From Croceivirga lutea (lineage in GTDB: Bacteria > Bacteroidota > Bacteroidia > Flavobacteriales > Flavobacteriaceae): 64,000 nucleotides of DNA. A program made the position numbers and the translations under genes. Below, piece after piece: positions 1 to 64,000 of this stretch. Each line of letters opens with the position of its first letter. The first letter of the stretch is position 1. The stretch lies in the NCBI RefSeq assembly GCF_014235875.1, contig NZ_JACJUK010000001.1:248001-312000 (forward strand). The letters run 5' to 3'. The notes beneath the pieces are model-generated. The model saw only the letters and a program-made list of their open reading frames with translations, was not told the origin of the DNA and made no database searches.

Positions 1-1
1 T

Positions 2-778
2 GTAAAAGATGTATTGCTTTTAGACGTAACCCCACTATCATTAGGTATAGAAACTATGGGTAGTGTAAACACAAAGTTAATTGAAGCAAACACTACAATA
101 CCTACCAAAAAGTCGCAAGTATTTTCAACCGCTGCTGACAATCAACCATCCGTTGAAATTCATGTATTACAAGGTGAGCGCCCTATGGCAGCAGATAACA
201 AAACCATTGGTAGATTTCATTTAGATGGTATTCCACCAGCGCCTAGAGGCACACCTCAAATTGAAGTAACTTTTGATATTGATGCAAACGGTATTATAAA
301 AGTTTCAGCAACAGACAAGGCAACTGGTAAGTCTCAAGACATTAGAATTGAAGCTTCTTCAGGCTTAACAGATGAGGAAATTCAAAAAATGAAGGCAGAA
401 GCTGAAGCTAATGCAGAGGCAGATAAAGCTGCTAAAGAGAAAGCCGATAAGTTAAATGAAGCTGATGGTATGATTTTTCAAACAGAAAAGCAATTAAGCG
501 AGTTTGGAGATAAATTGTCAGATGATAAGAAAAAACCTATCGAGGACGCTTTAGAAGAATTAAAGAAAGCTTATGAAACTAAAGATTTGGCTGTAATAAC
601 ACCGGCTTTAGATAAAATAAATGAAGCTTGGAAAGTTGCTTCTGAAGAAATGTATAAAGCTCAAGCAGAAGCGGCACAAGCCGGTGGTGCAGATACCGCT
701 GATGCAGGTTCAGCAGAAGCTGGCGGGGCAACAGAAGGTGACAATGTTGAAGACGTTGACTTCGAAGAGGTTAAGTAA
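2..778 (+). CDS. dnaK: Chaperone protein DnaK (Hsp70), 3' part, truncated by window edge
   Basis: ATP-driven cytosolic Hsp70 chaperone working with DnaJ and GrpE. The reading frame is open to the first base, so only the last ~259 residues are here. They begin at the interdomain linker and the start of the substrate-binding domain ([18 protein letters not shown]), continue through the beta-sandwich ([29 protein letters not shown]) and the alpha-helical lid rich in Ala/Glu/Lys, and end in a Gly/Ala-rich tail finishing EDVDFEEVK, the usual EEVK-type DnaK end. The in-frame TTG at 14 is internal and not a start. A strong intrinsic terminator follows at 800. The identification is certain; the nucleotide-binding domain lies outside the window. 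Confidence 0.97.
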
Positions 779-799
779 ATTTCGATTATTTATATAGTT

Positions 800-838
800 A
801 AAAGCCCCTTAATTATTAATTAAGGGGCTTTTTCTTTT
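800..838 (+). terminator. Intrinsic terminator of dnaK
   Basis: A perfect 14-bp stem (AAGCCCCTTAATTA and its complement around one unpaired T, 802-830) is followed by a T-rich run, 24 bases after the dnaK stop. It is the only obvious terminator for dnaK. Confidence 0.9.
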
Positions 839-847
839 TCAATTTAT

Positions 848-935
848 AAGCAGTCAACCTTCATGGTTTTCTTAAGTAAAGCATTAGTCACTGCGTGTGC
901 CAATAGCATTTCTATTTGAATGATTTCTTTAGATG
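848..935 (-). pseudogene. Possible C-terminal coding scar, family not recognised
   Basis: Between the dnaK terminator and the ArsR gene the minus strand holds about 29 open codons with a protein-like composition (reading KEIIQIEMLLAHAV... and ending KKTMKVDCL-stop). There is no start codon in a suitable place and an in-frame stop lies just upstream. It may be the tail of a lost gene downstream of the ArsR regulator, or chance. I do not recognise the family. Confidence 0.2.
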
Positions 936-1020
936 AATATTATGGGTCAAAAGAGAAATAGTTGTTTTAATGTTTTATCGTATTCTAACCCATTAAAACC
1001 ATGGAATAATTAAAATAGCA

Positions 1021-1353
1021 CTAGCAACAGTCGTCTGTGTTTTTTAATTCTTGATTAAGAAATTCTGAGAATTTAATTTTCATTGAATTCCAATTATTTC
1101 TATTAATACAATAGCACACACTAGTACCCTCAACATCACCTTTTATAAGCCCCATATTTCTTAACTCTTTTAAATGCTGAGAAACGGTAGGTTGGGCAAG
1201 ACCAATTACATCAACCAAATCACCACATACGCAGGCGTCTACCTTAAATAGGTGTTGTAATATGGCTATACGAGCAGGATGTGCAAATACTTTACCAATA
1301 AGTGATAACTCATTCTGCTTATCTGTAAAAATTTCTGTTTTAGCTAAACCCAT
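1021..1353 (-). CDS. ArsR/SmtB-family winged-helix transcriptional regulator
   Basis: A 110-residue single-domain DNA-binding repressor of the ArsR/SmtB fold. The core runs from helix HPARIAILQHLF (~25-36) through the recognition helix LAQPTVSQHLKELRNMGLI (~52-70) to a beta-wing (DVEGTSVCYCI). Cys41 and Cys43 (ACVCGDL) sit where arsenite/metal-sensing members carry a Cys-x-Cys motif at the start of the recognition helix; a Cys pair also ends the protein (DDCC). That arrangement suggests a thiophilic metal(loid) ligand, but no arsenic or metal efflux genes are adjacent, so the target and ligand are unknown. ATG start at 1353; an imperfect -7 element lies about 20 bases upstream. Confidence 0.85.
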   Translation of the reverse strand: MGLAKTEIFTDKQNELSLIGKVFAHPARIAILQHLFKVDACVCGDLVDVIGLAQPTVSQHLKELRNMGLIKGDVEGTSVCYCINRNNWNSMKIKFSEFLNQELKNTDDCC

Positions 1354-1458
1354 ACCTTCTATTCATAGCAATATTACGATTAATTTAAATAGTTAAATTG
1401 ATTTTAGGTTAATTTTAAAAAATTTGGAATATGTTATTTATCATATAAAAAAGGTTAG

Positions 1459-1466
1459 TATATTTG
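1459..1466 (+). promoter_or_regulatory. Bacteroidota-type -7 promoter element of tRNA-Ser
   Basis: TATATTTG matches the TAnnTTTG -7 consensus and lies 12 bases before the mature tRNA 5' end, the right distance for transcription to start just upstream of the tRNA. No clear -33 TTTG was found at the usual spacing. Confidence 0.6.
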
Positions 1467-1477
1467 CACCCGCAAAA

Positions 1478-1562
1478 GGAGAAATGGCAGAGTGGTCGAA
1501 TGCGGCAGTCTTGAAAACTGTTGAGGGTCACACCTCCGGGGGTTCGAATCCCTCTTTCTCCG
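1478..1562 (+). tRNA. tRNA-Ser (anticodon TGA)
   Basis: An 85-nt class II tRNA. The acceptor strands GGAGAAA (1478-1484) and TTTCTCC (1555-1561) pair perfectly with a G discriminator at 1562. The anticodon loop CTTGAAA gives TGA (1512-1514). There is a long variable arm, and the T-arm carries the GGTTCGAATCC signature. CCA is not encoded. The long variable arm together with anticodon TGA identifies it as serine. A near-copy of its 3' end recurs at 12864-12877. Confidence 0.97.
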
Positions 1563-1584
1563 CTCAGAGATACCTTCTCAAATA

Positions 1585-1620
1585 AAAAAACCCTGTAATC
1601 TTATGATTTACAGGGTTTTT
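1585..1620 (+). terminator. Intrinsic terminator after tRNA-Ser
   Basis: The hairpin AAACCCTGTAA ... TTACAGGGTTT is followed by a T run, starting about 23 bases after the tRNA. The A run on the left means it could also act on minus-strand transcripts. Confidence 0.8.
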
Positions 1621-1852
1621 AATTTTTAACACTTTCATTTATAACAAATAAAATTAAGTTAAAAAGGCTTTAATTAGGTATCGGTACTAATGAGAACTCA
1701 ATTGACACCTATCTACACTTAAATAGCAAAACAACACTTATACAGTTCTCTTCACAATCTAAAAAATGAAGCGTATTTTTTCAGCTTACTATCAAGGTCT
1801 AAATATCAGCAGTTTTCCTATGAACTTTTTGCGTAGATTAAGTTAAGCAAGG
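1621..1852. other. AT-rich non-coding stretch
   Basis: Between the tRNA terminator and the NmrA-like scar I see no open frame with protein-like content, no hairpin with a T tail and no recognisable RNA. With the scar at 1853-2050 it makes up the 547-base gap between tRNA-Ser and the glycosyltransferase gene. Confidence 0.4.
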
Positions 1853-2050
1853 TTATTTTAGTTTCTTAAAAGCCTTAATCATTTCAATAGGCGATTTGTG
1901 GGGTCTACCTGCAGCTTTTTCAAAGTCAGAAGGCACATTATTTACACCGTTCTTAATTCCATTGTAAATTCCAGTAATAACAGTCCCCATGAAATCTCCA
2001 AGTTCTGCTTTTCGTTCCTTTTCATATTCCTTTACTGAAACAGAATTAAA
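1853..2050 (-). pseudogene. C-terminal remnant of an NmrA-like NAD(P)-binding protein
   Basis: About 65 codons are open on the minus strand up to a TAA at 1853, beginning SVKEYEKERKAELGDFMG and ending GRPHKSPIEMIKAFKKLK. The last part resembles the C-terminal end of NmrA/atypical SDR NAD(P)-binding proteins, where a GRxPxSxxEFI-like segment closes the protein. There is no Rossmann GxxGxxG region, no upstream start, and an in-frame TAA just before it (2051-2053). I read it as the tail of a gene whose 5' part is deleted. The family assignment is tentative. Confidence 0.4.
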
Positions 2051-2109
2051 TTAAAGGTTTGTATTGAATACCTGCAGTACATAATCACATTTTTACCTAC
2101 TGGCTATTT

Positions 2110-3597
2110 TCAGTCGAATATGTGCTCTTCATAATCTTTCCACCATTTTTCAATGTCCACTTTTGGTTTTCTACAAACATAAAGGGGAATTCCGTTCTCT
2201 TCTTCTATTGCATATTTGTGAGTAATTATTTGAATTAACTCGACTTCTTCAAAAATATATGAAACAGATGGCTTTTCATTACCCAAACTAATCCAAACAT
2301 CTGCATCTTTATTCCCATATCCCCAAGTCCAAAAACTACCGTGTCTACTTATTGGATTTGGTAAGTTATATTGCTTCCCCAATATTTTAAGGGCTCCCGC
2401 TTCCCCGTAATTTTCTGCCCACAAAACACAATTTCTTTTCTCGTTAGGGTTTAATGATTGGTACACGCTATCTACCAATTTTATCTGCTCTTCCCAGCCA
2501 AACATATCGGCATAATCTCCTGTCAATTCAATTCGTCCATTCTTTTCTTCAAGATTTTTATAGGTGACAAATTTTTCAATTGGTAATATAGGTGTCGCTT
2601 CTGGAATAAAATAGACAGTAGGTGCCAGCGTAACAAAAGCAATTACATAAACCCAAACAGGTTTTTTAGCCAATAAACCCTCTATTTTAACCGCTCCGCT
2701 TGCAAAGAGTACAGGATAAATTGCAAATACATAATACGCTTTAGAATTGAGAAGCCACATTGTGGAAAATATTACTAGCGATGCAACCCCGATGGTTCTA
2801 TATTTTTTTAAATTTTTGTCTGTTAGCAGTGCAACAATACCAAAAAGACTTATAATCAGTGTAAATGGAAAATTCAATTGTTCAAGCCCAAATTCTAATG
2901 GGTTAATTTTATTTAGCTGATTTTCATTTAGTACTTGCAAATGTTTTAAAAGCGGGAAATCATTTTGAATTTGCCATATCAAATTAGGCAAGAAAATCAA
3001 CAATGAAATAAATGCAGATATATACAGCCATTTGTTTTTAAATAAATTCCCTTTCTTGTAAAAAAACAATCCAATAAAAAGCCCAAAAGCCCAAACTAAT
3101 ATGGTGTATTTGTTCATTAACCCTAAACCAAACGTAATTCCCAAGAGGATGAGAAATTTCTTGTTTTGCGAGTTGATAAATTTGATTGTGAAGTAAAACC
3201 CGAGTGTCCAAAATAGCTGGTTAAACGCTACAGGTTGAAATAGGGTATGGTTTCTGTAAAACGGAAGAAACGCTAGTATACAAATACCGCTAAGCAAAAT
3301 AGCTTTTGATTTACCACCAAGTTCTTTTGCAATTAAACAGCATAGTACCAGAATTGCAACACCTGCAAGAGTTGGAAAAAGTCTTACTCCAAAAAGAGAA
3401 TAATCAAAAAACCAATACGATAGCTTTCCAATTGCACCTATAAATGGCGGAAACTCCATAAAACCCCAAATTAAATGTTCACTTACTGATAAATGTAGGA
3501 GTTCATCTCTATGAAAGCCATAGTTTCTATTCCCAAGCAATTGAATGATAAATTTTATAAAAGATAAGGTTACAATTATTGCAGATAATTTTTTCAT
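2110..3597 (-). CDS. Glycosyltransferase family 39/ArnT-like membrane protein (GT-C fold)
   Basis: A 495-residue polytopic inner-membrane protein of the Dolichyl-P-mannose:protein mannosyltransferase/ArnT superfamily (PF13231-like), which transfers sugars from polyprenyl-phosphate donors on the periplasmic side. The first periplasmic loop carries the hallmark acidic pair in NYGFHRDELLHL (Asp31-Glu32). About ten hydrophobic segments follow (roughly 1-20, 70-95, 105-140, 150-180, 190-210, 240-330), and a soluble C-terminal domain starts near residue 345. The sugar and acceptor are unknown. It stands alone: 97 bases separate it from the upstream DUF1593 gene, and that spacer holds an attC-like palindrome. 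ATG start at 3597. Confidence 0.8.
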   Translation of the reverse strand: MKKLSAIIVTLSFIKFIIQLLGNRNYGFHRDELLHLSVSEHLIWGFMEFPPFIGAIGKLSYWFFDYSLFGVRLFPTLAGVAILVLCCLIAKELGGKSKAILLSGICILAFLPFYRNHTLFQPVAFNQLFWTLGFYFTIKFINSQNKKFLILLGITFGLGLMNKYTILVWAFGLFIGLFFYKKGNLFKNKWLYISAFISLLIFLPNLIWQIQNDFPLLKHLQVLNENQLNKINPLEFGLEQLNFPFTLIISLFGIVALLTDKNLKKYRTIGVASLVIFSTMWLLNSKAYYVFAIYPVLFASGAVKIEGLLAKKPVWVYVIAFVTLAPTVYFIPEATPILPIEKFVTYKNLEEKNGRIELTGDYADMFGWEEQIKLVDSVYQSLNPNEKRNCVLWAENYGEAGALKILGKQYNLPNPISRHGSFWTWGYGNKDADVWISLGNEKPSVSYIFEEVELIQIITHKYAIEEENGIPLYVCRKPKVDIEKWWKDYEEHIFD

Positions 3598-3625
3598 TCG
3601 TTGAGTTCAGCTTATAGGTAAAGTA

Positions 3626-3673
3626 TGTATATGCGGCGTCACCAGCTTTTGGTGGGCATGACCGTTATATACA
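3626..3673. repeat. 48-bp imperfect palindrome, attC-like
   Basis: The spacer between the two minus-strand genes holds a GC-richer imperfect inverted repeat. Outer arms are TGTATAT (3626-3632) and ATATACA (3667-3673), and the inner arms CACCA/TGGTG lie around a short loop. The partly unpaired arms between them recall attC recombination sites more than a terminator, because no T run follows on either strand. The GCTGTTAACAG motif just outside is itself palindromic. The function is inferred only. Confidence 0.35.
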
Positions 3674-3694
3674 CTGTTAACAGCTGTATTTGTT

Positions 3695-5131
3695 CTATTT
3701 AGGTTCAACTTCAATTATGATTCTCTTATATCTAGACAAAGGAGGCTTTCCTTTGTCTGTCACTTTTAAAATAATGTGAATTGTTTCAATTTCATCAACC
3801 TCAGGAGTTACTCCATATGTAGTATGTGCATTTTCTGGTTGACCCAGTTCAAACTCTCCATCGTATGTACCTGCTTCGAGATAAGGAAACCACAAAAAAC
3901 TCAAATTATCACCATCAGGGTCAATTGAGTTAGAAGCATCTAACCCGAATGATTCCCTTGATTTAATAGTAATTTTATCAGCATGTGATAATTTTGGTAT
4001 CGGCGGATGATTAGCTTCTTTATATGACATAATACTCCAATCCATTCGTGCAGCAAAGTCGTTTTGAAAGTCATCCCTCCATCTCCATAAGGTTTCTTTA
4101 TATCCTTTAAAAACAGTGGTATCTTTTTTAATATTTCGTCCATATTTACTTGGAATATAGCGTATGTAGTTGTCAATGGCATTTGTCCAGATAGGTCTTG
4201 TTTCAGGTGCAATTTGAACAATTGACCCACCTTCTATTGTTTTTGAAAAATCTGGTTTATATAATTCATATCTACCTCCCCAGCCACCCCAATTTGGGTG
4301 TTCAGCATTATGCAATCCATTTGGAATTAATGATAAAAATGCTGGTGTGTCACCTTCTACTCCCCACGAAACATCAGGGTATGCCGCTCCAAGAGGGCCA
4401 TGACCTTGTTGGATGTGTTCAGCAAGCCAAGAATTGCTAATTGAAGAGTTATCTATTTTATCAAATACTACATTAATGCCTGTCCATGTAGCACTATTAT
4501 AATTATCTCCTGGAGATACAATATAAAACAGGTCAGGAAAGTTATTTCTAATCCAAATACCACTATCATCTTGGTCAGAAATTGTGTAAACTCGCAATTT
4601 AGAAATCAATCTACGTGCCTCATTTTTACTCTTAGTTTTCCTTATTTTATGAAGCGACTGCGCCAAAGTATTAACGCCACCCCAAACCGAAATCCAAAGT
4701 GGTCTGGCATCTTCTTTTTCCAATTCTTGAATTATCCAATCAGACCCTTCCGAATCAAAACCATCTCCAACGGCGGTCATACCATAATTAGGCAATCCAC
4801 TCTTTACGATGTTTAGTAACTCATTTTCTGTAGGAAAACCTTCTTCATGTTTAAGTAAATTAGGTTGAACTTTACCATAGGCATTAATTACTTTAATTAT
4901 AAACTCTGGATTCACTTTATCAGTATGCCAGCAAGATGTAGTAGCAACTAACCCTTTGATATCTATTTGATTGGAGTATAATAAAAGTCTAATTAAAGAT
5001 TGGGTATCATCTGGGTCGGCTTCAATATCGGTTAAAATTATCACCCTATTTTTTTGAAAAGCTTGAGCGTTTAGAACTTGAATTGAAATCCCAATAACAA
5101 TGGTCAATAGAATTAGTTTTACTCTTCCCAT
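3695..5131 (-). CDS. Secreted DUF1593 (nucleoside-hydrolase-like) domain protein
   Basis: A 478-residue exported protein. Residues 1-24 are a signal peptide (LILLTIVIGISIQVLNAQA). Residues ~28-320 match the DUF1593 family (PF07632), a nucleoside-hydrolase-like fold: DIEADPDDTQSL (~35-46) corresponds to the Asp-rich metal site of nucleoside hydrolases, and WISVWGGVNTLAQSL is the conserved central segment. A C-terminal beta-domain (~375-478) resembles the companion domain found in Sde182-type cellulose-associated proteins. Activity is not established for the family; carbohydrate or nucleoside cleavage outside the cytoplasm is a guess. It stands alone between an attC-like spacer and a degraded region. 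Confidence 0.75.
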   Translation of the reverse strand: MGRVKLILLTIVIGISIQVLNAQAFQKNRVIILTDIEADPDDTQSLIRLLLYSNQIDIKGLVATTSCWHTDKVNPEFIIKVINAYGKVQPNLLKHEEGFPTENELLNIVKSGLPNYGMTAVGDGFDSEGSDWIIQELEKEDARPLWISVWGGVNTLAQSLHKIRKTKSKNEARRLISKLRVYTISDQDDSGIWIRNNFPDLFYIVSPGDNYNSATWTGINVVFDKIDNSSISNSWLAEHIQQGHGPLGAAYPDVSWGVEGDTPAFLSLIPNGLHNAEHPNWGGWGGRYELYKPDFSKTIEGGSIVQIAPETRPIWTNAIDNYIRYIPSKYGRNIKKDTTVFKGYKETLWRWRDDFQNDFAARMDWSIMSYKEANHPPIPKLSHADKITIKSRESFGLDASNSIDPDGDNLSFLWFPYLEAGTYDGEFELGQPENAHTTYGVTPEVDEIETIHIILKVTDKGKPPLSRYKRIIIEVEPK

Positions 5132-5368
5132 ATTTATTTTATATTTTGCTCTTCGATTGCCGCTAAAGGTTTTACTAGGTCTCAGATACCGGTTTTAAGC
5201 TACTATTTTTCGGTTTAGCATTTAAGATAGTAATTCCGTGTGGATTCAGCCAGCTCTTTGCGTAGTCAAATCGGCCGACATTAGCGAAGCTACCAATGAA
5301 TTCTTATGGAAAACAATAAAAAGGAAATGAATAAACTGCAGTTATACTTTGTTGCGCTTTCGTACTAT
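5132..5368. other. Non-coding region with GC-richer patches
   Basis: Upstream of the DUF1593 gene. It contains GC-richer patches near 5240-5300 (for example AATCGGCCGAC) unlike the AT-rich spacers elsewhere. I find no open frame, no terminator and no promoter match. Such patches next to single unrelated genes would fit imported DNA, but nothing here proves it. Confidence 0.3.
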
Positions 5369-5428
5369 TTATTCCGATTTATATACTTCAAGTTCGATTT
5401 CAACCATAAATTCGGGTAATGCAACCTT
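5369..5428 (-). pseudogene. C-terminal remnant of a RidA (YjgF/YER057c) family protein
   Basis: Twenty codons on the minus strand read KVALPEFMVEIELEVYKSE-stop, preceded immediately by an in-frame TGA. The segment matches the end of RidA-family enamine/imine deaminases, where (V/A)xLPxxxLVEIExxAxK is the last strand. Only this tail is left, with no start codon and no RidA core. It is short, so chance resemblance cannot be excluded. The rest of the gap to the kinase gene (5429-5660) shows nothing further. Confidence 0.35.
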
Positions 5429-5660
5429 TCACTATAAAAGTATAGGTTTATTTAGTGGTTTTTAAATCAAAGTTTTAGGCAATTAACTCTTCAATATTCC
5501 TTCAATAATTCTAATTTGACTAATAATTTTTTGGTTCTAATGGTTTAAAACTATTGCACTCATTTTCAATTAGGTATTAGGGTAAATAATACCTAACCTA
5601 AGACACTGAAACTAAAGTTTTTAATTATTTCGATTTTCATTTAATACAACTCGTAAAGAT

Positions 5661-7643
5661 TTAGGCAACTTTTAATCTTTCTCCAGTATCTTTAAATGTG
5701 ATGGTATAAACTGCTCCGTTATCATAACTGTAACGGCATTTACCAGACAACTGTTTTACTAGACGTTGTACAAGCCATAATCCCATATTGTTAGGATTTA
5801 AAAATTGTTCTTTACTATTTAAACCATTACCATTATCTTTTAAGATAAGCTTATAAAATGAGCTTTCTTTTTCTTTTTCAATACTTATTGTTAGTGACGG
5901 ATATTTATTAGTAAACCCGTACTTAAAGCAATTGGTGATAAGCTCATTTAAAATTAAACCTAAGGGTATGGCTGTATCAATATCAAATTTATAATTCGGA
6001 ATATTCAGTAAAATTCTTGGGTTTATGGTTCCAATAGCTGATATTTCAGCTATGAGTTTATTTACATACTCACTTAAGGAGATTTTTAAACTATCATCTT
6101 TATAAAGATTTTGATGAATAAGCGCCATAGATTTAATTCTATTTTGACCTTCTTCAACCATTTTTAATGCATTTTTATCTTCAATACCTGTAACCTGTAA
6201 TTCTAATAAACTTGAGAGTAATTGAAAATTGTTTTTTACTCTATGATGCATTTCTTTAAAAAGTAATTGCTTTTCATTTAATAAGCGTTCTTTTTCTAAA
6301 AGGGTATTACTAATTAGATTATTTTTTTGCTTTAAAATTTTATTCTTTTTGGTGTTGAAATAAAGCAAGAGTAAGGAAACCCCAAAAAGCGCGGCAACTA
6401 AACTGGCTATAATACCGTAGTATTTACTTTTTTGTTTAGATAATAATAATTCTCGCTCTTTTTGTTGAACTGCTTTTTCTGTTTGGAAATCAGCTAAGGA
6501 TTGCGATAAATCTTCAGAATATGTTTTTCTGGTAACATCAATAGCTTTATCCTTAAATCTAAACGCTTCGGCATATAGTTTTTTACTATATAACAATTTT
6601 GAAGTAAAATTTAAAACATGGTAATAATCATTCGGCACTAATACATTTTGAGAAATAGAATCGATTTTATTACCAAATTCTGGGTAAGTTTTTACGTTAA
6701 ATATTTTAAATATTTCTTTTTGTAATTTATGGTCTTTTGGTAAATATGTAAGAAATTGAGCATATAAAGAGTAGGAGTGTGGTCTTGTTTTAACATCATT
6801 GTATAGTTGGTTTAATAGTTGAGACACTCTCTTATGGTTACCACCTTTAAAAATATAGGCATCAATTAAGTGCACCATATTTTTTGCCTTGTACGGACTT
6901 GGAGTAGCTAATCCAGATTCAAGCTCAAGTACTACTTCACTTTGCGTTATAAATTCTTCTAAATTTCTATCTGCAACAAGAAAATCACATAAATGGTATA
7001 AACTGGTTATTTGAATTAATTTATCGTTTAATTCTTTACCAATTTCAAAAGTATTCTGACAAAGCTCCTTACCTAATTCAATTTTATTTTGAATAACATA
7101 GATTACCATTTCAAAGGTTTCTACCAAAGCTCTTGCTTTATTTACATTGTCTGTTTCAATAGAATAACTATCTATGTATTTAAGCAATTCAACCTTAATT
7201 ATTCTGGCTTCGTCTAAGGTGGCAGTTTCATCTGCTAAAGCCATCATTTGCAACCATTTAATTTTTACATACTCATAATTGAAATCATCAGAAGTTTCAG
7301 GTATTTGAATAGTGTTATTTATAAAATCTGATAATTGATTATTACTACCCGGGATAGCAGAAGCACTTATTAAGAACGTATAGTATTCTTTGTAAGAAGT
7401 GGGTTGTTGTAGCGCAATTTTATTAAGAATCTTATGGTATTGATTTAAGCTATCAAATTCCATTATTTTGAACAATTTAACAGCGTTTAAATACTCTTTT
7501 TTAAGTATTAATTCTTCAATTTTTTGGAGATTATTTTGGTATATCTTGTTTTGTAAATTATCCTGACCAAACGTAAAATTTAAGGCAAAAAATAATAGTA
7601 AGCTGAATATTCTTCGAATTATTTTTGAGCTAAATAGGAACAT
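5661..7643 (-). CDS. TPR-containing membrane sensor histidine kinase (HisKA_2 type)
   Basis: A 660-residue two-component kinase. Order: signal/anchor (~8-26), a helical TPR-like periplasmic region (~30-395), one transmembrane helix (409-429), a coiled coil (~432-462), the HisKA_2 dimerisation box with phospho-acceptor His467 in EMHHRVKNNFQLLSSL, and a HATPase domain with the N box NELITNCFKYGF (~566), G1 DNGNGL (603-608) and G2 GLWLVQRL (621-628). It probably phosphorylates the LytTR regulator 4.2 kb upstream at 11862; the two bracket the PorP-like and adhesin genes on the same strand. It forms its own unit, because a minus-strand terminator (7783-7811) separates it from the PorP-like gene. 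Confidence 0.85.
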   Translation of the reverse strand: MFLFSSKIIRRIFSLLLFFALNFTFGQDNLQNKIYQNNLQKIEELILKKEYLNAVKLFKIMEFDSLNQYHKILNKIALQQPTSYKEYYTFLISASAIPGSNNQLSDFINNTIQIPETSDDFNYEYVKIKWLQMMALADETATLDEARIIKVELLKYIDSYSIETDNVNKARALVETFEMVIYVIQNKIELGKELCQNTFEIGKELNDKLIQITSLYHLCDFLVADRNLEEFITQSEVVLELESGLATPSPYKAKNMVHLIDAYIFKGGNHKRVSQLLNQLYNDVKTRPHSYSLYAQFLTYLPKDHKLQKEIFKIFNVKTYPEFGNKIDSISQNVLVPNDYYHVLNFTSKLLYSKKLYAEAFRFKDKAIDVTRKTYSEDLSQSLADFQTEKAVQQKERELLLSKQKSKYYGIIASLVAALFGVSLLLLYFNTKKNKILKQKNNLISNTLLEKERLLNEKQLLFKEMHHRVKNNFQLLSSLLELQVTGIEDKNALKMVEEGQNRIKSMALIHQNLYKDDSLKISLSEYVNKLIAEISAIGTINPRILLNIPNYKFDIDTAIPLGLILNELITNCFKYGFTNKYPSLTISIEKEKESSFYKLILKDNGNGLNSKEQFLNPNNMGLWLVQRLVKQLSGKCRYSYDNGAVYTITFKDTGERLKVA

Positions 7644-7782
7644 TTATTTACGAATTTGATAACTCCGAATAGTTGGAGGTTTTATTATTCTAAATCCGAA
7701 ATGTACTTATGAAAAACTAAAATGTTACCAGTTTCTGAAATAATGTTCCAAATATTCAAAAATCTGTTCTAAATGAAATAAA

Positions 7783-7811
7783 AAATAAAAAGAGGAGCAA
7801 ACGCTCCTCTT
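7783..7811 (-). terminator. Intrinsic terminator after the adhesin-PorP operon
   Basis: Read on the minus strand, the stem AAGAGGAGC/GCTCCTCTT (7790-7811) with a 4-nt loop is followed by a long T-rich tail. It lies 41 bases past the PorP-like stop and ends that transcript before the kinase gene. Confidence 0.8.
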
Positions 7812-7851
7812 CTTCCCAAATCTTTAACCTAACATTATTTCAATGTGATGT

Positions 7852-8736
7852 TTAAAGACTAAAATTCATAAACACTTCATGAGAACCATTTCCATTTCTC
7901 GCTATAGCGTTTTCAAACTCTGTGATATAGGCATAGCCTATATTAATCCATTCCGAGGCATTCCATATAAACATTCCGCCAATGCCTTCATTTAATCGGT
8001 ATGAAAGTCCAAAATCAACTTCTTTATATTCCATAGTGGCGGTTACGTCTAATGATAAAGGTGTAGCATTAATGTATCTAACCATTACCGAAGGCTTAAA
8101 CATCCAATCAGTTGAAATAGCTACATCATAACCAGCTGTCAAATAGGTATGTAATCTATTTTCATCTAGGCTTAATTCTCCTTCATCATCATTTAACCGT
8201 TCAGAGGCTAAAATTTTAGGAGCAGAAATAGCAACAAAATATTGCTCACCTTGAAGCAAGGCTCCTAAACCAAGATTGAATTTAAATCCTCCTCTTAAAT
8301 TTGTTAATGAGGGGTCTTGGGAGTCTCCAAAGGTGAGTAAACCAGCGGTGTTAGCATTATAAGAATTTCCTCCGGCCTTCATACCTAAATACAATGTATT
8401 AGTTGCAGAAAGCTTTAATTTATAAGAAAAATCTGCCATAACTAATGTTTGTTGTTCTATAAACGTTCTATCATTAATTACAGAAACGCCAAGGCCAACA
8501 TTATTACCTGTATTGGTGCTAAAGAAGAAACTTTGGGTTTCAGGAGCTCCTTCTATACTAGACCATTGACTTCTAAAATTTATGCCTAATACGGTTTCTC
8601 CGTTTGAACCCGCATAAGCAGGATTAACCAAGTTCATATTGTAGCGGTAAAGCGTGTAGTGTGTGTCTTGTTGTGCACTCGCCACAAAAGCGGTTAATAA
8701 AATTATAAGTATTGTATATATATTACGAAATTTCAT
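7852..8736 (-). CDS. PorP/SprF-family type IX secretion/gliding membrane protein
   Basis: A 294-residue outer-membrane beta-barrel of the PorP/SprF family. These are T9SS accessory proteins, and individual paralogues are paired with one large type B-CTD substrate. The start is placed at the ATG at 8736 because MKFRNIYTILIILLTAFVASAQ is a clean signal peptide; the longer frame from 8781 would overlap the adhesin end and add a non-signal leader. The family motif LVNPAYAGS follows the signal peptide, and the rest alternates short amphipathic strands up to a terminal aromatic-rich strand (SHEVFMNFSL). It lies 23 bases downstream of the adhesin gene and is probably cotranscribed, which suggests it serves that adhesin. 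Confidence 0.88.
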   Translation of the reverse strand: MKFRNIYTILIILLTAFVASAQQDTHYTLYRYNMNLVNPAYAGSNGETVLGINFRSQWSSIEGAPETQSFFFSTNTGNNVGLGVSVINDRTFIEQQTLVMADFSYKLKLSATNTLYLGMKAGGNSYNANTAGLLTFGDSQDPSLTNLRGGFKFNLGLGALLQGEQYFVAISAPKILASERLNDDEGELSLDENRLHTYLTAGYDVAISTDWMFKPSVMVRYINATPLSLDVTATMEYKEVDFGLSYRLNEGIGGMFIWNASEWINIGYAYITEFENAIARNGNGSHEVFMNFSL

Positions 8737-8759
8737 TGTTTTGTTTTTTTGATTGGGAA

Positions 8760-11657
8760 TTAATAATTGATAAATATCCATCCGTCTATTGGTGCTGTAC
8801 CATTGGCAAGGTCAATGACATAGTAATACGAACCGGCAGGTAATTTTGTTGAGAAATCTTTGTAATACCCTTCCCAATCATTTTGATATCCAGTTGCACT
8901 AAAAACTTCATGTCCGTATCTATTAAATACTTTAACAATTGCATCTGGAAATTCATCAACAGCTCTAATCACCCAAGTATCATTAATACCATCACCGTTT
9001 GGAGTAAAAGCTTCAGCAGGTGTTAACTTACCAATACTACAATCTGATGTAGGTAAAGGCTGACCTCCAATTGATTCACAATCATTGTTTGGGTCGGTAC
9101 CGTCAATAGCCTCCTGGTTGTCACTAATGCCATCTCCGTCAGAATCAGTATTGTTTGGGTTAGTTCCCATATCTAATTCTTCTTGGTTGGTAAGTCCATC
9201 TCCATCACAATCAGAACTTCCTAAAGGTGTGCCATTAACCGAATCACAATCATTTACAGGGTCAGTGTTATCGATAACTTCTTGACCATCTTGAACTCCA
9301 TCTCCGTCAGAATCAGGATTATTTGGGTCTGTACCAAGGTCAATTTCCTCATCATTTGTTAATCCGTCAGCATCACAATCAGAGTTTCCTAGCGGTGTTC
9401 CACCATTGGATTCACATACGTTCGTAGGATTTGTATTATCGATAACTTCTTGTCCGTCTTCAATACCGTCACCGTCAGAATCAGGATTGTTTGGGTCTGT
9501 ACCTAGAGCAATCTCTTCATCATTAGATAATCCATCATTATCGCAGTCAGATGCTCCAACAGGTGTTCCCCCTACAGAATCACAATCATTTACAGGATTA
9601 GTATTATCAATAACTTCTTGTCCGTCTTCAATACCATCTCCATCAGAATCTGGCGCGTTAGGATTTGTACCAAGGGCAATTTCCTCGTCATTTGTTAATC
9701 CGTCAGCATCACAATCAGAGTTTCCTAACGGTGTACCATCAACAGATTCACAGTCGTTATTCGGGTCAGTTTCGTCTTCAGCTTCTTGACCGTCTGAGAT
9801 ACCATCATCATCAGAATCAATATCTGTTGGGTTGGTAATAGTTCCGTTAGGATTATTTGGCGTAGAAGGATTATCAATTCCGGTAGTTTCTTCACCATAG
9901 GTTAAACCATCACCATCACAATCAGAATCTAACCATATTGGGTTTGAAATTACCTCGTCACCAGTTATTCCGTTATCAACACATGGATTAGTTGGTTCAG
10001 GGTCATCACTATTGGGAGTTCCATCCCCATCATCATCTGGGTCGGTAACTGAGAAAGAAACAACAGCGGTAGCACAAATAGCAGCGCCACTTTCATCATT
10101 ACAAACTTGGTATTCAACAGTCACAGTAGCCCCAGCTTCGCCAGAGGTAGGCGTATAAGTTAACTCTCCTGTATTGGCATCAAAATTTACCGTACCAGCG
10201 GCAGAGCCGTTACCAGTATCGCTTAAAGAAGTAGTACCTAGATTGTTGGTATCAGAATTCGTTAAGAAATCATCGTTGGCAAGAATAACAACAACTTGCG
10301 CATTGCCAGCAGCTGCAGAAGCACTATCTGCCGTTGCCGTAGGTGTAGTAGGATTAGCATCACTATCATCAGGATTACCATCTCCATCGGTATCGTTATC
10401 ATAAGGGTCGGTACCAGCACTATCTTCGTCACCATTGTTTAAGCCATCGCCATCACAATCGGCCGCGGCCCAAACCGTATTACCACTATCATACCCCGTA
10501 TAACCCACAGCTTGTGCTGGTAGACAAGGGTCGTTAGGGTCAATATCTACGCTATTGGGAATACCATCGCCATCATCATCTGGGTCGGTTACAGAGACTG
10601 AAATAGTTGCATTATCACAAATATTGCTACCACTAGCATCATTACAAACTTGATAAATACCAGTTACAGTATTTCCTGCCTCACCAGAAGTTGGTGTATA
10701 ATTAACTTGGCCTGTAGATGCATCGTAATTAAAGCTACCACTAGCCGTTCCACCAATGAATGTTACCGTGGTATTTCCAAGGTTGTTTGTATCAGAATTT
10801 AATAGATAGTCATCGTTGCCAAGAATATCATAACTACCGGAAACGCCAGAAAATCCATTTCCAAAATCATTGTTAGCAGTTGGTTGATTTGGATTTGGGT
10901 CGTTACCATTAGGATTACCATCTCCATCGGTATCACCATCACAAAAATCTGGAACACCATCGTTATCAGTATCAACATTATCATCGCCACCAGGACATAT
11001 ATCGTTATTATCATCTATACCATCGTTATCAGAATCTACAACTGAAATTGCATTTAAGGTGACCGAAATTTGAATAGACTCAAAGTTTCCTGAACCACCT
11101 GAATTGTTACCAGGGTACAATTCAAGCGTTTCAAAAGTATTTGTTGCCGTAAATTGAATTGTTTGGGTACCCCAAGTATTCTGATTAATACCATTTACGG
11201 TTTGTATGGTTCCTGTGCCAACTCTATATCTAAATAAGTCGTTAAATATAGGAGAGTATTGCGTAGATTGGGAAGTTAAGGTGTATAGTTGTAATTCATA
11301 CAGCACACCCGGAACAAGTCCAGTCATTGTGGTTCCTACAATTTCTTCAGTACCAGATGGTCCTAAATCACGTAGTGAAATCCAATTGGTATGACCATTT
11401 GGTGGTAAGGGTAGTGGTGCGCCCAACCAAGGAGTTCCACCACCACTAGTACCTGAAGCTGCTGCTGTATTTCTATCAGAAACGTCTGGCGTACCTAAAA
11501 TTACGTTCCAGCCCGGAGGTGCACATATTGCACAATTAGCACTTCCATCAGAGGCAGGTATAGACTGCGCATTACTGGTATACATACCTCCAAATAGTAA
11601 AATAAGAAAGAAGGATAATAAATGGTCTTTAAAGAGATGACCGTAGTTTTGGTTCAT
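8760..11657 (-). CDS. Large secreted adhesin with TSP3 repeats and type B gliding/T9SS C-terminal domain
   Basis: A 965-residue cell-surface protein. Residues 1-31 are a signal peptide ending SNAQS. An N-terminal beta-domain (~32-200) is followed by alternating thrombospondin type 3 Ca-binding repeats (DSDNDGIDD-type) and two Ig-like beta modules (~265-360, ~440-540). Four 56-residue repeats follow (633-856), then the type B C-terminal sorting domain (874-965) with LTPAEAFTPNGDGINDTW and KVFNRYGHEVF, as in SprB-like CHU_C proteins. Export is expected through T9SS with help from the adjacent PorP/SprF-like protein. The repeats suggest a Ca-stiffened stalk; the binding partner is unknown. ATG start at 11657. 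Confidence 0.88.
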   Translation of the reverse strand: MNQNYGHLFKDHLLSFFLILLFGGMYTSNAQSIPASDGSANCAICAPPGWNVILGTPDVSDRNTAAASGTSGGGTPWLGAPLPLPPNGHTNWISLRDLGPSGTEEIVGTTMTGLVPGVLYELQLYTLTSQSTQYSPIFNDLFRYRVGTGTIQTVNGINQNTWGTQTIQFTATNTFETLELYPGNNSGGSGNFESIQISVTLNAISVVDSDNDGIDDNNDICPGGDDNVDTDNDGVPDFCDGDTDGDGNPNGNDPNPNQPTANNDFGNGFSGVSGSYDILGNDDYLLNSDTNNLGNTTVTFIGGTASGSFNYDASTGQVNYTPTSGEAGNTVTGIYQVCNDASGSNICDNATISVSVTDPDDDGDGIPNSVDIDPNDPCLPAQAVGYTGYDSGNTVWAAADCDGDGLNNGDEDSAGTDPYDNDTDGDGNPDDSDANPTTPTATADSASAAAGNAQVVVILANDDFLTNSDTNNLGTTSLSDTGNGSAAGTVNFDANTGELTYTPTSGEAGATVTVEYQVCNDESGAAICATAVVSFSVTDPDDDGDGTPNSDDPEPTNPCVDNGITGDEVISNPIWLDSDCDGDGLTYGEETTGIDNPSTPNNPNGTITNPTDIDSDDDGISDGQEAEDETDPNNDCESVDGTPLGNSDCDADGLTNDEEIALGTNPNAPDSDGDGIEDGQEVIDNTNPVNDCDSVGGTPVGASDCDNDGLSNDEEIALGTDPNNPDSDGDGIEDGQEVIDNTNPTNVCESNGGTPLGNSDCDADGLTNDEEIDLGTDPNNPDSDGDGVQDGQEVIDNTDPVNDCDSVNGTPLGSSDCDGDGLTNQEELDMGTNPNNTDSDGDGISDNQEAIDGTDPNNDCESIGGQPLPTSDCSIGKLTPAEAFTPNGDGINDTWVIRAVDEFPDAIVKVFNRYGHEVFSATGYQNDWEGYYKDFSTKLPAGSYYYVIDLANGTAPIDGWIFINY
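9090..9761 (-). repeat. Four tandem 168-bp TSP3-type repeats inside the adhesin
   Basis: Four in-frame copies of a 56-codon unit, each with a GTPxGxSDCDxDGLTNDEE core and an NPDSDGDGxxDGQEVID core, are followed by a partial fifth copy (17 residues) that leads into the sorting domain. Two conserved Cys per unit and Asp-rich loops fit Ca binding. The DNA copies are clearly related but diverged, so this is an old tandem expansion. Confidence 0.85.
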
Positions 11658-11861
11658 GTTTGTTGATTTAAAGTTTTGTTAGCGTTTGAAGTTTTAGAAA
11701 AACACTATGCTTTTCACTAGCTATTAAAACTTTTAACCTCTTAAAACATTATCTTAACTTACATCAATGTTCTAAACCATAAATATGCAGTTCTAACCTT
11801 ATAGTTTGTTGTTCTCAACGGTGTAGTAAAATTTGAAAGATTGGGTAATGTTCATGAAAAT

Positions 11862-12584
11862 TTAGATTAGGAGAACCTTTTCAAATAACTTTTCTTTAAA
11901 GCTTTTACCAATTGGAATTTCTATTTCATCAAGCATTAAAGAATCATTTTTTATACCAGTTATGCTTCTAGAATTAACGATAAATCCTCTATGTACTCTT
12001 ACAAAATAGTTGCCAAGTTTTTCGATGATATCATTTAAGCTACATCTAACCAATTTTTTGGAGCCATCTTTCAAGAATATTTCTATGTAAACATGCGCAC
12101 TTTTAACATAAATAATATCATCAAAACCTATTTTAGAAAAAACACCATCAGATTTTAAAAAAAGTGCATCATTAATAAGCAAGTTTTCATCTTCAACACT
12201 ACCAGTTATTTTTGCGTAATTGTAAAGTGCAAGTTCTACCGCCGTATAAAGCTCGTTTTTGGTAAAAGGCTTTACTAAATACGCTTGCGGATTAACTTTT
12301 TTAGCCTCATCTACCGTTAAAGAATCTACGTTGGAACTTAGAAATAGAAAAGGAAAATCATAATCATCCTGAATTTTTTTACCAAGGTCAATTCCACTTT
12401 TTTGACCTGATAATTGAATGTCTAAAATCGCAATATCTGGTTTTTTCAATTTAATAGCTGCTAAAGCATCGGTATAATTTAATACCGGTTCAAAAACTTC
12501 ATAACCTAATGCCGTTAGGTTTTTGCAAATAGATTCAGCTATAAGAATTTCATCTTCAACTACTAAGATTGAAACTTTGTCCAT
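11862..12584 (-). CDS. LytTR-family response regulator
   Basis: A 240-residue DNA-binding response regulator. Receiver domain ~1-125: acidic pocket Glu10-Asp11, phospho-acceptor Asp55 in IAILDIQL, switch Ser83/84 and Lys105 in YLVKPF. LytTR DNA-binding domain ~140-240, with the typical IIYVKSAHVYIEIFL and FVRVHRGFIVNSRSI segments. It is the likely partner of the HisKA_2 kinase at 5661 and, by position upstream of the adhesin and PorP-like genes, a candidate regulator of them. No direct-repeat LytTR sites could be assigned confidently in the 204-base spacer before the adhesin. Confidence 0.9.
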   Translation of the reverse strand: MDKVSILVVEDEILIAESICKNLTALGYEVFEPVLNYTDALAAIKLKKPDIAILDIQLSGQKSGIDLGKKIQDDYDFPFLFLSSNVDSLTVDEAKKVNPQAYLVKPFTKNELYTAVELALYNYAKITGSVEDENLLINDALFLKSDGVFSKIGFDDIIYVKSAHVYIEIFLKDGSKKLVRCSLNDIIEKLGNYFVRVHRGFIVNSRSITGIKNDSLMLDEIEIPIGKSFKEKLFEKVLLI

Positions 12585-12863
12585 GATTTAGTGTTTAACG
12601 TATTAGAAGGCGAGTAAAAATATAACGAATAGACATTAAAATGCTATGCTATTTAAATAAAATTGAGTCAATGCAATAAGATGACACTATATTTAGAAAG
12701 TAATTAATGTTTCTAAATAATTAAATAGATATGTTTAAAATTCGTTTAAAAGCTATGAATAGGGGCATAATTAGAATATAAAATCTAATCAATAAATGAG
12801 TTCGATTTAGTACTCTTTGAGATGAAAAACTTGGTTGCTTACCCTGTTTACTTTTTGTTGAGA
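12585..12863. other. AT-rich non-coding region upstream of the response regulator
   Basis: No open frame of protein-like content. It should hold the minus-strand promoter of the response regulator, but no exact TAnnTTTG match was found. The stretch 12780-12863 contains no hairpin. It leads into the tRNA-like 3' end at 12864. Confidence 0.35.
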
Positions 12864-12877
12864 CCCTATTTCTCCGC
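12864..12877 (+). repeat. Near-copy of the tRNA-Ser 3' end (possible att site remnant)
   Basis: CCCTATTTCTCCGC matches positions 1550-1563 of the tRNA-Ser 3' end (CCCTCTTTCTCCGC) at 13 of 14 bases and on the same strand. No other part of a tRNA is present here. A terminator-like hairpin follows at once, as after a real tRNA. Direct repeats of a tRNA 3' end are the usual scar of tRNA-targeted integration. Confidence 0.4.
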
Positions 12878-12918
12878 ATAAAAGGCTTTACAAATATTTG
12901 TGAAGCCTTATTTTATGC
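12876..12918. terminator. Strong hairpin, terminator-like on both strands
   Basis: AAGGCTTTACAAAT (12882-12895) pairs with ATTTGTGAAGCCTT (12896-12909) with a single wobble pair, and GCAT/ATGC flanks extend it. T-rich sequence follows on the plus strand and A-rich sequence precedes it. No plus-strand gene lies upstream in its present place, which fits its having belonged to a tRNA transcript before an insertion. Confidence 0.55.
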
Positions 12919-12942
12919 ATTTATTTTACAAAAAAATACTAC

Positions 12943-14133
12943 ATGCCAGGATTCGAGCTTTTCGGTGATTTAGAGAAAAAACAAGTGCAAGATGTTCTTG
13001 ATAACGGGGTTTTAATGCGTTACGGTTTTGATGCAATGCGTAATAACCATTGGAAAGCTCTAGAACTAGAAAAGGCCATAGGAGAACGAATGCAAAGTAC
13101 TTATGTTCATACGGTTAGTAGTGGAACGGCTGCATTAACGGTAGCCTTAGCAAGTGCGGGTATTGGTGCTGGTGATGAAGTAATTATGCCCACATTTACT
13201 TTTGTTGCAAGTTTTGAATCTATTCTAGCTATTGGAGCTATACCTATTTTAGTAGATATTGATGATACATTAACCCTTAAGCCCGAAGCGGTAGAAAAAG
13301 CAATAACCGAAAAGACAAAAGTGGTTATGCCGGTTCATATGTGTGGTTCTATGGCCAATTTATCTGCTTTAAAAACCATTTGTAAGAAACATAACTTGCT
13401 GCTTTTAGAAGATGCGTGCCAAGCAATCGGAGGAAGTTACCAAGGTAAACCTTTGGGTAGTATAGGAGACTTAGGTTGTTTCTCTTTTGATTATGTTAAA
13501 ACAATTACTTGTGGAGAGGGTGGAGCGTTAATTACAAATGAAAAAACCTATTATGAAAACGCTCATATGTATGCTGACCATGGGCATGACCATATTGGAA
13601 ATAATAGGGGAGCAGAGGCGCATCCGTTTTTAGGTTATAATTTTAGAATATCAGAGTTGAATGCTGCTGTAGGTTGCGCTCAAATTGAGCGTTTAGACGA
13701 GTTTTTAGCTATACAAGAACGTAATTATACTATTCTGAGAAATGCCTTAGAAGCGGTTACTAATTTACAATTTAGAACAGTGCCTGAAGGTGGTGTTGAA
13801 AACTATTCTTTTTTAAATTTCTTTCTAAAAGATGAAGAAACAGCGCGCATTGGACACCAAGCACTTTCTAATGCTGGAATTGATGCCTGCTTTTATTGGT
13901 TTGATAATAACTGGCACTATTATAGAAAATGGGAACATTTAACTAGCAAAATTTCGTTAGGAAAATTGCCTAAAGAGGTTCTTGAGCAACTACCTGATTA
14001 CAACACTTCAGATTTTTCTGTTTCTGACCATTGGATGGGTAGAAACATCTCTTGTCTAATAAAAATTGGTTGGACCGAAGAAGAAGTACAGCAAAGAGCT
14101 CAAAAAATGAAAACGGTATTAAGTAACTTGTAA
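12943..14133 (+). CDS. kdnA: KdnA-like PLP aminotransferase (8-amino-3,8-dideoxy-manno-octulosonate transaminase)
   Basis: A 396-residue DegT/DnrJ/EryC1/StrS sugar aminotransferase. KdnA uses PLP and glutamate to aminate 8-keto-Kdo, giving 8-amino-Kdo for lipid A/LPS inner core in Shewanella. The resemblance to KdnA is close along the whole length: MPGFELFG start, VSSGTAAL, PVHMCGSMA, LLEDACQAIGGSY with Asp157, PLP Lys186 in SFDYVKTITCGEGGA, the HGHDHIG..RGAE.HP block and FYWFDNNWHY. These exceed general DegT conservation. KdnB, the oxidase that makes its substrate, is not in the window. It converges with ribB, 8 bases between the stops. The family is certain; the KdnA assignment is likely. 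Confidence 0.8.
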   Translation: MPGFELFGDLEKKQVQDVLDNGVLMRYGFDAMRNNHWKALELEKAIGERMQSTYVHTVSSGTAALTVALASAGIGAGDEVIMPTFTFVASFESILAIGAIPILVDIDDTLTLKPEAVEKAITEKTKVVMPVHMCGSMANLSALKTICKKHNLLLLEDACQAIGGSYQGKPLGSIGDLGCFSFDYVKTITCGEGGALITNEKTYYENAHMYADHGHDHIGNNRGAEAHPFLGYNFRISELNAAVGCAQIERLDEFLAIQERNYTILRNALEAVTNLQFRTVPEGGVENYSFLNFFLKDEETARIGHQALSNAGIDACFYWFDNNWHYYRKWEHLTSKISLGKLPKEVLEQLPDYNTSDFSVSDHWMGRNISCLIKIGWTEEEVQQRAQKMKTVLSNL

Positions 14134-14141
14134 AGAAGCAC

Positions 14142-15284
14142 TTAATAACCTACATACGCTACAATTTCTAAACCATAACCCACCATACCAACGCGTCTTG
14201 TTTGTTGAGAATTGGAGAGTAATTTTATTTTTGAAATGTTTAGGTCGTGCAGTATTTGTGCGCCAATACCAAAATCTTTTGCGTCCATTTCAATTTTTGG
14301 CGCTTCATGTACTCCTTGTTTTTGAATGTCTTTAAACTCTGCTAAGCGACTTAATAAGTTAGACCCTTTTTGACTTTGGTTAATAAATACCATAGCACTT
14401 TTAGGTTCACTATTGATGGCTTCAAACATAGCCTTTAGTTGCTTGTCAGGGTTTTTGGTTAACGTTCCAAGAATATCATTATTAACAAGCGTTGAGTTAA
14501 TTCTTGTAAGTACGGGCTCATCACTATTCCAGCTACCTTTAGTAAGTGCAATGTGCACTTCATCATTTGTAGTTTGCTTGTATGCACGTAACCTAAAATC
14601 ACCAAAGCGAGTACTGATGGTAAAGTCTTCTTTTTTGTCAATTAAGCTATCGTGCTCCATTCGGTAAGCCACTAAATCTTCTATTGACACTAATTTTAAA
14701 TTGAATTTTTTGGCTACAGTGACTAACTCTGGTAAGCGAGCCATTGTGCCATCTTCATTCATGATTTCAACAATAACTCCAGCAGGTTTTAAGCCAGCTA
14801 ATCGAGCAAAATCAATGGCTGCTTCTGTATGGCCAGTTCGTCTTAACACACCGCCCTCTTTGGCAATTAGAGGAAAAATATGGCCAGGTCTTGCTAACTC
14901 GTGAGGTTTACAACCATCATCAGTTAGTGCTAAAACGGTTTTGGCTCTATCTGCAGCTGAAATACCTGTGGTTACTCCTTTACCTCTTAAATCAACAGAT
15001 ACGGTAAATGCGGTTTCTAGAGGGTCAGAATTGTGGGTTACCATTTTATGTAATCCTAACGAATTACATCTACCTTCAGTTAATGGTGCACAGATTAAAC
15101 CACGACCATGGGTAGCCATAAAATTTATCATTTCAGGAGTAACCAACTCGGCTGCGGCCAAAAAATCACCTTCATTTTCTCTGTTTTCATCATCAACTAC
15201 AATTATCACTTTTCCTTGACGAATATCTTCTATGGCTTCTTCAATAGTATTGAGCTGTATTTTATGTTCAGCTATTTTACTCAT
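14142..15284 (-). CDS. ribB: RibB (3,4-dihydroxy-2-butanone-4-phosphate synthase) fused to a degenerate GTP cyclohydrolase II-like domain
   Basis: A 380-residue riboflavin-pathway enzyme. The N-terminal RibB domain (~1-200) is intact: DDENRENEGD (31-40), the THGRGLIC loop, HxxD-type and RRTGHTEAA motifs. It converts ribulose-5-P to the four-carbon riboflavin precursor. The C-terminal half (~205-380) follows the RibA fold, but the zinc site of GTP cyclohydrolase II (HSECLTGD and CDCG) is absent: the matching segment reads VHIALTKGSWNSDEP and has no Cys. GRGIGL is replaced by QKGSNLL. It therefore probably lacks cyclohydrolase activity, like the RibBX variant known in Proteobacteria. The start is set at 15284 (MSKIAEHKIQ), overlapping the lptF/G stop by 8 bases. 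Confidence 0.88.
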   Translation of the reverse strand: MSKIAEHKIQLNTIEEAIEDIRQGKVIIVVDDENRENEGDFLAAAELVTPEMINFMATHGRGLICAPLTEGRCNSLGLHKMVTHNSDPLETAFTVSVDLRGKGVTTGISAADRAKTVLALTDDGCKPHELARPGHIFPLIAKEGGVLRRTGHTEAAIDFARLAGLKPAGVIVEIMNEDGTMARLPELVTVAKKFNLKLVSIEDLVAYRMEHDSLIDKKEDFTISTRFGDFRLRAYKQTTNDEVHIALTKGSWNSDEPVLTRINSTLVNNDILGTLTKNPDKQLKAMFEAINSEPKSAMVFINQSQKGSNLLSRLAEFKDIQKQGVHEAPKIEMDAKDFGIGAQILHDLNISKIKLLSNSQQTRRVGMVGYGLEIVAYVGY

Positions 15285-16767
15285 CTGACGTTTTCTTTTT
15301 TCTTTTAAAAATACTGGTAATTCTATCAAATACATTACCTATACTCATAAGGCCTTTGTCGTTGGTTGCCCTACGGGTTAGAATAATACTAAACGGAAAC
15401 ATAATTAACGTTGCAAACCATGCACCTAGAGCAGGCTCCATGTTTCCTTTTTTTGCATAATTCTCAGCAAAAACTCCCAAAAAATAATAGCCTAGAAATA
15501 ACAATATAGCCACTACCATTGGTAAGCCAATTCCTCCTTTTCTAATAATTGCGCCTAAGGGTGCACCTACAAAGAATAGTATAATGCATGAAAATGCTAA
15601 GGCGAATTTTTTATGTAATGATAAAATGTGACGGTTATAAATTTCGTATCGCTTATTAAGTTCAGTTTTCTTACTTCTAATGGTATTCAAAATATTAGTT
15701 ACTGAATTTTTTGCGTTTGTTAAGCTTTGAGACCGCTGCCATTCTGGTAAAATTGACAACAAATCTTTTGTCTGAGTAGCGGTAGTGTCTTCAATTTTAT
15801 TTAACGCTTTTGCGACTTTTTGAGAGGGTTTTAGTTGAATACTATCTTTTTCTTTAGCTACGGGGAATGCCCCCATTCTGGCAGTTATATTTTTAGAAAA
15901 GGCATTTACCTGATTCACATTATTATCGTAAAGTGAATCAATATCTTTTCGTAATCGAGAAACATTTTTCATTTTATCTGTAGTAACATCAGACTCCGCT
16001 TCTAGGTCTTGGTTGTTTAAATCAGAAATATCAATGTTTTTGATGTAGGTTTCAAATTCAGACTTGGCAAAAGGATGCTTTCGTTGATTTTTAGAGGAAG
16101 AAGAACGTATTTCTTCATAGTAATACCCATTATTTAAAACCAAAGAAATTAAATCAGAATCTTCACTACTTACCAATTCACCATCTTTAGCTTTAATAAC
16201 GGTTTTATTAATTGATTTTTCTTTTTGGTGAATAATAACATCTTCTAGAAATTGGTCTTTATCCCCAGATTTTTTACTAACCTTCATATTCATATCCGTA
16301 CCTTCAATATCACTAAAAACGCCTTCGACAATAACCGCCGCTGGTTTTACTTTAGCGATATTCTTACGCATATTATAAATCTTTTGCTCAGAAATAGGTA
16401 TTACGTTATTTGCAAGAAAGAAGGTGCCAATACCCAGTAAGGTTACAAAAACAACTATACTTCTCATGGCTTTCTGTAAAGAAATTCCGGAAGCTTTCAT
16501 GGCTGCGAATTCATAATTCTCAGCAAATGTTCCAAAGGTTAAAATTGAAGAAAGTAAAACCGTTAAGGGCAGTACTTTATCTATAAGTGTAGGGGTATAG
16601 TAAAGCAAAAACTTGCCAATAATTAGCAAGTCTAAATCTTTACCAGCCAAGTCGTCTATAAAAAGCCAAATGGTCTGAAATATAAATATGACCATTAATA
16701 TGGCAAACGAGCTAAAGAAATTATATAGAAAACGCGATAAAACGTATCGGTCAATTATGGGCAGCAC
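15277..16767 (-). CDS. LptF/LptG-family permease (LPS transport)
   Basis: A 496-residue inner-membrane subunit of the YjgP/YjgQ family, which with LptB2C extracts LPS and passes it to LptA. There are three N-terminal membrane helices (~10-33, 50-75, 97-120), a long charged periplasmic beta-jellyroll-like region (~130-385) and three C-terminal helices (~390-475). The N-terminal signature LDRYVLSRFL-like start and FAENYEFAAMKASGISL, the coupling-helix segment, are clear. The periplasmic part is longer than in E. coli (360-366 residues in total there), as is usual in Bacteroidota. It starts one base after the lolA stop and overlaps ribB. LptF versus LptG cannot be decided. Confidence 0.9.
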   Translation of the reverse strand: MLPIIDRYVLSRFLYNFFSSFAILMVIFIFQTIWLFIDDLAGKDLDLLIIGKFLLYYTPTLIDKVLPLTVLLSSILTFGTFAENYEFAAMKASGISLQKAMRSIVVFVTLLGIGTFFLANNVIPISEQKIYNMRKNIAKVKPAAVIVEGVFSDIEGTDMNMKVSKKSGDKDQFLEDVIIHQKEKSINKTVIKAKDGELVSSEDSDLISLVLNNGYYYEEIRSSSSKNQRKHPFAKSEFETYIKNIDISDLNNQDLEAESDVTTDKMKNVSRLRKDIDSLYDNNVNQVNAFSKNITARMGAFPVAKEKDSIQLKPSQKVAKALNKIEDTTATQTKDLLSILPEWQRSQSLTNAKNSVTNILNTIRSKKTELNKRYEIYNRHILSLHKKFALAFSCIILFFVGAPLGAIIRKGGIGLPMVVAILLFLGYYFLGVFAENYAKKGNMEPALGAWFATLIMFPFSIILTRRATNDKGLMSIGNVFDRITSIFKRKKKTSDE

Positions 16768-16768
16768 G

Positions 16769-17413
16769 CTAGTTTTTTATTATATAGTAGCCTTCATCTT
16801 CGAATTTGGCTTCGTCAAAGGTAAACAAGCTTTTTGATAAGGTCTGATTGCTTTTGAAAGAATTAACGGTAATAGTGGTTTTGGTACCGTTTTTGCCGGT
16901 TTCAATTAGTTTATAAATGTGTTTAGTTTGCGCGTCTACGCCTAGTAAAATAGTTTTAATTTCAGAATTACTATCAATAGGTGTAAGCTTTACAAATTGA
17001 ATTTTTCTCCCCGAAACATTTTGTAAGATATCCCAAGCGTAGTTATGACCTTCTTTATAAAAAGTTAGCATTTTAGAGGGAGTCACGGTATCGTCATCAT
17101 CTGTTTTGTCTTCAATGGTTACCTCTTCATTGTCTGGTACAATGGTGTAAACTTTGGTGCCATCAAACATTTGAGTAGAACCAAATAAGTTGGCAATATA
17201 TTTATTTCCTTTTAGGGTCACATTACCTTGGGTTTCTTGTTTTACACCAGCATCTGGATTTTCTAAAACGTAGGTAAAATCAATTTTAATATTGTCATAA
17301 GAAGTTACTGTGCTATACACATCTTCCAGTAAATCTTTTGCTTTTTGGGCATCTTGAGCCTGCACTGAAAACCCAAAAATTACTATTACTATAACGGTAA
17401 ATATCTTTTTCAT
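16769..17413 (-). CDS. lolA: LolA-like outer-membrane lipoprotein carrier protein
   Basis: A 214-residue periplasmic chaperone that ferries lipoproteins from LolCDE to the outer membrane. The start is set at 17413 (MKKIFTVIVIVIFGFSVQAQ), giving a normal signal peptide and leaving seven bases after the ftsK stop; the upstream ATG at 17437 lies inside ftsK. The mature protein begins DAQKAKDLLEDVYSTVTSYDNIKIDFTY and has the LolA open-barrel pattern (GNVTLKGNKYIANLFGSTQMFDG, then KMLTFYKEG). Its neighbour LptF/G also works in envelope biogenesis. Confidence 0.85.
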   Translation of the reverse strand: MKKIFTVIVIVIFGFSVQAQDAQKAKDLLEDVYSTVTSYDNIKIDFTYVLENPDAGVKQETQGNVTLKGNKYIANLFGSTQMFDGTKVYTIVPDNEEVTIEDKTDDDDTVTPSKMLTFYKEGHNYAWDILQNVSGRKIQFVKLTPIDSNSEIKTILLGVDAQTKHIYKLIETGKNGTKTTITVNSFKSNQTLSKSLFTFDEAKFEDEGYYIIKN

Positions 17414-17420
17414 TTTCAAA

Positions 17421-19820
17421 TTAATTACTTGTTTCATTTTGTAATAATTGTTCTAAACTGAGCATATCTGGAACAAGAACTTGTCTTGCTTTACTACCTT
17501 CAAACGGTCCTACAATTCCGGCGGCCTCTAATTGGTCAATAATTCTACCCGCTCTGTTATATCCTAATTTTAATTTTCTTTGAATTAAAGAAGCTGAACC
17601 TTGCTGAGCAATAACAATTACTTCAGCGGCTTCTCTAAATTTAGAATCTCTATCTGAAATAGCATAATCAATAGCTGTGCCAGAATCGTCATTTCCAACA
17701 TATTCTGGTAATAAATGTGCATCTGGATATGCGCGTTGTGACCCAATATACTCTGTTATTTTAGCAACTTCTGGAGTGTCTACAAATGCACATTGCAATC
17801 TAATAACATCATTACCTTGGGTAAATAGCATGTCTCCACGACCTATAAGTTGGTCAGCGCCTTGAGAATCTAAGATAGTTCTAGAGTCAATTTTAGAGGT
17901 AACTCTAAAGGCAACTCTAGCAGGGAAGTTTGCTTTAATAATACCCGTTATAACGTTAACAGAAGGTCTTTGGGTTGCTATAATTAAGTGTATACCAATA
18001 GCCCTAGCCAATTGTGCGAGCCTTGCAATTGGTGCTTCTACCTCTTTACCAGCGGTCATAATTAAATCAGCAAACTCATCAACAATAAGAACTATGTATG
18101 GTAAAAATTTATGCCCGTCGTTGGGATTTAATTTTCTTGCCTTGAATTTGGCATTGTATTCTTTGATATTACGTACCATGGCAAGTTTGAGTAGCTCGTA
18201 ACGCTGGTCCATTTCAATACAAAGTGAATTTAGAGTGTTGATAACCTTGGTGTTATCTGTAATGATTGCTTCTTCAGAATCTGGAAGTTTGGCTAAGAAA
18301 TGACGCTCTATTTTATTGTATAAAGTTAGTTCTACTTTCTTAGGATCAACAAGAACAAATTTTATTTCTGCAGGATGTTTTTTGTAAAGTAAAGAGGTAA
18401 TTACCGCATTTAAACCCACAGATTTACCTTGACCAGTAGCACCAGCCATTAGCAAATGCGGCATTTTAGCCAAATCAACTACAAAGGTTTCATTACTAAT
18501 AGTTTTACCAAAAGCAATTGGCAGTTGCATTTCCGCTTTTTGAAATTTGCTCGATGCAATAACAGAACGCATTGATACAATGGTAGCACTTTTGTTTGGC
18601 ACTTCAATACCTATGGTTCCTTTACCAGGAATAGGTGCAATAATTCGAATGCCTAAGGCCGCAAGTGATAGGGCAATATCATCCTCTAAATTTTTAATCT
18701 TGGAAATACGAACTCCTGCCTCTGGCACAATTTCATAAAGCGTTACTGTTGGCCCAATGGTAGCTTTAATTTGAGCTATGCCAATCTTATAATTTTTAAG
18801 GGTAGAAACAATCTTATTTTTGTTTTCTTCGAGTTCTTCTTGATTAATTGTAATTCCGCCAGAAACACCATGCGGGTCTAGTAAATCTAGTGGCGGAAAT
18901 TTATAATTACCCAATTCTAATTTGGGGTCAAATAATCCATGTTTTTTTACAAGTTCATTTGCTTTGCTATCTGTTTCTTCTAGTTCTTGAGTAATCTCTT
19001 CCACCTTTAAATCGAGCTCTTCTTCCTCTTCAGGGGTAGCAATGGTGACATCTAGCTCATTTTCAGGTTTAATTTTTGGAATGTCTTGTTTATGGGTATA
19101 AGCATCGTTAACACTAATGGTTTCTTTAGTAGTTGTGGTGCTTAAATCCATTTCAACATTGGTTGCATTGCTATCGTATGCAGAATTTTCTGTTGAGTTT
19201 TTGGTTGATTTAAAATTAGGTATGCTAAAGTTTCTTTCTCTAAAATAGTTGCCAATTGCTTCTGGAGAAAAATTGAATAATTGCACCATGACTACAATGA
19301 GCATAAAAATCAGTACTAAGAAAATTCCAATCTTACCAATGTAATCTTGAAGAAAATCATTCATTTCATACCCAACAGTACCCCCTAAAAGTGGCTTCTC
19401 AAAAAAGAAGAAGCCTAACGAAATCGAAATTAGAACAACAGCAAGTAATCCCCATATCCATTTACTCCATAATTTACTAGTCTTTAAACCTAAAAACAGG
19501 TAAAGACCGGTAATTGCTAATAATAATGGGAATACAAAAGCTGCTAGTCCAAAGCCTTTATACATAAAAAAATGACTTACTGCAGCACCAAATTTGTTTA
19601 GTAAGTTCTTAGCGTTGGCATTGCGGTCAGAAAACTCGGTTAGCAAACTTTGGTCTTCTTGCCAAGTAAAAAAATAGGACAGAAAAGAAAAAAACAATGC
19701 AATACTCAATAAAATGAGTAGGCTACCAAAAATGATTTTATTCTGTTTGGTAACCTTAAAAACCGATTTAGATTTTTTTGGAGTTGCTTTTGTTTTAGTT
19801 GTCCTTCTTTTTTTAGCCAT
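17421..19820 (-). CDS. ftsK: DNA translocase FtsK
   Basis: A 799-residue septal DNA pump that clears and resolves chromosome termini during division. Four N-terminal membrane helices (~28-50, 75-110, 120-142, 160-185), an acidic linker (~205-300), then the alpha/beta motor: Walker A GATGQGKSVGLN (~466), DPKKVELT, Walker B LIVDEFADLIM, and ATQRPSVNVITGIIKANFP. The C-terminal gamma winged helix (~735-799) carries the RKLKLGYNRAGRIIDQLE segment that reads KOPS-like sequences. It lies 21 bases downstream of dgkA in the tpx-dgkA-ftsK-lolA-lptF/G-ribB operon. Confidence 0.97.
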   Translation of the reverse strand: MAKKRRTTKTKATPKKSKSVFKVTKQNKIIFGSLLILLSIALFFSFLSYFFTWQEDQSLLTEFSDRNANAKNLLNKFGAAVSHFFMYKGFGLAAFVFPLLLAITGLYLFLGLKTSKLWSKWIWGLLAVVLISISLGFFFFEKPLLGGTVGYEMNDFLQDYIGKIGIFLVLIFMLIVVMVQLFNFSPEAIGNYFRERNFSIPNFKSTKNSTENSAYDSNATNVEMDLSTTTTKETISVNDAYTHKQDIPKIKPENELDVTIATPEEEEELDLKVEEITQELEETDSKANELVKKHGLFDPKLELGNYKFPPLDLLDPHGVSGGITINQEELEENKNKIVSTLKNYKIGIAQIKATIGPTVTLYEIVPEAGVRISKIKNLEDDIALSLAALGIRIIAPIPGKGTIGIEVPNKSATIVSMRSVIASSKFQKAEMQLPIAFGKTISNETFVVDLAKMPHLLMAGATGQGKSVGLNAVITSLLYKKHPAEIKFVLVDPKKVELTLYNKIERHFLAKLPDSEEAIITDNTKVINTLNSLCIEMDQRYELLKLAMVRNIKEYNAKFKARKLNPNDGHKFLPYIVLIVDEFADLIMTAGKEVEAPIARLAQLARAIGIHLIIATQRPSVNVITGIIKANFPARVAFRVTSKIDSRTILDSQGADQLIGRGDMLFTQGNDVIRLQCAFVDTPEVAKITEYIGSQRAYPDAHLLPEYVGNDDSGTAIDYAISDRDSKFREAAEVIVIAQQGSASLIQRKLKLGYNRAGRIIDQLEAAGIVGPFEGSKARQVLVPDMLSLEQLLQNETSN

Positions 19821-19841
19821 AAAAAGCTTTAATTAACAAAT

Positions 19842-20237
19842 TTACGGATGTGTGCCAGAAACGGATGTTAGCGCAATAATTTTTGGCACATAAATAATAC
19901 AGCCCACAATAATTGCAATAATACTTGCAATCATTACAGCACCTGCAGCTATATCTTTTAAAAATCCAATTTTTTCATCAAAATTAGGTTGTACATAGTC
20001 GGCAATCTTTTCAATTGCAGTGTTCAAACCTTCAATACTCATAACTAGCCCAATGGCTAATAATTGTATTGCCCATTCGGTATTAGAAATTTTGAATACG
20101 AAACCGGCAATAGTTACCAGAATAGCAATACCAAATTGCACTTTGATGCTATTTTCTGTTTTTAAAAGTAAAAGTGCACCTTTCAGTGCAACTTTTACTC
20201 CTTTAATTCTATTTTCTAGTAGCGATTCTTTAGGCAT
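19842..20237 (-). CDS. dgkA: Diacylglycerol kinase family protein (DgkA-type)
   Basis: A 131-residue integral membrane kinase of the prokaryotic DgkA family, which phosphorylates diacylglycerol or undecaprenol. The active-site block EGLNTAIEKIADYVQPNFDEK (~69-89) and the following AAGAVMIASIIAIIVG helix match the family, and three membrane helices are predicted. In many Bacteroidota the substrate is more likely undecaprenol than diacylglycerol; that cannot be told here. It overlaps the tpx stop by 8 bases, so translation is probably coupled. Confidence 0.9.
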   Translation of the reverse strand: MPKESLLENRIKGVKVALKGALLLLKTENSIKVQFGIAILVTIAGFVFKISNTEWAIQLLAIGLVMSIEGLNTAIEKIADYVQPNFDEKIGFLKDIAAGAVMIASIIAIIVGCIIYVPKIIALTSVSGTHP

Positions 20238-20736
20238 TCATTAAAGCTTCAAGTGCTGCTTTATAGTTAGGCTCGTCTACAATTTCTGAAACTTGTTCTG
20301 TATGCAAAACTTTGCCTTCTTCATTAAGCACAACAACCGCACGTGAATGTAAACTCTTTAACGGTCCATCAACAAACTCTAAATTGTAGTTTTTACCAAA
20401 GTTACCATCTCTAAAATCAGACAATGTTTCTACTTTGTCAATACCTTCCGCTCCACAAAAACGAGCTTGTGCAAAAGGTAAATCTTTTGAGATGCATAAT
20501 ACCGCTGTATTTTCTAATTCAGCAGCTTCTTGGTTAAATTGTCTTACAGATTGTGCACATGTACCTGTATCTATACTCGGAAAAATATTAAGCACAACTT
20601 TTTTTCCTTTGTAGTTTGCTAGTGATGTTTCACTTAAATCGTTTTTAATAAGGGTGAAATCTGGTGCTTGACTTCCGGTTTGGGGTAAATTTCCGGCGGT
20701 ATGTATTTGGTTTCCTTTTAAGGTTACTGTTGCCAT
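20230..20736 (-). CDS. tpx: Thiol peroxidase (Tpx, atypical 2-Cys peroxiredoxin)
   Basis: A 168-residue peroxidase that reduces lipid and alkyl hydroperoxides with thioredoxin. The peroxidatic Cys60 lies in PSIDTGTCAQSVRQFN and the resolving Cys94 in ARFCGAEGI, the Tpx spacing. N-terminal VTLKGNQIHTAG is the usual Tpx start. It is the first gene of a six-gene minus-strand operon that goes on to dgkA and ftsK; an exact -7 promoter element lies 24 bases before the ATG. Confidence 0.95.
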   Translation of the reverse strand: MATVTLKGNQIHTAGNLPQTGSQAPDFTLIKNDLSETSLANYKGKKVVLNIFPSIDTGTCAQSVRQFNQEAAELENTAVLCISKDLPFAQARFCGAEGIDKVETLSDFRDGNFGKNYNLEFVDGPLKSLHSRAVVVLNEEGKVLHTEQVSEIVDEPNYKAALEALMNA

Positions 20737-20759
20737 GATAGTGTTTTTTCGATTTTTTT

Positions 20760-20767
20760 CAAAAATA
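20760..20767 (-). promoter_or_regulatory. -7 promoter element of the tpx-dgkA-ftsK-lolA-lptF/G-ribB operon
   Basis: Minus-strand TATTTTTG is an exact TAnnTTTG match. It is placed directly behind the terminator of the upstream DUF6952 gene and ahead of the tpx start, so the two operons are separated cleanly. Confidence 0.6.
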
Positions 20768-20774
20768 CTATAAA

Positions 20775-20810
20775 AAGAAAACCTCCCATAACGAATTACG
20801 GAAGGTTTCT
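20775..20810 (-). terminator. Intrinsic terminator of the prx-trx-DUF6952 operon
   Basis: On the minus strand AGAAACCTTCC pairs with GGGAGGTTTTCT across a 12-nt loop and is followed by TTTTTATAG. It lies 23 bases after the DUF6952 stop. Confidence 0.75.
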
Positions 20811-20832
20811 GATTATTTAAATATTTACTGAA

Positions 20833-21090
20833 TTACTTGTCTATAGCTCCAGTAACTCTGTTCATAAAACCATTAAGAGCTTCTTTTTTTGGTGTACCAT
20901 GTTTTACTTCTTTGTAAACTTCAATAGCACCATACAGGTTTGAGATTAGTTCACCAATGGTGTCTAATTCTTCATCTTTTAAAGAAGGACTCTCAGTTAA
21001 ATATTCTAACGTTTCTGCGGTTTCAATTAAGAAGTCTTCATCATTGTTTTCCGCAAAGCCAACCAAGTGTTTAATTATGGGTAACTTCAT
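20833..21090 (-). CDS. DUF6952-like small protein linked to thioredoxin
   Basis: An 85-residue, acidic, mostly helical cytosolic protein (MKLPIIKHLVGFAENN start). It resembles the DUF6952 family of Bacteroidota, which has no known function. It overlaps the thioredoxin gene by 20 bases and is the last gene of the prx-trx operon, so a role in peroxide or thiol homeostasis is likely by association only. No Cys, signal peptide or membrane segment. Confidence 0.6.
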   Translation of the reverse strand: MKLPIIKHLVGFAENNDEDFLIETAETLEYLTESPSLKDEELDTIGELISNLYGAIEVYKEVKHGTPKKEALNGFMNRVTGAIDK

Positions 21091-21385
21091 TAATTAGGGT
21101 TTTTAGCACATCATACTTATTGGTTTGCACTTGGTTTTTTAAACTTCCGCTTTTAAAGGCGGCAAAAGTTGGTAAATTATCAACCGTTGCCAATTTTCTA
21201 GATTCAGGAAATTTTTCAGCGTCTACCATAACAAACGTTACGTTTTCATTCTCCCTAGATTCTTTTTTGAACTTAGGTTTCATTATTCTGCAGTTTCCAC
21301 ACCAAGATGCCGAATATTGCACTATAACATTATCATTCTCTGAGATAATGTCTTGTAAATTATCTTGTTCTAATTCTAAAAGCAT
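21071..21385 (-). CDS. Thioredoxin-family protein
   Basis: A 104-residue cytosolic thioredoxin fold. The redox motif is Trp-Cys29-Gly-Asn-Cys32 (SASWCGNCRIMKP) instead of the canonical WCGPC; the cis-Pro is in DNLPTFAAF. It is nine bases downstream of the peroxiredoxin gene and is the natural reductant candidate for it. The Asn in the CxxC motif should change its redox potential compared with classical thioredoxin. Confidence 0.88.
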   Translation of the reverse strand: MLLELEQDNLQDIISENDNVIVQYSASWCGNCRIMKPKFKKESRENENVTFVMVDAEKFPESRKLATVDNLPTFAAFKSGSLKNQVQTNKYDVLKTLINEVTHN

Positions 21386-21394
21386 AGTTCTAAA

Positions 21395-22039
21395 TTAATT
21401 TACATGATTAGCTAAATAGTCTGCAACGCCATTACGGTCTGCACTCATAGCTTCTTTACCTTCTTCCCAATCTGCAGGGCAAACCTCACCTTTTTCTTGT
21501 ACATGTGTATAGGCATCAACTAAACGTAAAAACTCATTTACGTTTCTACCTAAAGGCATGTGGTTAATACTTTCATGGAACACGGTACCTTCTTCATCGA
21601 TTAAATAAGTAGCTCTAAAAGTTACATTATCACCATCTAAAAGAATAGAGTTAGTTTCTTCATTATATTCCTCAGTTGTATTGTCGAGAATATTTAAAGC
21701 TGTTGCTAAATTTCTGTTGCTATCTGCAATAATTGGGTAAGTAACACCCTCTATACCACCGTTGTCTTTCTCGGTATTTAACCAAGCAAAATGTACTTCA
21801 GCGGTGTCACAAGAAGCACCAATTACTATTGTATTTCTTTTATCAAATTCTGCTTGCGCTTTTTGAAAAGCGTGTAGTTCTGTTGGGCAAACAAATGTAA
21901 AATCTTTAGGATACCAGAATAGTACAACCTTTTTGTTTTCTTCTTGAGCTTTTTTAAGCACGTTTAACTTAAAAACATCGCCTAGTTCGTCTATTGCGTT
22001 AACCTCGATATTTGGAAATTTTCTTCCTACAATTGCCAT
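21395..22039 (-). CDS. Typical 2-Cys peroxiredoxin (AhpC/Prx1 family)
   Basis: A 214-residue peroxidase. The peroxidatic Cys51 is in the FTFVCPTEL motif and the resolving Cys187 in GEVCPADWEEGKEAM, typical of AhpC/Prx1 enzymes that form inter-subunit disulfides. It is the first gene of the operon with thioredoxin and DUF6952. A -7 element lies 31 bases upstream of the ATG and a 16-bp palindrome about 80 bases upstream, which could mediate peroxide-responsive control. Confidence 0.93.
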   Translation of the reverse strand: MAIVGRKFPNIEVNAIDELGDVFKLNVLKKAQEENKKVVLFWYPKDFTFVCPTELHAFQKAQAEFDKRNTIVIGASCDTAEVHFAWLNTEKDNGGIEGVTYPIIADSNRNLATALNILDNTTEEYNEETNSILLDGDNVTFRATYLIDEEGTVFHESINHMPLGRNVNEFLRLVDAYTHVQEKGEVCPADWEEGKEAMSADRNGVADYLANHVN

Positions 22040-22069
22040 AATGAAAAGTGTTATTTATAAATTATAACA

Positions 22070-22077
22070 CAAAATTA
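22070..22077 (-). promoter_or_regulatory. -7 promoter element of the peroxiredoxin operon
   Basis: Minus-strand TAATTTTG is an exact TAnnTTTG match, 31 bases from the prx ATG, with a TTTC-rich -33-like region about 20 bases further upstream. Confidence 0.55.
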
Positions 22078-22119
22078 CATTAGGTTAAAAGCTGAGAAAG
22101 AAAGATAAAATAAGTAAAT

Positions 22120-22135
22120 CCTATTTTAAAATAGG
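22120..22135. promoter_or_regulatory. 16-bp perfect palindrome upstream of prx, candidate operator
   Basis: CCTATTTTAAAATAGG is a perfect dyad about 43 bp upstream of the prx -7 element, an activator-like position. It also lies 118 bases past the end of the NhaC gene but has no T tail and a weak AT-rich stem, so a terminator is less likely. Confidence 0.35.
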
Positions 22136-22252
22136 TGAAAATAATGGCATAATAATCCGCCTATTTTTCTACGATTATAGCACTATTTAAATGGATATAT
22201 TTTTGACAAAAAAGATTTATGTACTCAAAAGTGAGAATCCTTAAATAAAAAA

Positions 22253-23734
22253 TTATTCGGTTACTATTTTTTTAATTTTTATTCTAAAGGCAGCGAAAAG
22301 TAACGTGGTAAACGGACTTAACCAATTAAAAAACGCATAACCTGCATAAGAAAGCGTATCTACACCTAAAACGCCACTTTGATAAGCTCCACAGGTGTTG
22401 TAAGGTATTAATACCGAAGTAACCGTACCAGAGTCTTCTAATGTTCTACTTAAATTTTCTGGAGCAAGACCTTTGTCTTTAAAAGCTTTAGCATACATTC
22501 TACCTGGTATTACAATAGCTAAATATTGGTCAGATGCAATGGCATTTAAACCAACACAGCTTATTACTGTGCTTAAGAAAAGCCCAAAAATAGAGTCAAA
22601 TAGATTTAAAACTGCCTTACTTATTCTTGATAATGCTCCTATAGCATCCATAATACCACCAAAAACCATTGCGCAAACTATTAGCCAAATTGTACCCAAC
22701 ATACCAGACATTCCTCCAGAAGAAAATAAATCATTTAAAACTGAATTTGAGGTTTCAACAGCAGTATCAACAGTCATTGCATTAAAGACACCCTTGTAAC
22801 CAGAAATTAAATTTAGTTCTTCTGAACCTCCAACTTTTGCAACAATATCTGGTTGAAAAATTAACGCAAAAAGTCCGCCTAAAAGAGTACCTGCTAATAG
22901 TGCAATTAATGGTGGTGTTTTTTTTACAATCATGACCACAACAATAACGGGTACTAAAAATAGCCACGGACTTATATAAAAAGCCTCCTCTATAGATGAA
23001 AGCATTGCACTAGTATCAGTACTACCAGATACATCTATAGAAACACTTATAATTGCAAAGATGATTAAGGTTACCACAATTGTTGGTACAGTGGTGTAGG
23101 TCATATATTTAATATGACTAAATAATTCTCCACCAGCCATGGCGGGTGCCAGGTTGGTGGTATCGCTTAGGGGAGACATTTTATCTCCGAAGTAAGCACC
23201 AGAAATTACAGCACCAGCCGTCATGCCAGCATCAATACCTAAAGCATTTCCAATTCCGATTAGGGCAATACCCACGGTTGCAGAAGTTGTCCAGCTACTA
23301 CCTGTAGCAATTGAAATAATTGCACAAATTATAATACAAGCAGGTAGAAATATAGTCGGATTTAAAATTTTAAGTCCGTAATAAATCATAGAAGGAATTA
23401 TGCCACTCAATAACCAGGTACCCGCTAGTGAACCAACAAATAACAATATTAATAGAGCTCCTGTTACCGATTTTATGTTTTCGGCAACCTCATCAATCAT
23501 GGTTTGATAATCAACTTTATTAAAAAAACCAACTATTGCAGCTACAGCTGCCCCAAGCAAAAGAATAAACTGATTACTTCCGCTCAACGCATCATCACCA
23601 AACGCATAATAAACATTAAAAAAAAGCATGGCAACTAAAGCAAACACTGGAATCAAAGCTTCCCAAATGTTTAACTCCTTGTTTTCTACAACATTTTCAT
23701 TTGCTCTAGAGTTGGTATCGTTGGTTTTTGACAT
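22253..23734 (-). CDS. nhaC: NhaC-family Na+/H+ antiporter
   Basis: A 493-residue inner-membrane antiporter with about 12 hydrophobic segments. Family hallmarks include the ATGSSWTTSATVGIALIGIG segment, AGAVISGAYFGDKMSPLSDTT (~200) and the C-terminal IPYNTCGAYQSGVLGV block. The N-terminal ~25 residues are polar and cytosolic. It exchanges Na+ for H+, useful in a marine organism; some members exchange malate/lactate instead. Single-gene unit. Confidence 0.88.
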   Translation of the reverse strand: MSKTNDTNSRANENVVENKELNIWEALIPVFALVAMLFFNVYYAFGDDALSGSNQFILLLGAAVAAIVGFFNKVDYQTMIDEVAENIKSVTGALLILLFVGSLAGTWLLSGIIPSMIYYGLKILNPTIFLPACIIICAIISIATGSSWTTSATVGIALIGIGNALGIDAGMTAGAVISGAYFGDKMSPLSDTTNLAPAMAGGELFSHIKYMTYTTVPTIVVTLIIFAIISVSIDVSGSTDTSAMLSSIEEAFYISPWLFLVPVIVVVMIVKKTPPLIALLAGTLLGGLFALIFQPDIVAKVGGSEELNLISGYKGVFNAMTVDTAVETSNSVLNDLFSSGGMSGMLGTIWLIVCAMVFGGIMDAIGALSRISKAVLNLFDSIFGLFLSTVISCVGLNAIASDQYLAIVIPGRMYAKAFKDKGLAPENLSRTLEDSGTVTSVLIPYNTCGAYQSGVLGVDTLSYAGYAFFNWLSPFTTLLFAAFRIKIKKIVTE

Positions 23735-23798
23735 AGTTTGAGAGTTAGTTGGAGGTTAATATTACAATTAATACCCATTTTAAGCAAACAACTTTTGT

Positions 23799-25019
23799 TT
23801 ACGCCAACTCTTTTTGCTTGTCAAGAATGTTTAATTTTTGCATGCAAGATTTCATTCTTTTATAAGTATCAGTAATATCATGGTCTAAACCAATTGAAAA
23901 ACGAATTAAACCTGTAGAAAGTCCCATCGTTTCTTGTTCCTCTAAAGGTATTTCAGATGAAGTTGAAGTACCAGGAGCGCTAAATAGCGTTTTATAGAAA
24001 CCAAGACTTACTGCTAAATAGCCTAAATTTTCTTTTTGTAATAACTCCATTAAACTGTTGGCTTTTTCTAGAGAACCCACATCTATGGTTAATAGCCCAC
24101 CAAAGCCAAATTCTTCATTCATTTGCTTTTTTAAAGTCTCATGACCAGGATGAGAAGGCAAACCAGGATAAACAACTTTTAGGCCATCTTTTTCAAAATG
24201 TTGTGCAAGATAATAGGCATTATCACTGTGCTTTTTCATGCGTATATGTAAGGTACGCATATTTTTGAGTATAGATGCAGCACGCAGACTATCAAGCGTA
24301 CTTCCAAACAACATACCGGCACCATCATTAACATCCTTAAGACTCAAACAAAAATCAGTTGAAGCACAAACAGCGCCAGCCACACAATCACTAGTGCCAT
24401 TAATAAACTTAGTTAGGCTGTGAATTACAATATCTGCTCCCAATTCTGCGGGAGATATGTTTGAAGGCGAAAAGGTATTATCTACCACCAAAGGAATGTT
24501 ATGTTTTTTAGCAAGAATAGCTAATGCTTCAATATCTGCTACTTCTAACAACGGGTTACTAACTGCCTCGCAATAAATAAGTTTAGTGTTTTCAGTGATG
24601 GCCGCTTCAACTACAGATAGTTTGGTAATATCAACAAAACTAGTTTCTATATTAAGTTTAGGCAGAAAGTTTTTAAATAAGGCATAAGTTCCTCCGTAAA
24701 TAGTTCTGCTAGAAACTATATGTTCATTAGCATTACACAACTGCATAACTACAGCGCTGATTGCACCCATTCCGCTGGCATAAACATTTGCGCTTTCAGT
24801 GTTTTCTAAAGCTGCCATTGCTTCACCCAAATATAAATTAGAGGGTGAGGAATGTCTGCTGTAGAGATAGCAGCCTTCAGTATTACCTTCAAAAGTATCA
24901 AACATAGTTTTTGCTGATAAAAAGGTATATGTAGATGAATCAGAAATAGAGGGATTAACCCCACCAAATTCACCAAAATAATGTAAATCTTGTACCGATT
25001 GTGCTGCTTTGCTTTTCAT
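23799..25019 (-). CDS. Cys/Met metabolism PLP-dependent enzyme (methionine gamma-lyase-like)
   Basis: A 406-residue gamma-family PLP enzyme. PLP Lys204 is in VIHSLTKFINGTSDCVAGA, Asp180 in VVDNTFSPSN, and the phosphate-binding region is YLYSRHSSPSN. Members include methionine gamma-lyase, cystathionine gamma-lyase/synthase and O-acetylhomoserine sulfhydrylase. The segment that in classical methionine gamma-lyase carries a reactive Cys (YGCT) reads IYGGTYAL here, so that exact activity is not assured. It is divergent from an Lrp-family gene 156 bases away, the common arrangement for Lrp-controlled amino-acid catabolism. Confidence 0.85.
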   Translation of the reverse strand: MKSKAAQSVQDLHYFGEFGGVNPSISDSSTYTFLSAKTMFDTFEGNTEGCYLYSRHSSPSNLYLGEAMAALENTESANVYASGMGAISAVVMQLCNANEHIVSSRTIYGGTYALFKNFLPKLNIETSFVDITKLSVVEAAITENTKLIYCEAVSNPLLEVADIEALAILAKKHNIPLVVDNTFSPSNISPAELGADIVIHSLTKFINGTSDCVAGAVCASTDFCLSLKDVNDGAGMLFGSTLDSLRAASILKNMRTLHIRMKKHSDNAYYLAQHFEKDGLKVVYPGLPSHPGHETLKKQMNEEFGFGGLLTIDVGSLEKANSLMELLQKENLGYLAVSLGFYKTLFSAPGTSTSSEIPLEEQETMGLSTGLIRFSIGLDHDITDTYKRMKSCMQKLNILDKQKELA

Positions 25020-25175
25020 TTTATTGTAGTTGATTTTACATCTAAATTCCGAAATACATTTATATTTATCAACACATATAAAATAATATAGATATATTTT
25101 CTTTGTATAGTTATATAAATAGAATATAATTCTAAATAAGTATCAAATTGGTGCTCAGACACGAAAAAAAATTGT

Positions 25176-25637
25176 ATGCGTTTAGATAAGATTGACAAAA
25201 GGCTACTCAACCTATTACAGGAAGATTGCAAACGAACCACTAAAGCATATGCGCTAGCATTAGAATTATCTACTACGGCGGTTTTTGAGCGAATTCGAAA
25301 GCTTGAAAATGGGGGATTCATAAAAAAATATGTAGCCTTACTAGACAATAGCATGGTACAAAAAGACTTTACTGTTTTTTGTCAAGTAAGATTAGTACAA
25401 CATACCAAGCAAAATATTCTTCGTTTTGAAAAACAAATTCAACAATTACAAGAGGTTTCTAATTGCCATCATGTAAGTGGTGATTACGATTATATTTTAA
25501 CCATTAATGTAAAAGACATGAAGGCTTATAGGGAGTTTATGGTAAATAAGCTTACAGCAATAGACCAGATTGGAAGTACACAAAGTTCTTTTTCTATTGA
25601 TGTTATAAAATCAACAACCCAATTTGTTTTAGAGTAG
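25176..25637 (+). CDS. Lrp/AsnC-family transcriptional regulator
   Basis: A 153-residue feast/famine regulator. The N-terminal HTH (~1-60) starts MRLDKIDKRLLNLLQEDCKRTTKA, and the RAM ligand-binding domain (~70-150) shows GDYDYILTINVKDMKAYREF. Its divergent placement next to the PLP Cys/Met enzyme makes that gene its likely target, with an amino acid such as methionine or a product as effector. The region between the two genes is too AT-rich to assign operator sites. Confidence 0.92.
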   Translation: MRLDKIDKRLLNLLQEDCKRTTKAYALALELSTTAVFERIRKLENGGFIKKYVALLDNSMVQKDFTVFCQVRLVQHTKQNILRFEKQIQQLQEVSNCHHVSGDYDYILTINVKDMKAYREFMVNKLTAIDQIGSTQSSFSIDVIKSTTQFVLE

Positions 25638-25684
25638 TAATATAATGATGCTTGTTACATATAAATGTTTTGCGTAAACATTCG

Positions 25685-25692
25685 TATTTTTG
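25685..25692 (+). promoter_or_regulatory. -7 promoter element of lpdA
   Basis: TATTTTTG is an exact TAnnTTTG match, 44 bases before the lpdA ATG. No -33 TTTG at standard distance is evident. Confidence 0.5.
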
Positions 25693-25735
25693 AAGTTCTT
25701 TTAAGAATCATTTCGATTATAAATTCAAAATATAT

Positions 25736-27142
25736 ATGAGTCAATATGATGTAGCCGTGATAGGCTCAGGACCAGGTGGCTACGTGGCCGCAATTAGATG
25801 TGCCCAATTAGGAATGAAAACTGCAATTATAGAAAAGTATTCAACCTTGGGTGGAACATGTCTTAACGTAGGGTGTATACCATCAAAGGCGTTATTAGAT
25901 TCCTCTCACCACTACGAAGATGCTGTAAAGCATTTTGAAGAACATGGTATTGAAATTCCGGGTGAAATAAAAGTGAACCTTGAGCAAATGATTGCTCGTA
26001 AAGATGGAGTTGTAGACCAGACGACTAAGGGAATTCAATTTTTAATGGATAAAAATAAAATTGAGGTTTTTGAAGGTGTTGGTAGCTTTAAAGACGCCAC
26101 CCATATTAACATTAAAAAAGCAGACGGTAAAACAGAAACAATAGAAGCTAAGAACATTATTATTGCTACAGGTTCTAAACCTTCTACTTTACCATTTATT
26201 TCAATTGATAAAGAACGTATTATAACTTCTACAGAAGCTTTAAAACTTAAAGAAATACCAAAACACCTTATCGTAATTGGAGGGGGAGTAATTGGTTTAG
26301 AGCTTGGTCAAGTGTATAAAAGACTTGGTGCAGAGGTAACTGTTGTGGAGTACATGGACCGTATTATACCAGGTATGGATGCTGCACTTTCAAAAGAATT
26401 AATGAAAGTGATGAAAAAGCAGAAAGTAAAATTCAATTTATCTCATAAAGTAAAATCGGTTGAACGTAATGGAGATGAAATTGTGGTTAAGGCAGATGAT
26501 AAAAAAGGTCAAGAAGTTGAGATTAAGGGTGATTATTGCCTTGTTTCTGTAGGAAGAAGACCATATACTGATGGATTAAATGCCGAAGCAGCTGGTGTAA
26601 AATTAGATGATAGAGGTAGAGTAGAGGTTAACGGTCATTTGAAAACCAATGTTTCTAATATTTACGCAATAGGTGATGTTGTTAAAGGTGCTATGTTGGC
26701 CCACAAAGCTGAAGAAGAAGGCGCAATGGTTGCTGAAATAATAGCGGGTCAAAAGCCACATATAGATTATAACCTAATACCTGGTGTAGTTTATACATGG
26801 CCAGAAGTTGCTGCTGTAGGAAAAACCGAAGAAGAATTAAAAGAAGCAGGTATTGAATACAAAGTAGGACAGTTTCCAATGCGTGCTTTAGGTAGAGCTC
26901 GAGCAAGTATGGATATTGATGGTTTTGTAAAAATTCTTGCGGATAAAAAGACAGATGAAGTTTTAGGAGTACATATGATTGGTGCACGTTGTGCAGATTT
27001 AATTACCGAGGCTGTTACTGCTATGGAATTTAGAGCATCTGCTGAAGATATTTCTAGAATGAGTCACGCGCATCCAACATATGCTGAGGCTGTTAAAGAA
27101 GCTGCGCTTGCAGCTACAGATGATAGAGCGCTACACGTTTAA
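25736..27142 (+). CDS. lpdA: Dihydrolipoyl dehydrogenase (E3)
   Basis: A 468-residue FAD flavoprotein that reoxidises dihydrolipoamide in 2-oxoacid dehydrogenase complexes and the glycine cleavage system. FAD-binding GSGPGGYVAA (~10-19), redox disulfide Cys42/Cys47 in GGTCLNVGCIPSKAL, NAD-binding GGGVIGLELG (~180-190), second FAD motif YAIGDV, and the catalytic His-Glu region SHAHPTYAEAV (His446). Length and motifs are standard. No E1/E2 genes are adjacent. A bidirectional terminator follows. Confidence 0.97.
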   Translation: MSQYDVAVIGSGPGGYVAAIRCAQLGMKTAIIEKYSTLGGTCLNVGCIPSKALLDSSHHYEDAVKHFEEHGIEIPGEIKVNLEQMIARKDGVVDQTTKGIQFLMDKNKIEVFEGVGSFKDATHINIKKADGKTETIEAKNIIIATGSKPSTLPFISIDKERIITSTEALKLKEIPKHLIVIGGGVIGLELGQVYKRLGAEVTVVEYMDRIIPGMDAALSKELMKVMKKQKVKFNLSHKVKSVERNGDEIVVKADDKKGQEVEIKGDYCLVSVGRRPYTDGLNAEAAGVKLDDRGRVEVNGHLKTNVSNIYAIGDVVKGAMLAHKAEEEGAMVAEIIAGQKPHIDYNLIPGVVYTWPEVAAVGKTEEELKEAGIEYKVGQFPMRALGRARASMDIDGFVKILADKKTDEVLGVHMIGARCADLITEAVTAMEFRASAEDISRMSHAHPTYAEAVKEAALAATDDRALHV

Positions 27143-27155
27143 AAAAGTAGACAAT

Positions 27156-27191
27156 TTTAAATTGGCGAGATTAGTTTCTCGCCAATTTAAA
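27156..27191. terminator. Bidirectional terminator between lpdA and the acyltransferase gene
   Basis: TTTAAATTGGCGAGA (27156-27170) pairs perfectly with TCTCGCCAATTTAAA (27177-27191). The acyltransferase stop codon lies in the loop. A/T runs outside the GC core on both sides suit termination of both convergent genes. Confidence 0.85.
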
Positions 27192-28373
27192 TATACGTTG
27201 TATCACCAATCGAATTCTTACTGTAATTTCTTTAAAGACGGGTACAGCAGTTTCATACCCAAATAGTAATTGTTCTCTTATAAATACCAGACCAGTATTT
27301 AATTGTGCTTTTATTTCTGCTTCATATTTTACGTATTGTAAGGAAGCAATAACGCATACAATCATAAATAATATGGCTGCAGGAATTGCTGCAGCAGCAC
27401 TTAACTGGTGGTGGAAAAATTTGTAAAGTCCTAAGCCAGTAAAACTGCCATATAGCACAATAAAGTGTATTACATATATGGTAAGTGTACTACCGCCAAT
27501 TTTTAAAACTGTTTTATTGGTTAAAACACTTCTAATTAACATAAAAACGGCAAATACCGTAAAAACATCTCCTAGTCTAATAAATAAATAGTTATTGTCT
27601 AAAATCAACTTAAAAAGTGAAATATCAGTAGCTATGTACAACCATTCAAAAAACGGAGAAGAATAAAAAATTAAGGTAAGACCTAAAACTATAGCCAATG
27701 TAATTGCTGTAGGATAAAGGTTTCTAGCATTTTTAAACTTCTTAAATAACAGTGCCAATGTACTACCAGCAGTTGCATACCCCAGCCACGGTATTATTGT
27801 GAATACAGAACCATTGGCTTTTGTAAAGTAATTAGCAATTCCGTTAGGTAAAAAACTAAAAGAATAAGATTTATATAGGGGTTCAAATAGAAATAACACC
27901 ATGGTTATAGTTACCAATAGTAATGGAAAAACAAATGTTTTTTTATTGGCTGAAACAAGGTACAAACCAATAATAGCTAAAATTGATAAACCTATGCAGT
28001 GTAATACATCAACCAAATAGAAACTACTGTAAATATGCCCTTGAAAGAGGCCTAAAATATTTAGTCGTAATAGATAACCTATAGCTAGTAGCTGTAAACC
28101 TCTTTTAATACCTTTTTTTACCCTAGGATTTTCAAATCCAACTGTTGGAACTTTTATTAATAAATACGTGAAAATAAAACCAGATACTGTAAAAAATACT
28201 GGAGCAGTTATACCTCTAAAATATTTCCAAACAGAAAATATGATATTAGATTCGTCTCTAAAGATTGGGTCTAACAAACTATCAATAAAATGGCCTTGAA
28301 GCATCATTAAGATAGCCCAAGCACGCATAGCGTCTATAAAGTAAAGTCGGTTCGATTGCAATTTAACTCCCAT
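27171..28373 (-). CDS. Polytopic membrane acyltransferase-like protein (DUF1624/HGSNAT-type)
   Basis: A 400-residue membrane protein with about ten hydrophobic segments. The start RLYFIDAMRAWAILMMLQGHFIDS with a conserved Arg/Asp and a His in the first helix matches the heparan-alpha-glucosaminide N-acetyltransferase catalytic domain/DUF1624 group, which is related to acyltransferase-3 proteins that acylate cell-surface sugars across the membrane. The acceptor is unknown. It converges with lpdA and shares its terminator. Confidence 0.7.
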   Translation of the reverse strand: MGVKLQSNRLYFIDAMRAWAILMMLQGHFIDSLLDPIFRDESNIIFSVWKYFRGITAPVFFTVSGFIFTYLLIKVPTVGFENPRVKKGIKRGLQLLAIGYLLRLNILGLFQGHIYSSFYLVDVLHCIGLSILAIIGLYLVSANKKTFVFPLLLVTITMVLFLFEPLYKSYSFSFLPNGIANYFTKANGSVFTIIPWLGYATAGSTLALLFKKFKNARNLYPTAITLAIVLGLTLIFYSSPFFEWLYIATDISLFKLILDNNYLFIRLGDVFTVFAVFMLIRSVLTNKTVLKIGGSTLTIYVIHFIVLYGSFTGLGLYKFFHHQLSAAAAIPAAILFMIVCVIASLQYVKYEAEIKAQLNTGLVFIREQLLFGYETAVPVFKEITVRIRLVIQRIFKLARN

Positions 28374-28494
28374 TTTACACCCTATATACTCGTATTCAGG
28401 TAGTTTGGATTTTTAACAACGCGAAATTAGCTAAAAATCTGTGTGAAATCTTGTAATTGAGTTATTTTAGTGAAATTCAAAACAATTTGTTCTT

Positions 28495-29028
28495 ATGGCT
28501 CAACTATTAGCATTCGCAGGAAGTAATTCTTCTAAATCTATCAATTACAAACTTGTACAATACACGGTTTCTCAGTTAAAGGGTCACAACGTACAGACCT
28601 TGAACATGGCTAATTTTCCATTTCCTATGTATAGTGAGGATGTAGAAAAAGAAGATGGTTTCTCAAATTCTTTGGTAGAGTTAAAAGATGATATACAAAA
28701 TGCCGATGGACTAATTATTTCAGTTAACGAGCATAACGGTAATCCTTCTGCATACTTTAAAAACGTTTTGGATTGGCTCTCTAGATTAGAACGAAAATTT
28801 TTAGAAGGCAAAAAAGTTTTTCTAATGTCAACTTCCGGAGGTAAGCGTGGTGCTGCAGGAGCTTTGACGGTTATTGAATCTAGTATACCAAGATTTGGAG
28901 GTGAAACAGTAAGCACCTTTTCTTTACCTTCTTTCCACACTAATTTTACTTCCGAAAACGGTATTTCAGATGCAGATTTAGCAGCGTCTCATAAAAAAGC
29001 GCTAGAAACATTTATCAATAGTTTATAA
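28495..29028 (+). CDS. NAD(P)H-dependent FMN reductase family protein
   Basis: A 177-residue flavodoxin-like oxidoreductase (PF03358). The FMN phosphate loop is AGSNSSKSINYKL (~8-20), and the second flavin-binding region NEHNGNPSAYFKNVLDWLSR (~79-98) is typical of this family, followed by STSGGKRGAAGA. It may reduce quinones, azo dyes, chromate or supply FMNH2. It is 13 bases upstream of tilS, so the two may be cotranscribed without an obvious functional link. Confidence 0.88.
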   Translation: MAQLLAFAGSNSSKSINYKLVQYTVSQLKGHNVQTLNMANFPFPMYSEDVEKEDGFSNSLVELKDDIQNADGLIISVNEHNGNPSAYFKNVLDWLSRLERKFLEGKKVFLMSTSGGKRGAAGALTVIESSIPRFGGETVSTFSLPSFHTNFTSENGISDADLAASHKKALETFINSL

Positions 29029-29041
29029 TTCCCCCAATGTA

Positions 29042-30352
29042 TTGCTTAAAAAATTTGAAAAACATATAGAAAAATGGCGATGGCAAGAAAATAAAACACC
29101 ACTACTTATTGCGTGTAGTGGCGGCTTAGATAGCGTAACCTTGGTTCATTTATGCCAACAATTAAATCTAGAATTTGCCATTGCCCATTGTAACTTTAAT
29201 CTGCGAGGATTAGAGAGTGATGCAGATGAAGTTTTAGTTCGATTATTAGGTGAAAAGCTTCACAAAAGAACATTTATAAAATCATTTGACACTAAAAAAA
29301 TTACTGAACAAATAGGAGGTTCAATTCAAATGGTTGCCCGTGAACTTAGATATGACTGGTTTGATGAACTCATGGAAAAATATGGATACAAGGCGTTACT
29401 AACCGCGCATCAGTCAAATGATAGCTTAGAAACTTTCTTAATAAACCTAAGTAGGGGAACGGGTCTTGCCGGTTTAACAGGTATTCCTGAACATAATGGA
29501 GCAATAAGAAGACCGCTATTACCTTTTAGTAGAGGTGAAATTTGGAACTACGCCAAGTCCGAAGGGTTAGAATGGAGAGAAGATAGTAGCAATACAGACA
29601 CTAAGTATTTGCGCAATAAAATAAGGCATGAGCTAGTACCAAAACTTAATGAACTCCACCCAACATTTTTACAAAATTTCGAAAACACCTTAAATAGATT
29701 AACGGTTTCTGAGCGCTTGCTCCATCATTACAAAATACAATTGCAAGAAGAATTGTTCAAAATTGAGGATGATATTATTTCAATTGAAATTGAAAAATTA
29801 AAAAAGCATAAACCAGACCAAAACTGGATGTATTTTTTATTTTCAGATTACGGTTTTACGCAGTGGGCAGATGCTTTAGCATTGTTAAATGCTGAAAGTG
29901 GTAAAGAAATACGTTCACAAACGCATAGACTTTTAAAAGATAGAAACCATTTGTTACTTAGAGAACTAAAATCAATACAAGATGCTATCTTTTTTATAGG
30001 TGAAGAAGATGCATCTATAGAAGAACCCCTTAGTCTTGAATTTAAAAGCACAACGGGTATTAAAGAACTAGGAGCAGATATTATTTATGTAGATTATAAC
30101 AAGATTAATTTTCCTTTGGTATTACGAAAATGGAAAGAAGGAGATTGGTTTGTACCTTTTGGAATGTCAGGAAGGAAAAAAGTAGCAAAGCTTTTAAAAG
30201 ATGAAAAACTTGATGTTTTTGCCAAAGAGAACATTTGGGTTTTGTGTAACAAAGATGAAATTATTTGGGTAGTAGGTAAGCGTTCAGATAATAGATTTAA
30301 AGTAGATAAAGACACAAAAAAAGTCTTAAAAATAACCTTAAAAGGCAATTGA
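29042..30352 (+). CDS. tilS: tRNA(Ile)-lysidine synthase
   Basis: A 436-residue essential enzyme that converts the wobble C of the CAU tRNA-Ile to lysidine with ATP and lysine. PP-loop SGGLDSVTLVHL (~26-37), then HCNFNLRG and RELRYDWFDELM, the RNIIRHE-like segment LRNKIRHELVP (~195), and a C-terminal TilS substrate-binding domain (FPLVLRKWKEGDWFVPFGMSGRKKVAKLLKDEK has the family pattern, split by the domain core). The start is taken as TTG at 29042: the ATG at 29037 is out of frame, and LKKFEKHIEKW fits the family N-terminus. Confidence 0.94.
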   Translation: MLKKFEKHIEKWRWQENKTPLLIACSGGLDSVTLVHLCQQLNLEFAIAHCNFNLRGLESDADEVLVRLLGEKLHKRTFIKSFDTKKITEQIGGSIQMVARELRYDWFDELMEKYGYKALLTAHQSNDSLETFLINLSRGTGLAGLTGIPEHNGAIRRPLLPFSRGEIWNYAKSEGLEWREDSSNTDTKYLRNKIRHELVPKLNELHPTFLQNFENTLNRLTVSERLLHHYKIQLQEELFKIEDDIISIEIEKLKKHKPDQNWMYFLFSDYGFTQWADALALLNAESGKEIRSQTHRLLKDRNHLLLRELKSIQDAIFFIGEEDASIEEPLSLEFKSTTGIKELGADIIYVDYNKINFPLVLRKWKEGDWFVPFGMSGRKKVAKLLKDEKLDVFAKENIWVLCNKDEIIWVVGKRSDNRFKVDKDTKKVLKITLKGN

Positions 30353-30396
30353 ATTGAGTAAACAAACTAATACTATTCTAAACTAAACATATTAAA

Positions 30397-32796
30397 ATGA
30401 AAATCGTAAAGAAGCTACTTTTAGGGCTGTTAATTATAGTAGGACTCGTGCTTTTAATCGGATTTCTCTTTGTAAACTCGCTAACACCGACCTACGAGGG
30501 AGAAAAAGAATTGCAAGACTTGTCAGACAAAGTAGACGTATATTTTGATACCTACGGAATTCCACATATTTATGCTACAAATGAAGAGGATGCCCTTAGA
30601 ACTTTAGGTTATGTTCATGCTCAAGATAGATTGTGGCAAATGGAATTGCTGCGAAGAGCTGGTTCAGGTAGGCTTTCAGAGGTTTTTGGGGAACTAACCG
30701 TAGAAACTGATAAGTTTTTTAGGTCTTTAGGTATAGACGAACACAACGCCAGAAATTTAGCAAACACAGATACTAATGACCCTGTTTTGAAGCTAACAGA
30801 AGCCTATTTAGATGGTATTAATCAGTTTATCGCAGAAGGCCCAACCCCAGTAGAATTCTATTTAACAGGATTAGATAAAAGTGAGTTTACCCTTAAAGAT
30901 GTAATGAATGCGGTTTCTTACATGGGTTTTACTTTTAATAAAGGCGCTAGAGATATTGTAAACACCAATTTGGTTCATAGTTTAGATTCTGTCTATACCA
31001 AAGAATTATTTAATGAAAATCCCAATGACGCAATTAAAATACCGGTAACTAACAGTGATTCTATCACCACAACGGCCATGGTGTATCACAATCAAATCCA
31101 AAAAGCTTTAGAAAATTTACCAATTCCAGAAATTTATGGAAGTAATAGCTGGGTGCTTTCTCCAGAGAAAACCGCAACAGGTAAGGTACTTTTTGAAAAC
31201 GACCCGCATATTGCCCAAGCGCAACCATCAGTTTGGTATGAAGCTCATTTGGTAACTCCAAATTATGAGAAATATGGTTATTATTTAGCTGGAGTTCCCT
31301 TTCCATTATTATCACACGATAGAAATATGGCACACGGTTTTACCATGTTAGCCAATGACGATACCAATTTTTATTATGAAGAAAATCATCCTTCAGATAC
31401 AACTTTATATAGGTATAAAGATGAGTGGCTGAGTTATAAATATGTAGAGCATGTTATAAAAGTTAAAGATGCAGAAGATGTAAACTTCACGGTTAAAAGA
31501 ACTCATAGAGGTCCAATTGTTAATGAAAATTATGCTAATAGAACCAGAGTTAAAGGAGAAAAACCAGTGAGTATGTATTGGTTATTTACCCAGTTTGACA
31601 ACCAATTACTTCATGGTCTTTATGGTATCAATCATGCCGCAAATATTAAAGAGTTTCAAGAATCGTTACCAAAAATTCATGCTCCAGGTTTAAATGTTAT
31701 GTATGGTGATAAAGAAGGAAACGTAGCATGGTGGGGCACAGCCAAATTATATAGATTAGCAGAGGGTGTGAGTACAAAATTTATTCTAGATGGTGCTTCA
31801 GGAGAAGATGACCCCGTAGAATTTTTACCATTTTCAGCCAATCCACATGCCATTAATCCTAAATCCAATTATGTATATTCTGCAAATAATCAACCAGATT
31901 CTACTTCGGGTATGTTTGTCCCCGGATATTTTGCGAGTTCAGAAAAAAGGGCAGGTAGAATTTTAGATGCCATGAACGCTAAACCAAGCGGTTGGTCAAA
32001 AGAGGATATGGCCAATTTAGCTAACGATGTTAAGCTAAGACCAGCAGAAAGCTTTGTTGACAGTTATTTTGCGGAATTTGAAACAACTGATTTTTCAGAT
32101 GAGCAGCTAAACTTTATTGAAGCTTTTAAAGCTTGGAACGGTACTTTTAGCAAAGAAGACAGCCTTGGATTGTTTTACGAATATTTAAGAGAAAATTTAC
32201 ATGCAGCATTATTTGCAGATGAATTTGAATCTATTGAAGTATATAGTTCTTATGGTGTTCAATTAAAACTAGATAAAGTATTTAAAAATGATACCTCTCT
32301 TTGGTGGGACAACCAGAAAACAGAAAATATTAAAGAAACCAAATCTGATATTCTTGCCCAGACTTTTAATACTACATGGCAAGAAGTTTCTGAAAGGTTT
32401 GGTGATAACCCAAAGGAATGGAAATGGAATAAAGTTCACTTTTTAGAACATGACCATCCTATAGGGAGAGTAGCCTCTTTACGAGCGTATTTTAATGTTG
32501 GTCCGTTTCCTTCACCTGGCACAGGCGGTACTTTAAATAATCAAGGATTTAAAGATATGCCAGATGGAAGTTTTAAGGTTACAAGTATTCCCTCAACAAG
32601 AAGAATTGTTGATTTTTCAGATATTGAAAATAGCATTAGTATTTTACCAACGGGTCAGTCAGGTAATCCGTTAAGCCAATTTTACAAAGACCAAGCAGAA
32701 ATGTATGTCAATGGGGAATTTAGAAAAATGATGATGAATGAAAATGAGATTAAAAAAACCTCCGAGCTTAAATTAACATTTATACAAAAAAACTAG
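30397..32796 (+). CDS. Penicillin acylase-family Ntn hydrolase
   Basis: A 799-residue self-processing amidase (PF01804), probably periplasmic. Residues ~8-28 form a signal anchor (LLLGLLIIVGLVLLIGF). The alpha-chain part carries the DTYGIPHIYA and GYVHAQDRLWQMELLRR signatures. Autocleavage is expected before Ser249 in YGSNSWVLS, the new N-terminal nucleophile, followed by ENDPHIAQAQPSVWYE. Relatives cleave penicillins, N-acyl-homoserine lactones or other N-acyl compounds, so the substrate is open. It starts 44 bases after tilS. Confidence 0.9.
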   Translation: MKIVKKLLLGLLIIVGLVLLIGFLFVNSLTPTYEGEKELQDLSDKVDVYFDTYGIPHIYATNEEDALRTLGYVHAQDRLWQMELLRRAGSGRLSEVFGELTVETDKFFRSLGIDEHNARNLANTDTNDPVLKLTEAYLDGINQFIAEGPTPVEFYLTGLDKSEFTLKDVMNAVSYMGFTFNKGARDIVNTNLVHSLDSVYTKELFNENPNDAIKIPVTNSDSITTTAMVYHNQIQKALENLPIPEIYGSNSWVLSPEKTATGKVLFENDPHIAQAQPSVWYEAHLVTPNYEKYGYYLAGVPFPLLSHDRNMAHGFTMLANDDTNFYYEENHPSDTTLYRYKDEWLSYKYVEHVIKVKDAEDVNFTVKRTHRGPIVNENYANRTRVKGEKPVSMYWLFTQFDNQLLHGLYGINHAANIKEFQESLPKIHAPGLNVMYGDKEGNVAWWGTAKLYRLAEGVSTKFILDGASGEDDPVEFLPFSANPHAINPKSNYVYSANNQPDSTSGMFVPGYFASSEKRAGRILDAMNAKPSGWSKEDMANLANDVKLRPAESFVDSYFAEFETTDFSDEQLNFIEAFKAWNGTFSKEDSLGLFYEYLRENLHAALFADEFESIEVYSSYGVQLKLDKVFKNDTSLWWDNQKTENIKETKSDILAQTFNTTWQEVSERFGDNPKEWKWNKVHFLEHDHPIGRVASLRAYFNVGPFPSPGTGGTLNNQGFKDMPDGSFKVTSIPSTRRIVDFSDIENSISILPTGQSGNPLSQFYKDQAEMYVNGEFRKMMMNENEIKKTSELKLTFIQKN

Positions 32797-32892
32797 TTGT
32801 TCGTTTTTCTTTTGGTTTTTTTCTGGGTAAGACTGCAGATGTTATAAGTTTAATCACTACTTTACTTACTTAAAGCCAACCAAAAAACGAGA

Positions 32893-35679
32893 ATGCGAAT
32901 AACAACTTTTCTGGCTACAGCACTTATTTGGTGCTGTATACTTGTTTGTAATTTAGCAAATGCGCAAAAGTCTACAGAAACTGTCACTTTTGAAAACACC
33001 CCCTTTTATGATGTTTTAACCACTGTAGAATCAAAAACTAGCTATAAATTTTTCTATTCCAAAGATTGGTTACCAGAAAATCTAGTTAGTGGAACCTACA
33101 CGTTGACAAGTTTAGACGAGTTTCTTTCGCAGATTTTAGATGAAACTACCTTGAATTACTTTATACGTGAAGAAGAGGGTAGAATATTCTTACTTCAGAA
33201 CAGTATTGTTTATGATGAGTTGCCAGCACAATTTTTTGGAATCACAGACACTGTGCAAACTGTAAATAGGGTAGTTACTAATACCAATATACCGCCGCCA
33301 TCTTTTTATGATGTACCTAATCAACAGCAACAAAAAAAGTATTTACCGGTTAAAGTTGGTAAGTCTGATAAAAACAACCTCAAATCATTTTACCAACTTA
33401 GTGGGAGCGTTGTAAATGCAAGAACAAAAGAACCTATACAAGATTTAGCCATAAGAATACAAGGGTCTAATAACGTAACAGTAACTAATGTAAATGGTAT
33501 ATATGCTATGGAAATACCTGCAGGTTACAACAGCTTAGAGTTGACCGCCATGGGTATAGAAAGTGCAGTGAGACCAGTAATAATGTTTAATGATGGTGTT
33601 GCAAATTTTGAGCTGAATGAAGGTTTACAAGAACTAGATGAAGTTATAGTTGCTGCTGATGCTATTAGTAACGTAGAAGATACCCAAACAGGCGCCGAGC
33701 AAATAACATCAGAAGAAGCAAAAGATATTCCATTAGTATTAGGTGAACGTAATATTTTAGAAGTAGCTAAAGCCTTACCTGGTATTTCATCGGCAGGAGA
33801 AGGCGCAACCGGATTGAATGTGAGGGGTGGTAAAACAGACCAAAATTTGGTTTTACTAGATGATGCTGTTATTTACAACCCAACACACTTTTTTGGAATT
33901 TTTCAGGCTTTAAATCCGTTTACAACAGAACGCGTTAATATTTATAAAGGTTCAATACCTGTTGAATTTGGAGGTCGACTTTCTTCAGTATTAGATATAG
34001 AAACTAAAAACGGCAACAACAAAAAGTTTGCTGCAGAAGGCTCTATTGGCCCTGTAACGGGTAATTTGGCTTTGGAGATTCCGGTTAAAAAAGATACTTC
34101 TGCTTTAATTGTAGGAGCTCGTGGAGCTTATGCAGATTGGATTTTAAATTCATTAGATGATGAAGATTTAAAGAATAGTAGCGCATCATTTTTTGATGGC
34201 ATTGTAAAGTACAATCATCGATTTAATGAAAACAGCGATATAAAATTCACAGGATACTACAGTAGAGACGGTTTTAGTATAACATCAGATTCTTTATACA
34301 ATTACACTAACCGATTGTTTTCTTTAAAATGGAATCATCAGCACTCTGAAAAAACACGTGGCGTCTTAGATTTAGCCAATAGTGATTATCAATTCGGAAT
34401 CGATTTTGATGGTGAGGGTAATCGTGATTTTGAATTAGATTATGCTATAAATGAAACGGCATTGCAATACCTTTTAAAAACCAATCTAAACGAAAAACAT
34501 AGACTTACCTACGGTATCTCATCAAAGTTTTATAGTGTAAATCCAGGTAGTATTGCTCCTAAAGGGGCCGAATCTGATATTGAAAATTTTGCAATACCAG
34601 ATGAACAGGCGGTTGAAGGAGCCGTTTTCTTAGGAGATGAAATAGCGTTGTCTGATAAACTAACGATAGATTTAGGGGTTAGATATGCATTTTATGCCGC
34701 CCTTGGAAGTGGTACACAACGAACGTATGAAGAAGGTTTACCTAGAAATGAAACCACGGTTAATGACACCATTAGTTATAATAGTGGAGAACTAATTGAA
34801 ACCTATGGTGGGCCAGAAGGTAGAATCTCAGCTAGATATTTGTTAAAACCAAATTTATCTGTAAAAGCAAGTCTGCAAAACTCCTATCAGTTTTTACATA
34901 CCTTATCTAATAACACAACAATTTCCCCAATAGATACTTGGAAGTTGAGCGATTTGAATTTAAAACCACAGACAGGCTACCAAGCGTCTTTAGGGCTTTT
35001 TAAAAATTTAAATGAAAACATGTTTGAATTGAGTTTAGAGGGCTATTACAAGCGAATGCAAAATGTACTCGATTTTAAAACGGGAGCTAATCTATTTTTA
35101 AATGAAAATGTTGAAACAGAAGTGTTGCAAGGTGATGGTAAGGCCTATGGCGTTGAATTTTTGCTCAAGAAAAATAGGGGAGACCTAAATGGTTGGTTGA
35201 GTTATACCTATTCAAGGTCTTTTTACAGATTTGATAGTGAGTTTAGTGAAGAGCGTATTAATGACGGTTCATATTTTCCTTCAAATTTTGATAAGCCGCA
35301 TGATATAAGCCTTATAGCTAATTATAAACTAACTAGACGATTTAGTTTTTCTATGAATTTTGCTTATCAAACAGGTAGACCCGTAACGTATCCTGTTGGA
35401 ACTTTTAGATTAAATAATGCAGATTTTGTGGTCTTTAGTGACCGTAATGAGTTTAGAATTCCAGATTATTATCGTTTAGACTTAGGTTTTAATGTTGAAG
35501 GAAACCACAAAAAGAAAAAATTAGCACATAGTTTTATTACATTTCAGGTATACAATGTATTGGGTAGAAATAATCCATATTCAGTATTTTTTGTAACAGA
35601 AGATGGTGAAGTAAAAGCATTGCAAAGTTCCATATTTGCGGTACCTGTACCTTCAATAACTTATAATTTTAAGTTTTGA
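32893..35679 (+). CDS. TonB-dependent outer-membrane receptor with STN and carboxypeptidase-like domains
   Basis: A 928-residue active importer. Signal peptide 1-24 (ending NLANAQ), an N-terminal STN (secretin/TonB short N-terminal) domain (~25-105), a carboxypeptidase-regulatory-like beta-sandwich (~168-250, GSVVNARTKEPIQD), a plug domain (~270-390, with LNVRGGKTDQNLVLLDDAVIYNP split by its core) and a beta-barrel ending in an aromatic strand (ITYNFKF). It is the first gene of an operon with two DUF4249 lipoproteins and a plug-like secreted protein. STN usually talks to a FecR anti-sigma factor, but no fecI/fecR lies nearby. The substrate is unknown. Confidence 0.92.
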   Translation: MRITTFLATALIWCCILVCNLANAQKSTETVTFENTPFYDVLTTVESKTSYKFFYSKDWLPENLVSGTYTLTSLDEFLSQILDETTLNYFIREEEGRIFLLQNSIVYDELPAQFFGITDTVQTVNRVVTNTNIPPPSFYDVPNQQQQKKYLPVKVGKSDKNNLKSFYQLSGSVVNARTKEPIQDLAIRIQGSNNVTVTNVNGIYAMEIPAGYNSLELTAMGIESAVRPVIMFNDGVANFELNEGLQELDEVIVAADAISNVEDTQTGAEQITSEEAKDIPLVLGERNILEVAKALPGISSAGEGATGLNVRGGKTDQNLVLLDDAVIYNPTHFFGIFQALNPFTTERVNIYKGSIPVEFGGRLSSVLDIETKNGNNKKFAAEGSIGPVTGNLALEIPVKKDTSALIVGARGAYADWILNSLDDEDLKNSSASFFDGIVKYNHRFNENSDIKFTGYYSRDGFSITSDSLYNYTNRLFSLKWNHQHSEKTRGVLDLANSDYQFGIDFDGEGNRDFELDYAINETALQYLLKTNLNEKHRLTYGISSKFYSVNPGSIAPKGAESDIENFAIPDEQAVEGAVFLGDEIALSDKLTIDLGVRYAFYAALGSGTQRTYEEGLPRNETTVNDTISYNSGELIETYGGPEGRISARYLLKPNLSVKASLQNSYQFLHTLSNNTTISPIDTWKLSDLNLKPQTGYQASLGLFKNLNENMFELSLEGYYKRMQNVLDFKTGANLFLNENVETEVLQGDGKAYGVEFLLKKNRGDLNGWLSYTYSRSFYRFDSEFSEERINDGSYFPSNFDKPHDISLIANYKLTRRFSFSMNFAYQTGRPVTYPVGTFRLNNADFVVFSDRNEFRIPDYYRLDLGFNVEGNHKKKKLAHSFITFQVYNVLGRNNPYSVFFVTEDGEVKALQSSIFAVPVPSITYNFKF

Positions 35680-35682
35680 TTT

Positions 35683-36918
35683 ATGAAGGTTAGAGGTATT
35701 GTACATACAATGATTATTATGACAATGTGTCAATCTTGCGTTGAAGAAATTCAACCCGTAAAATTTACGGCCGAAGAACCATATTTAGTAGTCGATGCTA
35801 GAATTTCTGACAGACCTGTGCAACAAAAAGTACTATTATCTAGAACCTTTCAATTTAATGAAGAGCCTGTTTTTGAAACCAAAGCCCAAGTTTATATCAC
35901 GGGTAGTAATGGTGCTAGGTTTAACTTCATAGAACAAGAACAAGGGTCCTACTATAGTGAAACGGAACTCAATTTAATTGAAACAGAGAGTTATCAATTA
36001 CATATAGTTCTAAGTAACGGGGAATCATTTGTTTCAAATCCAGAATTTTTACCCCAAAAAGTAGAAATTGAAAATATAAATCCTGTCAGAGAATTAAACA
36101 ACTTTGATGAAGAAGGCGTTAGTATTTATGTATCCAGTATTTCACAACCGGGCAGTCCGTCTTTTTTTAGGTACGAGTATGAAGAAAGTTATAAAATTAT
36201 CGCCCCAAAATGGGATCCATTTGAATTTGAAGTAATCAGATATGAGCCCTGCTTTCCAAATCCATTTGTTGTAGGTTTAAAAACAAGAGAAATAGAACAA
36301 CGTATATGTTATTCAAGTAATTTATCTACAGATTTAATCTTAGCATCCACAGCAGACCAAACCGAAAATGAAATCAATAAAAATATTCGCTTTATAAAAC
36401 GTGATAACTATATAATCTCACACAGGTATAGTATTTTGGTGCACCAATATGCACAAAGTTTAGAAGCGTATACTTTTTATGCACAACTAGAAGATTTTTC
36501 CTCTTCTGAACTTCTGTTTTCTCAAGTTCAACCTGGTTTTATAGCTGGTAATATTTCTTCTACTATGAATTCTTCAGATGAGGCTATAGGTTTTTTTGAG
36601 ATAAGTTCTTACAGTTCTAAAAGAATATTTTTTAATTATGAAGACCTTTTCCCAGGAGAAGATTTACCACCATACCCAATTAATTGCGAAAATTTAGGAA
36701 CACCATTGTTATGGCCAGAAGGTTATCATTGTGCCGCTCCCGGTGTTTGTGATGGAAATTGTGAGTCTCCATTAATAGAACAAATATTAGCTGGGTTATT
36801 AGTATTTGCAGGAGAAAGAGAGAATGATTTTAGAATTCCATATTATACTTTACCTAGAGCTTGTGGCGATTGCACACAATTAGGAAGTAACATAAAACCA
36901 GAATATTGGGTAGAATGA
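35683..36918 (+). CDS. DUF4249 family lipoprotein (first copy)
   Basis: A 411-residue putative outer-membrane lipoprotein. The short hydrophobic leader IVHTMIIMTMCQSCVEEI gives Cys16 or Cys19 as lipidation site, with Cys19 the better family fit. The body is a DUF4249 domain: VVDARISDRPVQQKVLLSR near the start, FRYEYEESYKIIAPKWD in the middle, and NYEDLFPGEDLPPYPINC plus RACGDCTQLGSN at the Cys-rich end. It starts three bases after the TonB receptor stop. These proteins are regularly paired with TonB receptors and may help capture the ligand; that role is inferred. Confidence 0.87.
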   Translation: MKVRGIVHTMIIMTMCQSCVEEIQPVKFTAEEPYLVVDARISDRPVQQKVLLSRTFQFNEEPVFETKAQVYITGSNGARFNFIEQEQGSYYSETELNLIETESYQLHIVLSNGESFVSNPEFLPQKVEIENINPVRELNNFDEEGVSIYVSSISQPGSPSFFRYEYEESYKIIAPKWDPFEFEVIRYEPCFPNPFVVGLKTREIEQRICYSSNLSTDLILASTADQTENEINKNIRFIKRDNYIISHRYSILVHQYAQSLEAYTFYAQLEDFSSSELLFSQVQPGFIAGNISSTMNSSDEAIGFFEISSYSSKRIFFNYEDLFPGEDLPPYPINCENLGTPLLWPEGYHCAAPGVCDGNCESPLIEQILAGLLVFAGERENDFRIPYYTLPRACGDCTQLGSNIKPEYWVE

Positions 36919-38240
36919 AATTGATTAAAAAGTTTACATATCTTTTAGTAGTAATTTCTATGGGATGTTTTTGGGCATGTGTAGAAGAATTGCCTATAGA
37001 AACCTTTGAAATTGAAGAAGATGAACGTGCTTTAGTTATTGAAGCAATTTTAACTGATGAAGTTAAAAGACAAGAGGTTTTACTAAGTAGAATTGATACT
37101 AGACTAGATTTAGTAACTGATACTACATATACGCCCTACATAACTCCTGGTATTCGGCCTAAGGATACTATTAATGTAGAAACCGGAGCTGAGATTGTTA
37201 TCACAGATTCTAATAATAATCAGTTTACATTTTCAGAGGTGCAAAACGGAACCTATGTATCTAATCAAGAGTTTGGATTAAGTACAAATTCAACTTACAC
37301 AATGAACATAAGAACCCGTAATGGAGCAGAGTATGTTTCTGATATCTTACAATTACAAGGTGAATCACAAATAGCAAATGTTTATGCAGAACGCACCACA
37401 AGTGAATTAGGAGTAGAAGGTATAGCCATTTATGTAGATAGTGCTCCCGTTTCCGGCAACGCTAAGTATTATCGATTTGGGTATGAAGAAACCTATAAAA
37501 TTATTGCTCCTTTATGGGATGAAGACGAGTTTGTGCTATCTAACTACGACCCATGCGCATTGCCAGTACCAACTTATGATTTAGAAATAGTTCCAAGAAC
37601 TGTTGAAAATAGAGTTTGTTACAATACGGTAGCATCTAATACCATAGAACTATTCAATGCTAAAACTAATGCAAATGCTTCGGTTGAAAAACAGTTGGTA
37701 CGGTTTATAGGAAAAGAAAATTTTATAATAAGCCATCGCTACAGCATTCTTGTTAAACAGTACATACAGTCTGCGGATGCCTTCTCATATTTTGAAGCAT
37801 TGAAAAGTTTTGCAGAATCAGAAAGCCTTTTTTCTCAAGTGCAACCTGGAGCACTGTATGCCAATGTTTCTAGAGTTAATGGCAGTCAAGAGCCTGTTTA
37901 TGGTTATATAGATGCGGTTAGTGTTTCGCAAGAGCGCTTGTTTTTTAACTATGATGATTTTTTTCCTGGTGAAGAATTACCAGACTATCCTTTTAACTGC
38001 GGGTTGTTTTCTGCGCCAGAATCACATGTATCGTATTGTTTTACAGGTGAAACAATGAATACTTGCCCACCATCGGTTATAGAAAGTGTAGACCAAGAAA
38101 TAATTACTTACTATGGACCTAATGAAGAAGGGGTGGCAGTTACAGCATCTTGCCCAGGACCATATGTTTTTACACCACGTATTTGTGGTGATTGTACCCT
38201 ATTAGGTGAAAATGTTGTACCCGATTTTTGGATAGAATAA
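36915..38240 (+). CDS. DUF4249 family lipoprotein (second copy)
   Basis: A 441-residue paralogue of the preceding gene. The start is set at ATG 36915, which overlaps the previous stop as ATGA; the upstream TTG is unlikely. The leader LLVVISMGCFWACVEEL gives Cys22 as lipidation site. It shares with copy one the segments FGYEETYKIIAPLWDEDE, SHRYSILVKQY, FFNYDDFFPGEELPDYPFNC and RICGDCTLLGENV, but has an insertion near residues 60-85. The tandem pair probably arose by duplication. Confidence 0.87.
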   Translation: MKLIKKFTYLLVVISMGCFWACVEELPIETFEIEEDERALVIEAILTDEVKRQEVLLSRIDTRLDLVTDTTYTPYITPGIRPKDTINVETGAEIVITDSNNNQFTFSEVQNGTYVSNQEFGLSTNSTYTMNIRTRNGAEYVSDILQLQGESQIANVYAERTTSELGVEGIAIYVDSAPVSGNAKYYRFGYEETYKIIAPLWDEDEFVLSNYDPCALPVPTYDLEIVPRTVENRVCYNTVASNTIELFNAKTNANASVEKQLVRFIGKENFIISHRYSILVKQYIQSADAFSYFEALKSFAESESLFSQVQPGALYANVSRVNGSQEPVYGYIDAVSVSQERLFFNYDDFFPGEELPDYPFNCGLFSAPESHVSYCFTGETMNTCPPSVIESVDQEIITYYGPNEEGVAVTASCPGPYVFTPRICGDCTLLGENVVPDFWIE

Positions 38241-38247
38241 TTTAATT

Positions 38248-40002
38248 ATGAAGCAGATACTTTATTCTTTAGTACTCATTATATTGATTTCGTTTTCATC
38301 GAAAGCCCAATACGTGGTAAGAAATGCGAGCGAATTAGAGAATTTAAAAAGTTTACCCCAAGAGAAAGTCTATCTGCATCATTCTGGACCAGTAATTTTT
38401 AGTGGAGAATATTTTTATTATGCCTTTTACTGTTTAGATGCTCAAAAAAGTAGAAAGTCTGCAATAAGTACCGTTGGTTACATAGCAGTAATAAACGATA
38501 AAAATGAATACGTTCTTGAGCAAAAAATAAAATTAGAAAAAGGCTTGGCTCAAGGTGATTTTTTTGTGAATACAGATTTACCGTCGGGCATCTATAAAAT
38601 ATTAGGGTATACCCAATGGATGAAAAATAACGGAATTTCGCAAGTTTTTAAAGATGATTTGGTAATTATTAATCCATATAAAAACAGCCGAGATGATATC
38701 CATACTAATGATGCTAATATAATAGTAGAAAATCTAGAAATTTCACAAGATTCTGCTACAATTGCCCTTGAGGTAGAAAAAAGTATTTTTAAGAGTAGAG
38801 AAAGGGTAAAATTGACCCTCAAAAACTATAAAGGACAATTAGGGTATGGTGATTACACTATTAGGGTTCAAAAAAAGGAAGAGCTACCTTTTACAACTAC
38901 CAATACAGCAATACGTTTTACCCATAACTATTTGAAGGTTGATAAAACAATTACTAATAGAATTGGTGATAGTATTTACTTGCCAGAACAACGTGGAGAA
39001 TTGCTTTATGGAACTGTTTTAAATGCAAACACCAAAACACCAGCTGTTGATAAAACTGTAGTTATTTCCATACCTGGAGAAGAGTTTCTTTTAAAGTTTG
39101 CTAAAACTGATAATGATGGTAATTTTTATACCTATGTAAAAAAAGATTACAAAACTTCCAATGCGGTTTTTCAGGTGAATGATTTAGAAACTAACTATAA
39201 TATTCAACAAAAGACACCAACGAAATTAGATGTTTCAGATTTATCTTTTAGGCCTTTAGTTTTAGATAAGAATTATAAAAATGCAATACTTAGAAGAAGT
39301 ATCGACAATCAATTAGAGAATCAGTTTTTTTCCCAAAAACCAGATTCGGTTTTATTAGGTGATATTATAGACCCATTCGATGGCGGTGTACCAGAGACGG
39401 TGTATTTAGATGATTATACTCGTTTTAAAACCTTACAAGAAACCTTAGTTGAACTATTAAATAAAGCGGGTTATCGAAATAATGGTAAAGACGCTGATTA
39501 TATACGAATAGCACAAGATTTTGAAACCTTTGATGAAGATTACAATAGTTATCCTGCAATTGTATTAATAGACGGCGTATTTATTCCTAATCACGAAGAA
39601 ATTAAAGATTTTGAAGCCCAAAAAATAGAATCTATAAGTTTGATAAGAGACCAATTTAGATTAGCAGATAAAGATTATCAAGGTATTATGGCTATAAAAA
39701 CCTTTGAAGGTGATTATTTTAATAATTACAAATCCAAGTATGGAATAACCGCTGAAATTTGGAAACCCATCCCTAAAAAAAATTACTACAGACAAGAATA
39801 TGCTGCGGAAAACAACAATTTTGAAAATATTCCAGATTATCGAAGAATCTTATTTTGGCAACCCCATATAGCGGTAGAAAGCAATCAACTTCAATTTGAA
39901 TTTTTTACATCTGATAGTAAAGGTGAATATGAAATAATTCTAGACGGATTTACAACATATGGTAAACCCATATACAATTCACAAACTATAATTGTGGAGT
40001 AA
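38248..40002 (+). CDS. Secreted MG2-like/TonB-plug-like protein of the DUF4249 operon
   Basis: A 584-residue exported protein of unknown function. Signal peptide 1-20 (LVLIILISFSSKAQ). The N-terminal part (~35-150: LPQEKVYLHHSGPVIFSGEYFYYAFY) resembles macroglobulin MG2-type beta-domains of Bacteroidota. A middle region (~250-300) looks like a carboxypeptidase-regulatory beta-sandwich. Around 440-505 YPAIVLIDGVFIPNHEEI ... IESISLIRD ... GIMAIKTFEG follows the pattern of a TonB-receptor plug, but no barrel follows. It starts seven bases after the second DUF4249 gene and probably works with the receptor at the outer membrane. Confidence 0.65.
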   Translation: MKQILYSLVLIILISFSSKAQYVVRNASELENLKSLPQEKVYLHHSGPVIFSGEYFYYAFYCLDAQKSRKSAISTVGYIAVINDKNEYVLEQKIKLEKGLAQGDFFVNTDLPSGIYKILGYTQWMKNNGISQVFKDDLVIINPYKNSRDDIHTNDANIIVENLEISQDSATIALEVEKSIFKSRERVKLTLKNYKGQLGYGDYTIRVQKKEELPFTTTNTAIRFTHNYLKVDKTITNRIGDSIYLPEQRGELLYGTVLNANTKTPAVDKTVVISIPGEEFLLKFAKTDNDGNFYTYVKKDYKTSNAVFQVNDLETNYNIQQKTPTKLDVSDLSFRPLVLDKNYKNAILRRSIDNQLENQFFSQKPDSVLLGDIIDPFDGGVPETVYLDDYTRFKTLQETLVELLNKAGYRNNGKDADYIRIAQDFETFDEDYNSYPAIVLIDGVFIPNHEEIKDFEAQKIESISLIRDQFRLADKDYQGIMAIKTFEGDYFNNYKSKYGITAEIWKPIPKKNYYRQEYAAENNNFENIPDYRRILFWQPHIAVESNQLQFEFFTSDSKGEYEIILDGFTTYGKPIYNSQTIIVE

Positions 40003-40050
40003 ATAGGCCATTAAGTAAGAAATGAACTATTTTCGTTTAAAACACAAACC

Positions 40051-41586
40051 ATGCTTACTAAAGTTTTCGGCAGCGCTGTCTTTGGCGTTGAGGCAACTAC
40101 GATTACCGTTGAAGTAAATATTGATAAAGGTATTGGTTACCACTTAGTGGGTTTACCAGATAATGCCATTAAAGAGAGCAATTATAGAATTGCTGCAGCT
40201 TTAAAGAATAACGGTTATAAAATTCCTGGAAAAAAAATCACCATTAACATGGCACCTGCCGATATGCGTAAAGAAGGTTCGGCATACGACCTTACATTGG
40301 CAGTTGGTATTTTAACTGCATCTGGCCAAATAGCATCAGAGAATTTAGACAAATATCTAATTATGGGTGAACTGTCACTCGATGGAACCGTGCAGCCAAT
40401 AAAAGGGGCATTACCAATAGCTATACAAGCCCAAAAAGAAGGTTTTAAAGGATTTATTCTTCCGAAAGATAATGCTAAAGAAGCAGCGGTAGTTAGTAAA
40501 TTAGCAGTTTACGGTGTTACCTCTATAGAAGAGGTAATTAATTTCTTTGATAAGGGAACTCCATTAGAGCAAACGGTATTAGATACAAGAGCAGAGTTTT
40601 ATAAAAACCTAGAATTTCCAGAATTTGATTTTTCAGATGTAAAAGGACAAGAAAGTATAAAGCGATGTATGGAAATTGCTGCGGCTGGTGGTCATAATAT
40701 TATTTTAATAGGTCCACCAGGAGCAGGAAAAACAATGTTAGCAAAACGATTACCCTCTATTTTACCTCCCATGACCTTACATGAAGCCCTAGAAACCACA
40801 AAAATTCACAGTGTTGTAGGCAAGGTCAAAAATATGGGTTTAATGGGCCAGCGCCCTTTTAGGTCTCCTCACCATACCATTTCTGATGTAGCCTTAGTAG
40901 GTGGAGGGGCGTATCCACAACCTGGAGAAATTTCATTGGCACATAATGGAGTGTTGTTTTTAGATGAATTGCCAGAATTTCAACGAAGTGTTTTAGAGGT
41001 AATGCGTCAACCCTTAGAAGATAGAGAGGTAACTATAAGTAGGGCACGTTTTACGGTTACTTATCCAAGTAGTTTTATGTTGGTAGCAAGTATGAACCCA
41101 AGTCCAGGTGGCTATTTTAACGACCCAGATGCCCCAGTAACTTCTTCGCCTGCCGAGATGCAAAGATATCTAGGTAAAATATCTGGTCCTCTTTTAGACC
41201 GTATAGATATTCATATAGAGGTAACTCCCGTACCTTTTGAAAAACTATCAGATGAACAAAAAGGGGAGAGCAGTGTAGAAATACGTAAACGTGTAACTGT
41301 GGCAAGAGAAATTCAAACTTCTCGTTTTAACGACTTACCAAACGTTCATTACAATGCCCAAATGTCTACAAAACAAATTCGGGAGTATTGTAAACTAGAA
41401 GAATCATCAAAGCTGTTATTAAAAAATGCTATGGAAAGATTGAATTTATCAGCACGAGCCTATGACCGTATTTTAAAAGTAGCACGAACTATTGCAGACC
41501 TTTCCAATGCTGAACACATACAAGGAGAGCATATAACAGAGGCAATTCAATATCGTAGTCTAGATAGAGAAGGTTGGCTGGGGTAA
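40051..41586 (+). CDS. YifB family Mg chelatase-like AAA+ ATPase (ComM homologue)
   Basis: A 511-residue AAA+ ATPase. The N-terminal Lon-like/ChlI domain (~1-165) starts MLTKVFGSAVFGVEATTITVEV. The AAA+ core has Walker A GPPGAGKTML (~226), Walker B VLFLDELPEF and the conserved FRSPHHTISDVALVGGG loop. The C-terminal Mg_chelatase_C helical domain (~405-505) contains RAYDRILKVARTIADL. ComM, the Haemophilus/Vibrio homologue, is a helicase that extends heteroduplex during natural transformation. No chelatase partners are adjacent. Confidence 0.93.
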   Translation: MLTKVFGSAVFGVEATTITVEVNIDKGIGYHLVGLPDNAIKESNYRIAAALKNNGYKIPGKKITINMAPADMRKEGSAYDLTLAVGILTASGQIASENLDKYLIMGELSLDGTVQPIKGALPIAIQAQKEGFKGFILPKDNAKEAAVVSKLAVYGVTSIEEVINFFDKGTPLEQTVLDTRAEFYKNLEFPEFDFSDVKGQESIKRCMEIAAAGGHNIILIGPPGAGKTMLAKRLPSILPPMTLHEALETTKIHSVVGKVKNMGLMGQRPFRSPHHTISDVALVGGGAYPQPGEISLAHNGVLFLDELPEFQRSVLEVMRQPLEDREVTISRARFTVTYPSSFMLVASMNPSPGGYFNDPDAPVTSSPAEMQRYLGKISGPLLDRIDIHIEVTPVPFEKLSDEQKGESSVEIRKRVTVAREIQTSRFNDLPNVHYNAQMSTKQIREYCKLEESSKLLLKNAMERLNLSARAYDRILKVARTIADLSNAEHIQGEHITEAIQYRSLDREGWLG

Positions 41587-41646
41587 GAGGCATTTTCAAC
41601 GTATCTTTTTTACTTATAAAAAAGCGAAAATCATTATTTTTAGGGC

Positions 41647-42222
41647 ATGCAAATGCTACGAGATTATTTTAGTCAGTTTGGTGAGCTTTCCGAAGAAAAC
41701 ATGCAAATTCTTTTGAGTAGTTGTAAACGCGGAAGTTTGGCTAAAGGAGAAGAACTTGTTCAAGCGAATGACTGGGTAGACAGTATCTATTTTGTTGAAG
41801 AAGGATTTTTACATTACTACACAGATACGGAAAATGGTGACCGTTGTACCTTAAAGGTAGTTAGCCCTAATTACTTCTGGACCATGTTAGATGAATTCTT
41901 CAATCAAAAACAAACCATAGATACATGTGTAGCCTTAACAGAGGTCTCTTTTTGCGAAATAAAAAGACAAGATTATAACGCCTTAAAAGAAAGCAATAAA
42001 ACCATAGCTAGTTTTATTCATTCAGTCACCGAACAAATTTTATCATTAAAGGTGATAGAAGCTAATAATAAGTCTAAAATGACTGTTGAAGAACGCTATA
42101 TAGATTTGTTAGAAAACAATCCGCAAATGATTCAAGAAGTTCCCGTGGGTATTATTGCTTCGCATATTGGCACATCAAGAGAAACTCTTCACAGAATTCG
42201 CAAGAAGCTAGCGGCAGCCTAG
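41647..42222 (+). CDS. Crp/Fnr-family transcriptional regulator
   Basis: A 191-residue regulator. A cyclic-nucleotide-binding-like beta-roll (~10-120, GELVQANDWVDSIYFVEEGFLHYY-like strands) is followed by a dimerisation helix and a C-terminal HTH (~145-191, VPVGIIASHIGTSRETLHRIRK). No Cys cluster for an Fnr-type FeS centre is seen, and the cNMP phosphate-binding Arg motif is not evident, so the ligand is unknown. An 18-bp palindrome 17 bases after its stop may be its operator and would control the SRPBCC gene. Confidence 0.88.
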   Translation: MQMLRDYFSQFGELSEENMQILLSSCKRGSLAKGEELVQANDWVDSIYFVEEGFLHYYTDTENGDRCTLKVVSPNYFWTMLDEFFNQKQTIDTCVALTEVSFCEIKRQDYNALKESNKTIASFIHSVTEQILSLKVIEANNKSKMTVEERYIDLLENNPQMIQEVPVGIIASHIGTSRETLHRIRKKLAAA

Positions 42223-42238
42223 CTTTTGGAATTGGTAA

Positions 42239-42256
42239 TTGTGTCAATTGACACAA
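42239..42256. promoter_or_regulatory. 18-bp perfect palindrome, candidate Crp/Fnr-family operator
   Basis: TTGTGTCAATTGACACAA is a perfect dyad between the Crp/Fnr-type regulator gene and the SRPBCC gene. The half-site TTGTGTC/GACACAA resembles Crp/Fnr half-sites (TGTGA or TTGAT types) with altered bases and spacing. It has no T tail, which argues against a terminator. Confidence 0.5.
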
Positions 42257-42312
42257 AATTAATCGCTACAAAATTGGAATTTTATCAAGAAGAAAATTGA
42301 TAAAAATACAAT

Positions 42313-42801
42313 ATGAAAATGTTAGCTAAGCTTTCGCTATTTATGCTTCCTTTAGTAATTATAGCTCAAAACAATCCAGATAAAACGTTTGTAGAATCCG
42401 TTGTTTTAGAAACAAGTCCAGAAAATGCTTGGAGTGCCATTACAGACTTTTCAAATTTTAATTCTTGGGATAGTAATGTGGTGGCTGTAAAATGTCCAGA
42501 AGAGTTAAAAAACAATCAAGTTTGTCAAATGATTTCTAATACAGGTGAACTTATTGAGGTAGAATTGGTAGACCGTGTAGAAAATGAGTTTTATATCATC
42601 AGGTATAAATTATCTTCAGGTAATTTCTTTATTAAACGAAGTATAGAAAATACTGATAATGTAACCATTACAGAAACTGCTTGGTTTACAGGAATATCTA
42701 AAAAGACCTTTGAAAAGTATAAAGGGGAAGATTATGCTTCTTTTATGAAAAACAGAATGCAATCTTTTAAGGTCTACTTAGAAGAAGATTATGGAAAATA
42801 A
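42313..42801 (+). CDS. SRPBCC (START/polyketide cyclase-like) domain protein
   Basis: A 162-residue protein with a likely signal peptide or N-terminal anchor (MLAKLSLFMLPLVIIAQN, ~1-19), then an SRPBCC ligand-binding fold (~25-160): FVESVVLETSPENAWSAITDF, FNSWDSNVVAV and a long C-terminal helix YASFMKNRMQSFKVYLEE. Such proteins bind hydrophobic ligands. It lies downstream of the Crp/Fnr gene, with the palindrome between them, and ends in a bidirectional terminator. Confidence 0.82.
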   Translation: MKMLAKLSLFMLPLVIIAQNNPDKTFVESVVLETSPENAWSAITDFSNFNSWDSNVVAVKCPEELKNNQVCQMISNTGELIEVELVDRVENEFYIIRYKLSSGNFFIKRSIENTDNVTITETAWFTGISKKTFEKYKGEDYASFMKNRMQSFKVYLEEDYGK

Positions 42802-42827
42802 AAAAAGGGCTGAATGCCCTTTTTTTA
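42800..42827. terminator. Bidirectional terminator between convergent genes
   Basis: AAAAAAGGGC and GCCCTTTTTTT flank a TGAAT loop, giving an A-run/T-run flanked stem that works on both strands. It overlaps the last bases of the minus-strand gene that ends at 42825. Confidence 0.85.
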
Positions 42828-43268
42828 TACTGCTTTTAAATTTACTTTCAGACCTTCTATGATACCAATTACATATTTAACAGTGTCTTTGAGGTAATAC
42901 TTTACCAAAATATGTGGTATTCTAATATTGGTGAAGCCGTTTTTAAAAGAATGCATAGCTTCTTCTAATTCACCTAGGGCTTGTTTATGTGTCATCAATT
43001 CATAATCAGTTCCTATATCAATATTTAGCTTAACTCTAGAGATAGCAATATCAACAGATTTATTACCGTCCCACCATTCTAACATGGGGTTAACTCCGGC
43101 ATTTTTTAGGGCGTAGTATAATTGTATTGCCTCTTTGGGAGTGTCTTTTTCTTTAATGATATTTTCAATCAGCTTTCTGTGTCGTTCACACAGTTCAACT
43201 CCAACAAGGTCCATTGCTTTTTTATGGTCTTCGTAGCCCAATGGACTAAAACACTCCTTACATGTCAT
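42825..43268 (-). CDS. Hypothetical protein with CxxC/CxxH zinc-finger-like N-terminus
   Basis: A 147-residue cytosolic protein I do not recognise by name. The N-terminus has Cys3-x2-Cys6 and Cys27-x2-His30, a likely treble-clef-type zinc site. The rest (EWWDGNKSVDIAI at 64-76, then LNIDIGTDYELMTH at 81-94) has the Glu...Asp...(D/E)-beta pattern seen in VSR/DUF559-type PD-(D/E)xK nuclease folds, but a catalytic Lys is not clear. No operon partner; it converges with the SRPBCC gene. ATG start at 43268. Function is unassigned. Confidence 0.6.
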   Translation of the reverse strand: MTCKECFSPLGYEDHKKAMDLVGVELCERHRKLIENIIKEKDTPKEAIQLYYALKNAGVNPMLEWWDGNKSVDIAISRVKLNIDIGTDYELMTHKQALGELEEAMHSFKNGFTNIRIPHILVKYYLKDTVKYVIGIIEGLKVNLKAV

Positions 43269-43446
43269 TTCAGTAGGTCAGTTTAATTTTATTAATAAGA
43301 TTTGGGACTATAATAACAGAACCATTTTTGAAATAGTATGCGTATTCGATGAAAGTCGCCCGTTTAATAGATGAACTGCAAAATTTTAGACGAATGGTAT
43401 TTTGGTTGTTGAGAAAATGCTAAATTGAGTGGTTTATATTTTAAGC

Positions 43447-44634
43447 GTGAAAAAACTAGGCCCAGGGTTATTAATAGCAGCGGCATTTATAGGTCCAGGA
43501 ACTATAACTGCCTGTACAATTGCTGGTGTAGAATTTGGATATTCTTTATTGTGGGCATTATTATTTTCAATTCTAGCCACTATTATATTGCAAGAAATGT
43601 CTTCTCGTTTAGGTTTAATTTCTAGACAAGGCTTAGCCGAGGCAGTACTAACAAATTTACCTTCAAAGCTTATACGTAATTTGATAATAGGCATAATGCT
43701 TTCCGCAATACTCATTGGTAATGCAGCTTATGAAGGTGGCAATATTGGTGGGGCAGTTTTAGGTTTACAAGCTTTATTAGGGTATAAACTTTCTAATTTG
43801 TATCCACTTTTAATAGGAGGCATTGCCTTTATATTACTGTGGTATGGTAATTATAAAACTATTGAGCGTGTTTTTATTGGACTAATTTTTTTAATGAGTC
43901 TATCATTCATAATAACAGCATTGTTAACCAAACCAAATCTACTCGAGGTACTTAAAGGGTTTGTTCCAACATATTCTGATTCCAGTATTTTTACGGTAGT
44001 TGCGTTAATAGGAACTACAATAGTTCCCTATAATTTGTTTTTACATGCTTCTTTAGTTAATGAAAAGTGGCAAGGAGAAAAAGATTTAAAAACTGCAAGA
44101 AATGATACCATTATTTCTATTGCCATTGGTGGTTTTATTTCTATGGCCATTGTAATTGCAGCAACAGCAATAGATATTAAGGAAGTAACAGGTGCACAAG
44201 ACTTAGCCAGAGGATTAGACCCCCTATTTGGCAGCTATGCAACGGTTTTTATGGGTATTGGCTTGTTTACCGCCGGTATTACTTCTTCAATAACTGCACC
44301 ATTAGCAGCAGCTTATGTAGCCAATAGTTGCTTTGGATGGAACGCCAATTTAAAAGATATAAGATTTAGACTGGTATGGATTTTAGTTCTAAGTAGTGGC
44401 ATGCTGTTATTATACTTAAAAATTAAACCTATTGAAATTATCAAATTTGCACAAATTGCTAATGGCATTCTATTACCCTTAATTGCGATTATTTTAGTTT
44501 GGTCATTAAATAAGTCAGATAGGCTAGGTAAACATGCTAATACTAGAATTCAAAACATACTTGGATTTTTAATAATACTCATAACGTTAGCCTTAGGTAT
44601 AAAAACCATTGGTAAGGTGTTTGGACTATTCTAG
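43447..44634 (+). CDS. Nramp-family transporter lacking the metal-binding motifs, linked to 5-oxoprolinase
   Basis: A ~395-residue membrane protein of the Nramp (SLC11) family with about 11 helices. The start is taken as GTG 43447 (KKLGPGLLIAAAFIGPG). The helix-1 DPGN metal site of true Nramps reads GPGT here (AAAFIGPGTITACTIAG), and the helix-6 MPH motif reads VPY (GTTIVPYNLFLHASLVNEKW). Both metal ligand sets are therefore lost. It ends six bases before pxpA, the same partnership as YcsG with YcsF in Bacillus, so it more probably imports 5-oxoproline or a related small acid than metal. Annotation tools will call it a divalent-metal transporter. Confidence 0.85.
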   Translation: MKKLGPGLLIAAAFIGPGTITACTIAGVEFGYSLLWALLFSILATIILQEMSSRLGLISRQGLAEAVLTNLPSKLIRNLIIGIMLSAILIGNAAYEGGNIGGAVLGLQALLGYKLSNLYPLLIGGIAFILLWYGNYKTIERVFIGLIFLMSLSFIITALLTKPNLLEVLKGFVPTYSDSSIFTVVALIGTTIVPYNLFLHASLVNEKWQGEKDLKTARNDTIISIAIGGFISMAIVIAATAIDIKEVTGAQDLARGLDPLFGSYATVFMGIGLFTAGITSSITAPLAAAYVANSCFGWNANLKDIRFRLVWILVLSSGMLLLYLKIKPIEIIKFAQIANGILLPLIAIILVWSLNKSDRLGKHANTRIQNILGFLIILITLALGIKTIGKVFGLF

Positions 44635-44640
44635 AAAGTT

Positions 44641-45375
44641 ATGCTAACAATAGATATTAACTGCGATGTAGGCGAAGGTGTAGGTAATGAAAGTAAACTA
44701 CTACCACTAATTAGTTCTTGCAATATTGCTTGTGGAGGGCATGCCGGAGATGAGGAAACAATGGCCAATACTATTATACTTGCCAAAAAACACTGCGTAA
44801 AAATTGGTGCTCATCCCAGTTATCCAGATAAAGAGAATTTTGGAAGAAAAGTGCTAACTATTTCTGAGAGTAAATTAAAGAAGAGTCTAAAGCAACAGTT
44901 AGAATTATTTCAAAAGATTATTAAAGCAAATAATGCCAACTTACACCACATTAAGGCGCATGGTGCTTTATATAATCAATCAGCAATTGATAAAGATTTG
45001 GCGAATTTATTTTTAGAAGTTGTACAAGATTTTGGTAATTACCCTATTTATGTACCGTTTAATTCAGCAATTGAAAAGCTAGCCTTAGAAATTAATTATC
45101 CTATAATTTATGAAGCTTTTGCCGACCGAAATTATGACGGTAATCTCAAACTTGTTTCTAGAAACCAAAACAACAGTCTAATCGAAGAACCTAAAGCCGT
45201 TTTAGAACATATAAAACGCATGTGTTTAGAAAGAAAAGTAAAAACTATCGATGGTCAACTGTTACCTATAAAAGCAGAAACGTTTTGTATTCATGGAGAT
45301 ACGCCTTCTGCTTTTAAAATATTAACGTATCTTCATAATCAATTGCCCAATCAACAGCTGAAAATCTTAAAGTGA
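44641..45375 (+). CDS. pxpA: 5-oxoprolinase subunit PxpA (LamB/YcsF family)
   Basis: A 244-residue subunit of the ATP-dependent 5-oxoprolinase PxpABC, which opens pyroglutamate to glutamate. The start MLTIDINCDVGEGVGNESKLLP and CNIACGGHAGDEETM are LamB/YcsF hallmarks, followed by KIGAHPSYPDKENFGRK, HIKAHGALYNQ and CIHGDTPSA with conserved His and Asp residues. It is six bases after the Nramp-like gene and overlaps pxpB as GTGA, so translation is coupled. Confidence 0.96.
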   Translation: MLTIDINCDVGEGVGNESKLLPLISSCNIACGGHAGDEETMANTIILAKKHCVKIGAHPSYPDKENFGRKVLTISESKLKKSLKQQLELFQKIIKANNANLHHIKAHGALYNQSAIDKDLANLFLEVVQDFGNYPIYVPFNSAIEKLALEINYPIIYEAFADRNYDGNLKLVSRNQNNSLIEEPKAVLEHIKRMCLERKVKTIDGQLLPIKAETFCIHGDTPSAFKILTYLHNQLPNQQLKILK

Positions 45376-46103
45376 GTCAATACAATATTACAATTGAACC
45401 CTTCGGTGAATCTGCACTAATACTAACATGGCCGAACGAAGTAAGCGAATCTATTTTACACGATATTATTTCTTTTCAAAATCATTTAAAGACTAAACTT
45501 TCAAGTTCATGGGAGTTTGTTCCTGTTTATAATTCGTTAACCCTAATAAATCAGTTTGAGAATTTTGAGTTTGATAAACTAAAAGCGAAACTTTTAAATT
45601 GGCACCAAGGCGGAACTCAAACTCAAAAAGCAACCAATTACTTATGGAAGTTTCCGGTTTGTTATGATGAAGAATTTGGGCTAGATTTTGATAGGTTAGA
45701 AGAACAAATTGGATTGAATAAAGAAGACATTATTCATGCCCATACATCTCACGAGTATACGGTTTACGGTATTGGATTTTTACCAGGATTTATGTATTTA
45801 GGTGGTGTACCAAAAATTCTTGAAACCGCAAGATTAGAGAATCCAAGACTAAAGGTAGCCTCAGGTTCTGTTGGTTTAGCTGGTAAGCAAACAGGAATTT
45901 ACCCTGCAGAATCACCTGGTGGTTGGAACATTATAGGGCGTTGTCCTGTACCCATGTTTAATTTAAAATTAGAGGAACCATGTGTGGTTAATGTGGGTGA
46001 TAAGGTTGCTTTTTTTTCAATTAGTAAAGCAGAGTATGATGTGCACATTATCCAAGCTGAGGTCGGAATTTTAAAACCAGAAAAAGTTAGTTTAGATGCT
46101 TAA
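45372..46103 (+). CDS. pxpB: 5-oxoprolinase subunit PxpB
   Basis: A 243-residue subunit of the same enzyme, of the KipI/carboxyltransferase subunit family. It starts with GTG at 45372, overlapping the pxpA stop (GTGA); no ATG gives the conserved N-terminus ITIEPFGESALIL. Core motifs include YGIGFLPGFMYLGGVP, LKVASGSVGLAGKQTGIYP and SPGGWNIIGRCP. PxpB and PxpC form the ATP-dependent kinase-like half that activates 5-oxoproline. Confidence 0.95.
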   Translation: MSQYNITIEPFGESALILTWPNEVSESILHDIISFQNHLKTKLSSSWEFVPVYNSLTLINQFENFEFDKLKAKLLNWHQGGTQTQKATNYLWKFPVCYDEEFGLDFDRLEEQIGLNKEDIIHAHTSHEYTVYGIGFLPGFMYLGGVPKILETARLENPRLKVASGSVGLAGKQTGIYPAESPGGWNIIGRCPVPMFNLKLEEPCVVNVGDKVAFFSISKAEYDVHIIQAEVGILKPEKVSLDA

Positions 46104-46935
46104 GATTTTAAAACCTGGTTTTTATACCACGCTTCAAGATAAAGGTAGATTTGGTTACCGTAATATGGGTGTTCCAGTATCTGGTTGTATGGATGCTGTA
46201 GCTCCAGAAAAATGTAATCTTTTACTAGAAAATTCTGCCAGCGCTGCAGTGTTAGAAATTACCATGACGGGCCCTACTGCAGAATTTGAAGAACCTACTT
46301 TTATTAGCTTAGGTGGTGCTAAGGTTGAAGCTTTTTTAAATGAAGAAAGCTTAGAATTGTATAAAATATATCAAGTTAATAAAGGAGATAAAATAAGCTT
46401 CGGAAAGTTGAAGTTGGGTTTTAGAAATTATTTAGCAGTCAAAGGTGGTTTTACTACAACAAAAACATTAGAAAGTGTTTCTCAACATCACTTAATTACA
46501 GCAGAAGCCAGTATCAAAGCAAATGATGAGGTTCCATACAACGGTAACTCTGATTTTTCACCTAAAGTATCTGAATTAAGAATTGAAGATTACCTTAATG
46601 AAGTAACGTTAGAAGTATTTAAAGGGCCAGAATTTTCGTTGTTGTCAAAAAAACAAAAAGAACAACTTTTAGATAGCGATTTTACTGTTGCCAAAGAGAA
46701 CAATAGAATGGCCTATCAATTAGAAGAAACTATTGAGGAGCATACACATTCAATACTTACCTCTGCAACCTTGCCAGGCACAATTCAGCTGACACCAAAT
46801 GGCAAATTAATAGTTCTTATGAGAGATGGGCAAACCACGGGTGGTTATCCTCGTATTTTACAATTATCTGAAAAAGCAATTAGTGTTCTAGCTCAGAAAA
46901 GAGCAGGTAATAAAGTAAAGTTGAAACTGGTTTAA
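46096..46935 (+). CDS. pxpC: 5-oxoprolinase subunit PxpC (biotin-dependent carboxyltransferase-like)
   Basis: A 279-residue KipA/AHS2-family subunit. The start LKILKPGFYTTLQDKGRFGYRNMGVPVSGCMD is the family signature in two adjacent parts, and the end has GTIQLTPNGKLIVLMRDGQT and GGYPRI. It overlaps pxpB by 8 bases. With PxpA and PxpB it completes the enzyme; the four-gene set with the Nramp-like transporter looks self-contained for uptake and use of 5-oxoproline. Its stop overlaps the convergent nitroreductase gene by four bases. Confidence 0.95.
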   Translation: MLKILKPGFYTTLQDKGRFGYRNMGVPVSGCMDAVAPEKCNLLLENSASAAVLEITMTGPTAEFEEPTFISLGGAKVEAFLNEESLELYKIYQVNKGDKISFGKLKLGFRNYLAVKGGFTTTKTLESVSQHHLITAEASIKANDEVPYNGNSDFSPKVSELRIEDYLNEVTLEVFKGPEFSLLSKKQKEQLLDSDFTVAKENNRMAYQLEETIEEHTHSILTSATLPGTIQLTPNGKLIVLMRDGQTTGGYPRILQLSEKAISVLAQKRAGNKVKLKLV

Positions 46936-47660
46936 ACTTCATAATAGACCTCTTTAAAAGGTACCCTAAAGCGTTTGCCATAAATACCATTTTCACTACG
47001 AACACCACAACCAATTACCATGTTAATTTCTGCAGACGAAGGTAAATTCAATATTTTCTTAACTTTTAAAGAATCAAAACCTTCCATAGGGCAAGTATCG
47101 TAGCCGTTGCTAGCCATACTAATCATGAAATTTTCAGCTGCAAGGGCCGCACTTTTATGACCAACAATGCGAATATCCGATTTTCGAACTTGTCTATAAA
47201 TAGGTTTGAATAATCCAATAACTTGAAACATCAGAAATTTAAAGCATCCTAAAATTCCAAGAAAATCCGTATAAATTGTTGGTATAAGTTTTTTATAGTA
47301 GTTCAATGCAAACTTTTCTCGTTTGCTATATTCACTAACAGGTTTTTCGCCGTAGGCATTCTTTAAGAAGCTTACATTGGCCTCAGCTCTTTTTCGCCAC
47401 AAATCTTTTCTTACCACCACTACTACCATGTTTTTAGCATATTTGGCAGCATTTTGCCCCAAACAAGCTTCTGTAAGTTTGGTCAGCTTATCACTTGATG
47501 TAACGTGATAAAATTCCCAAAGCTGCAGATTACTGCTAGTTGGAGCAAGGGTAGCATTTTCAATACAGTGTTTGATAATGTTTTTGTCTAAGCTAATTTC
47601 CGCATCAAATATTCTTACAGAACGTCTGTAGTGAATAGCTTCAGTAACTGTTTTTTCCAT
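46932..47660 (-). CDS. Nitroreductase family protein
   Basis: A 242-residue FMN-dependent oxidoreductase. The start is set at ATG 47660 (MEKTVTEAIHYRRSVRIFD) because the upstream in-frame codons are TTG. The FMN phosphate-binding RRSVRIF and LAPTSSNLQLWEF segments are typical, and MEGFDSLKVKKILNLP with VIGCGVR forms the C-terminal flavin-binding part. A hydrophobic insertion (TDFLGILGCFKFLMFQVIGLFK, discontinuous, ~134-158) is longer than in classical nitroreductases and may bind a hydrophobic substrate. The substrate is unknown. Confidence 0.87.
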   Translation of the reverse strand: MEKTVTEAIHYRRSVRIFDAEISLDKNIIKHCIENATLAPTSSNLQLWEFYHVTSSDKLTKLTEACLGQNAAKYAKNMVVVVVRKDLWRKRAEANVSFLKNAYGEKPVSEYSKREKFALNYYKKLIPTIYTDFLGILGCFKFLMFQVIGLFKPIYRQVRKSDIRIVGHKSAALAAENFMISMASNGYDTCPMEGFDSLKVKKILNLPSSAEINMVIGCGVRSENGIYGKRFRVPFKEVYYEV

Positions 47661-47838
47661 AGCCAACAAAAATACATGAAAATGTAGGTTAAACTAACAA
47701 CTTCTAGATAGTTAAATTAAATGAATATTACAGAAATGACAGGCTTATTATTCTGTAATTCAATTTGTTAGATGTTTTTGTGTCGTAGTGAATTTAAAAC
47801 CCTTTTTTGTGTTAAAACTTTAAGGTAATTCAAACCTA

Positions 47839-47846
47839 TATCTTTG
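47839..47846 (+). promoter_or_regulatory. -7 promoter element of the ilv operon
   Basis: TATCTTTG is an exact TAnnTTTG match 50 bases before the ilvD ATG. Transcription should start near 47853 and leaves a leader of roughly 43 nt, too short for a classical attenuator; no leader hairpin is visible. Confidence 0.55.
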
Positions 47847-47895
47847 AATTCTAGAAAAACTATGGCTTTTTCTCTTATTTGAAGTAAATAATACA

Positions 47896-49572
47896 ATGGA
47901 ATTAAATAAATACAGTAAAAACGTTACTCAAGACCCAACACAACCTGCTGCACAAGCAATGCTTTATGCTTTAGGTTTGACTGAAGAAGACTTAAAAAAG
48001 CCCTTTATCGGAATTGGAAGTACCGGTTACGAGGGTAATCCTTGCAACATGCACTTAAATGATTTGGCTAAGCATGTAAAAGAAGGTGTACAATCTAAAG
48101 ATTTAGTAGGTCTAATATTTAATACCATTGGCGTGAGTGATGGTATTTCTATGGGTACATATGGTATGCGTTATTCTTTACCGTCTAGAGATGTTATTGC
48201 AGATTCTATGGAAACTGTTGTACAAGCCATGAATTATGATGGTTTGGTAACTGTAGTGGGCTGTGATAAAAATATGCCTGGGGCCTTAATGGGAATGATT
48301 CGTTTAAATAGACCTTCAATCTTACTTTATGGAGGTACTATTGCCTCTGGGTGCCATAACAATAAAAAATTAGATGTGGTATCTGCTTTTGAAGCTTGGG
48401 GTGAGAAGGTGGCAGGTTCAATAGATGAAAAGGAATACAAATCTGTGATTCAAAAAGCATGTCCTGGTGCAGGCGCATGTGGTGGTATGTATACGGCAAA
48501 TACTATGGCTTCAGCTATTGAAGTGTTAGGTATGTCTTTACCTTATAGTTCATCGAACCCAGCTGTAGGTTCAGAAAAAAACAATGATGGTAAAGCGGCC
48601 GGCGAAGCAATACGCTATTTAATAGAAAATGATATTAAACCGTTAGATATTATTACCAAAAAATCATTAGAAAATGCAGTGCGCTTAATCACTGTTTTAG
48701 GCGGTTCAACAAACGCAGTATTACACTTTTTAGCAATAGCTAGAGCAGCAGAGATTGATTTTACTTTGGCTGATTTTCAACGCATAAGTGATACTACACC
48801 ATTCTTAGCAGATTTAAAACCAAGTGGAAAATACTCCATGGAAGACTTACACAATGTAGGTGGTGTTCCAGGTGTTATAAAATTTATGTTAGCTAATGAT
48901 ATGTTGCATGGAGATTGTCTTACCGTTACAGGTAAAACACTTGCTGAAAACATGAAAGATGTTCCAGGCTTACATGAAGGTCAAGATGTAGTTCACGGTT
49001 TAGACAATCCAATAAAAGAGACCGGTCACTTAAGAATACTTTATGGTAATCTTGCAGAATTAGGTTCAGTAGCTAAAATCACAGGAAAAGAAGGATTACA
49101 TTTTTCTGGTCCTGCTAAGGTTTTCAATGGAGAATTTGAGGCAAATGCAGGTATCCGTGATGGATTGGTAAAAAAAGGAAATGTGGTTGTTATAAGATAT
49201 GAAGGTCCACAAGGAGGACCGGGTATGCCAGAAATGTTGAAGCCAACAGCTGCAATAATGGGTGCAGGTCTTGGTAAGGATGTTGCGCTTATTACAGATG
49301 GTAGATTCTCGGGCGGCACCCACGGTTTTGTGGTTGGCCACATTGCTCCAGAAGCACAAGAGGGCGGTAATATCGCATTTGTTGAAGATGGTGATATCAT
49401 AACAATTGATGCAGAAGCTAATACAATTTCGGTCGCAATTTCAGATGAAGAGTTAGCTAAGCGTAAATCAAGTTGGGTAGCCCCTAATTTAAAAGTTAAA
49501 AAAGGTAGTTTGTATAAATATGCTAAAACAGTTTCATCGGCCTCTAAAGGTTGTGTTACTGATGCCCTTTAA
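47896..49572 (+). CDS. ilvD: Dihydroxy-acid dehydratase
   Basis: A 558-residue Fe-S dehydratase that makes the 2-oxo acids of valine and isoleucine synthesis. Cluster and Mg motifs are present: [32 protein letters not shown] and [18 protein letters not shown]. The C-terminal [17 protein letters not shown] segment carries the catalytic Ser region. It is the first gene of ilvDBNC, with an ilvB start 11 bases after its stop. Confidence 0.97.
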
Positions 49573-49583
49573 GTAATTAGCCT

Positions 49584-51317
49584 ATGGAAACAGTAAAAGC
49601 AACAGCTAAAAAAGAAACAGCTAAAAAAAGTATGCGTATAACAGGTGCTGAAGCCGTAATTAGATGCTTATTAGCAGAGGGTGTAGACCTTATTTATGGT
49701 TACCCTGGTGGAGCTATTATGCCAGTTTATGATGAGCTTTATAAATTTCAAGATGAATTAACTCATATATTAACCCGTCATGAGCAAGGTGCTACGCATG
49801 CCGCTCAGGGTTATGCGCGAGTTAGTGGTAGAGTGGGTGTAGCTATGGCCACTTCTGGTCCAGGAGCAACAAACCTGGTAACAGGTTTAGCAGATGCTCA
49901 AATAGACTCAACGCCAATGGTGTGCATTACAGGGCAGGTAGCAAGACATCTATTAGGTTCAGATGCATTTCAAGAAACTGATATTGTTGGTATTTCAACA
50001 CCAGTTACCAAATGGAATTATCAAATAACTAGAGCAGAAGAAATACCAGAAATTTTAGCTAAAGCGTTTTATATAGCTAAATCTGGTAGGCCTGGACCAG
50101 TATTAATTGATATAACAAAAAATGCACAGTTTGATGAGTTAGATTTTGACTACAAAAAGTGCACTGGAGTACGTAGTTATAAGCCAGTTCCAAAACCAGA
50201 TAATAACGCTATTGCTAAAGCGGCAGAACTTATAAACAAGGCTAAGAAACCTTATGTAATTTGGGGTCAAGGTGTTATTCTTGGAGAAGCCGAAGAGGAA
50301 CTTAAAGCGTTAATTGAAAAAACGGGTATACCTGCTGCATGGACTATCATGGGTGAATCTGCGATTCCTACCGAACATCCCTTAAATGTGGGTATGGTTG
50401 GTATGCATGGCAATTACGGACCAAATGTTCTAACAAACGAATGTGATTTGTTACTAGCAATTGGTATGCGATTTGATGACCGAGTTACGGGTGACTTAAA
50501 TACGTATGCTAAACAGGCTAAAATTGTACATTTTGAAATAGACCCAGCTGAAATCAATAAAAATGTAAAAGTTGATGTTGCCGTTTTAGGTAACGCAAAA
50601 GAAACATTAGCTGAAATACTACCATTAGTAGACAAGAATTCACACGAAGCCTGGCTTCAAGAATTTGCAAAAAAACATCAAGAGGAGTATGATGTTGTAA
50701 TTAAAAATGATATTACCCCTACAAAACCTGGCTTAACCATGGGTGAGGTTATTGAAGAAGTTAATAAAGCTTCGGGCCAAAAAGCGGTAATTGTTACAGA
50801 TGTAGGACAGCACCAAATGGTTGCCTGTAGATATGCTAAGTTTAAAGAAAGTAAGAGTAACATTACTTCTGGTGGTTTAGGAACTATGGGCTTTGCCTTA
50901 CCTGCTGCCATTGGCGCAAAACAAGGAGCTCCTGACCGCGAAGTTGTAGCCGTAATTGGTGATGGGGGTTATCAAATGACTATTCAAGAGTTAGGTGTTA
51001 TATTTCAACATCAAATTCCAGTTAAAATTTTAGTCTTAAACAATGATTTTTTAGGAATGGTTAGACAATGGCAGCAACTATTTTTTGAAAAAAGATACGC
51101 TTCTACTGTGATGACGAATCCAGACTTTGTAAAAATTGCTGAGGGCTATCATATTAAAGCCAATAGCGTTTCAGAAAGAAAAGACCTAGCAGCCGCTGTA
51201 AAAGAAATGATAGACTTTGAGGGTCCATACTTTTTAGAAGTAAAGGTTGAAAAAGAAGATAACGTATTTCCAATGATTCCTTCTGGAGCATCAGTTTCAG
51301 ATATTAGATTGAAATAA
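49584..51317 (+). CDS. ilvB: Acetolactate synthase large (catalytic) subunit
   Basis: A 577-residue ThDP/FAD enzyme that condenses two pyruvates (valine/leucine branch) or pyruvate with 2-oxobutyrate (isoleucine branch). N-terminal ThDP-pyrimidine domain with GYPGGAIMPVYDEL and the catalytic Glu in RHEQGATHAAQGYAR. Central FAD domain. C-terminal ThDP-diphosphate domain with GDGGYQMTIQELG ... NNDFLGMVRQWQ. A short Lys/Thr-rich leader (METVKATAKKETAKKS) precedes the core. Confidence 0.97.
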   Translation: METVKATAKKETAKKSMRITGAEAVIRCLLAEGVDLIYGYPGGAIMPVYDELYKFQDELTHILTRHEQGATHAAQGYARVSGRVGVAMATSGPGATNLVTGLADAQIDSTPMVCITGQVARHLLGSDAFQETDIVGISTPVTKWNYQITRAEEIPEILAKAFYIAKSGRPGPVLIDITKNAQFDELDFDYKKCTGVRSYKPVPKPDNNAIAKAAELINKAKKPYVIWGQGVILGEAEEELKALIEKTGIPAAWTIMGESAIPTEHPLNVGMVGMHGNYGPNVLTNECDLLLAIGMRFDDRVTGDLNTYAKQAKIVHFEIDPAEINKNVKVDVAVLGNAKETLAEILPLVDKNSHEAWLQEFAKKHQEEYDVVIKNDITPTKPGLTMGEVIEEVNKASGQKAVIVTDVGQHQMVACRYAKFKESKSNITSGGLGTMGFALPAAIGAKQGAPDREVVAVIGDGGYQMTIQELGVIFQHQIPVKILVLNNDFLGMVRQWQQLFFEKRYASTVMTNPDFVKIAEGYHIKANSVSERKDLAAAVKEMIDFEGPYFLEVKVEKEDNVFPMIPSGASVSDIRLK

Positions 51318-51324
51318 GAACTAC

Positions 51325-51858
51325 ATGGATAAGAAAATATTTACCATCTCGGTTTATTCAGAAAATAATGTGGGTTTACTTAACCGTATTTCAGGAATAT
51401 TCCTAAAGAGACACATCAATATAGAAAGTCTAAATGTTTCTAAGTCAGAAATTGACCAAGTTTCAAAATTTACCATTGTAGTCAATACAACAGAGGATTG
51501 GGTAAAACGTATTGTACAGCAAATTGAAAAGCAGATAGAGGTTATAAAAGCGTATTATCACACAGATGAAGAAACTATTTTTCAAGAAACCGCATTGTTT
51601 AAAATAAGTTCTGATTTACTTTTTGATGAACCTTTAATTCAGAATGCAATCAGAGAAAGTAATTCAAAAATAGTTACCGTACACAGAGATTTTTTTGTTT
51701 TGGCAAAAACTGCGCAAAGAAAAGAAATTGAGGCAATGCATGATTTGCTTGCGCCTTATGGAATTATGCAATTTGTACGTTCTGGTAGAATTGCGGTATC
51801 AAAAGAGGCCATGCTAATTTCTGAAATGTTAGAAGAATTTCATAACAATAATAAATAA
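51325..51858 (+). CDS. ilvN: Acetolactate synthase small (regulatory) subunit
   Basis: A 177-residue ACT-domain subunit that activates the catalytic subunit and carries valine feedback inhibition. The N-terminal ACT domain shows FTISVYSENNVGLLNRISGIF and HINIESLNVS; the C-terminal domain contains EAMHDLLAPYGIMQFVRSGR. It starts seven bases after ilvB and is followed 28 bases later by ilvC. Confidence 0.95.
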   Translation: MDKKIFTISVYSENNVGLLNRISGIFLKRHINIESLNVSKSEIDQVSKFTIVVNTTEDWVKRIVQQIEKQIEVIKAYYHTDEETIFQETALFKISSDLLFDEPLIQNAIRESNSKIVTVHRDFFVLAKTAQRKEIEAMHDLLAPYGIMQFVRSGRIAVSKEAMLISEMLEEFHNNNK

Positions 51859-51886
51859 CTACTAATCGAGTATAAACACTTTTAAA

Positions 51887-53362
51887 ATGACAAATTACTT
51901 CAATACACTATCACTTAGAGACCAATTACAGCAATTGGGAAAATGTAGATTTATGGATCCAAGTGAGTTTACAGATGGTGTTCAAGCTTTGAAGGGTAAA
52001 AAAATTGTAATTGTAGGTTGTGGAGCCCAAGGTTTAAACCAAGGTTTAAATATGAGAGATTCTGGTTTAGATATCTCTTATACTCTTCGTGAAGCAGCTA
52101 TTAAAGAACAAAGACAATCCTATAAAAATGCAAAGGAAAACAATTTTAATGTAGGCACTTATGAAGAGTTAATACCAACTGCAGATGTAGTTATCAATCT
52201 AACCCCAGATAAGCAGCATACAAATGTGGTAAAAGCAGTTATGCCTTTAATGAAAAAAGGAGCAACGCTAACGTATTCTCATGGTTTTAATATTGTGGAA
52301 GAAGGTATGCAAATACGTGAAGACCTTACTGTAATTATGGTTGCGCCTAAAAGCCCAGGTTCTGAGGTGAGAGAAGAATACAAAAGAGGTTTTGGCGTGC
52401 CAACCTTAATTGCAGTACACCCAGAAAATGACCCAGAAGGTAAAGGGTTAGCGCAAGCTAAAGCATACGCTGCCGGCACAGGTGGTGATAGAGCGGGAGT
52501 ATTAGAATCTTCGTTTGTGGCTGAAGTAAAATCAGATTTAATGGGTGAACAAACTATTCTTTGTGGTTTGTTACAAACGGGTTCTATTTTAAGCTTTGAT
52601 TTAATGGTAGAAAAGGGTATTGAACCAGGCTATGCCTCAAAATTAATTCAATACGGTTGGGAAACCATTACAGAAGGTCTTAAACAAGGTGGTATTACCA
52701 ATATGATGGACCGTCTTTCCAATCCAGCAAAAATCAAAGCTTTTGATTTAGCTGAGGAATTAAAGGTTATTATGAGACCATTATTTCAAAAGCATATGGA
52801 TGATATCATGAGTGGTCATTTTTCTAAAACGATGATGGAAGATTGGGCAAATGATGATAAAAATCTATTAACGTGGAGAGCAGAAACAGGAGAGACTAAT
52901 TTCGAGAAAACTCCAGCTGGTAATGATGATATTTCTGAACAAGAATATTATGATAACGGGGTATTAATGGTTGCTTTTGTAAAGTCTGGCGTAGAACTTG
53001 CCTTTGAAACAATGACAGAGTCAGGTATAATAGCAGAATCTGCGTATTATGAATCTTTACATGAAACTCCATTAATTGCGAATACAATAGCACGCAAGAA
53101 GCTTTTTGAAATGAATAGAGTTATTTCAGATACTGCGGAATATGGTTGCTATTTATTTGACCATGCATGTAAACCCTTATTAACCGATTTTATGAAAACC
53201 GTTGATATAGACGTTATAGGCAAAACCTATAATGAAGAGAACGATAATGGTGTAGATAACAGAAGATTAATAGCGGTGAACAAAGCGCTTAGAGAACATC
53301 CGGTTGAAATTGTAGGAGAGAGATTGCGAGCTTCAATGACAGCTATGAAGCCAATAGCATAA
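51887..53362 (+). CDS. ilvC: Ketol-acid reductoisomerase (class II)
   Basis: A 491-residue class II (long) NADPH-dependent enzyme. The N-terminal Rossmann domain has [19 protein letters not shown] and the NADPH-selecting loop [16 protein letters not shown] duplicated knotted C-terminal domain carries the Mg ligands ([17 protein letters not shown]). It converts acetolactate/acetohydroxybutyrate to the dihydroxy acids used by IlvD. A terminator directly follows, and the remains of ilvA come after that. Confidence 0.96.
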
Positions 53363-53366
53363 TAGT

Positions 53367-53398
53367 AAAAAGGCAGGTTAATCACCTGCCTTTTTTTA
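53367..53398 (+). terminator. Intrinsic terminator after ilvC
   Basis: AGGCAGGT and ACCTGCCT flank a TAATC loop and a run of seven T follows, from five bases after the ilvC stop. The ilvA scar starts right at its 3' edge, so it either lay in the ilvC-ilvA spacer before the deletion or was brought there by it. Confidence 0.9.
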
Positions 53399-53553
53399 TT
53401 CTTAGGACTAAATGATGATACTACGCATTTTAAATATTCAAAAAAGTCTAATCGAGAAGATGCACGTGCTGTGGTTGGTATTAATTCAAAAGACCTGAAG
53501 ATTTAGAACCACTCCTTAAAAGAATAAAAGAAAATAACTTTTTTGGAGACTAG
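53399..53553 (+). pseudogene. ilvA: Frameshifted C-terminal remnant of ilvA (threonine ammonia-lyase)
   Basis: About 52 codons of the C-terminal ACT-like regulatory region of threonine deaminase survive. Reading FLGLNDDTTHFKYSKKSN then REDARAVVGINSKDL, it parallels LGPNDDITHFEYTKKN...VGIELK in Bacteroidota IlvA. The frame hits TAG at 53504; a one-base shift near 53498-53500 restores DLEPLLKRIKENNFFGD and a natural TAG stop at 53551. The PLP catalytic domain is absent. Its place after ilvC is the usual position of ilvA in flavobacterial ilvDBNCA operons. So this locus cannot make threonine deaminase. Confidence 0.8.
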
Positions 53554-53620
53554 TTAAATAACAAACCAGATTTGTTTCAATATCTAATTTAATTACAAAG
53601 AACACACTAGAACTCAAAAT

Positions 53621-55210
53621 ATGACAACAACAAATCAAATTCCAGAAGAGTTTCAAATAACGGCATTAAAACATCAGAAACATTATCTCGTAAATGGAAA
53701 ATTAGAAGAATGGAATGGTGAAACATCAGAAGTTATTTCTACCATATCATCTACAGAAGAGTACAAACATACAGTATTAGGTAGCATTCCTACCATGGGA
53801 GAAAAAGAAGCTATGAAGGCCTTAGATGCTGCACTTTCAGCTTATGACCAAGGTCAAGGTCTTTGGCCTACAATGAAGGTAAAAGACCGTATTGAGTGTA
53901 TGGAGAACTTTGTTAAGAAAATGGAGTCTAAGCGTGAAGAGGTGGTAAAGTTATTAATGTGGGAAATTGGCAAAAACAAGCCTGATTCTTACAAAGAGTT
54001 TGATAGAACAGTGGAATACATCTACGATACCATTGAAGAATACAAAGAGCTTGACAGAAGCTCTGCAAAATTTCAAAAACATGCGGGCGTTTACGCACAC
54101 ATACGCAGAGGCCCATTAGGTGTTGTGTTGTGTTTAGGGCCTTACAACTATCCATTAAATGAGACTTTTGCCTTGTTAATCCCAGCTATAATAATGGGGA
54201 ACACCACTATTTTTAAACCAGCTAAACATGGCGTATTACTCATAACCCCATTACTAGAAGCATTTCAGTCTAGTTTTCCTAAAGGAGTAGTAAACATCAT
54301 TTTTGGTAGAGGTAGGGCTGTAGCAGCACCTATTATGCAAACTGGTAAAGTTGATGTCTTGGCATTAATAGGCAACAGCAAATCAGCAAACGCGCTACAA
54401 GAACAACACCCAAAAAGTAACCGTTTACGTTTGGTACTAGGATTAGAAGCAAAGAATCCAGCTATTATCTTACCAGATGCAGATATGGATTTAACCATTA
54501 AAGAAGTAATAGCGGGAACAACTTCATTTAATGGGCAGCGTTGTACAGCTTTAAAAGTTGTTTACGTACATGATGATGTAAAAGACGAATTTTTAGAAAA
54601 GTATTCCAAAGCCATTGATGCATTAAAATTTGGTAATCCTTGGGATGAAGGTGCGCAACTAACCCCTTTGCCAGAACCAGATAAGCCAGATTATATTCAA
54701 GAGTTAATAGATGATGCGTTACAAAAAGGCGCACAAATCAAGAATGAAAAAGGAGGTTGGCGAAGCGATAATTATATCTGGCCAGCAGTATTATACCCCG
54801 TTTCTAAAGAAATGAGGGTTTATACTGAAGAGCAATTTGGTCCTGTTGTACCAGTTTTATCTTTTAGTGATATTTCAGAGCCTTTAGACGATATGGCAGA
54901 ATCAAATTACGGGCAGCAGGTAAGTTTATTTGGTAAAGATGTATATACTTTATCTCCGCTAATAGATACACTTGCAAATTTAGTTTGTAGGGTAAATTTA
55001 AATAGTTCTTGTCAACGCGGACCAGATGTGTATCCATTTACCGGTAGAAAAGATTCGGCGCAAGCTACATTAAGCGTGCATGATGCTTTACGTTCTTTTT
55101 CAATTAGAACTTTTGTAGCATTTAAAGACAATGATATTAATAATGAGACTATTGAAAATCTTTTAGACGCTAAAGCAAGTAATTTTTTAAGTACAGATTA
55201 CATTTTGTAG
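53621..55210 (+). CDS. gapN: Aldehyde dehydrogenase, GapN-type (NADP-dependent non-phosphorylating G3P dehydrogenase)
   Basis: A 529-residue ALDH-superfamily enzyme resembling GapN, which oxidises glyceraldehyde-3-phosphate directly to 3-phosphoglycerate with NADP+. Catalytic Cys308 in [10 protein letters not shown] and general-base Glu in [12 protein letters not shown]; the oxyanion Asn is in [33 protein letters not shown] is the family cofactor-domain entry. The GapN call rests on overall resemblance and length, with other NADP-ALDHs possible. It starts 67 bases after the ilvA scar. Confidence 0.8.
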
Positions 55211-55330
55211 CAATAGTCTGGTTGGGGTTAAGTGCTACAATTATGGTGCAATTTATGCTGTCAGAGTTAAATAGAATTAGGTGCTATAAGGGTTTGCAAA
55301 TATTTTACCCAAAATATTCGTTTTAGATAG

Positions 55331-55370
55331 TCAAGTACTTCTTTAAAACCAGAAGTGCTTGATTTTTTTT
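55331..55370 (+). terminator. Intrinsic terminator after gapN
   Basis: TCAAGTACTTCT pairs with AGAAGTGCTTGA (one G-T pair) across an 8-nt loop and a run of eight T follows, 120 bases after the gapN stop and before the methyltransferase. Confidence 0.8.
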
Positions 55371-55404
55371 GTGAAGGCGAAAAAATGCAACTGTAATTTA
55401 ATTT

Positions 55405-56064
55405 ATGAAAAGATTTATTGAAAAAATTCGCGGTAGAAGTATTCCAAGTTTATACCGTTCATTTTATGCAAAACTTTGGGATTATTACTATGATTACAAA
55501 TACAGAATTGATACAGATGCTCATGTACAATTAGAAAATTTAGATATAAGTAAAGAGCAAAAAGAACATTATTATTGGTATGAAGGCACAAAGGTTCGTC
55601 CGCTCAAGAAACTATTTAAGCATCTTAAAATACCAAAAGACAAAACCTTCGTTGATATCGGCTCAGGTAAGGGCCGCGTACTGCTAATAGCTGCGGAATA
55701 TGGGTTTCAAAAGATTATTGGCATTGAATTATCCCCTAATTTATATCAAATTTCAAAGAATAACGTAAACACTTTTTTACAAAAAAGAAGTATAGCAGCT
55801 GAGATTGATATTCTAAATATTGATGCATTAGATTATAATTATACAGATAACGAAGCTATTTTTTTTCTTTATAATCCTTTTGATGAGCATATTTTAAAAC
55901 AAATAGTTCTTAATATAAAAAGTTCTTTAAACCGTAATAAGCGAGATGTTAAGATTATTTATGCGAATTCTATTCACCGTAAAGTCATTGAAGAGAATTT
56001 AAAAATTGTAAAGACTGAAAGAATAAGTATATACAATGTTGGCTTCTCTATATATGATATTTAA
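55405..56064 (+). CDS. Class I SAM-dependent methyltransferase
   Basis: A 219-residue cytosolic methyltransferase. Motif I is FVDIGSGKGRVLLIAAEYGF (~87-106), followed by the acidic GIELSPNLYQIS (motif II) and IDILNIDALDY. FFLYNPFDEHILKQIV is a motif IV variant with NPF in place of the usual NPP/DPP. The N-terminal ~75 residues are basic and helical. The substrate is unknown, and single-gene context gives no help. Confidence 0.8.
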   Translation: MKRFIEKIRGRSIPSLYRSFYAKLWDYYYDYKYRIDTDAHVQLENLDISKEQKEHYYWYEGTKVRPLKKLFKHLKIPKDKTFVDIGSGKGRVLLIAAEYGFQKIIGIELSPNLYQISKNNVNTFLQKRSIAAEIDILNIDALDYNYTDNEAIFFLYNPFDEHILKQIVLNIKSSLNRNKRDVKIIYANSIHRKVIEENLKIVKTERISIYNVGFSIYDI

Positions 56065-56246
56065 ATACTACCAATTTGCTTAGAAAATAGGTTTTGTTTC
56101 AAAATCACCACTAGCATTAGACAGACTCTAAAGTTGTGTCATTTTACCATATAACTTTTATTAAACTTTTGTTAAGGGTCAATTTAACACATATTTTAAG
56201 CAATTTTAGATAAACGTTTCTACTTTCTATTTTTCACCTTTGTATT

Positions 56247-57458
56247 ATGAAAAGTAGAAAAGCTTTATTAGCGCTAGCATTAGGAGGTTTTGGAATTGGA
56301 TTAACCGAGTTCGTTATTATGGGTATTTTACCAGAAGTAGCTAACGGACTTCAAATAACAATACCCAAAGCAGGACATTTTATTGCGGCTTATGCTTTAG
56401 GGGTTGTTGTAGGTGCGCCATTATTAGCCACTATCGGAAACAAATTACCTTCAAAAAAAATGTTACTGTTGTTAATGATTTGGTTTACCGTCTTTAATAC
56501 ATTATCTGCTTTTTCATCTAATTATATAGGCATGCTAACCATGCGTTTTCTTTCAGGATTACCACATGGTGCTTTTTTTGGTATAGGTTCAATAGTTGCA
56601 ACACAATTAGCAAAAGAAGGTAAAGCAGCCCAAGCTATAGCAACTATGTTTTCAGGCTTAACAGTAGCAAATGTAATTGGTGTTCCTTTAGGTACTTATT
56701 TAGGTCAAACCTATGATTGGAGTATTTCTTTTTTCCTTGTTGGTGTAGTCGGCATCTTTACTTTATTAAGTATCTTTTTTTGGATGCCCAAAATTTCGAA
56801 TAATCAAGTTATTAAAGAAAGTAAAAAGAAACCAGTGGCTGTTCCCGTCTTTAAAAATGGTGAATTATGGGCGTTAATTGCACTTACCGCAATAGGTACT
56901 GGAGGTTTTTTTGCATGGTATAGTTACATTGCTCCTTTAATAACAGATGTAGCTAAATTACCAGATTATGTTGTTAGCTATGCCATGATTATTGCTGGGG
57001 TAGGTATGGTTCTAGGCAACTTTATTGGCGCTAGAATGGCAGAAGTTTTTAAACCGTTAAAATCTGTTATAATCAGTCTTTCTGCAATGAGTGGCATACT
57101 GGTGGTTAATTCTTTTCTAGCGTTTAATCCAGTAGCAGTACTAATGCTATCTTTTGCTATTGGCCTTATAACTTTCACAGTTGCAGCGCCTTTACAAATG
57201 GCTATCATTAATAGCGCTCAAGGAGCAGAAAAAATTGGAGCATCAATGAATCAAAGTGCTTTTAATATAGGTAATGCCTCAGGCGCATATGCTGCTGGGT
57301 TACCCTTAGTATTTGGTTATAGTGTAACTTCTGCGAGCGTTGTTGGTGCCGCATTGGCAACATTTGGAGTACTTATAGCAGCTGGCATTTTACTATATAG
57401 AAAGCAAAAATTAAAGATGCAGCTCAAGAAAACTGAGCTAGCCATAGATGGCAAGTAG
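56247..57458 (+). CDS. MFS transporter (AraJ/DHA1-type)
   Basis: A 403-residue inner-membrane exporter with 12 predicted helices in two halves and a cytosolic loop (~183-205, rich in Lys). FGIGLTEFVIMGILPEVA in helix 1 and motif C-like GLTVANVIGVPLGTYLGQ in helix 5 are typical of the AraJ/YdhP drug or sugar efflux branch. The short basic tail QKLKMQLKKTEL is cytosolic. Single gene; ends at a bidirectional terminator. Confidence 0.87.
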   Translation: MKSRKALLALALGGFGIGLTEFVIMGILPEVANGLQITIPKAGHFIAAYALGVVVGAPLLATIGNKLPSKKMLLLLMIWFTVFNTLSAFSSNYIGMLTMRFLSGLPHGAFFGIGSIVATQLAKEGKAAQAIATMFSGLTVANVIGVPLGTYLGQTYDWSISFFLVGVVGIFTLLSIFFWMPKISNNQVIKESKKKPVAVPVFKNGELWALIALTAIGTGGFFAWYSYIAPLITDVAKLPDYVVSYAMIIAGVGMVLGNFIGARMAEVFKPLKSVIISLSAMSGILVVNSFLAFNPVAVLMLSFAIGLITFTVAAPLQMAIINSAQGAEKIGASMNQSAFNIGNASGAYAAGLPLVFGYSVTSASVVGAALATFGVLIAAGILLYRKQKLKMQLKKTELAIDGK

Positions 57459-57530
57459 TATTCAATTAAGTTTATAACTATCAATCTAGTTTTTGCAGTA
57501 TACCGCTAAAAAATAACTAATAACTAAAAT

Positions 57531-57565
57531 ACAAAAGCCCTTTATTTTAAGGGCTTTTGTATTTT
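57531..57565. terminator. Bidirectional terminator between the MFS gene and leuB
   Basis: ACAAAAGCCCTT and AAGGGCTTTTGT flank a TATTTT loop, with A-rich and T-rich flanks on both strands. It ends both convergent transcripts. Confidence 0.85.
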
Positions 57566-57580
57566 ATAGCATAGCTATTT

Positions 57581-58636
57581 TTATAGATTGTTTGCTAACC
57601 AATCGCCAACTTCTGAGGTTTTATAAGCCTTACCACCATCAGCTAAATCTTCGGTCACTATACCTTCTGACAAAGATTTATTTACAGCATCTCTGATAGC
57701 TTGTGCTTCATCTATAAGATTGAAATCTTCGAATAGCATTGCGGCTGAAAGTACGGTAGCTAAAGGATTTGCTATGTCTTTACCAGCAGCTTGTGGGTAA
57801 GAACCATGAATAGGTTCATATAATCCAATTTTCTCTCCAAGTGAAGATGAAGGCATTAATCCCATAGAACCAGAAATTACCGAGGCTTCATCAGTTAAAA
57901 TGTCACCAAATAGATTAGCGGTAATAATTACATCATAACCTTTTGGCCATTGAATTAAGCGCATAGCAACAGCATCTACAAACTCATAAGTAACTTCAAC
58001 TTCAGGATATTCTTTCTCCATACGTTGTACCGTTTCTCTCCATAAACGTGAAGCTTCTAACACGTTGGCTTTATCAACACAACATAATTTTTTACCTCGT
58101 TTCAATGCCATTTCAAAACCTTTTTTAGCCAATCGCTCTATTTCATATCGATGGTAAGTCATGGTATCAAAAGCAGTTTCGTCATCATTTAATCTTCCTC
58201 GTTCGCCAAAATATACACCACCAGTTAGCTCTCGTAAAATAATTAAATCGGTTCCTTCAATACGGTCACGTTTCAAAGGTGATTTATCAATTAAGGAAGG
58301 AAAGGTAAATGTTGGACGCACGTTAGCGAATAGGCCTAATGCCTTTCTCATTTTAAGTAAACCTTGTTCAGGACGCACTTTTGCACTTGGGTCGTTATCG
58401 AATCTTGGGTCACCAATGGCACCAAACAAAACGGCATCAGAACTTGAACAAATTTCGTGGGTTTCATCTGGATAAGGTTCCCCAACCGCATCAATGGCCG
58501 CTGCTCCTGTTAATGCAGGTTTCCAATTAATGGTATGGCCAAATTTATCAGCTACGGCATTTGATACTTTTACTGCTTGGTCAATTACTTCTGGGCCGAT
58601 TCCATCACCGGCAAGTAGTGCTATGTTTAGGTTCAT
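57581..58636 (-). CDS. leuB: 3-isopropylmalate dehydrogenase
   Basis: A 351-residue NAD-dependent beta-decarboxylating dehydrogenase of leucine synthesis; also acts on 3-methylmalate in the citramalate route to isoleucine. N-terminal LLAGDGIGPEVIDQAVKV, substrate loop RELTGGVYFGERG, VDAVAMRLIQWPKGYDVI with metal Asp residues, and YEPIHGSYPQAAGKDIANPLA for NAD binding. It is the last gene of leuC-leuD-leuA/cimA-leuB, 55 bases after the synthase gene. Confidence 0.97.
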   Translation of the reverse strand: MNLNIALLAGDGIGPEVIDQAVKVSNAVADKFGHTINWKPALTGAAAIDAVGEPYPDETHEICSSSDAVLFGAIGDPRFDNDPSAKVRPEQGLLKMRKALGLFANVRPTFTFPSLIDKSPLKRDRIEGTDLIILRELTGGVYFGERGRLNDDETAFDTMTYHRYEIERLAKKGFEMALKRGKKLCCVDKANVLEASRLWRETVQRMEKEYPEVEVTYEFVDAVAMRLIQWPKGYDVIITANLFGDILTDEASVISGSMGLMPSSSLGEKIGLYEPIHGSYPQAAGKDIANPLATVLSAAMLFEDFNLIDEAQAIRDAVNKSLSEGIVTEDLADGGKAYKTSEVGDWLANNL

Positions 58637-58691
58637 TATTATTAATTTAATTAGGGCTTTTACCCCAAAATCCGTTATGGAGGGTTTTTAG

Positions 58692-60206
58692 TTATATTAG
58701 ATTTAACATTTTTTCAGTAGCCTTTATTGCTGACACCGTTTGGTCAGAGTCCAACCCTGTAGTTACAAAATCGTTTTTTGCGGTTTTCCAAGTAATCATG
58801 GTTTCACATAGGGCATCAGAAGAGCTACCAGGAGGAATTCTAACCACATAGTCTATAAGTTTGGGTAAATTAGAACCACGTTCGTCATAGATTTTATGCA
58901 AGGCATTCATGAATGCATCAAACTGTCCATCTCCTTGGGCATTACTTTCATAAACTTCTCCATTAATTTCTATAGATAGGGTAGTGGAGGGCATAAGACC
59001 TTTGGCATGCGTTAATACGTAAGATTTTATAAAAACGTTCTGTTTAAATGAACTACTGTCTAAAACATCAGAAATTATATATGGTAAATCATCTTTGGTA
59101 ACTTTTTCTTTTTTATCACCAAGTTCAATAATACGTTCAGTAACCTTTTTAACTTCTTCATCGTTTAAAGTAAGTCCAAGTTCTTGAAGGTTTTTTAGAA
59201 TATTGGCTTTACCAGATGTTTTGCCCAAAGCATATTTACGTTTTCTACCAAAACGCTCAGGCATAAGATTACTAAAATAAAGGTTGTTTTTATTATCACC
59301 ATCTGCATGAATACCAGCAGTTTGGGTAAACACATTTTCACCAACTACAGGTTTGTTCGCCGGAATTCCAAAACCAGTAAAAGTTGAAACCAACTTACTT
59401 ACTTTATAGAGAGAAGATTCTACTACCTTGGTTTCTATTTCAGGTAGAAAATCATTAATTACTGCAATAGTACTTGCTAGAGGAGCATTACCGGCACGTT
59501 CACCCATACCGTTCACCGTAAGGTGAAGGCCGTGCGCACCTGCCTTTAGTGATTCCATTACATTGCTCACACTCAAATCATAGTCATTATGACCATGAAA
59601 ATCAAAATGAGTATTAGGATATCGTTTAACGATTTTATCAATATACTCAAAAGTTTCAGCTGGTGTTAATATTCCTAAAGTATCTGGTAACAAAACCCTT
59701 TTTATGGGTTGTTGCGTAAGAAAATCTAAAAATTGAAATACATATTCTTGAGAATTACGCATGCCATTACTCCAGTCTTCTAAATATACATTTGTAATAA
59801 ATCCTTCGGACTTTGCTAGGGAAATACTTTTAGCTATTTCTGCAAAATGTTCTTCTGGAGTTTTACGTAGTTGATGTGTTAAATGATTGAGCGAGCCTTT
59901 GGTTAGTAGATTTTGAACTTTAGCACCAGCTTCTTTCATCCATTGAATTGAAGCGCCACCATCAACAAAGGTGAGTACTTCTACTTGGTGTAAACAATCT
60001 ACTTCTTGAGCCCATTTTGTAATATTTTTTACAGCCTTAAACTCTCCCTCAGAAACTCGTGCAGAAGCAACTTCGATGCGGTCAACCTTTAATTCTTCTA
60101 ATAAAAGTTTAGCTAGGGTTAACTTTTCTGAAGCTGTAAAAGAAACCCCAGAGGTTTGTTCACCATCTCTAAGGGTGGTATCCATTATTTCAATGGTTCT
60201 CGACAT
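58692..60206 (-). CDS. leuA/cimA: Alpha-isopropylmalate synthase family enzyme (LeuA family), likely (R)-citramalate synthase (CimA type)
   Basis: A 504-residue acyl-CoA:2-oxoacid condensing enzyme. TIM barrel with MDTTLRDGEQTSGVSF (Arg13, Asp14), Glu143 in VYLEDWSNGMRNS, FDFHGHNDYDLSVSN metal His residues and GERAGNAPLAS. The C-terminal LeuA regulatory domain (~385-504) ends RIPPGSSSDALCET. From memory it is close to Leptospira CimA over its full length, and Leu78, Leu101 and Tyr141 align with the residues (Leu81, Leu104, Tyr144) described as lining that enzyme's pyruvate pocket. It would then condense pyruvate with acetyl-CoA for isoleucine. It would normally be annotated 2-isopropylmalate synthase from its leuCDB context. 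The family is certain; substrate choice is inferred. Confidence 0.8.
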   Translation of the reverse strand: MSRTIEIMDTTLRDGEQTSGVSFTASEKLTLAKLLLEELKVDRIEVASARVSEGEFKAVKNITKWAQEVDCLHQVEVLTFVDGGASIQWMKEAGAKVQNLLTKGSLNHLTHQLRKTPEEHFAEIAKSISLAKSEGFITNVYLEDWSNGMRNSQEYVFQFLDFLTQQPIKRVLLPDTLGILTPAETFEYIDKIVKRYPNTHFDFHGHNDYDLSVSNVMESLKAGAHGLHLTVNGMGERAGNAPLASTIAVINDFLPEIETKVVESSLYKVSKLVSTFTGFGIPANKPVVGENVFTQTAGIHADGDNKNNLYFSNLMPERFGRKRKYALGKTSGKANILKNLQELGLTLNDEEVKKVTERIIELGDKKEKVTKDDLPYIISDVLDSSSFKQNVFIKSYVLTHAKGLMPSTTLSIEINGEVYESNAQGDGQFDAFMNALHKIYDERGSNLPKLIDYVVRIPPGSSSDALCETMITWKTAKNDFVTTGLDSDQTVSAIKATEKMLNLI

Positions 60207-60218
60207 TTTTTTATGTAA

Positions 60219-60815
60219 TTAGAAAGGACGCGTTTCTACGAAATCTATGATGTCTTCTTTTAAATTTAATAGGTAATCAATATCATCAAACCCGTTTAAC
60301 ATATTACCTTTTTTATACGCATTAATACCAAAAGTCTCAAACTCTCCGGTACTTAGAATGGTAAAGGTTTGCTCTTGTAAATCAACTTTAAATTCGGTAT
60401 TTGGGTCAGCTTCAATAGCCTTAAAAATTTTCTCTAAAAACTCAGGACTTATTTGAACCGGGAGTACACCTACATTTAAACAATTGTTTCTAAAGATATC
60501 TGCAAAAAAGCTAGATACTACACAACGAAACCCATAATCATAAACAGCCCATGCAGCATGTTCACGAGAAGAACCAGAACCAAAGTTTTTGCCACCTACT
60601 AAAATTTTACCACTGTAAATAGGGTTGTTTAAAACAAATTGTTCTTTAGGTGAATTGTCAGAATTATACCGCCAATCTCTAAAAAGATTATCACCAAACC
60701 CTTTACGCTCAGTTGCTTTTAAAAAACGAGCTGGAATTATTTGGTCAGTATCTACGTTTTCTATAGGTAACGGTACAGCCGTTGAAGTTAATATGTCGAA
60801 TTTATCGTATGCCAT
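60219..60815 (-). CDS. leuD: 3-isopropylmalate dehydratase small subunit
   Basis: A 198-residue swivel-domain subunit of the isopropylmalate (and citramalate) isomerase with LeuC. The start is set at 60815 ([32 protein letters not shown]), which is the usual LeuD N-terminus; the upstream ATG at 60860 adds 15 residues unlike the family. [23 protein letters not shown] is the substrate-specificity loop. It lies 12 bases before the synthase gene. Confidence 0.95.
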
Positions 60816-60862
60816 TTTTACTTTTTTTGTGTTTCCTAAAATGAAGGAAATTAAAATCAATT

Positions 60863-62269
60863 TTAAGCGGTTTCTAACTGCATTAATTCTCTAGGGTCAG
60901 TTACCTTGCCAGTTACAGCAGCAGCAGCAGCAACTAACGGACTAGCTAATAAGGTTCTCGCTCCTGGGCCTTGTCTACCTTCAAAATTTCGGTTACTAGT
61001 ACTTACCGCATATTTTCCTGCGGGTACTTTATCATCGTTCATAGCTAGGCATGCAGAACAACCCGGTTCTCTTAATTCAAAACCTGCTTCGTTTAATATT
61101 TCTAATATACCTTCTTCTTTAATTGCTGTTTCAACTTGGTGTGAACCAGGAACCAACCAAGCAGTTACATTAGCTGCTTTTTTTCTACCTTTTATTATAG
61201 AAGCAAATGCTCTAAAATCTTCTATTCTACCATTAGTACAACTACCTAAGAAGACAAAATCAATAGGTTTTCCTATCATTTGGTCTCCCTCACTAAAATC
61301 CATATACGCTAAGGACTTTTTATAGGTTTGAGCACCAGAACCTTCACCAGCGGTTGGAATTGAATTTGAAATACCAAAGCCCATACCAGGGTTAGTACCA
61401 TAAGTAATCATTGGTTCAATATTAGCGGCATCAAAGGTTAACTCTTTATCAAAATCAGCGTCATCTTCTGAATATAAGGTTTCCCAATAATTCATTGCTT
61501 TATCCCAATCGGCACCTTTAGGTGCAAATTCTCTGCCTTTTACATAGTCAAACGTTTTCTCATCTGGGGCAATCATTCCTCCACGAGCTCCCATTTCAAT
61601 ACTTAAGTTACATACCGTCATACGGCCTTCCATTGACATATTTTTGAATACATCTCCTGCATATTCAACAAAGTATCCAGTTGCGCCAGATGTGGTTAAT
61701 TGCGAAATAATATATAGAGCAACGTCTTTAGGAGTTACACCAAATTGCAATTCGCCATTTACGTTAATACGCATACTGCGCGGTTTTGGTTGCATTATAC
61801 ATTGGCTAGCTAACACCATTTCTACCTCAGAAGTTCCAATACCAAAGGCAATTGCTCCAAAAGCACCGTGAGTAGAGGTGTGCGAATCACCACAAACAAT
61901 AGTGGCTCCAGGTAAGGTTATACCATTTTCTGGACCAACTACGTGCACAATACCATTTTTTTCATGTCCTAATCCCCAATAGCGAATACCATGTTCATTG
62001 GCATTTTTTTCTAAAGCCGCTAACTGATTTGCAGATAATGGGTCTTTAACGGGTAAATGTTGATTAATTGTAGGCGTATTATGGTCTGCGGTAGCAAAAG
62101 TTCTATTAGGATTAAGCACCTCAATACCTCTATTTTTAATTCCTAAAAACGCAACCGGACTGGTAACTTCATGCACCAAGTGGCGGTCAATGAAAAGCAC
62201 ATCTGGTCCATTTTGTATACTTTTTACTACGTGAGAATCCCAAACCTTATCAAATAACGTTTTGCCCAT
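60863..62269 (-). CDS. leuC: 3-isopropylmalate dehydratase large subunit
   Basis: A 468-residue aconitase-family [4Fe-4S] subunit. Cluster Cys in [15 protein letters not shown] and [37 protein letters not shown] and [20 protein letters not shown] are standard. It is the first gene of the operon leuC-leuD-leuA/cimA-leuB. An exact -7 promoter element lies 27 bases upstream. Confidence 0.97.
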
Positions 62270-62295
62270 ATTATTTTCTTGAAAATTTAAGTAAC

Positions 62296-62303
62296 CAAAA
62301 ATA
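62296..62303 (-). promoter_or_regulatory. -7 promoter element of the leu operon
   Basis: Minus-strand TATTTTTG is an exact TAnnTTTG match 27 bases before the leuC ATG. A TTGG about 22 bases further upstream could serve as -33 element. The short leader has no visible attenuator. Confidence 0.55.
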
Positions 62304-62398
62304 CGGATTGTTAGGTAGTTTAGTCCAAGTGAATTGGGTTCAAATTACGATGTTCAACAAAGTTTTTGTTTTGTGTTACATTTAAAATCAGGCAGTTA

Positions 62399-62467
62399 TC
62401 AACTAATATATCCCCATATTGCTTTATCCTTAACAAGACTGCTAAAGGTAGTTCTGATTGTAACCAT
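62399..62467 (-). pseudogene. C-terminal gene fragment, paralogous to the gene at the window end
   Basis: Twenty-two codons on the minus strand end SSLVKDKAIWGYIS-stop, nearly the same as the end SNLIKDKAIWGYIS-stop of the gene entering from the right at 63896. The DNA is identical over 31 bases. Upstream of the in-frame ATG at 62467 the similarity is lost. The family is not recognised. I read it as the left-over end of a duplicated or displaced gene. Confidence 0.5.
62403..62433. repeat. 31-bp direct repeat, copy 1
   Basis: Identical to 63900-63930 in the same orientation, with partial similarity continuing for about 18 bases more. It lies inside the C-terminal fragment at 62399-62467. The two copies flank the lipoprotein gene, about 1.5 kb apart. 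Confidence 0.9.
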
Positions 62468-62664
62468 TATGAATAATGAAATAGAAACTATATAATTATT
62501 TAATTCTATTTAAGTAAAGTAAGTATAGTTACTTTATAATTATATTTCGATTACAAGAATTTACTTGTTTTTTAAGAAATGCTCTTTTTCGACTTAAAGA
62601 TTGAATTTTAGATGAAATTAATTGTAAAATATATCGTTGTGATTTTATTTTACAAATATTTTAA
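62468..62664. other. AT-rich upstream region of the lipoprotein gene
   Basis: Very AT-rich, without an open frame. It must hold the promoter of the lipoprotein gene, but no exact TAnnTTTG element was found. Together with 62270-62467 it forms the 395-base gap after the leu operon. Confidence 0.35.
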
Positions 62665-63831
62665 ATGATGAAAAAGTTTTTAGGGTTATTAATTTCTTGT
62701 TTAATTTTATCATCCTGTTCGGATTCGTCAGGATTAAGTGATAATGAAGAAGATGGTGGAGTTGATGGGAATGAAAGAGGATTTGACCCATCAAATTTTG
62801 GTTATAAAATTTCTACTTTTTCATCCTTTCAAGGTGAGTTTTTTCAAATAGATGTTAGCGATAAAGGAGAGGTTGGAGAAACTCAGTTCCTTAGCGAACA
62901 GCTTGGAGCTATGGATGTTCTACCCAACTTGAATAGTATCGATTCAAGTCAAATTACTTTATTTTCTAATGTCACTCAGGCATTTTACCAAAAATCTCTT
63001 AAGACAAATGAAATAAAGAAATTTACAATTGAGGGAACTGGTCTTGCAGGCCCAGTGGAGGTTAAAACAAGCGAAAACTCTAAGTTTGCTGCAATTGTAA
63101 ACCATAATGAACCAGACCCTATTCGGCGATTGGCTTACAATTTAGGGGGAGAAGAGACTTTTATATTTGAGCTTTCCACTAATAGTTGTAGTTCCGCTGA
63201 ATTTTTTGGTAATTACCTAGTTGCCATTTGCGGTAATAACCCAATCTCAATCTACGAGTGTATTATTTACGATACTGAAAGAGATGCAATAGTTTTTAGC
63301 TACCAATCAGATGATTATATAAAGGTGACCATTTTTCAAGATAAACTTTATGTCTTCAATACTGATGATTATACTCATAAGGTATTTTCAATTGAAGATT
63401 TTCAAGAACTTGAATCTGGAGAATTTTCTAGACAATGGTTCTTTGATTTTGAATTTGGAAGGGATGTTATAAAAACTAAAACTTTTAACAATCAAATCTT
63501 AACCAATATTGATTATTCAATATTTGCAGGAGGTCGTTTTCCTGCAATTTTTGACATAGATGAAGATCGTTATGTAGCTGGAGACAATCGTGTTTTTAGC
63601 TCTCAAGATTTTCGAAATGCTTATTCAGAGCTAATTCCTGATATTAGCAATTTTGAAGGATATGACGTCGATATGGAAAAGAAGGTTGTAGTCCTAGGTT
63701 ATTCATTACAAGTTCAAATCTCATCAGAAAATTACCCCAAAGGAGGAGTTTTATTAGTAGATTTTGAAGGTAATATTCTTAATCAAATTCAACTAGAACG
63801 AGCACCTAAATACATTGTTATTCGTGAATAA
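62665..63831 (+). CDS. Hypothetical lipoprotein
   Basis: A 388-residue predicted lipoprotein. Signal peptide with lipobox LILSSC (Cys18) is followed by an acidic, Gly/Ser-rich linker (SDNEEDGGVDG). The remainder (~45-388) is rich in beta-strand patterns with repeated aromatic residues (for example ISTFSSFQGEFFQIDV, YVFNTDDYTHKVF), consistent with a beta-propeller, but I recognise no family. ATG at 62665, with a second ATG directly after it. It is flanked by two copies of the same C-terminal coding sequence, so it may be an inserted or cargo gene. Function is unknown. Confidence 0.75.
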   Translation: MMKKFLGLLISCLILSSCSDSSGLSDNEEDGGVDGNERGFDPSNFGYKISTFSSFQGEFFQIDVSDKGEVGETQFLSEQLGAMDVLPNLNSIDSSQITLFSNVTQAFYQKSLKTNEIKKFTIEGTGLAGPVEVKTSENSKFAAIVNHNEPDPIRRLAYNLGGEETFIFELSTNSCSSAEFFGNYLVAICGNNPISIYECIIYDTERDAIVFSYQSDDYIKVTIFQDKLYVFNTDDYTHKVFSIEDFQELESGEFSRQWFFDFEFGRDVIKTKTFNNQILTNIDYSIFAGGRFPAIFDIDEDRYVAGDNRVFSSQDFRNAYSELIPDISNFEGYDVDMEKKVVVLGYSLQVQISSENYPKGGVLLVDFEGNILNQIQLERAPKYIVIRE

Positions 63832-63895
63832 TACTAGATTTAATTAAAAAGCTTATTCTCTTTTGTTTACTTCTCTAGTAAGTTAGAAAATAGCT

Positions 63896-64000
63896 TTAGC
63901 TAATATATCCCCATATTGCTTTATCCTTAATAAGATTACTAAAGATGTTTCGGATAGACTTGTTTTCTTCTTTTTCTAATCGGGGGTCGTTTTTAAACAA
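63896..64000 (-). CDS. C-terminal end of an unrecognised gene, cut by the window edge
   Basis: The minus strand is open from the window end to a TAA at 63896, giving 34 codons: FKNDPRLEKEENKSIRNIF then SNLIKDKAIWGYIS. Charged, protein-like composition and a matching pseudogene tail at 62399 support a real gene. The family cannot be told from this end. Confidence 0.6.
   Translation of the reverse strand: MFKNDPRLEKEENKSIRNIFSNLIKDKAIWGYIS
63900..63930. repeat. 31-bp direct repeat, copy 2
   Basis: Identical to 62403-62433. Here it is part of an apparently intact gene end, so it is the likely source copy. Confidence 0.9.

Follow-up and report, generated by a model that had tools for sequence, protein, structure and literature searches.

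A predicted Leptospira-type citramalate synthase in the leucine operon of Croceivirga lutea and its apparent alternation with threonine dehydratase in Flavobacteriaceae

The leu and ilv Operons of Croceivirga lutea

The stretch of DNA analyzed here, referred to as the window, comprises 64,000 nucleotides of Croceivirga lutea (contig NZ_JACJUK010000001.1, positions 248,001-312,000, forward strand), and all coordinates below are positions within it. An ilv operon at 47896-53362 on the plus strand points toward a leu operon on the minus strand, and the features of both are as follows.

47896..49572, plus strand: ilvD, as we take it to be from its position and conserved synteny in relatives
49584..51317, plus strand: ilvB, acetolactate synthase large subunit (NCBIfam scan)
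51325..51858, plus strand: ilvN, acetolactate synthase small subunit (NCBIfam scan)
51887..53362, plus strand: ilvC, ketol-acid reductoisomerase, last intact gene of the ilv operon (profile search)
53371..53397, plus strand: terminator-like hairpin and T run directly 3' of ilvC (read by eye)
53399..53589, plus strand: ilvA relic in two reading frames, with stops, 75-77% identity
57581..58636, minus strand: leuB, 3-isopropylmalate dehydrogenase, final gene of the leu operon (TIGR00169, 441.6 bits, cut-off 353.2)
58692..60206, minus strand: cimA-like gene, candidate (R)-citramalate synthase, 504 aa, ATG start, intact frame; Pfam domains HMGL-like (residues 5-273), HCS_D2 (287-366) and LeuA_dimer regulatory domain (369-503)
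60219..60860, minus strand: leuD, isomerase small subunit, listed from TTG (passes NCBIfam cut-off)
60863..62269, minus strand: leuC, isomerase large subunit (passes NCBIfam cut-off)

The leu operon is compact, in the order leuC-leuD-[cimA-like]-leuB, with the cimA-like gene third. An earlier reading of the window, made from the sequence only, had placed an open reading frame at 58692-60206 and grouped it with leuC, leuD and leuB; the frame is real, and its neighbors exceed their NCBIfam cut-offs. The true start of leuD is probably an ATG near 60815, since alignments with genus mates begin only at residue 12-16.

It was also proposed that ilvA had been lost from the ilv operon, which the relic at 53399-53589 confirms. 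Of the 421 residues of IlvA in a genus mate, only 358-385 and 387-421 are represented in this relic (tblastn E 3.8e-19), and the IlvA model TIGR02079 gives a short match immediately after ilvC. Because this C-terminal remnant sits after ilvC, ilvA was evidently once present in the genome and then decayed. Elsewhere in the genome (3.45 Mb, 19 contigs, 99.95% complete) no match to TIGR02079 above its cut-off was found, the best being a short dehydratase discussed below (L006) at 186 bits vs. 441; the absence of IlvA is judged from this search and the list of PALP-family genes. In all five genomes of the genus that have ilvA, the gene is flanked by ilvC and an aldehyde dehydrogenase gene. Six genus genomes are without it, among which C. 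lutea (G000) keeps the C-terminal relic and two others N- and C-terminal pieces (G151, G152), while no relic was detected in G154, G157, and G158. Among the 25 loci of other genera with a cimA-like gene and no ilvA (cimA-only), a relic was found in one (G134). The aldehyde dehydrogenase gene itself lies at 53621-55210 (+) in the window, where its best model gives 227 bits with a cut-off of 650; a homolog is found downstream of ilvC in 19 of the 25 cimA-only loci of other genera, and within the genus it follows ilvC or ilvA.

A Leptospira-Type Condensing Enzyme

Each of the three Pfam domains of the cimA-like protein exceeds its gathering score, and the top NCBIfam model is NF042433 (Leptospira citramalate synthase), at 670.3 bits over residues 4-504. 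The highest score for any LeuA model is 332.9 bits vs. a cut-off of 517, the LeuA model TIGR00973 gives 280 bits vs. 598.7, and TIGR00977, another citramalate synthase family that we presume to be of the Geobacter kind, gives 172.1 bits vs. 450. The closest solved structure in a PDB search is 3ble (E 1.7e-118), the core of the Leptospira interrogans enzyme (LiCMS), to which the window protein is 54.2% identical over 319 aligned residues, vs. 26.2% to the LeuA of its own genome and 28.5-31.0% to three solved LeuA structures. For the C-terminal domain the sole credible PDB match is 3f6g/3f6h (E 3.5e-28), titled “alpha-isopropylmalate synthase” and taken by us to be the regulatory domain of Leptospira CimA; the other match, 4p99 (E 0.0026), looks like a repeat artefact. 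The full-length likeness to Leptospira CimA that had been put forward from the sequence thus holds up.

NF042433 carries a curated cut-off of 950 bits, which the window protein does not reach and which was attained in none of 149 Flavobacteriaceae genomes. At 670.3 bits the protein is therefore not filed under this NCBIfam equivalog (CitmalDyn_Leptosp) as drawn, and annotation pipelines may name such genes as leucine enzymes because they score below the NCBI cut-off for CimA. Should the genes be misnamed, many Bacteroidota could be mistaken in metabolic reconstructions for isoleucine auxotrophs or for users of a threonine route.

Six residues had been singled out beforehand, and R13, D14, L78, L101, Y141, and E143 do match R, D, L, L, Y, and E of 3ble with a constant shift; that the shift amounts to three relative to the published numbering is our assumption, as is the equation of L78, L101, and Y141 with what we take to be the LiCMS pyruvate pocket (Leu81, Leu104, and Tyr144). 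The six are not equally telling. R13, D14, and E143 also occur in each of the five LeuA rows used for comparison, and Y141 in the LeuA of the same genome, so that only L78 and L101, replaced in the LeuA rows by S/A/C and G/F, respectively, discriminate among the residues named. Further positions that separate CimA-like proteins from LeuA are F80, K103, N139, A301, and L309. The three pocket residues L78, L101, and Y141 are invariant in all 63 distinct family and genus sequences, which were taken at ≥90% coverage and ≥50% identity from 80 cimA-like records (including duplicates of one genome) and represent seven genus mates and 56 of the 64 family genomes with the gene, G082, G084, G088, G115, G121, G129, G139, and G140 being left out of the count. 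They are likewise retained at all 80 named loci listed from 588 pattern matches. The isoleucine site of LiCMS presumably consists of nine residues (Y430, D431, L451, Y454, I458, T464, V468, P493, and Q495), and as so assumed D431, L451, Y454, I458, and Q495 are kept in the window protein while Y430 is F, T464 is S, V468 is C, and P493 is S. Two of the three residues that we presume to govern isoleucine selectivity are among those that differ (V to C and P to S).

A tree with characterized LeuA and CimA proteins had been suggested as a check. It has 36 rows, and 28 cimA-like rows and LiCMS fall on one side of a branch with support of 100/100, the six LeuA/IPMS rows forming a separate group and the window gene lying outside the LeuA clade. 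It took in 19 of the 80 named loci and eight family or genus loci; one of the 28 cimA-like rows comes from a record titled Bacillota, and the others from the window, the family, the genus, or records titled Bacteroidota. LiCMS is nested within the cimA-like group (support 95/88), its exact inner placement being less sure on a long branch (0.89). This nesting, which concerns tree rows L244 and L246, would fit a transfer from Bacteroidota to Leptospira, as seen from one Leptospira row on that long branch. The cimA-like gene of the Bacillota-titled record, a metagenome-assembled genome (L257, JAMNXU010000032.1), is of the Bacteroidota type and branches basally in the clade, reflecting either a binning error or a transfer.

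Gene Order at Other Loci

The setting of the cimA-like gene recurs widely. Across the 80 named loci listed from 588 matches, some of them on short contigs, the neighbors include leuD in 73, leuC in 72, leuB in 69, and LeuA in 22. The same-strand order leuC-leuD-cimA-leuB is found at 67 of these 80 listed loci, and leuA-leuC-leuD-cimA-leuB at 17 of the 80, both counts describing gene order only and not spacing. In one genome read over the whole order (G064), leuA, leuC, leuD, cimA, and leuB adjoin, and at least 10 family genomes have leuA on the contig and strand of the cimA-like gene, at a distance of 3.2-3.6 kb. Two condensing enzymes flanking one LeuCD/LeuB set is the arrangement that two parallel pathways would need.

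A Separate LeuA

Three genes of the HMGL family are present in the C. lutea genome: the cimA-like gene, a LeuA, and a gene for an HMG-CoA-lyase-like protein that scores under the cut-off of NF002086. The LeuA is a 390-aa protein whose gene shares a contig with the cimA-like gene at a distance of ~68 kb, and it gives 609 bits with NF002086 vs. a cut-off of 532. The sequence-only reading had called for a genome search for a second LeuA and an intact IlvA, and had named an intact ilvA elsewhere with no second leuA as evidence against itself; what the genome holds is a LeuA above cut-off and no IlvA match above cut-off. Its suggestion that the enzyme might be bifunctional if no other LeuA existed does not arise. 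With a separate LeuA above cut-off and the cimA-like gene outside the LeuA clade, the second-LeuA and bifunctional readings were both dropped as leading explanations. The genome contains LeuCDB, IlvBN, IlvC, IlvD (by synteny), and a separate LeuA, with no IlvA match above cut-off, as a threonine-independent pathway requires.

LeuA matches across the family are short: of the 108 genomes with one, 107 show no match beyond position 405 of the 516-position profile, and only G112 extends to 510. As the matches end there, family LeuA proteins seem to be without the leucine-sensing domain.

Distribution in Flavobacteriaceae

The survey covered 149 Flavobacteriaceae genomes, one per genus, and 10 further genomes of the window's own genus. 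In the 149, the cimA-like gene is present in 64, IlvA in 85, ilvC in 114, and LeuA in 108. All 64 genomes with the cimA-like gene carry ilvC and 63 carry LeuA, the exception being an 82% complete genome (G048) without a LeuA match, and the gene occurs in none of the 35 genomes lacking ilvC. The 64 matches all span from profile position ≤7 to ≥510 of 514. Of the 114 genomes with ilvC, 38 have both entry genes, 26 the cimA-like gene only, 46 ilvA only, and four neither (Fisher p 8e-5); restricting the count to the 95 genomes that are ≥90% complete and ≤5% contaminated gives 32, 23, 38, and two, respectively (p 3.8e-5). The same mixture is seen within the genus, where two of 11 genomes have both, six the cimA-like gene only, three ilvA only, and none neither. 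Such a mixed pattern, with both genes or one or the other inside a single genus, offers a natural test bed for the replacement of routes toward one essential metabolite.

Relatedness among genomes was taken into account with a tree of IlvC, a single gene, for 122 genomes, on which 52 of 119 inner branches are poorly supported. G023 is left out of it for want of an ilvC match, and G069 and G093 because they gave no ilvC hit that qualified. On this tree ilvA requires at least 25 changes and the cimA-like gene at least 18. A Pagel-type likelihood-ratio test of correlated evolution on the 122 genomes gave 30.6 with 4 df (p 3.7e-6), and 27.1 (p 1.9e-5) after the extra genus members were removed, while short dehydratase vs. 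ilvA, run as a control, gave p 0.049. Only the test was used, not the rates, several of which lie at their bounds and at face value imply near-zero loss of the cimA-like gene while ilvA is present. The fitted rates depart from simple redundancy, in which either gene would be lost more easily with the other present, and the signal arises from a rapid exit from the state with neither gene. When pairs were drawn only from IlvC-tree branches with good support, 6-9 pairs were available and the pair test gave no significant result (median p 0.625).

The four genomes with ilvC and neither gene are of two sorts. G112 (with a short dehydratase) and G147 are 64 and 73% complete, whereas G114 and G122 are near complete (both 99%) and carry ilvC and leuA. 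G114 has a short dehydratase. G122 has an N-terminal ilvA relic directly after ilvC (L345:6602-6766) and only dehydratase-like fragments were seen in it, which makes it a candidate for isoleucine auxotrophy or for use of a different route.

Other Sources of 2-Oxobutyrate and Alternative Readings

The window genome has six PALP-family genes; NCBIfam models were applied to two of them (L006 and L009), and the remaining four were named by eye as two cysteine-synthase-like genes, one TrpB-like, and one ThrC-like. L006 is a 338-aa serine/threonine dehydratase that exceeds the cut-off of NF005147 (488 bits vs. 380). At E≤1e-100 this model matches seven of the 149 family genomes, the window genome being the only cimA-only one among them. 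Short PLP dehydratases at E≤1e-35 are found in at least 74 of 149 family genomes. Elsewhere in the window, a methionine gamma-lyase or sulfhydrylase-like PLP gene at 23799-25019 (–), below all cut-offs shown, is a possible catabolic source of 2-oxobutyrate; a small open reading frame divergent from it, at 25176-25637 (+), looks to us like an Lrp-type regulator.

These genes give rise to the alternative with the most in its favor, namely that the cimA-like protein is a citramalate synthase, yet the window organism draws its 2-oxobutyrate mainly from L006 or from methionine breakdown. L006 could deaminate threonine, a threonine deaminase (1ve5) ranks third among its PDB matches, dehydratases like it score 167-195 bits on TIGR02079 in all 11 genus members, and G114 shows an ilvC-bearing genome that has a short dehydratase and neither entry gene. 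The two closest PDB matches of L006 are, however, 1v71 (an uncharacterized protein) and 6lut (a probable serine racemase). Distribution also argues against this alternative, as among the matches listed short dehydratases occur in 57 of 114 genomes with ilvC vs. 17 of 35 without it, and in 15 of 26 cimA-only vs. 40 of 84 ilvA-bearing genomes (p 0.50). Being about equally common where ilvC is absent and not significantly commoner in cimA-only genomes, they are not distributed according to the need for isoleucine. Moreover, at E≤1e-35 the search for PLP threonine/serine dehydratases found nothing in 11 of the 26 cimA-only genomes (four of the 11 being scored so from absence among the matches listed, and two, G081 and G095, being only 66 and 83% complete), and in these 11 the cimA-like gene is the only 2-oxobutyrate candidate seen among the routes searched. 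As a general replacement for IlvA, the L006 type was rejected, since it does not track ilvA loss; as an account of the window genome alone it stays in contention, and we consider it unlikely.

Two other explanations are weaker still. A second, leucine-regulated 2-isopropylmalate synthase, complementing a short LeuA that lacks the regulatory domain, would suit a gene that sits in the leu operon and encodes a LeuA_dimer domain, and it would account for leucine feedback, which is otherwise unexplained with a 390-aa LeuA and 107 of 108 family LeuA matches ending by position 405 of 516. We find this very improbable given a best LeuA-model score of 332.9 bits for a cut-off of 517, a position outside the LeuA clade, and a pocket unlike that of LeuA at positions 78 and 101; 45 of 108 genomes with both ilvC and leuA have no cimA-like gene, and the either/or pattern with ilvA would go unexplained. 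Alternatively, the organism could be an isoleucine auxotroph in which the cimA-like gene has some other role or is being lost. The decay of ilvA in the window genome would agree with this, and the relic in G122, which has no cimA-like gene, indicates that ilvA loss without a cimA-like replacement happens. Nevertheless, ilvD, B, N, and C and leuB, C, and D are all intact frames, the 64 family matches are all near full length with an invariant pocket in the 63 sequences read, and absence of the gene from all 35 genomes lacking ilvC is what a role in branched-chain synthesis would predict. Auxotrophy is therefore hardly to be expected here.

Proposed Isoleucine Route

Judged from clade, pocket residues, operon, ilvA relic, and the either/or distribution over 149 family and 10 genus genomes, the window gene is likely a Leptospira-type (R)-citramalate synthase that would feed 2-oxobutyrate to isoleucine via LeuCDB, much as the sequence-only reading had proposed. 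The predicted CimA would condense acetyl-CoA and pyruvate to (R)-citramalate, which LeuC, LeuD, and LeuB of the same operon would carry on to 2-oxobutyrate, and IlvB/N, IlvC, and IlvD would complete the path to isoleucine. Leucine would be served by the separate short LeuA, isoleucine may exert feedback through the C-terminal domain of CimA, and the threonine route would have been lost, with ilvA left as a broken C-terminal stretch after ilvC. The presence of the cimA-like gene appears to have let this organism and many of its relatives lose the threonine-based isoleucine route.

We also lean, with less assurance, toward a wider picture in which leu operons of Bacteroidota widely carry a citramalate synthase and one LeuCDB set serves both leucine and isoleucine. 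For Flavobacteriaceae this would mean that either entry route can stand in for the other and that now one, now the other has been lost on many occasions, even within one genus, leaving several small-genome members strictly threonine-independent, and the cimA of Leptospira may derive from Bacteroidota.

Comparison With Known Systems

A search of titles and abstract openings in the open-access literature found nothing on the Flavobacteriaceae enzyme, which is weak evidence of novelty. Reconstructions of human gut genomes, in the part of the article available to us, treat CimA as an alternative to IlvA and report 317 genomes with a CimA variant, and that part holds no discussion of Flavobacteriaceae, relics, or reciprocal loss (PMC9026213). 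In the available portion of a rumen metagenome study, citramalate synthase appears as a gene-category name in a table (PMC5114307). Leptospira has separate LeuA proteins too, one of them without the regulatory domain, according to the accessible section of another paper (PMC12345160).

The window protein resembles LiCMS in clade, domain order, catalytic and pyruvate-pocket residues, and C-terminal domain. It differs in its score on the Leptospira model (670 vs. 950 bits for NF042433), in the location of its gene between leuD and leuB, and in the presumed isoleucine site, where Y430, T464, V468, and P493 are F, S, C, and S. With LeuA (TIGR00973, NF002086; 3eeg, 3rmj) it shares the superfamily, the catalytic R/D/E/H residues, and the type of operon, but it belongs to a separate clade, differs at pocket positions 78 and 101, and comes from a genome whose true LeuA is another gene. 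Citramalate synthases of the TIGR00977 type would have the same proposed reaction and pathway role, although the window protein scores 172 bits on that model vs. a cut-off of 450, far under its score on the Leptospira-type model. The enzyme type is already known, and what is notable is its occurrence in several orders of Bacteroidota together with the repeated loss of either IlvA or CimA.
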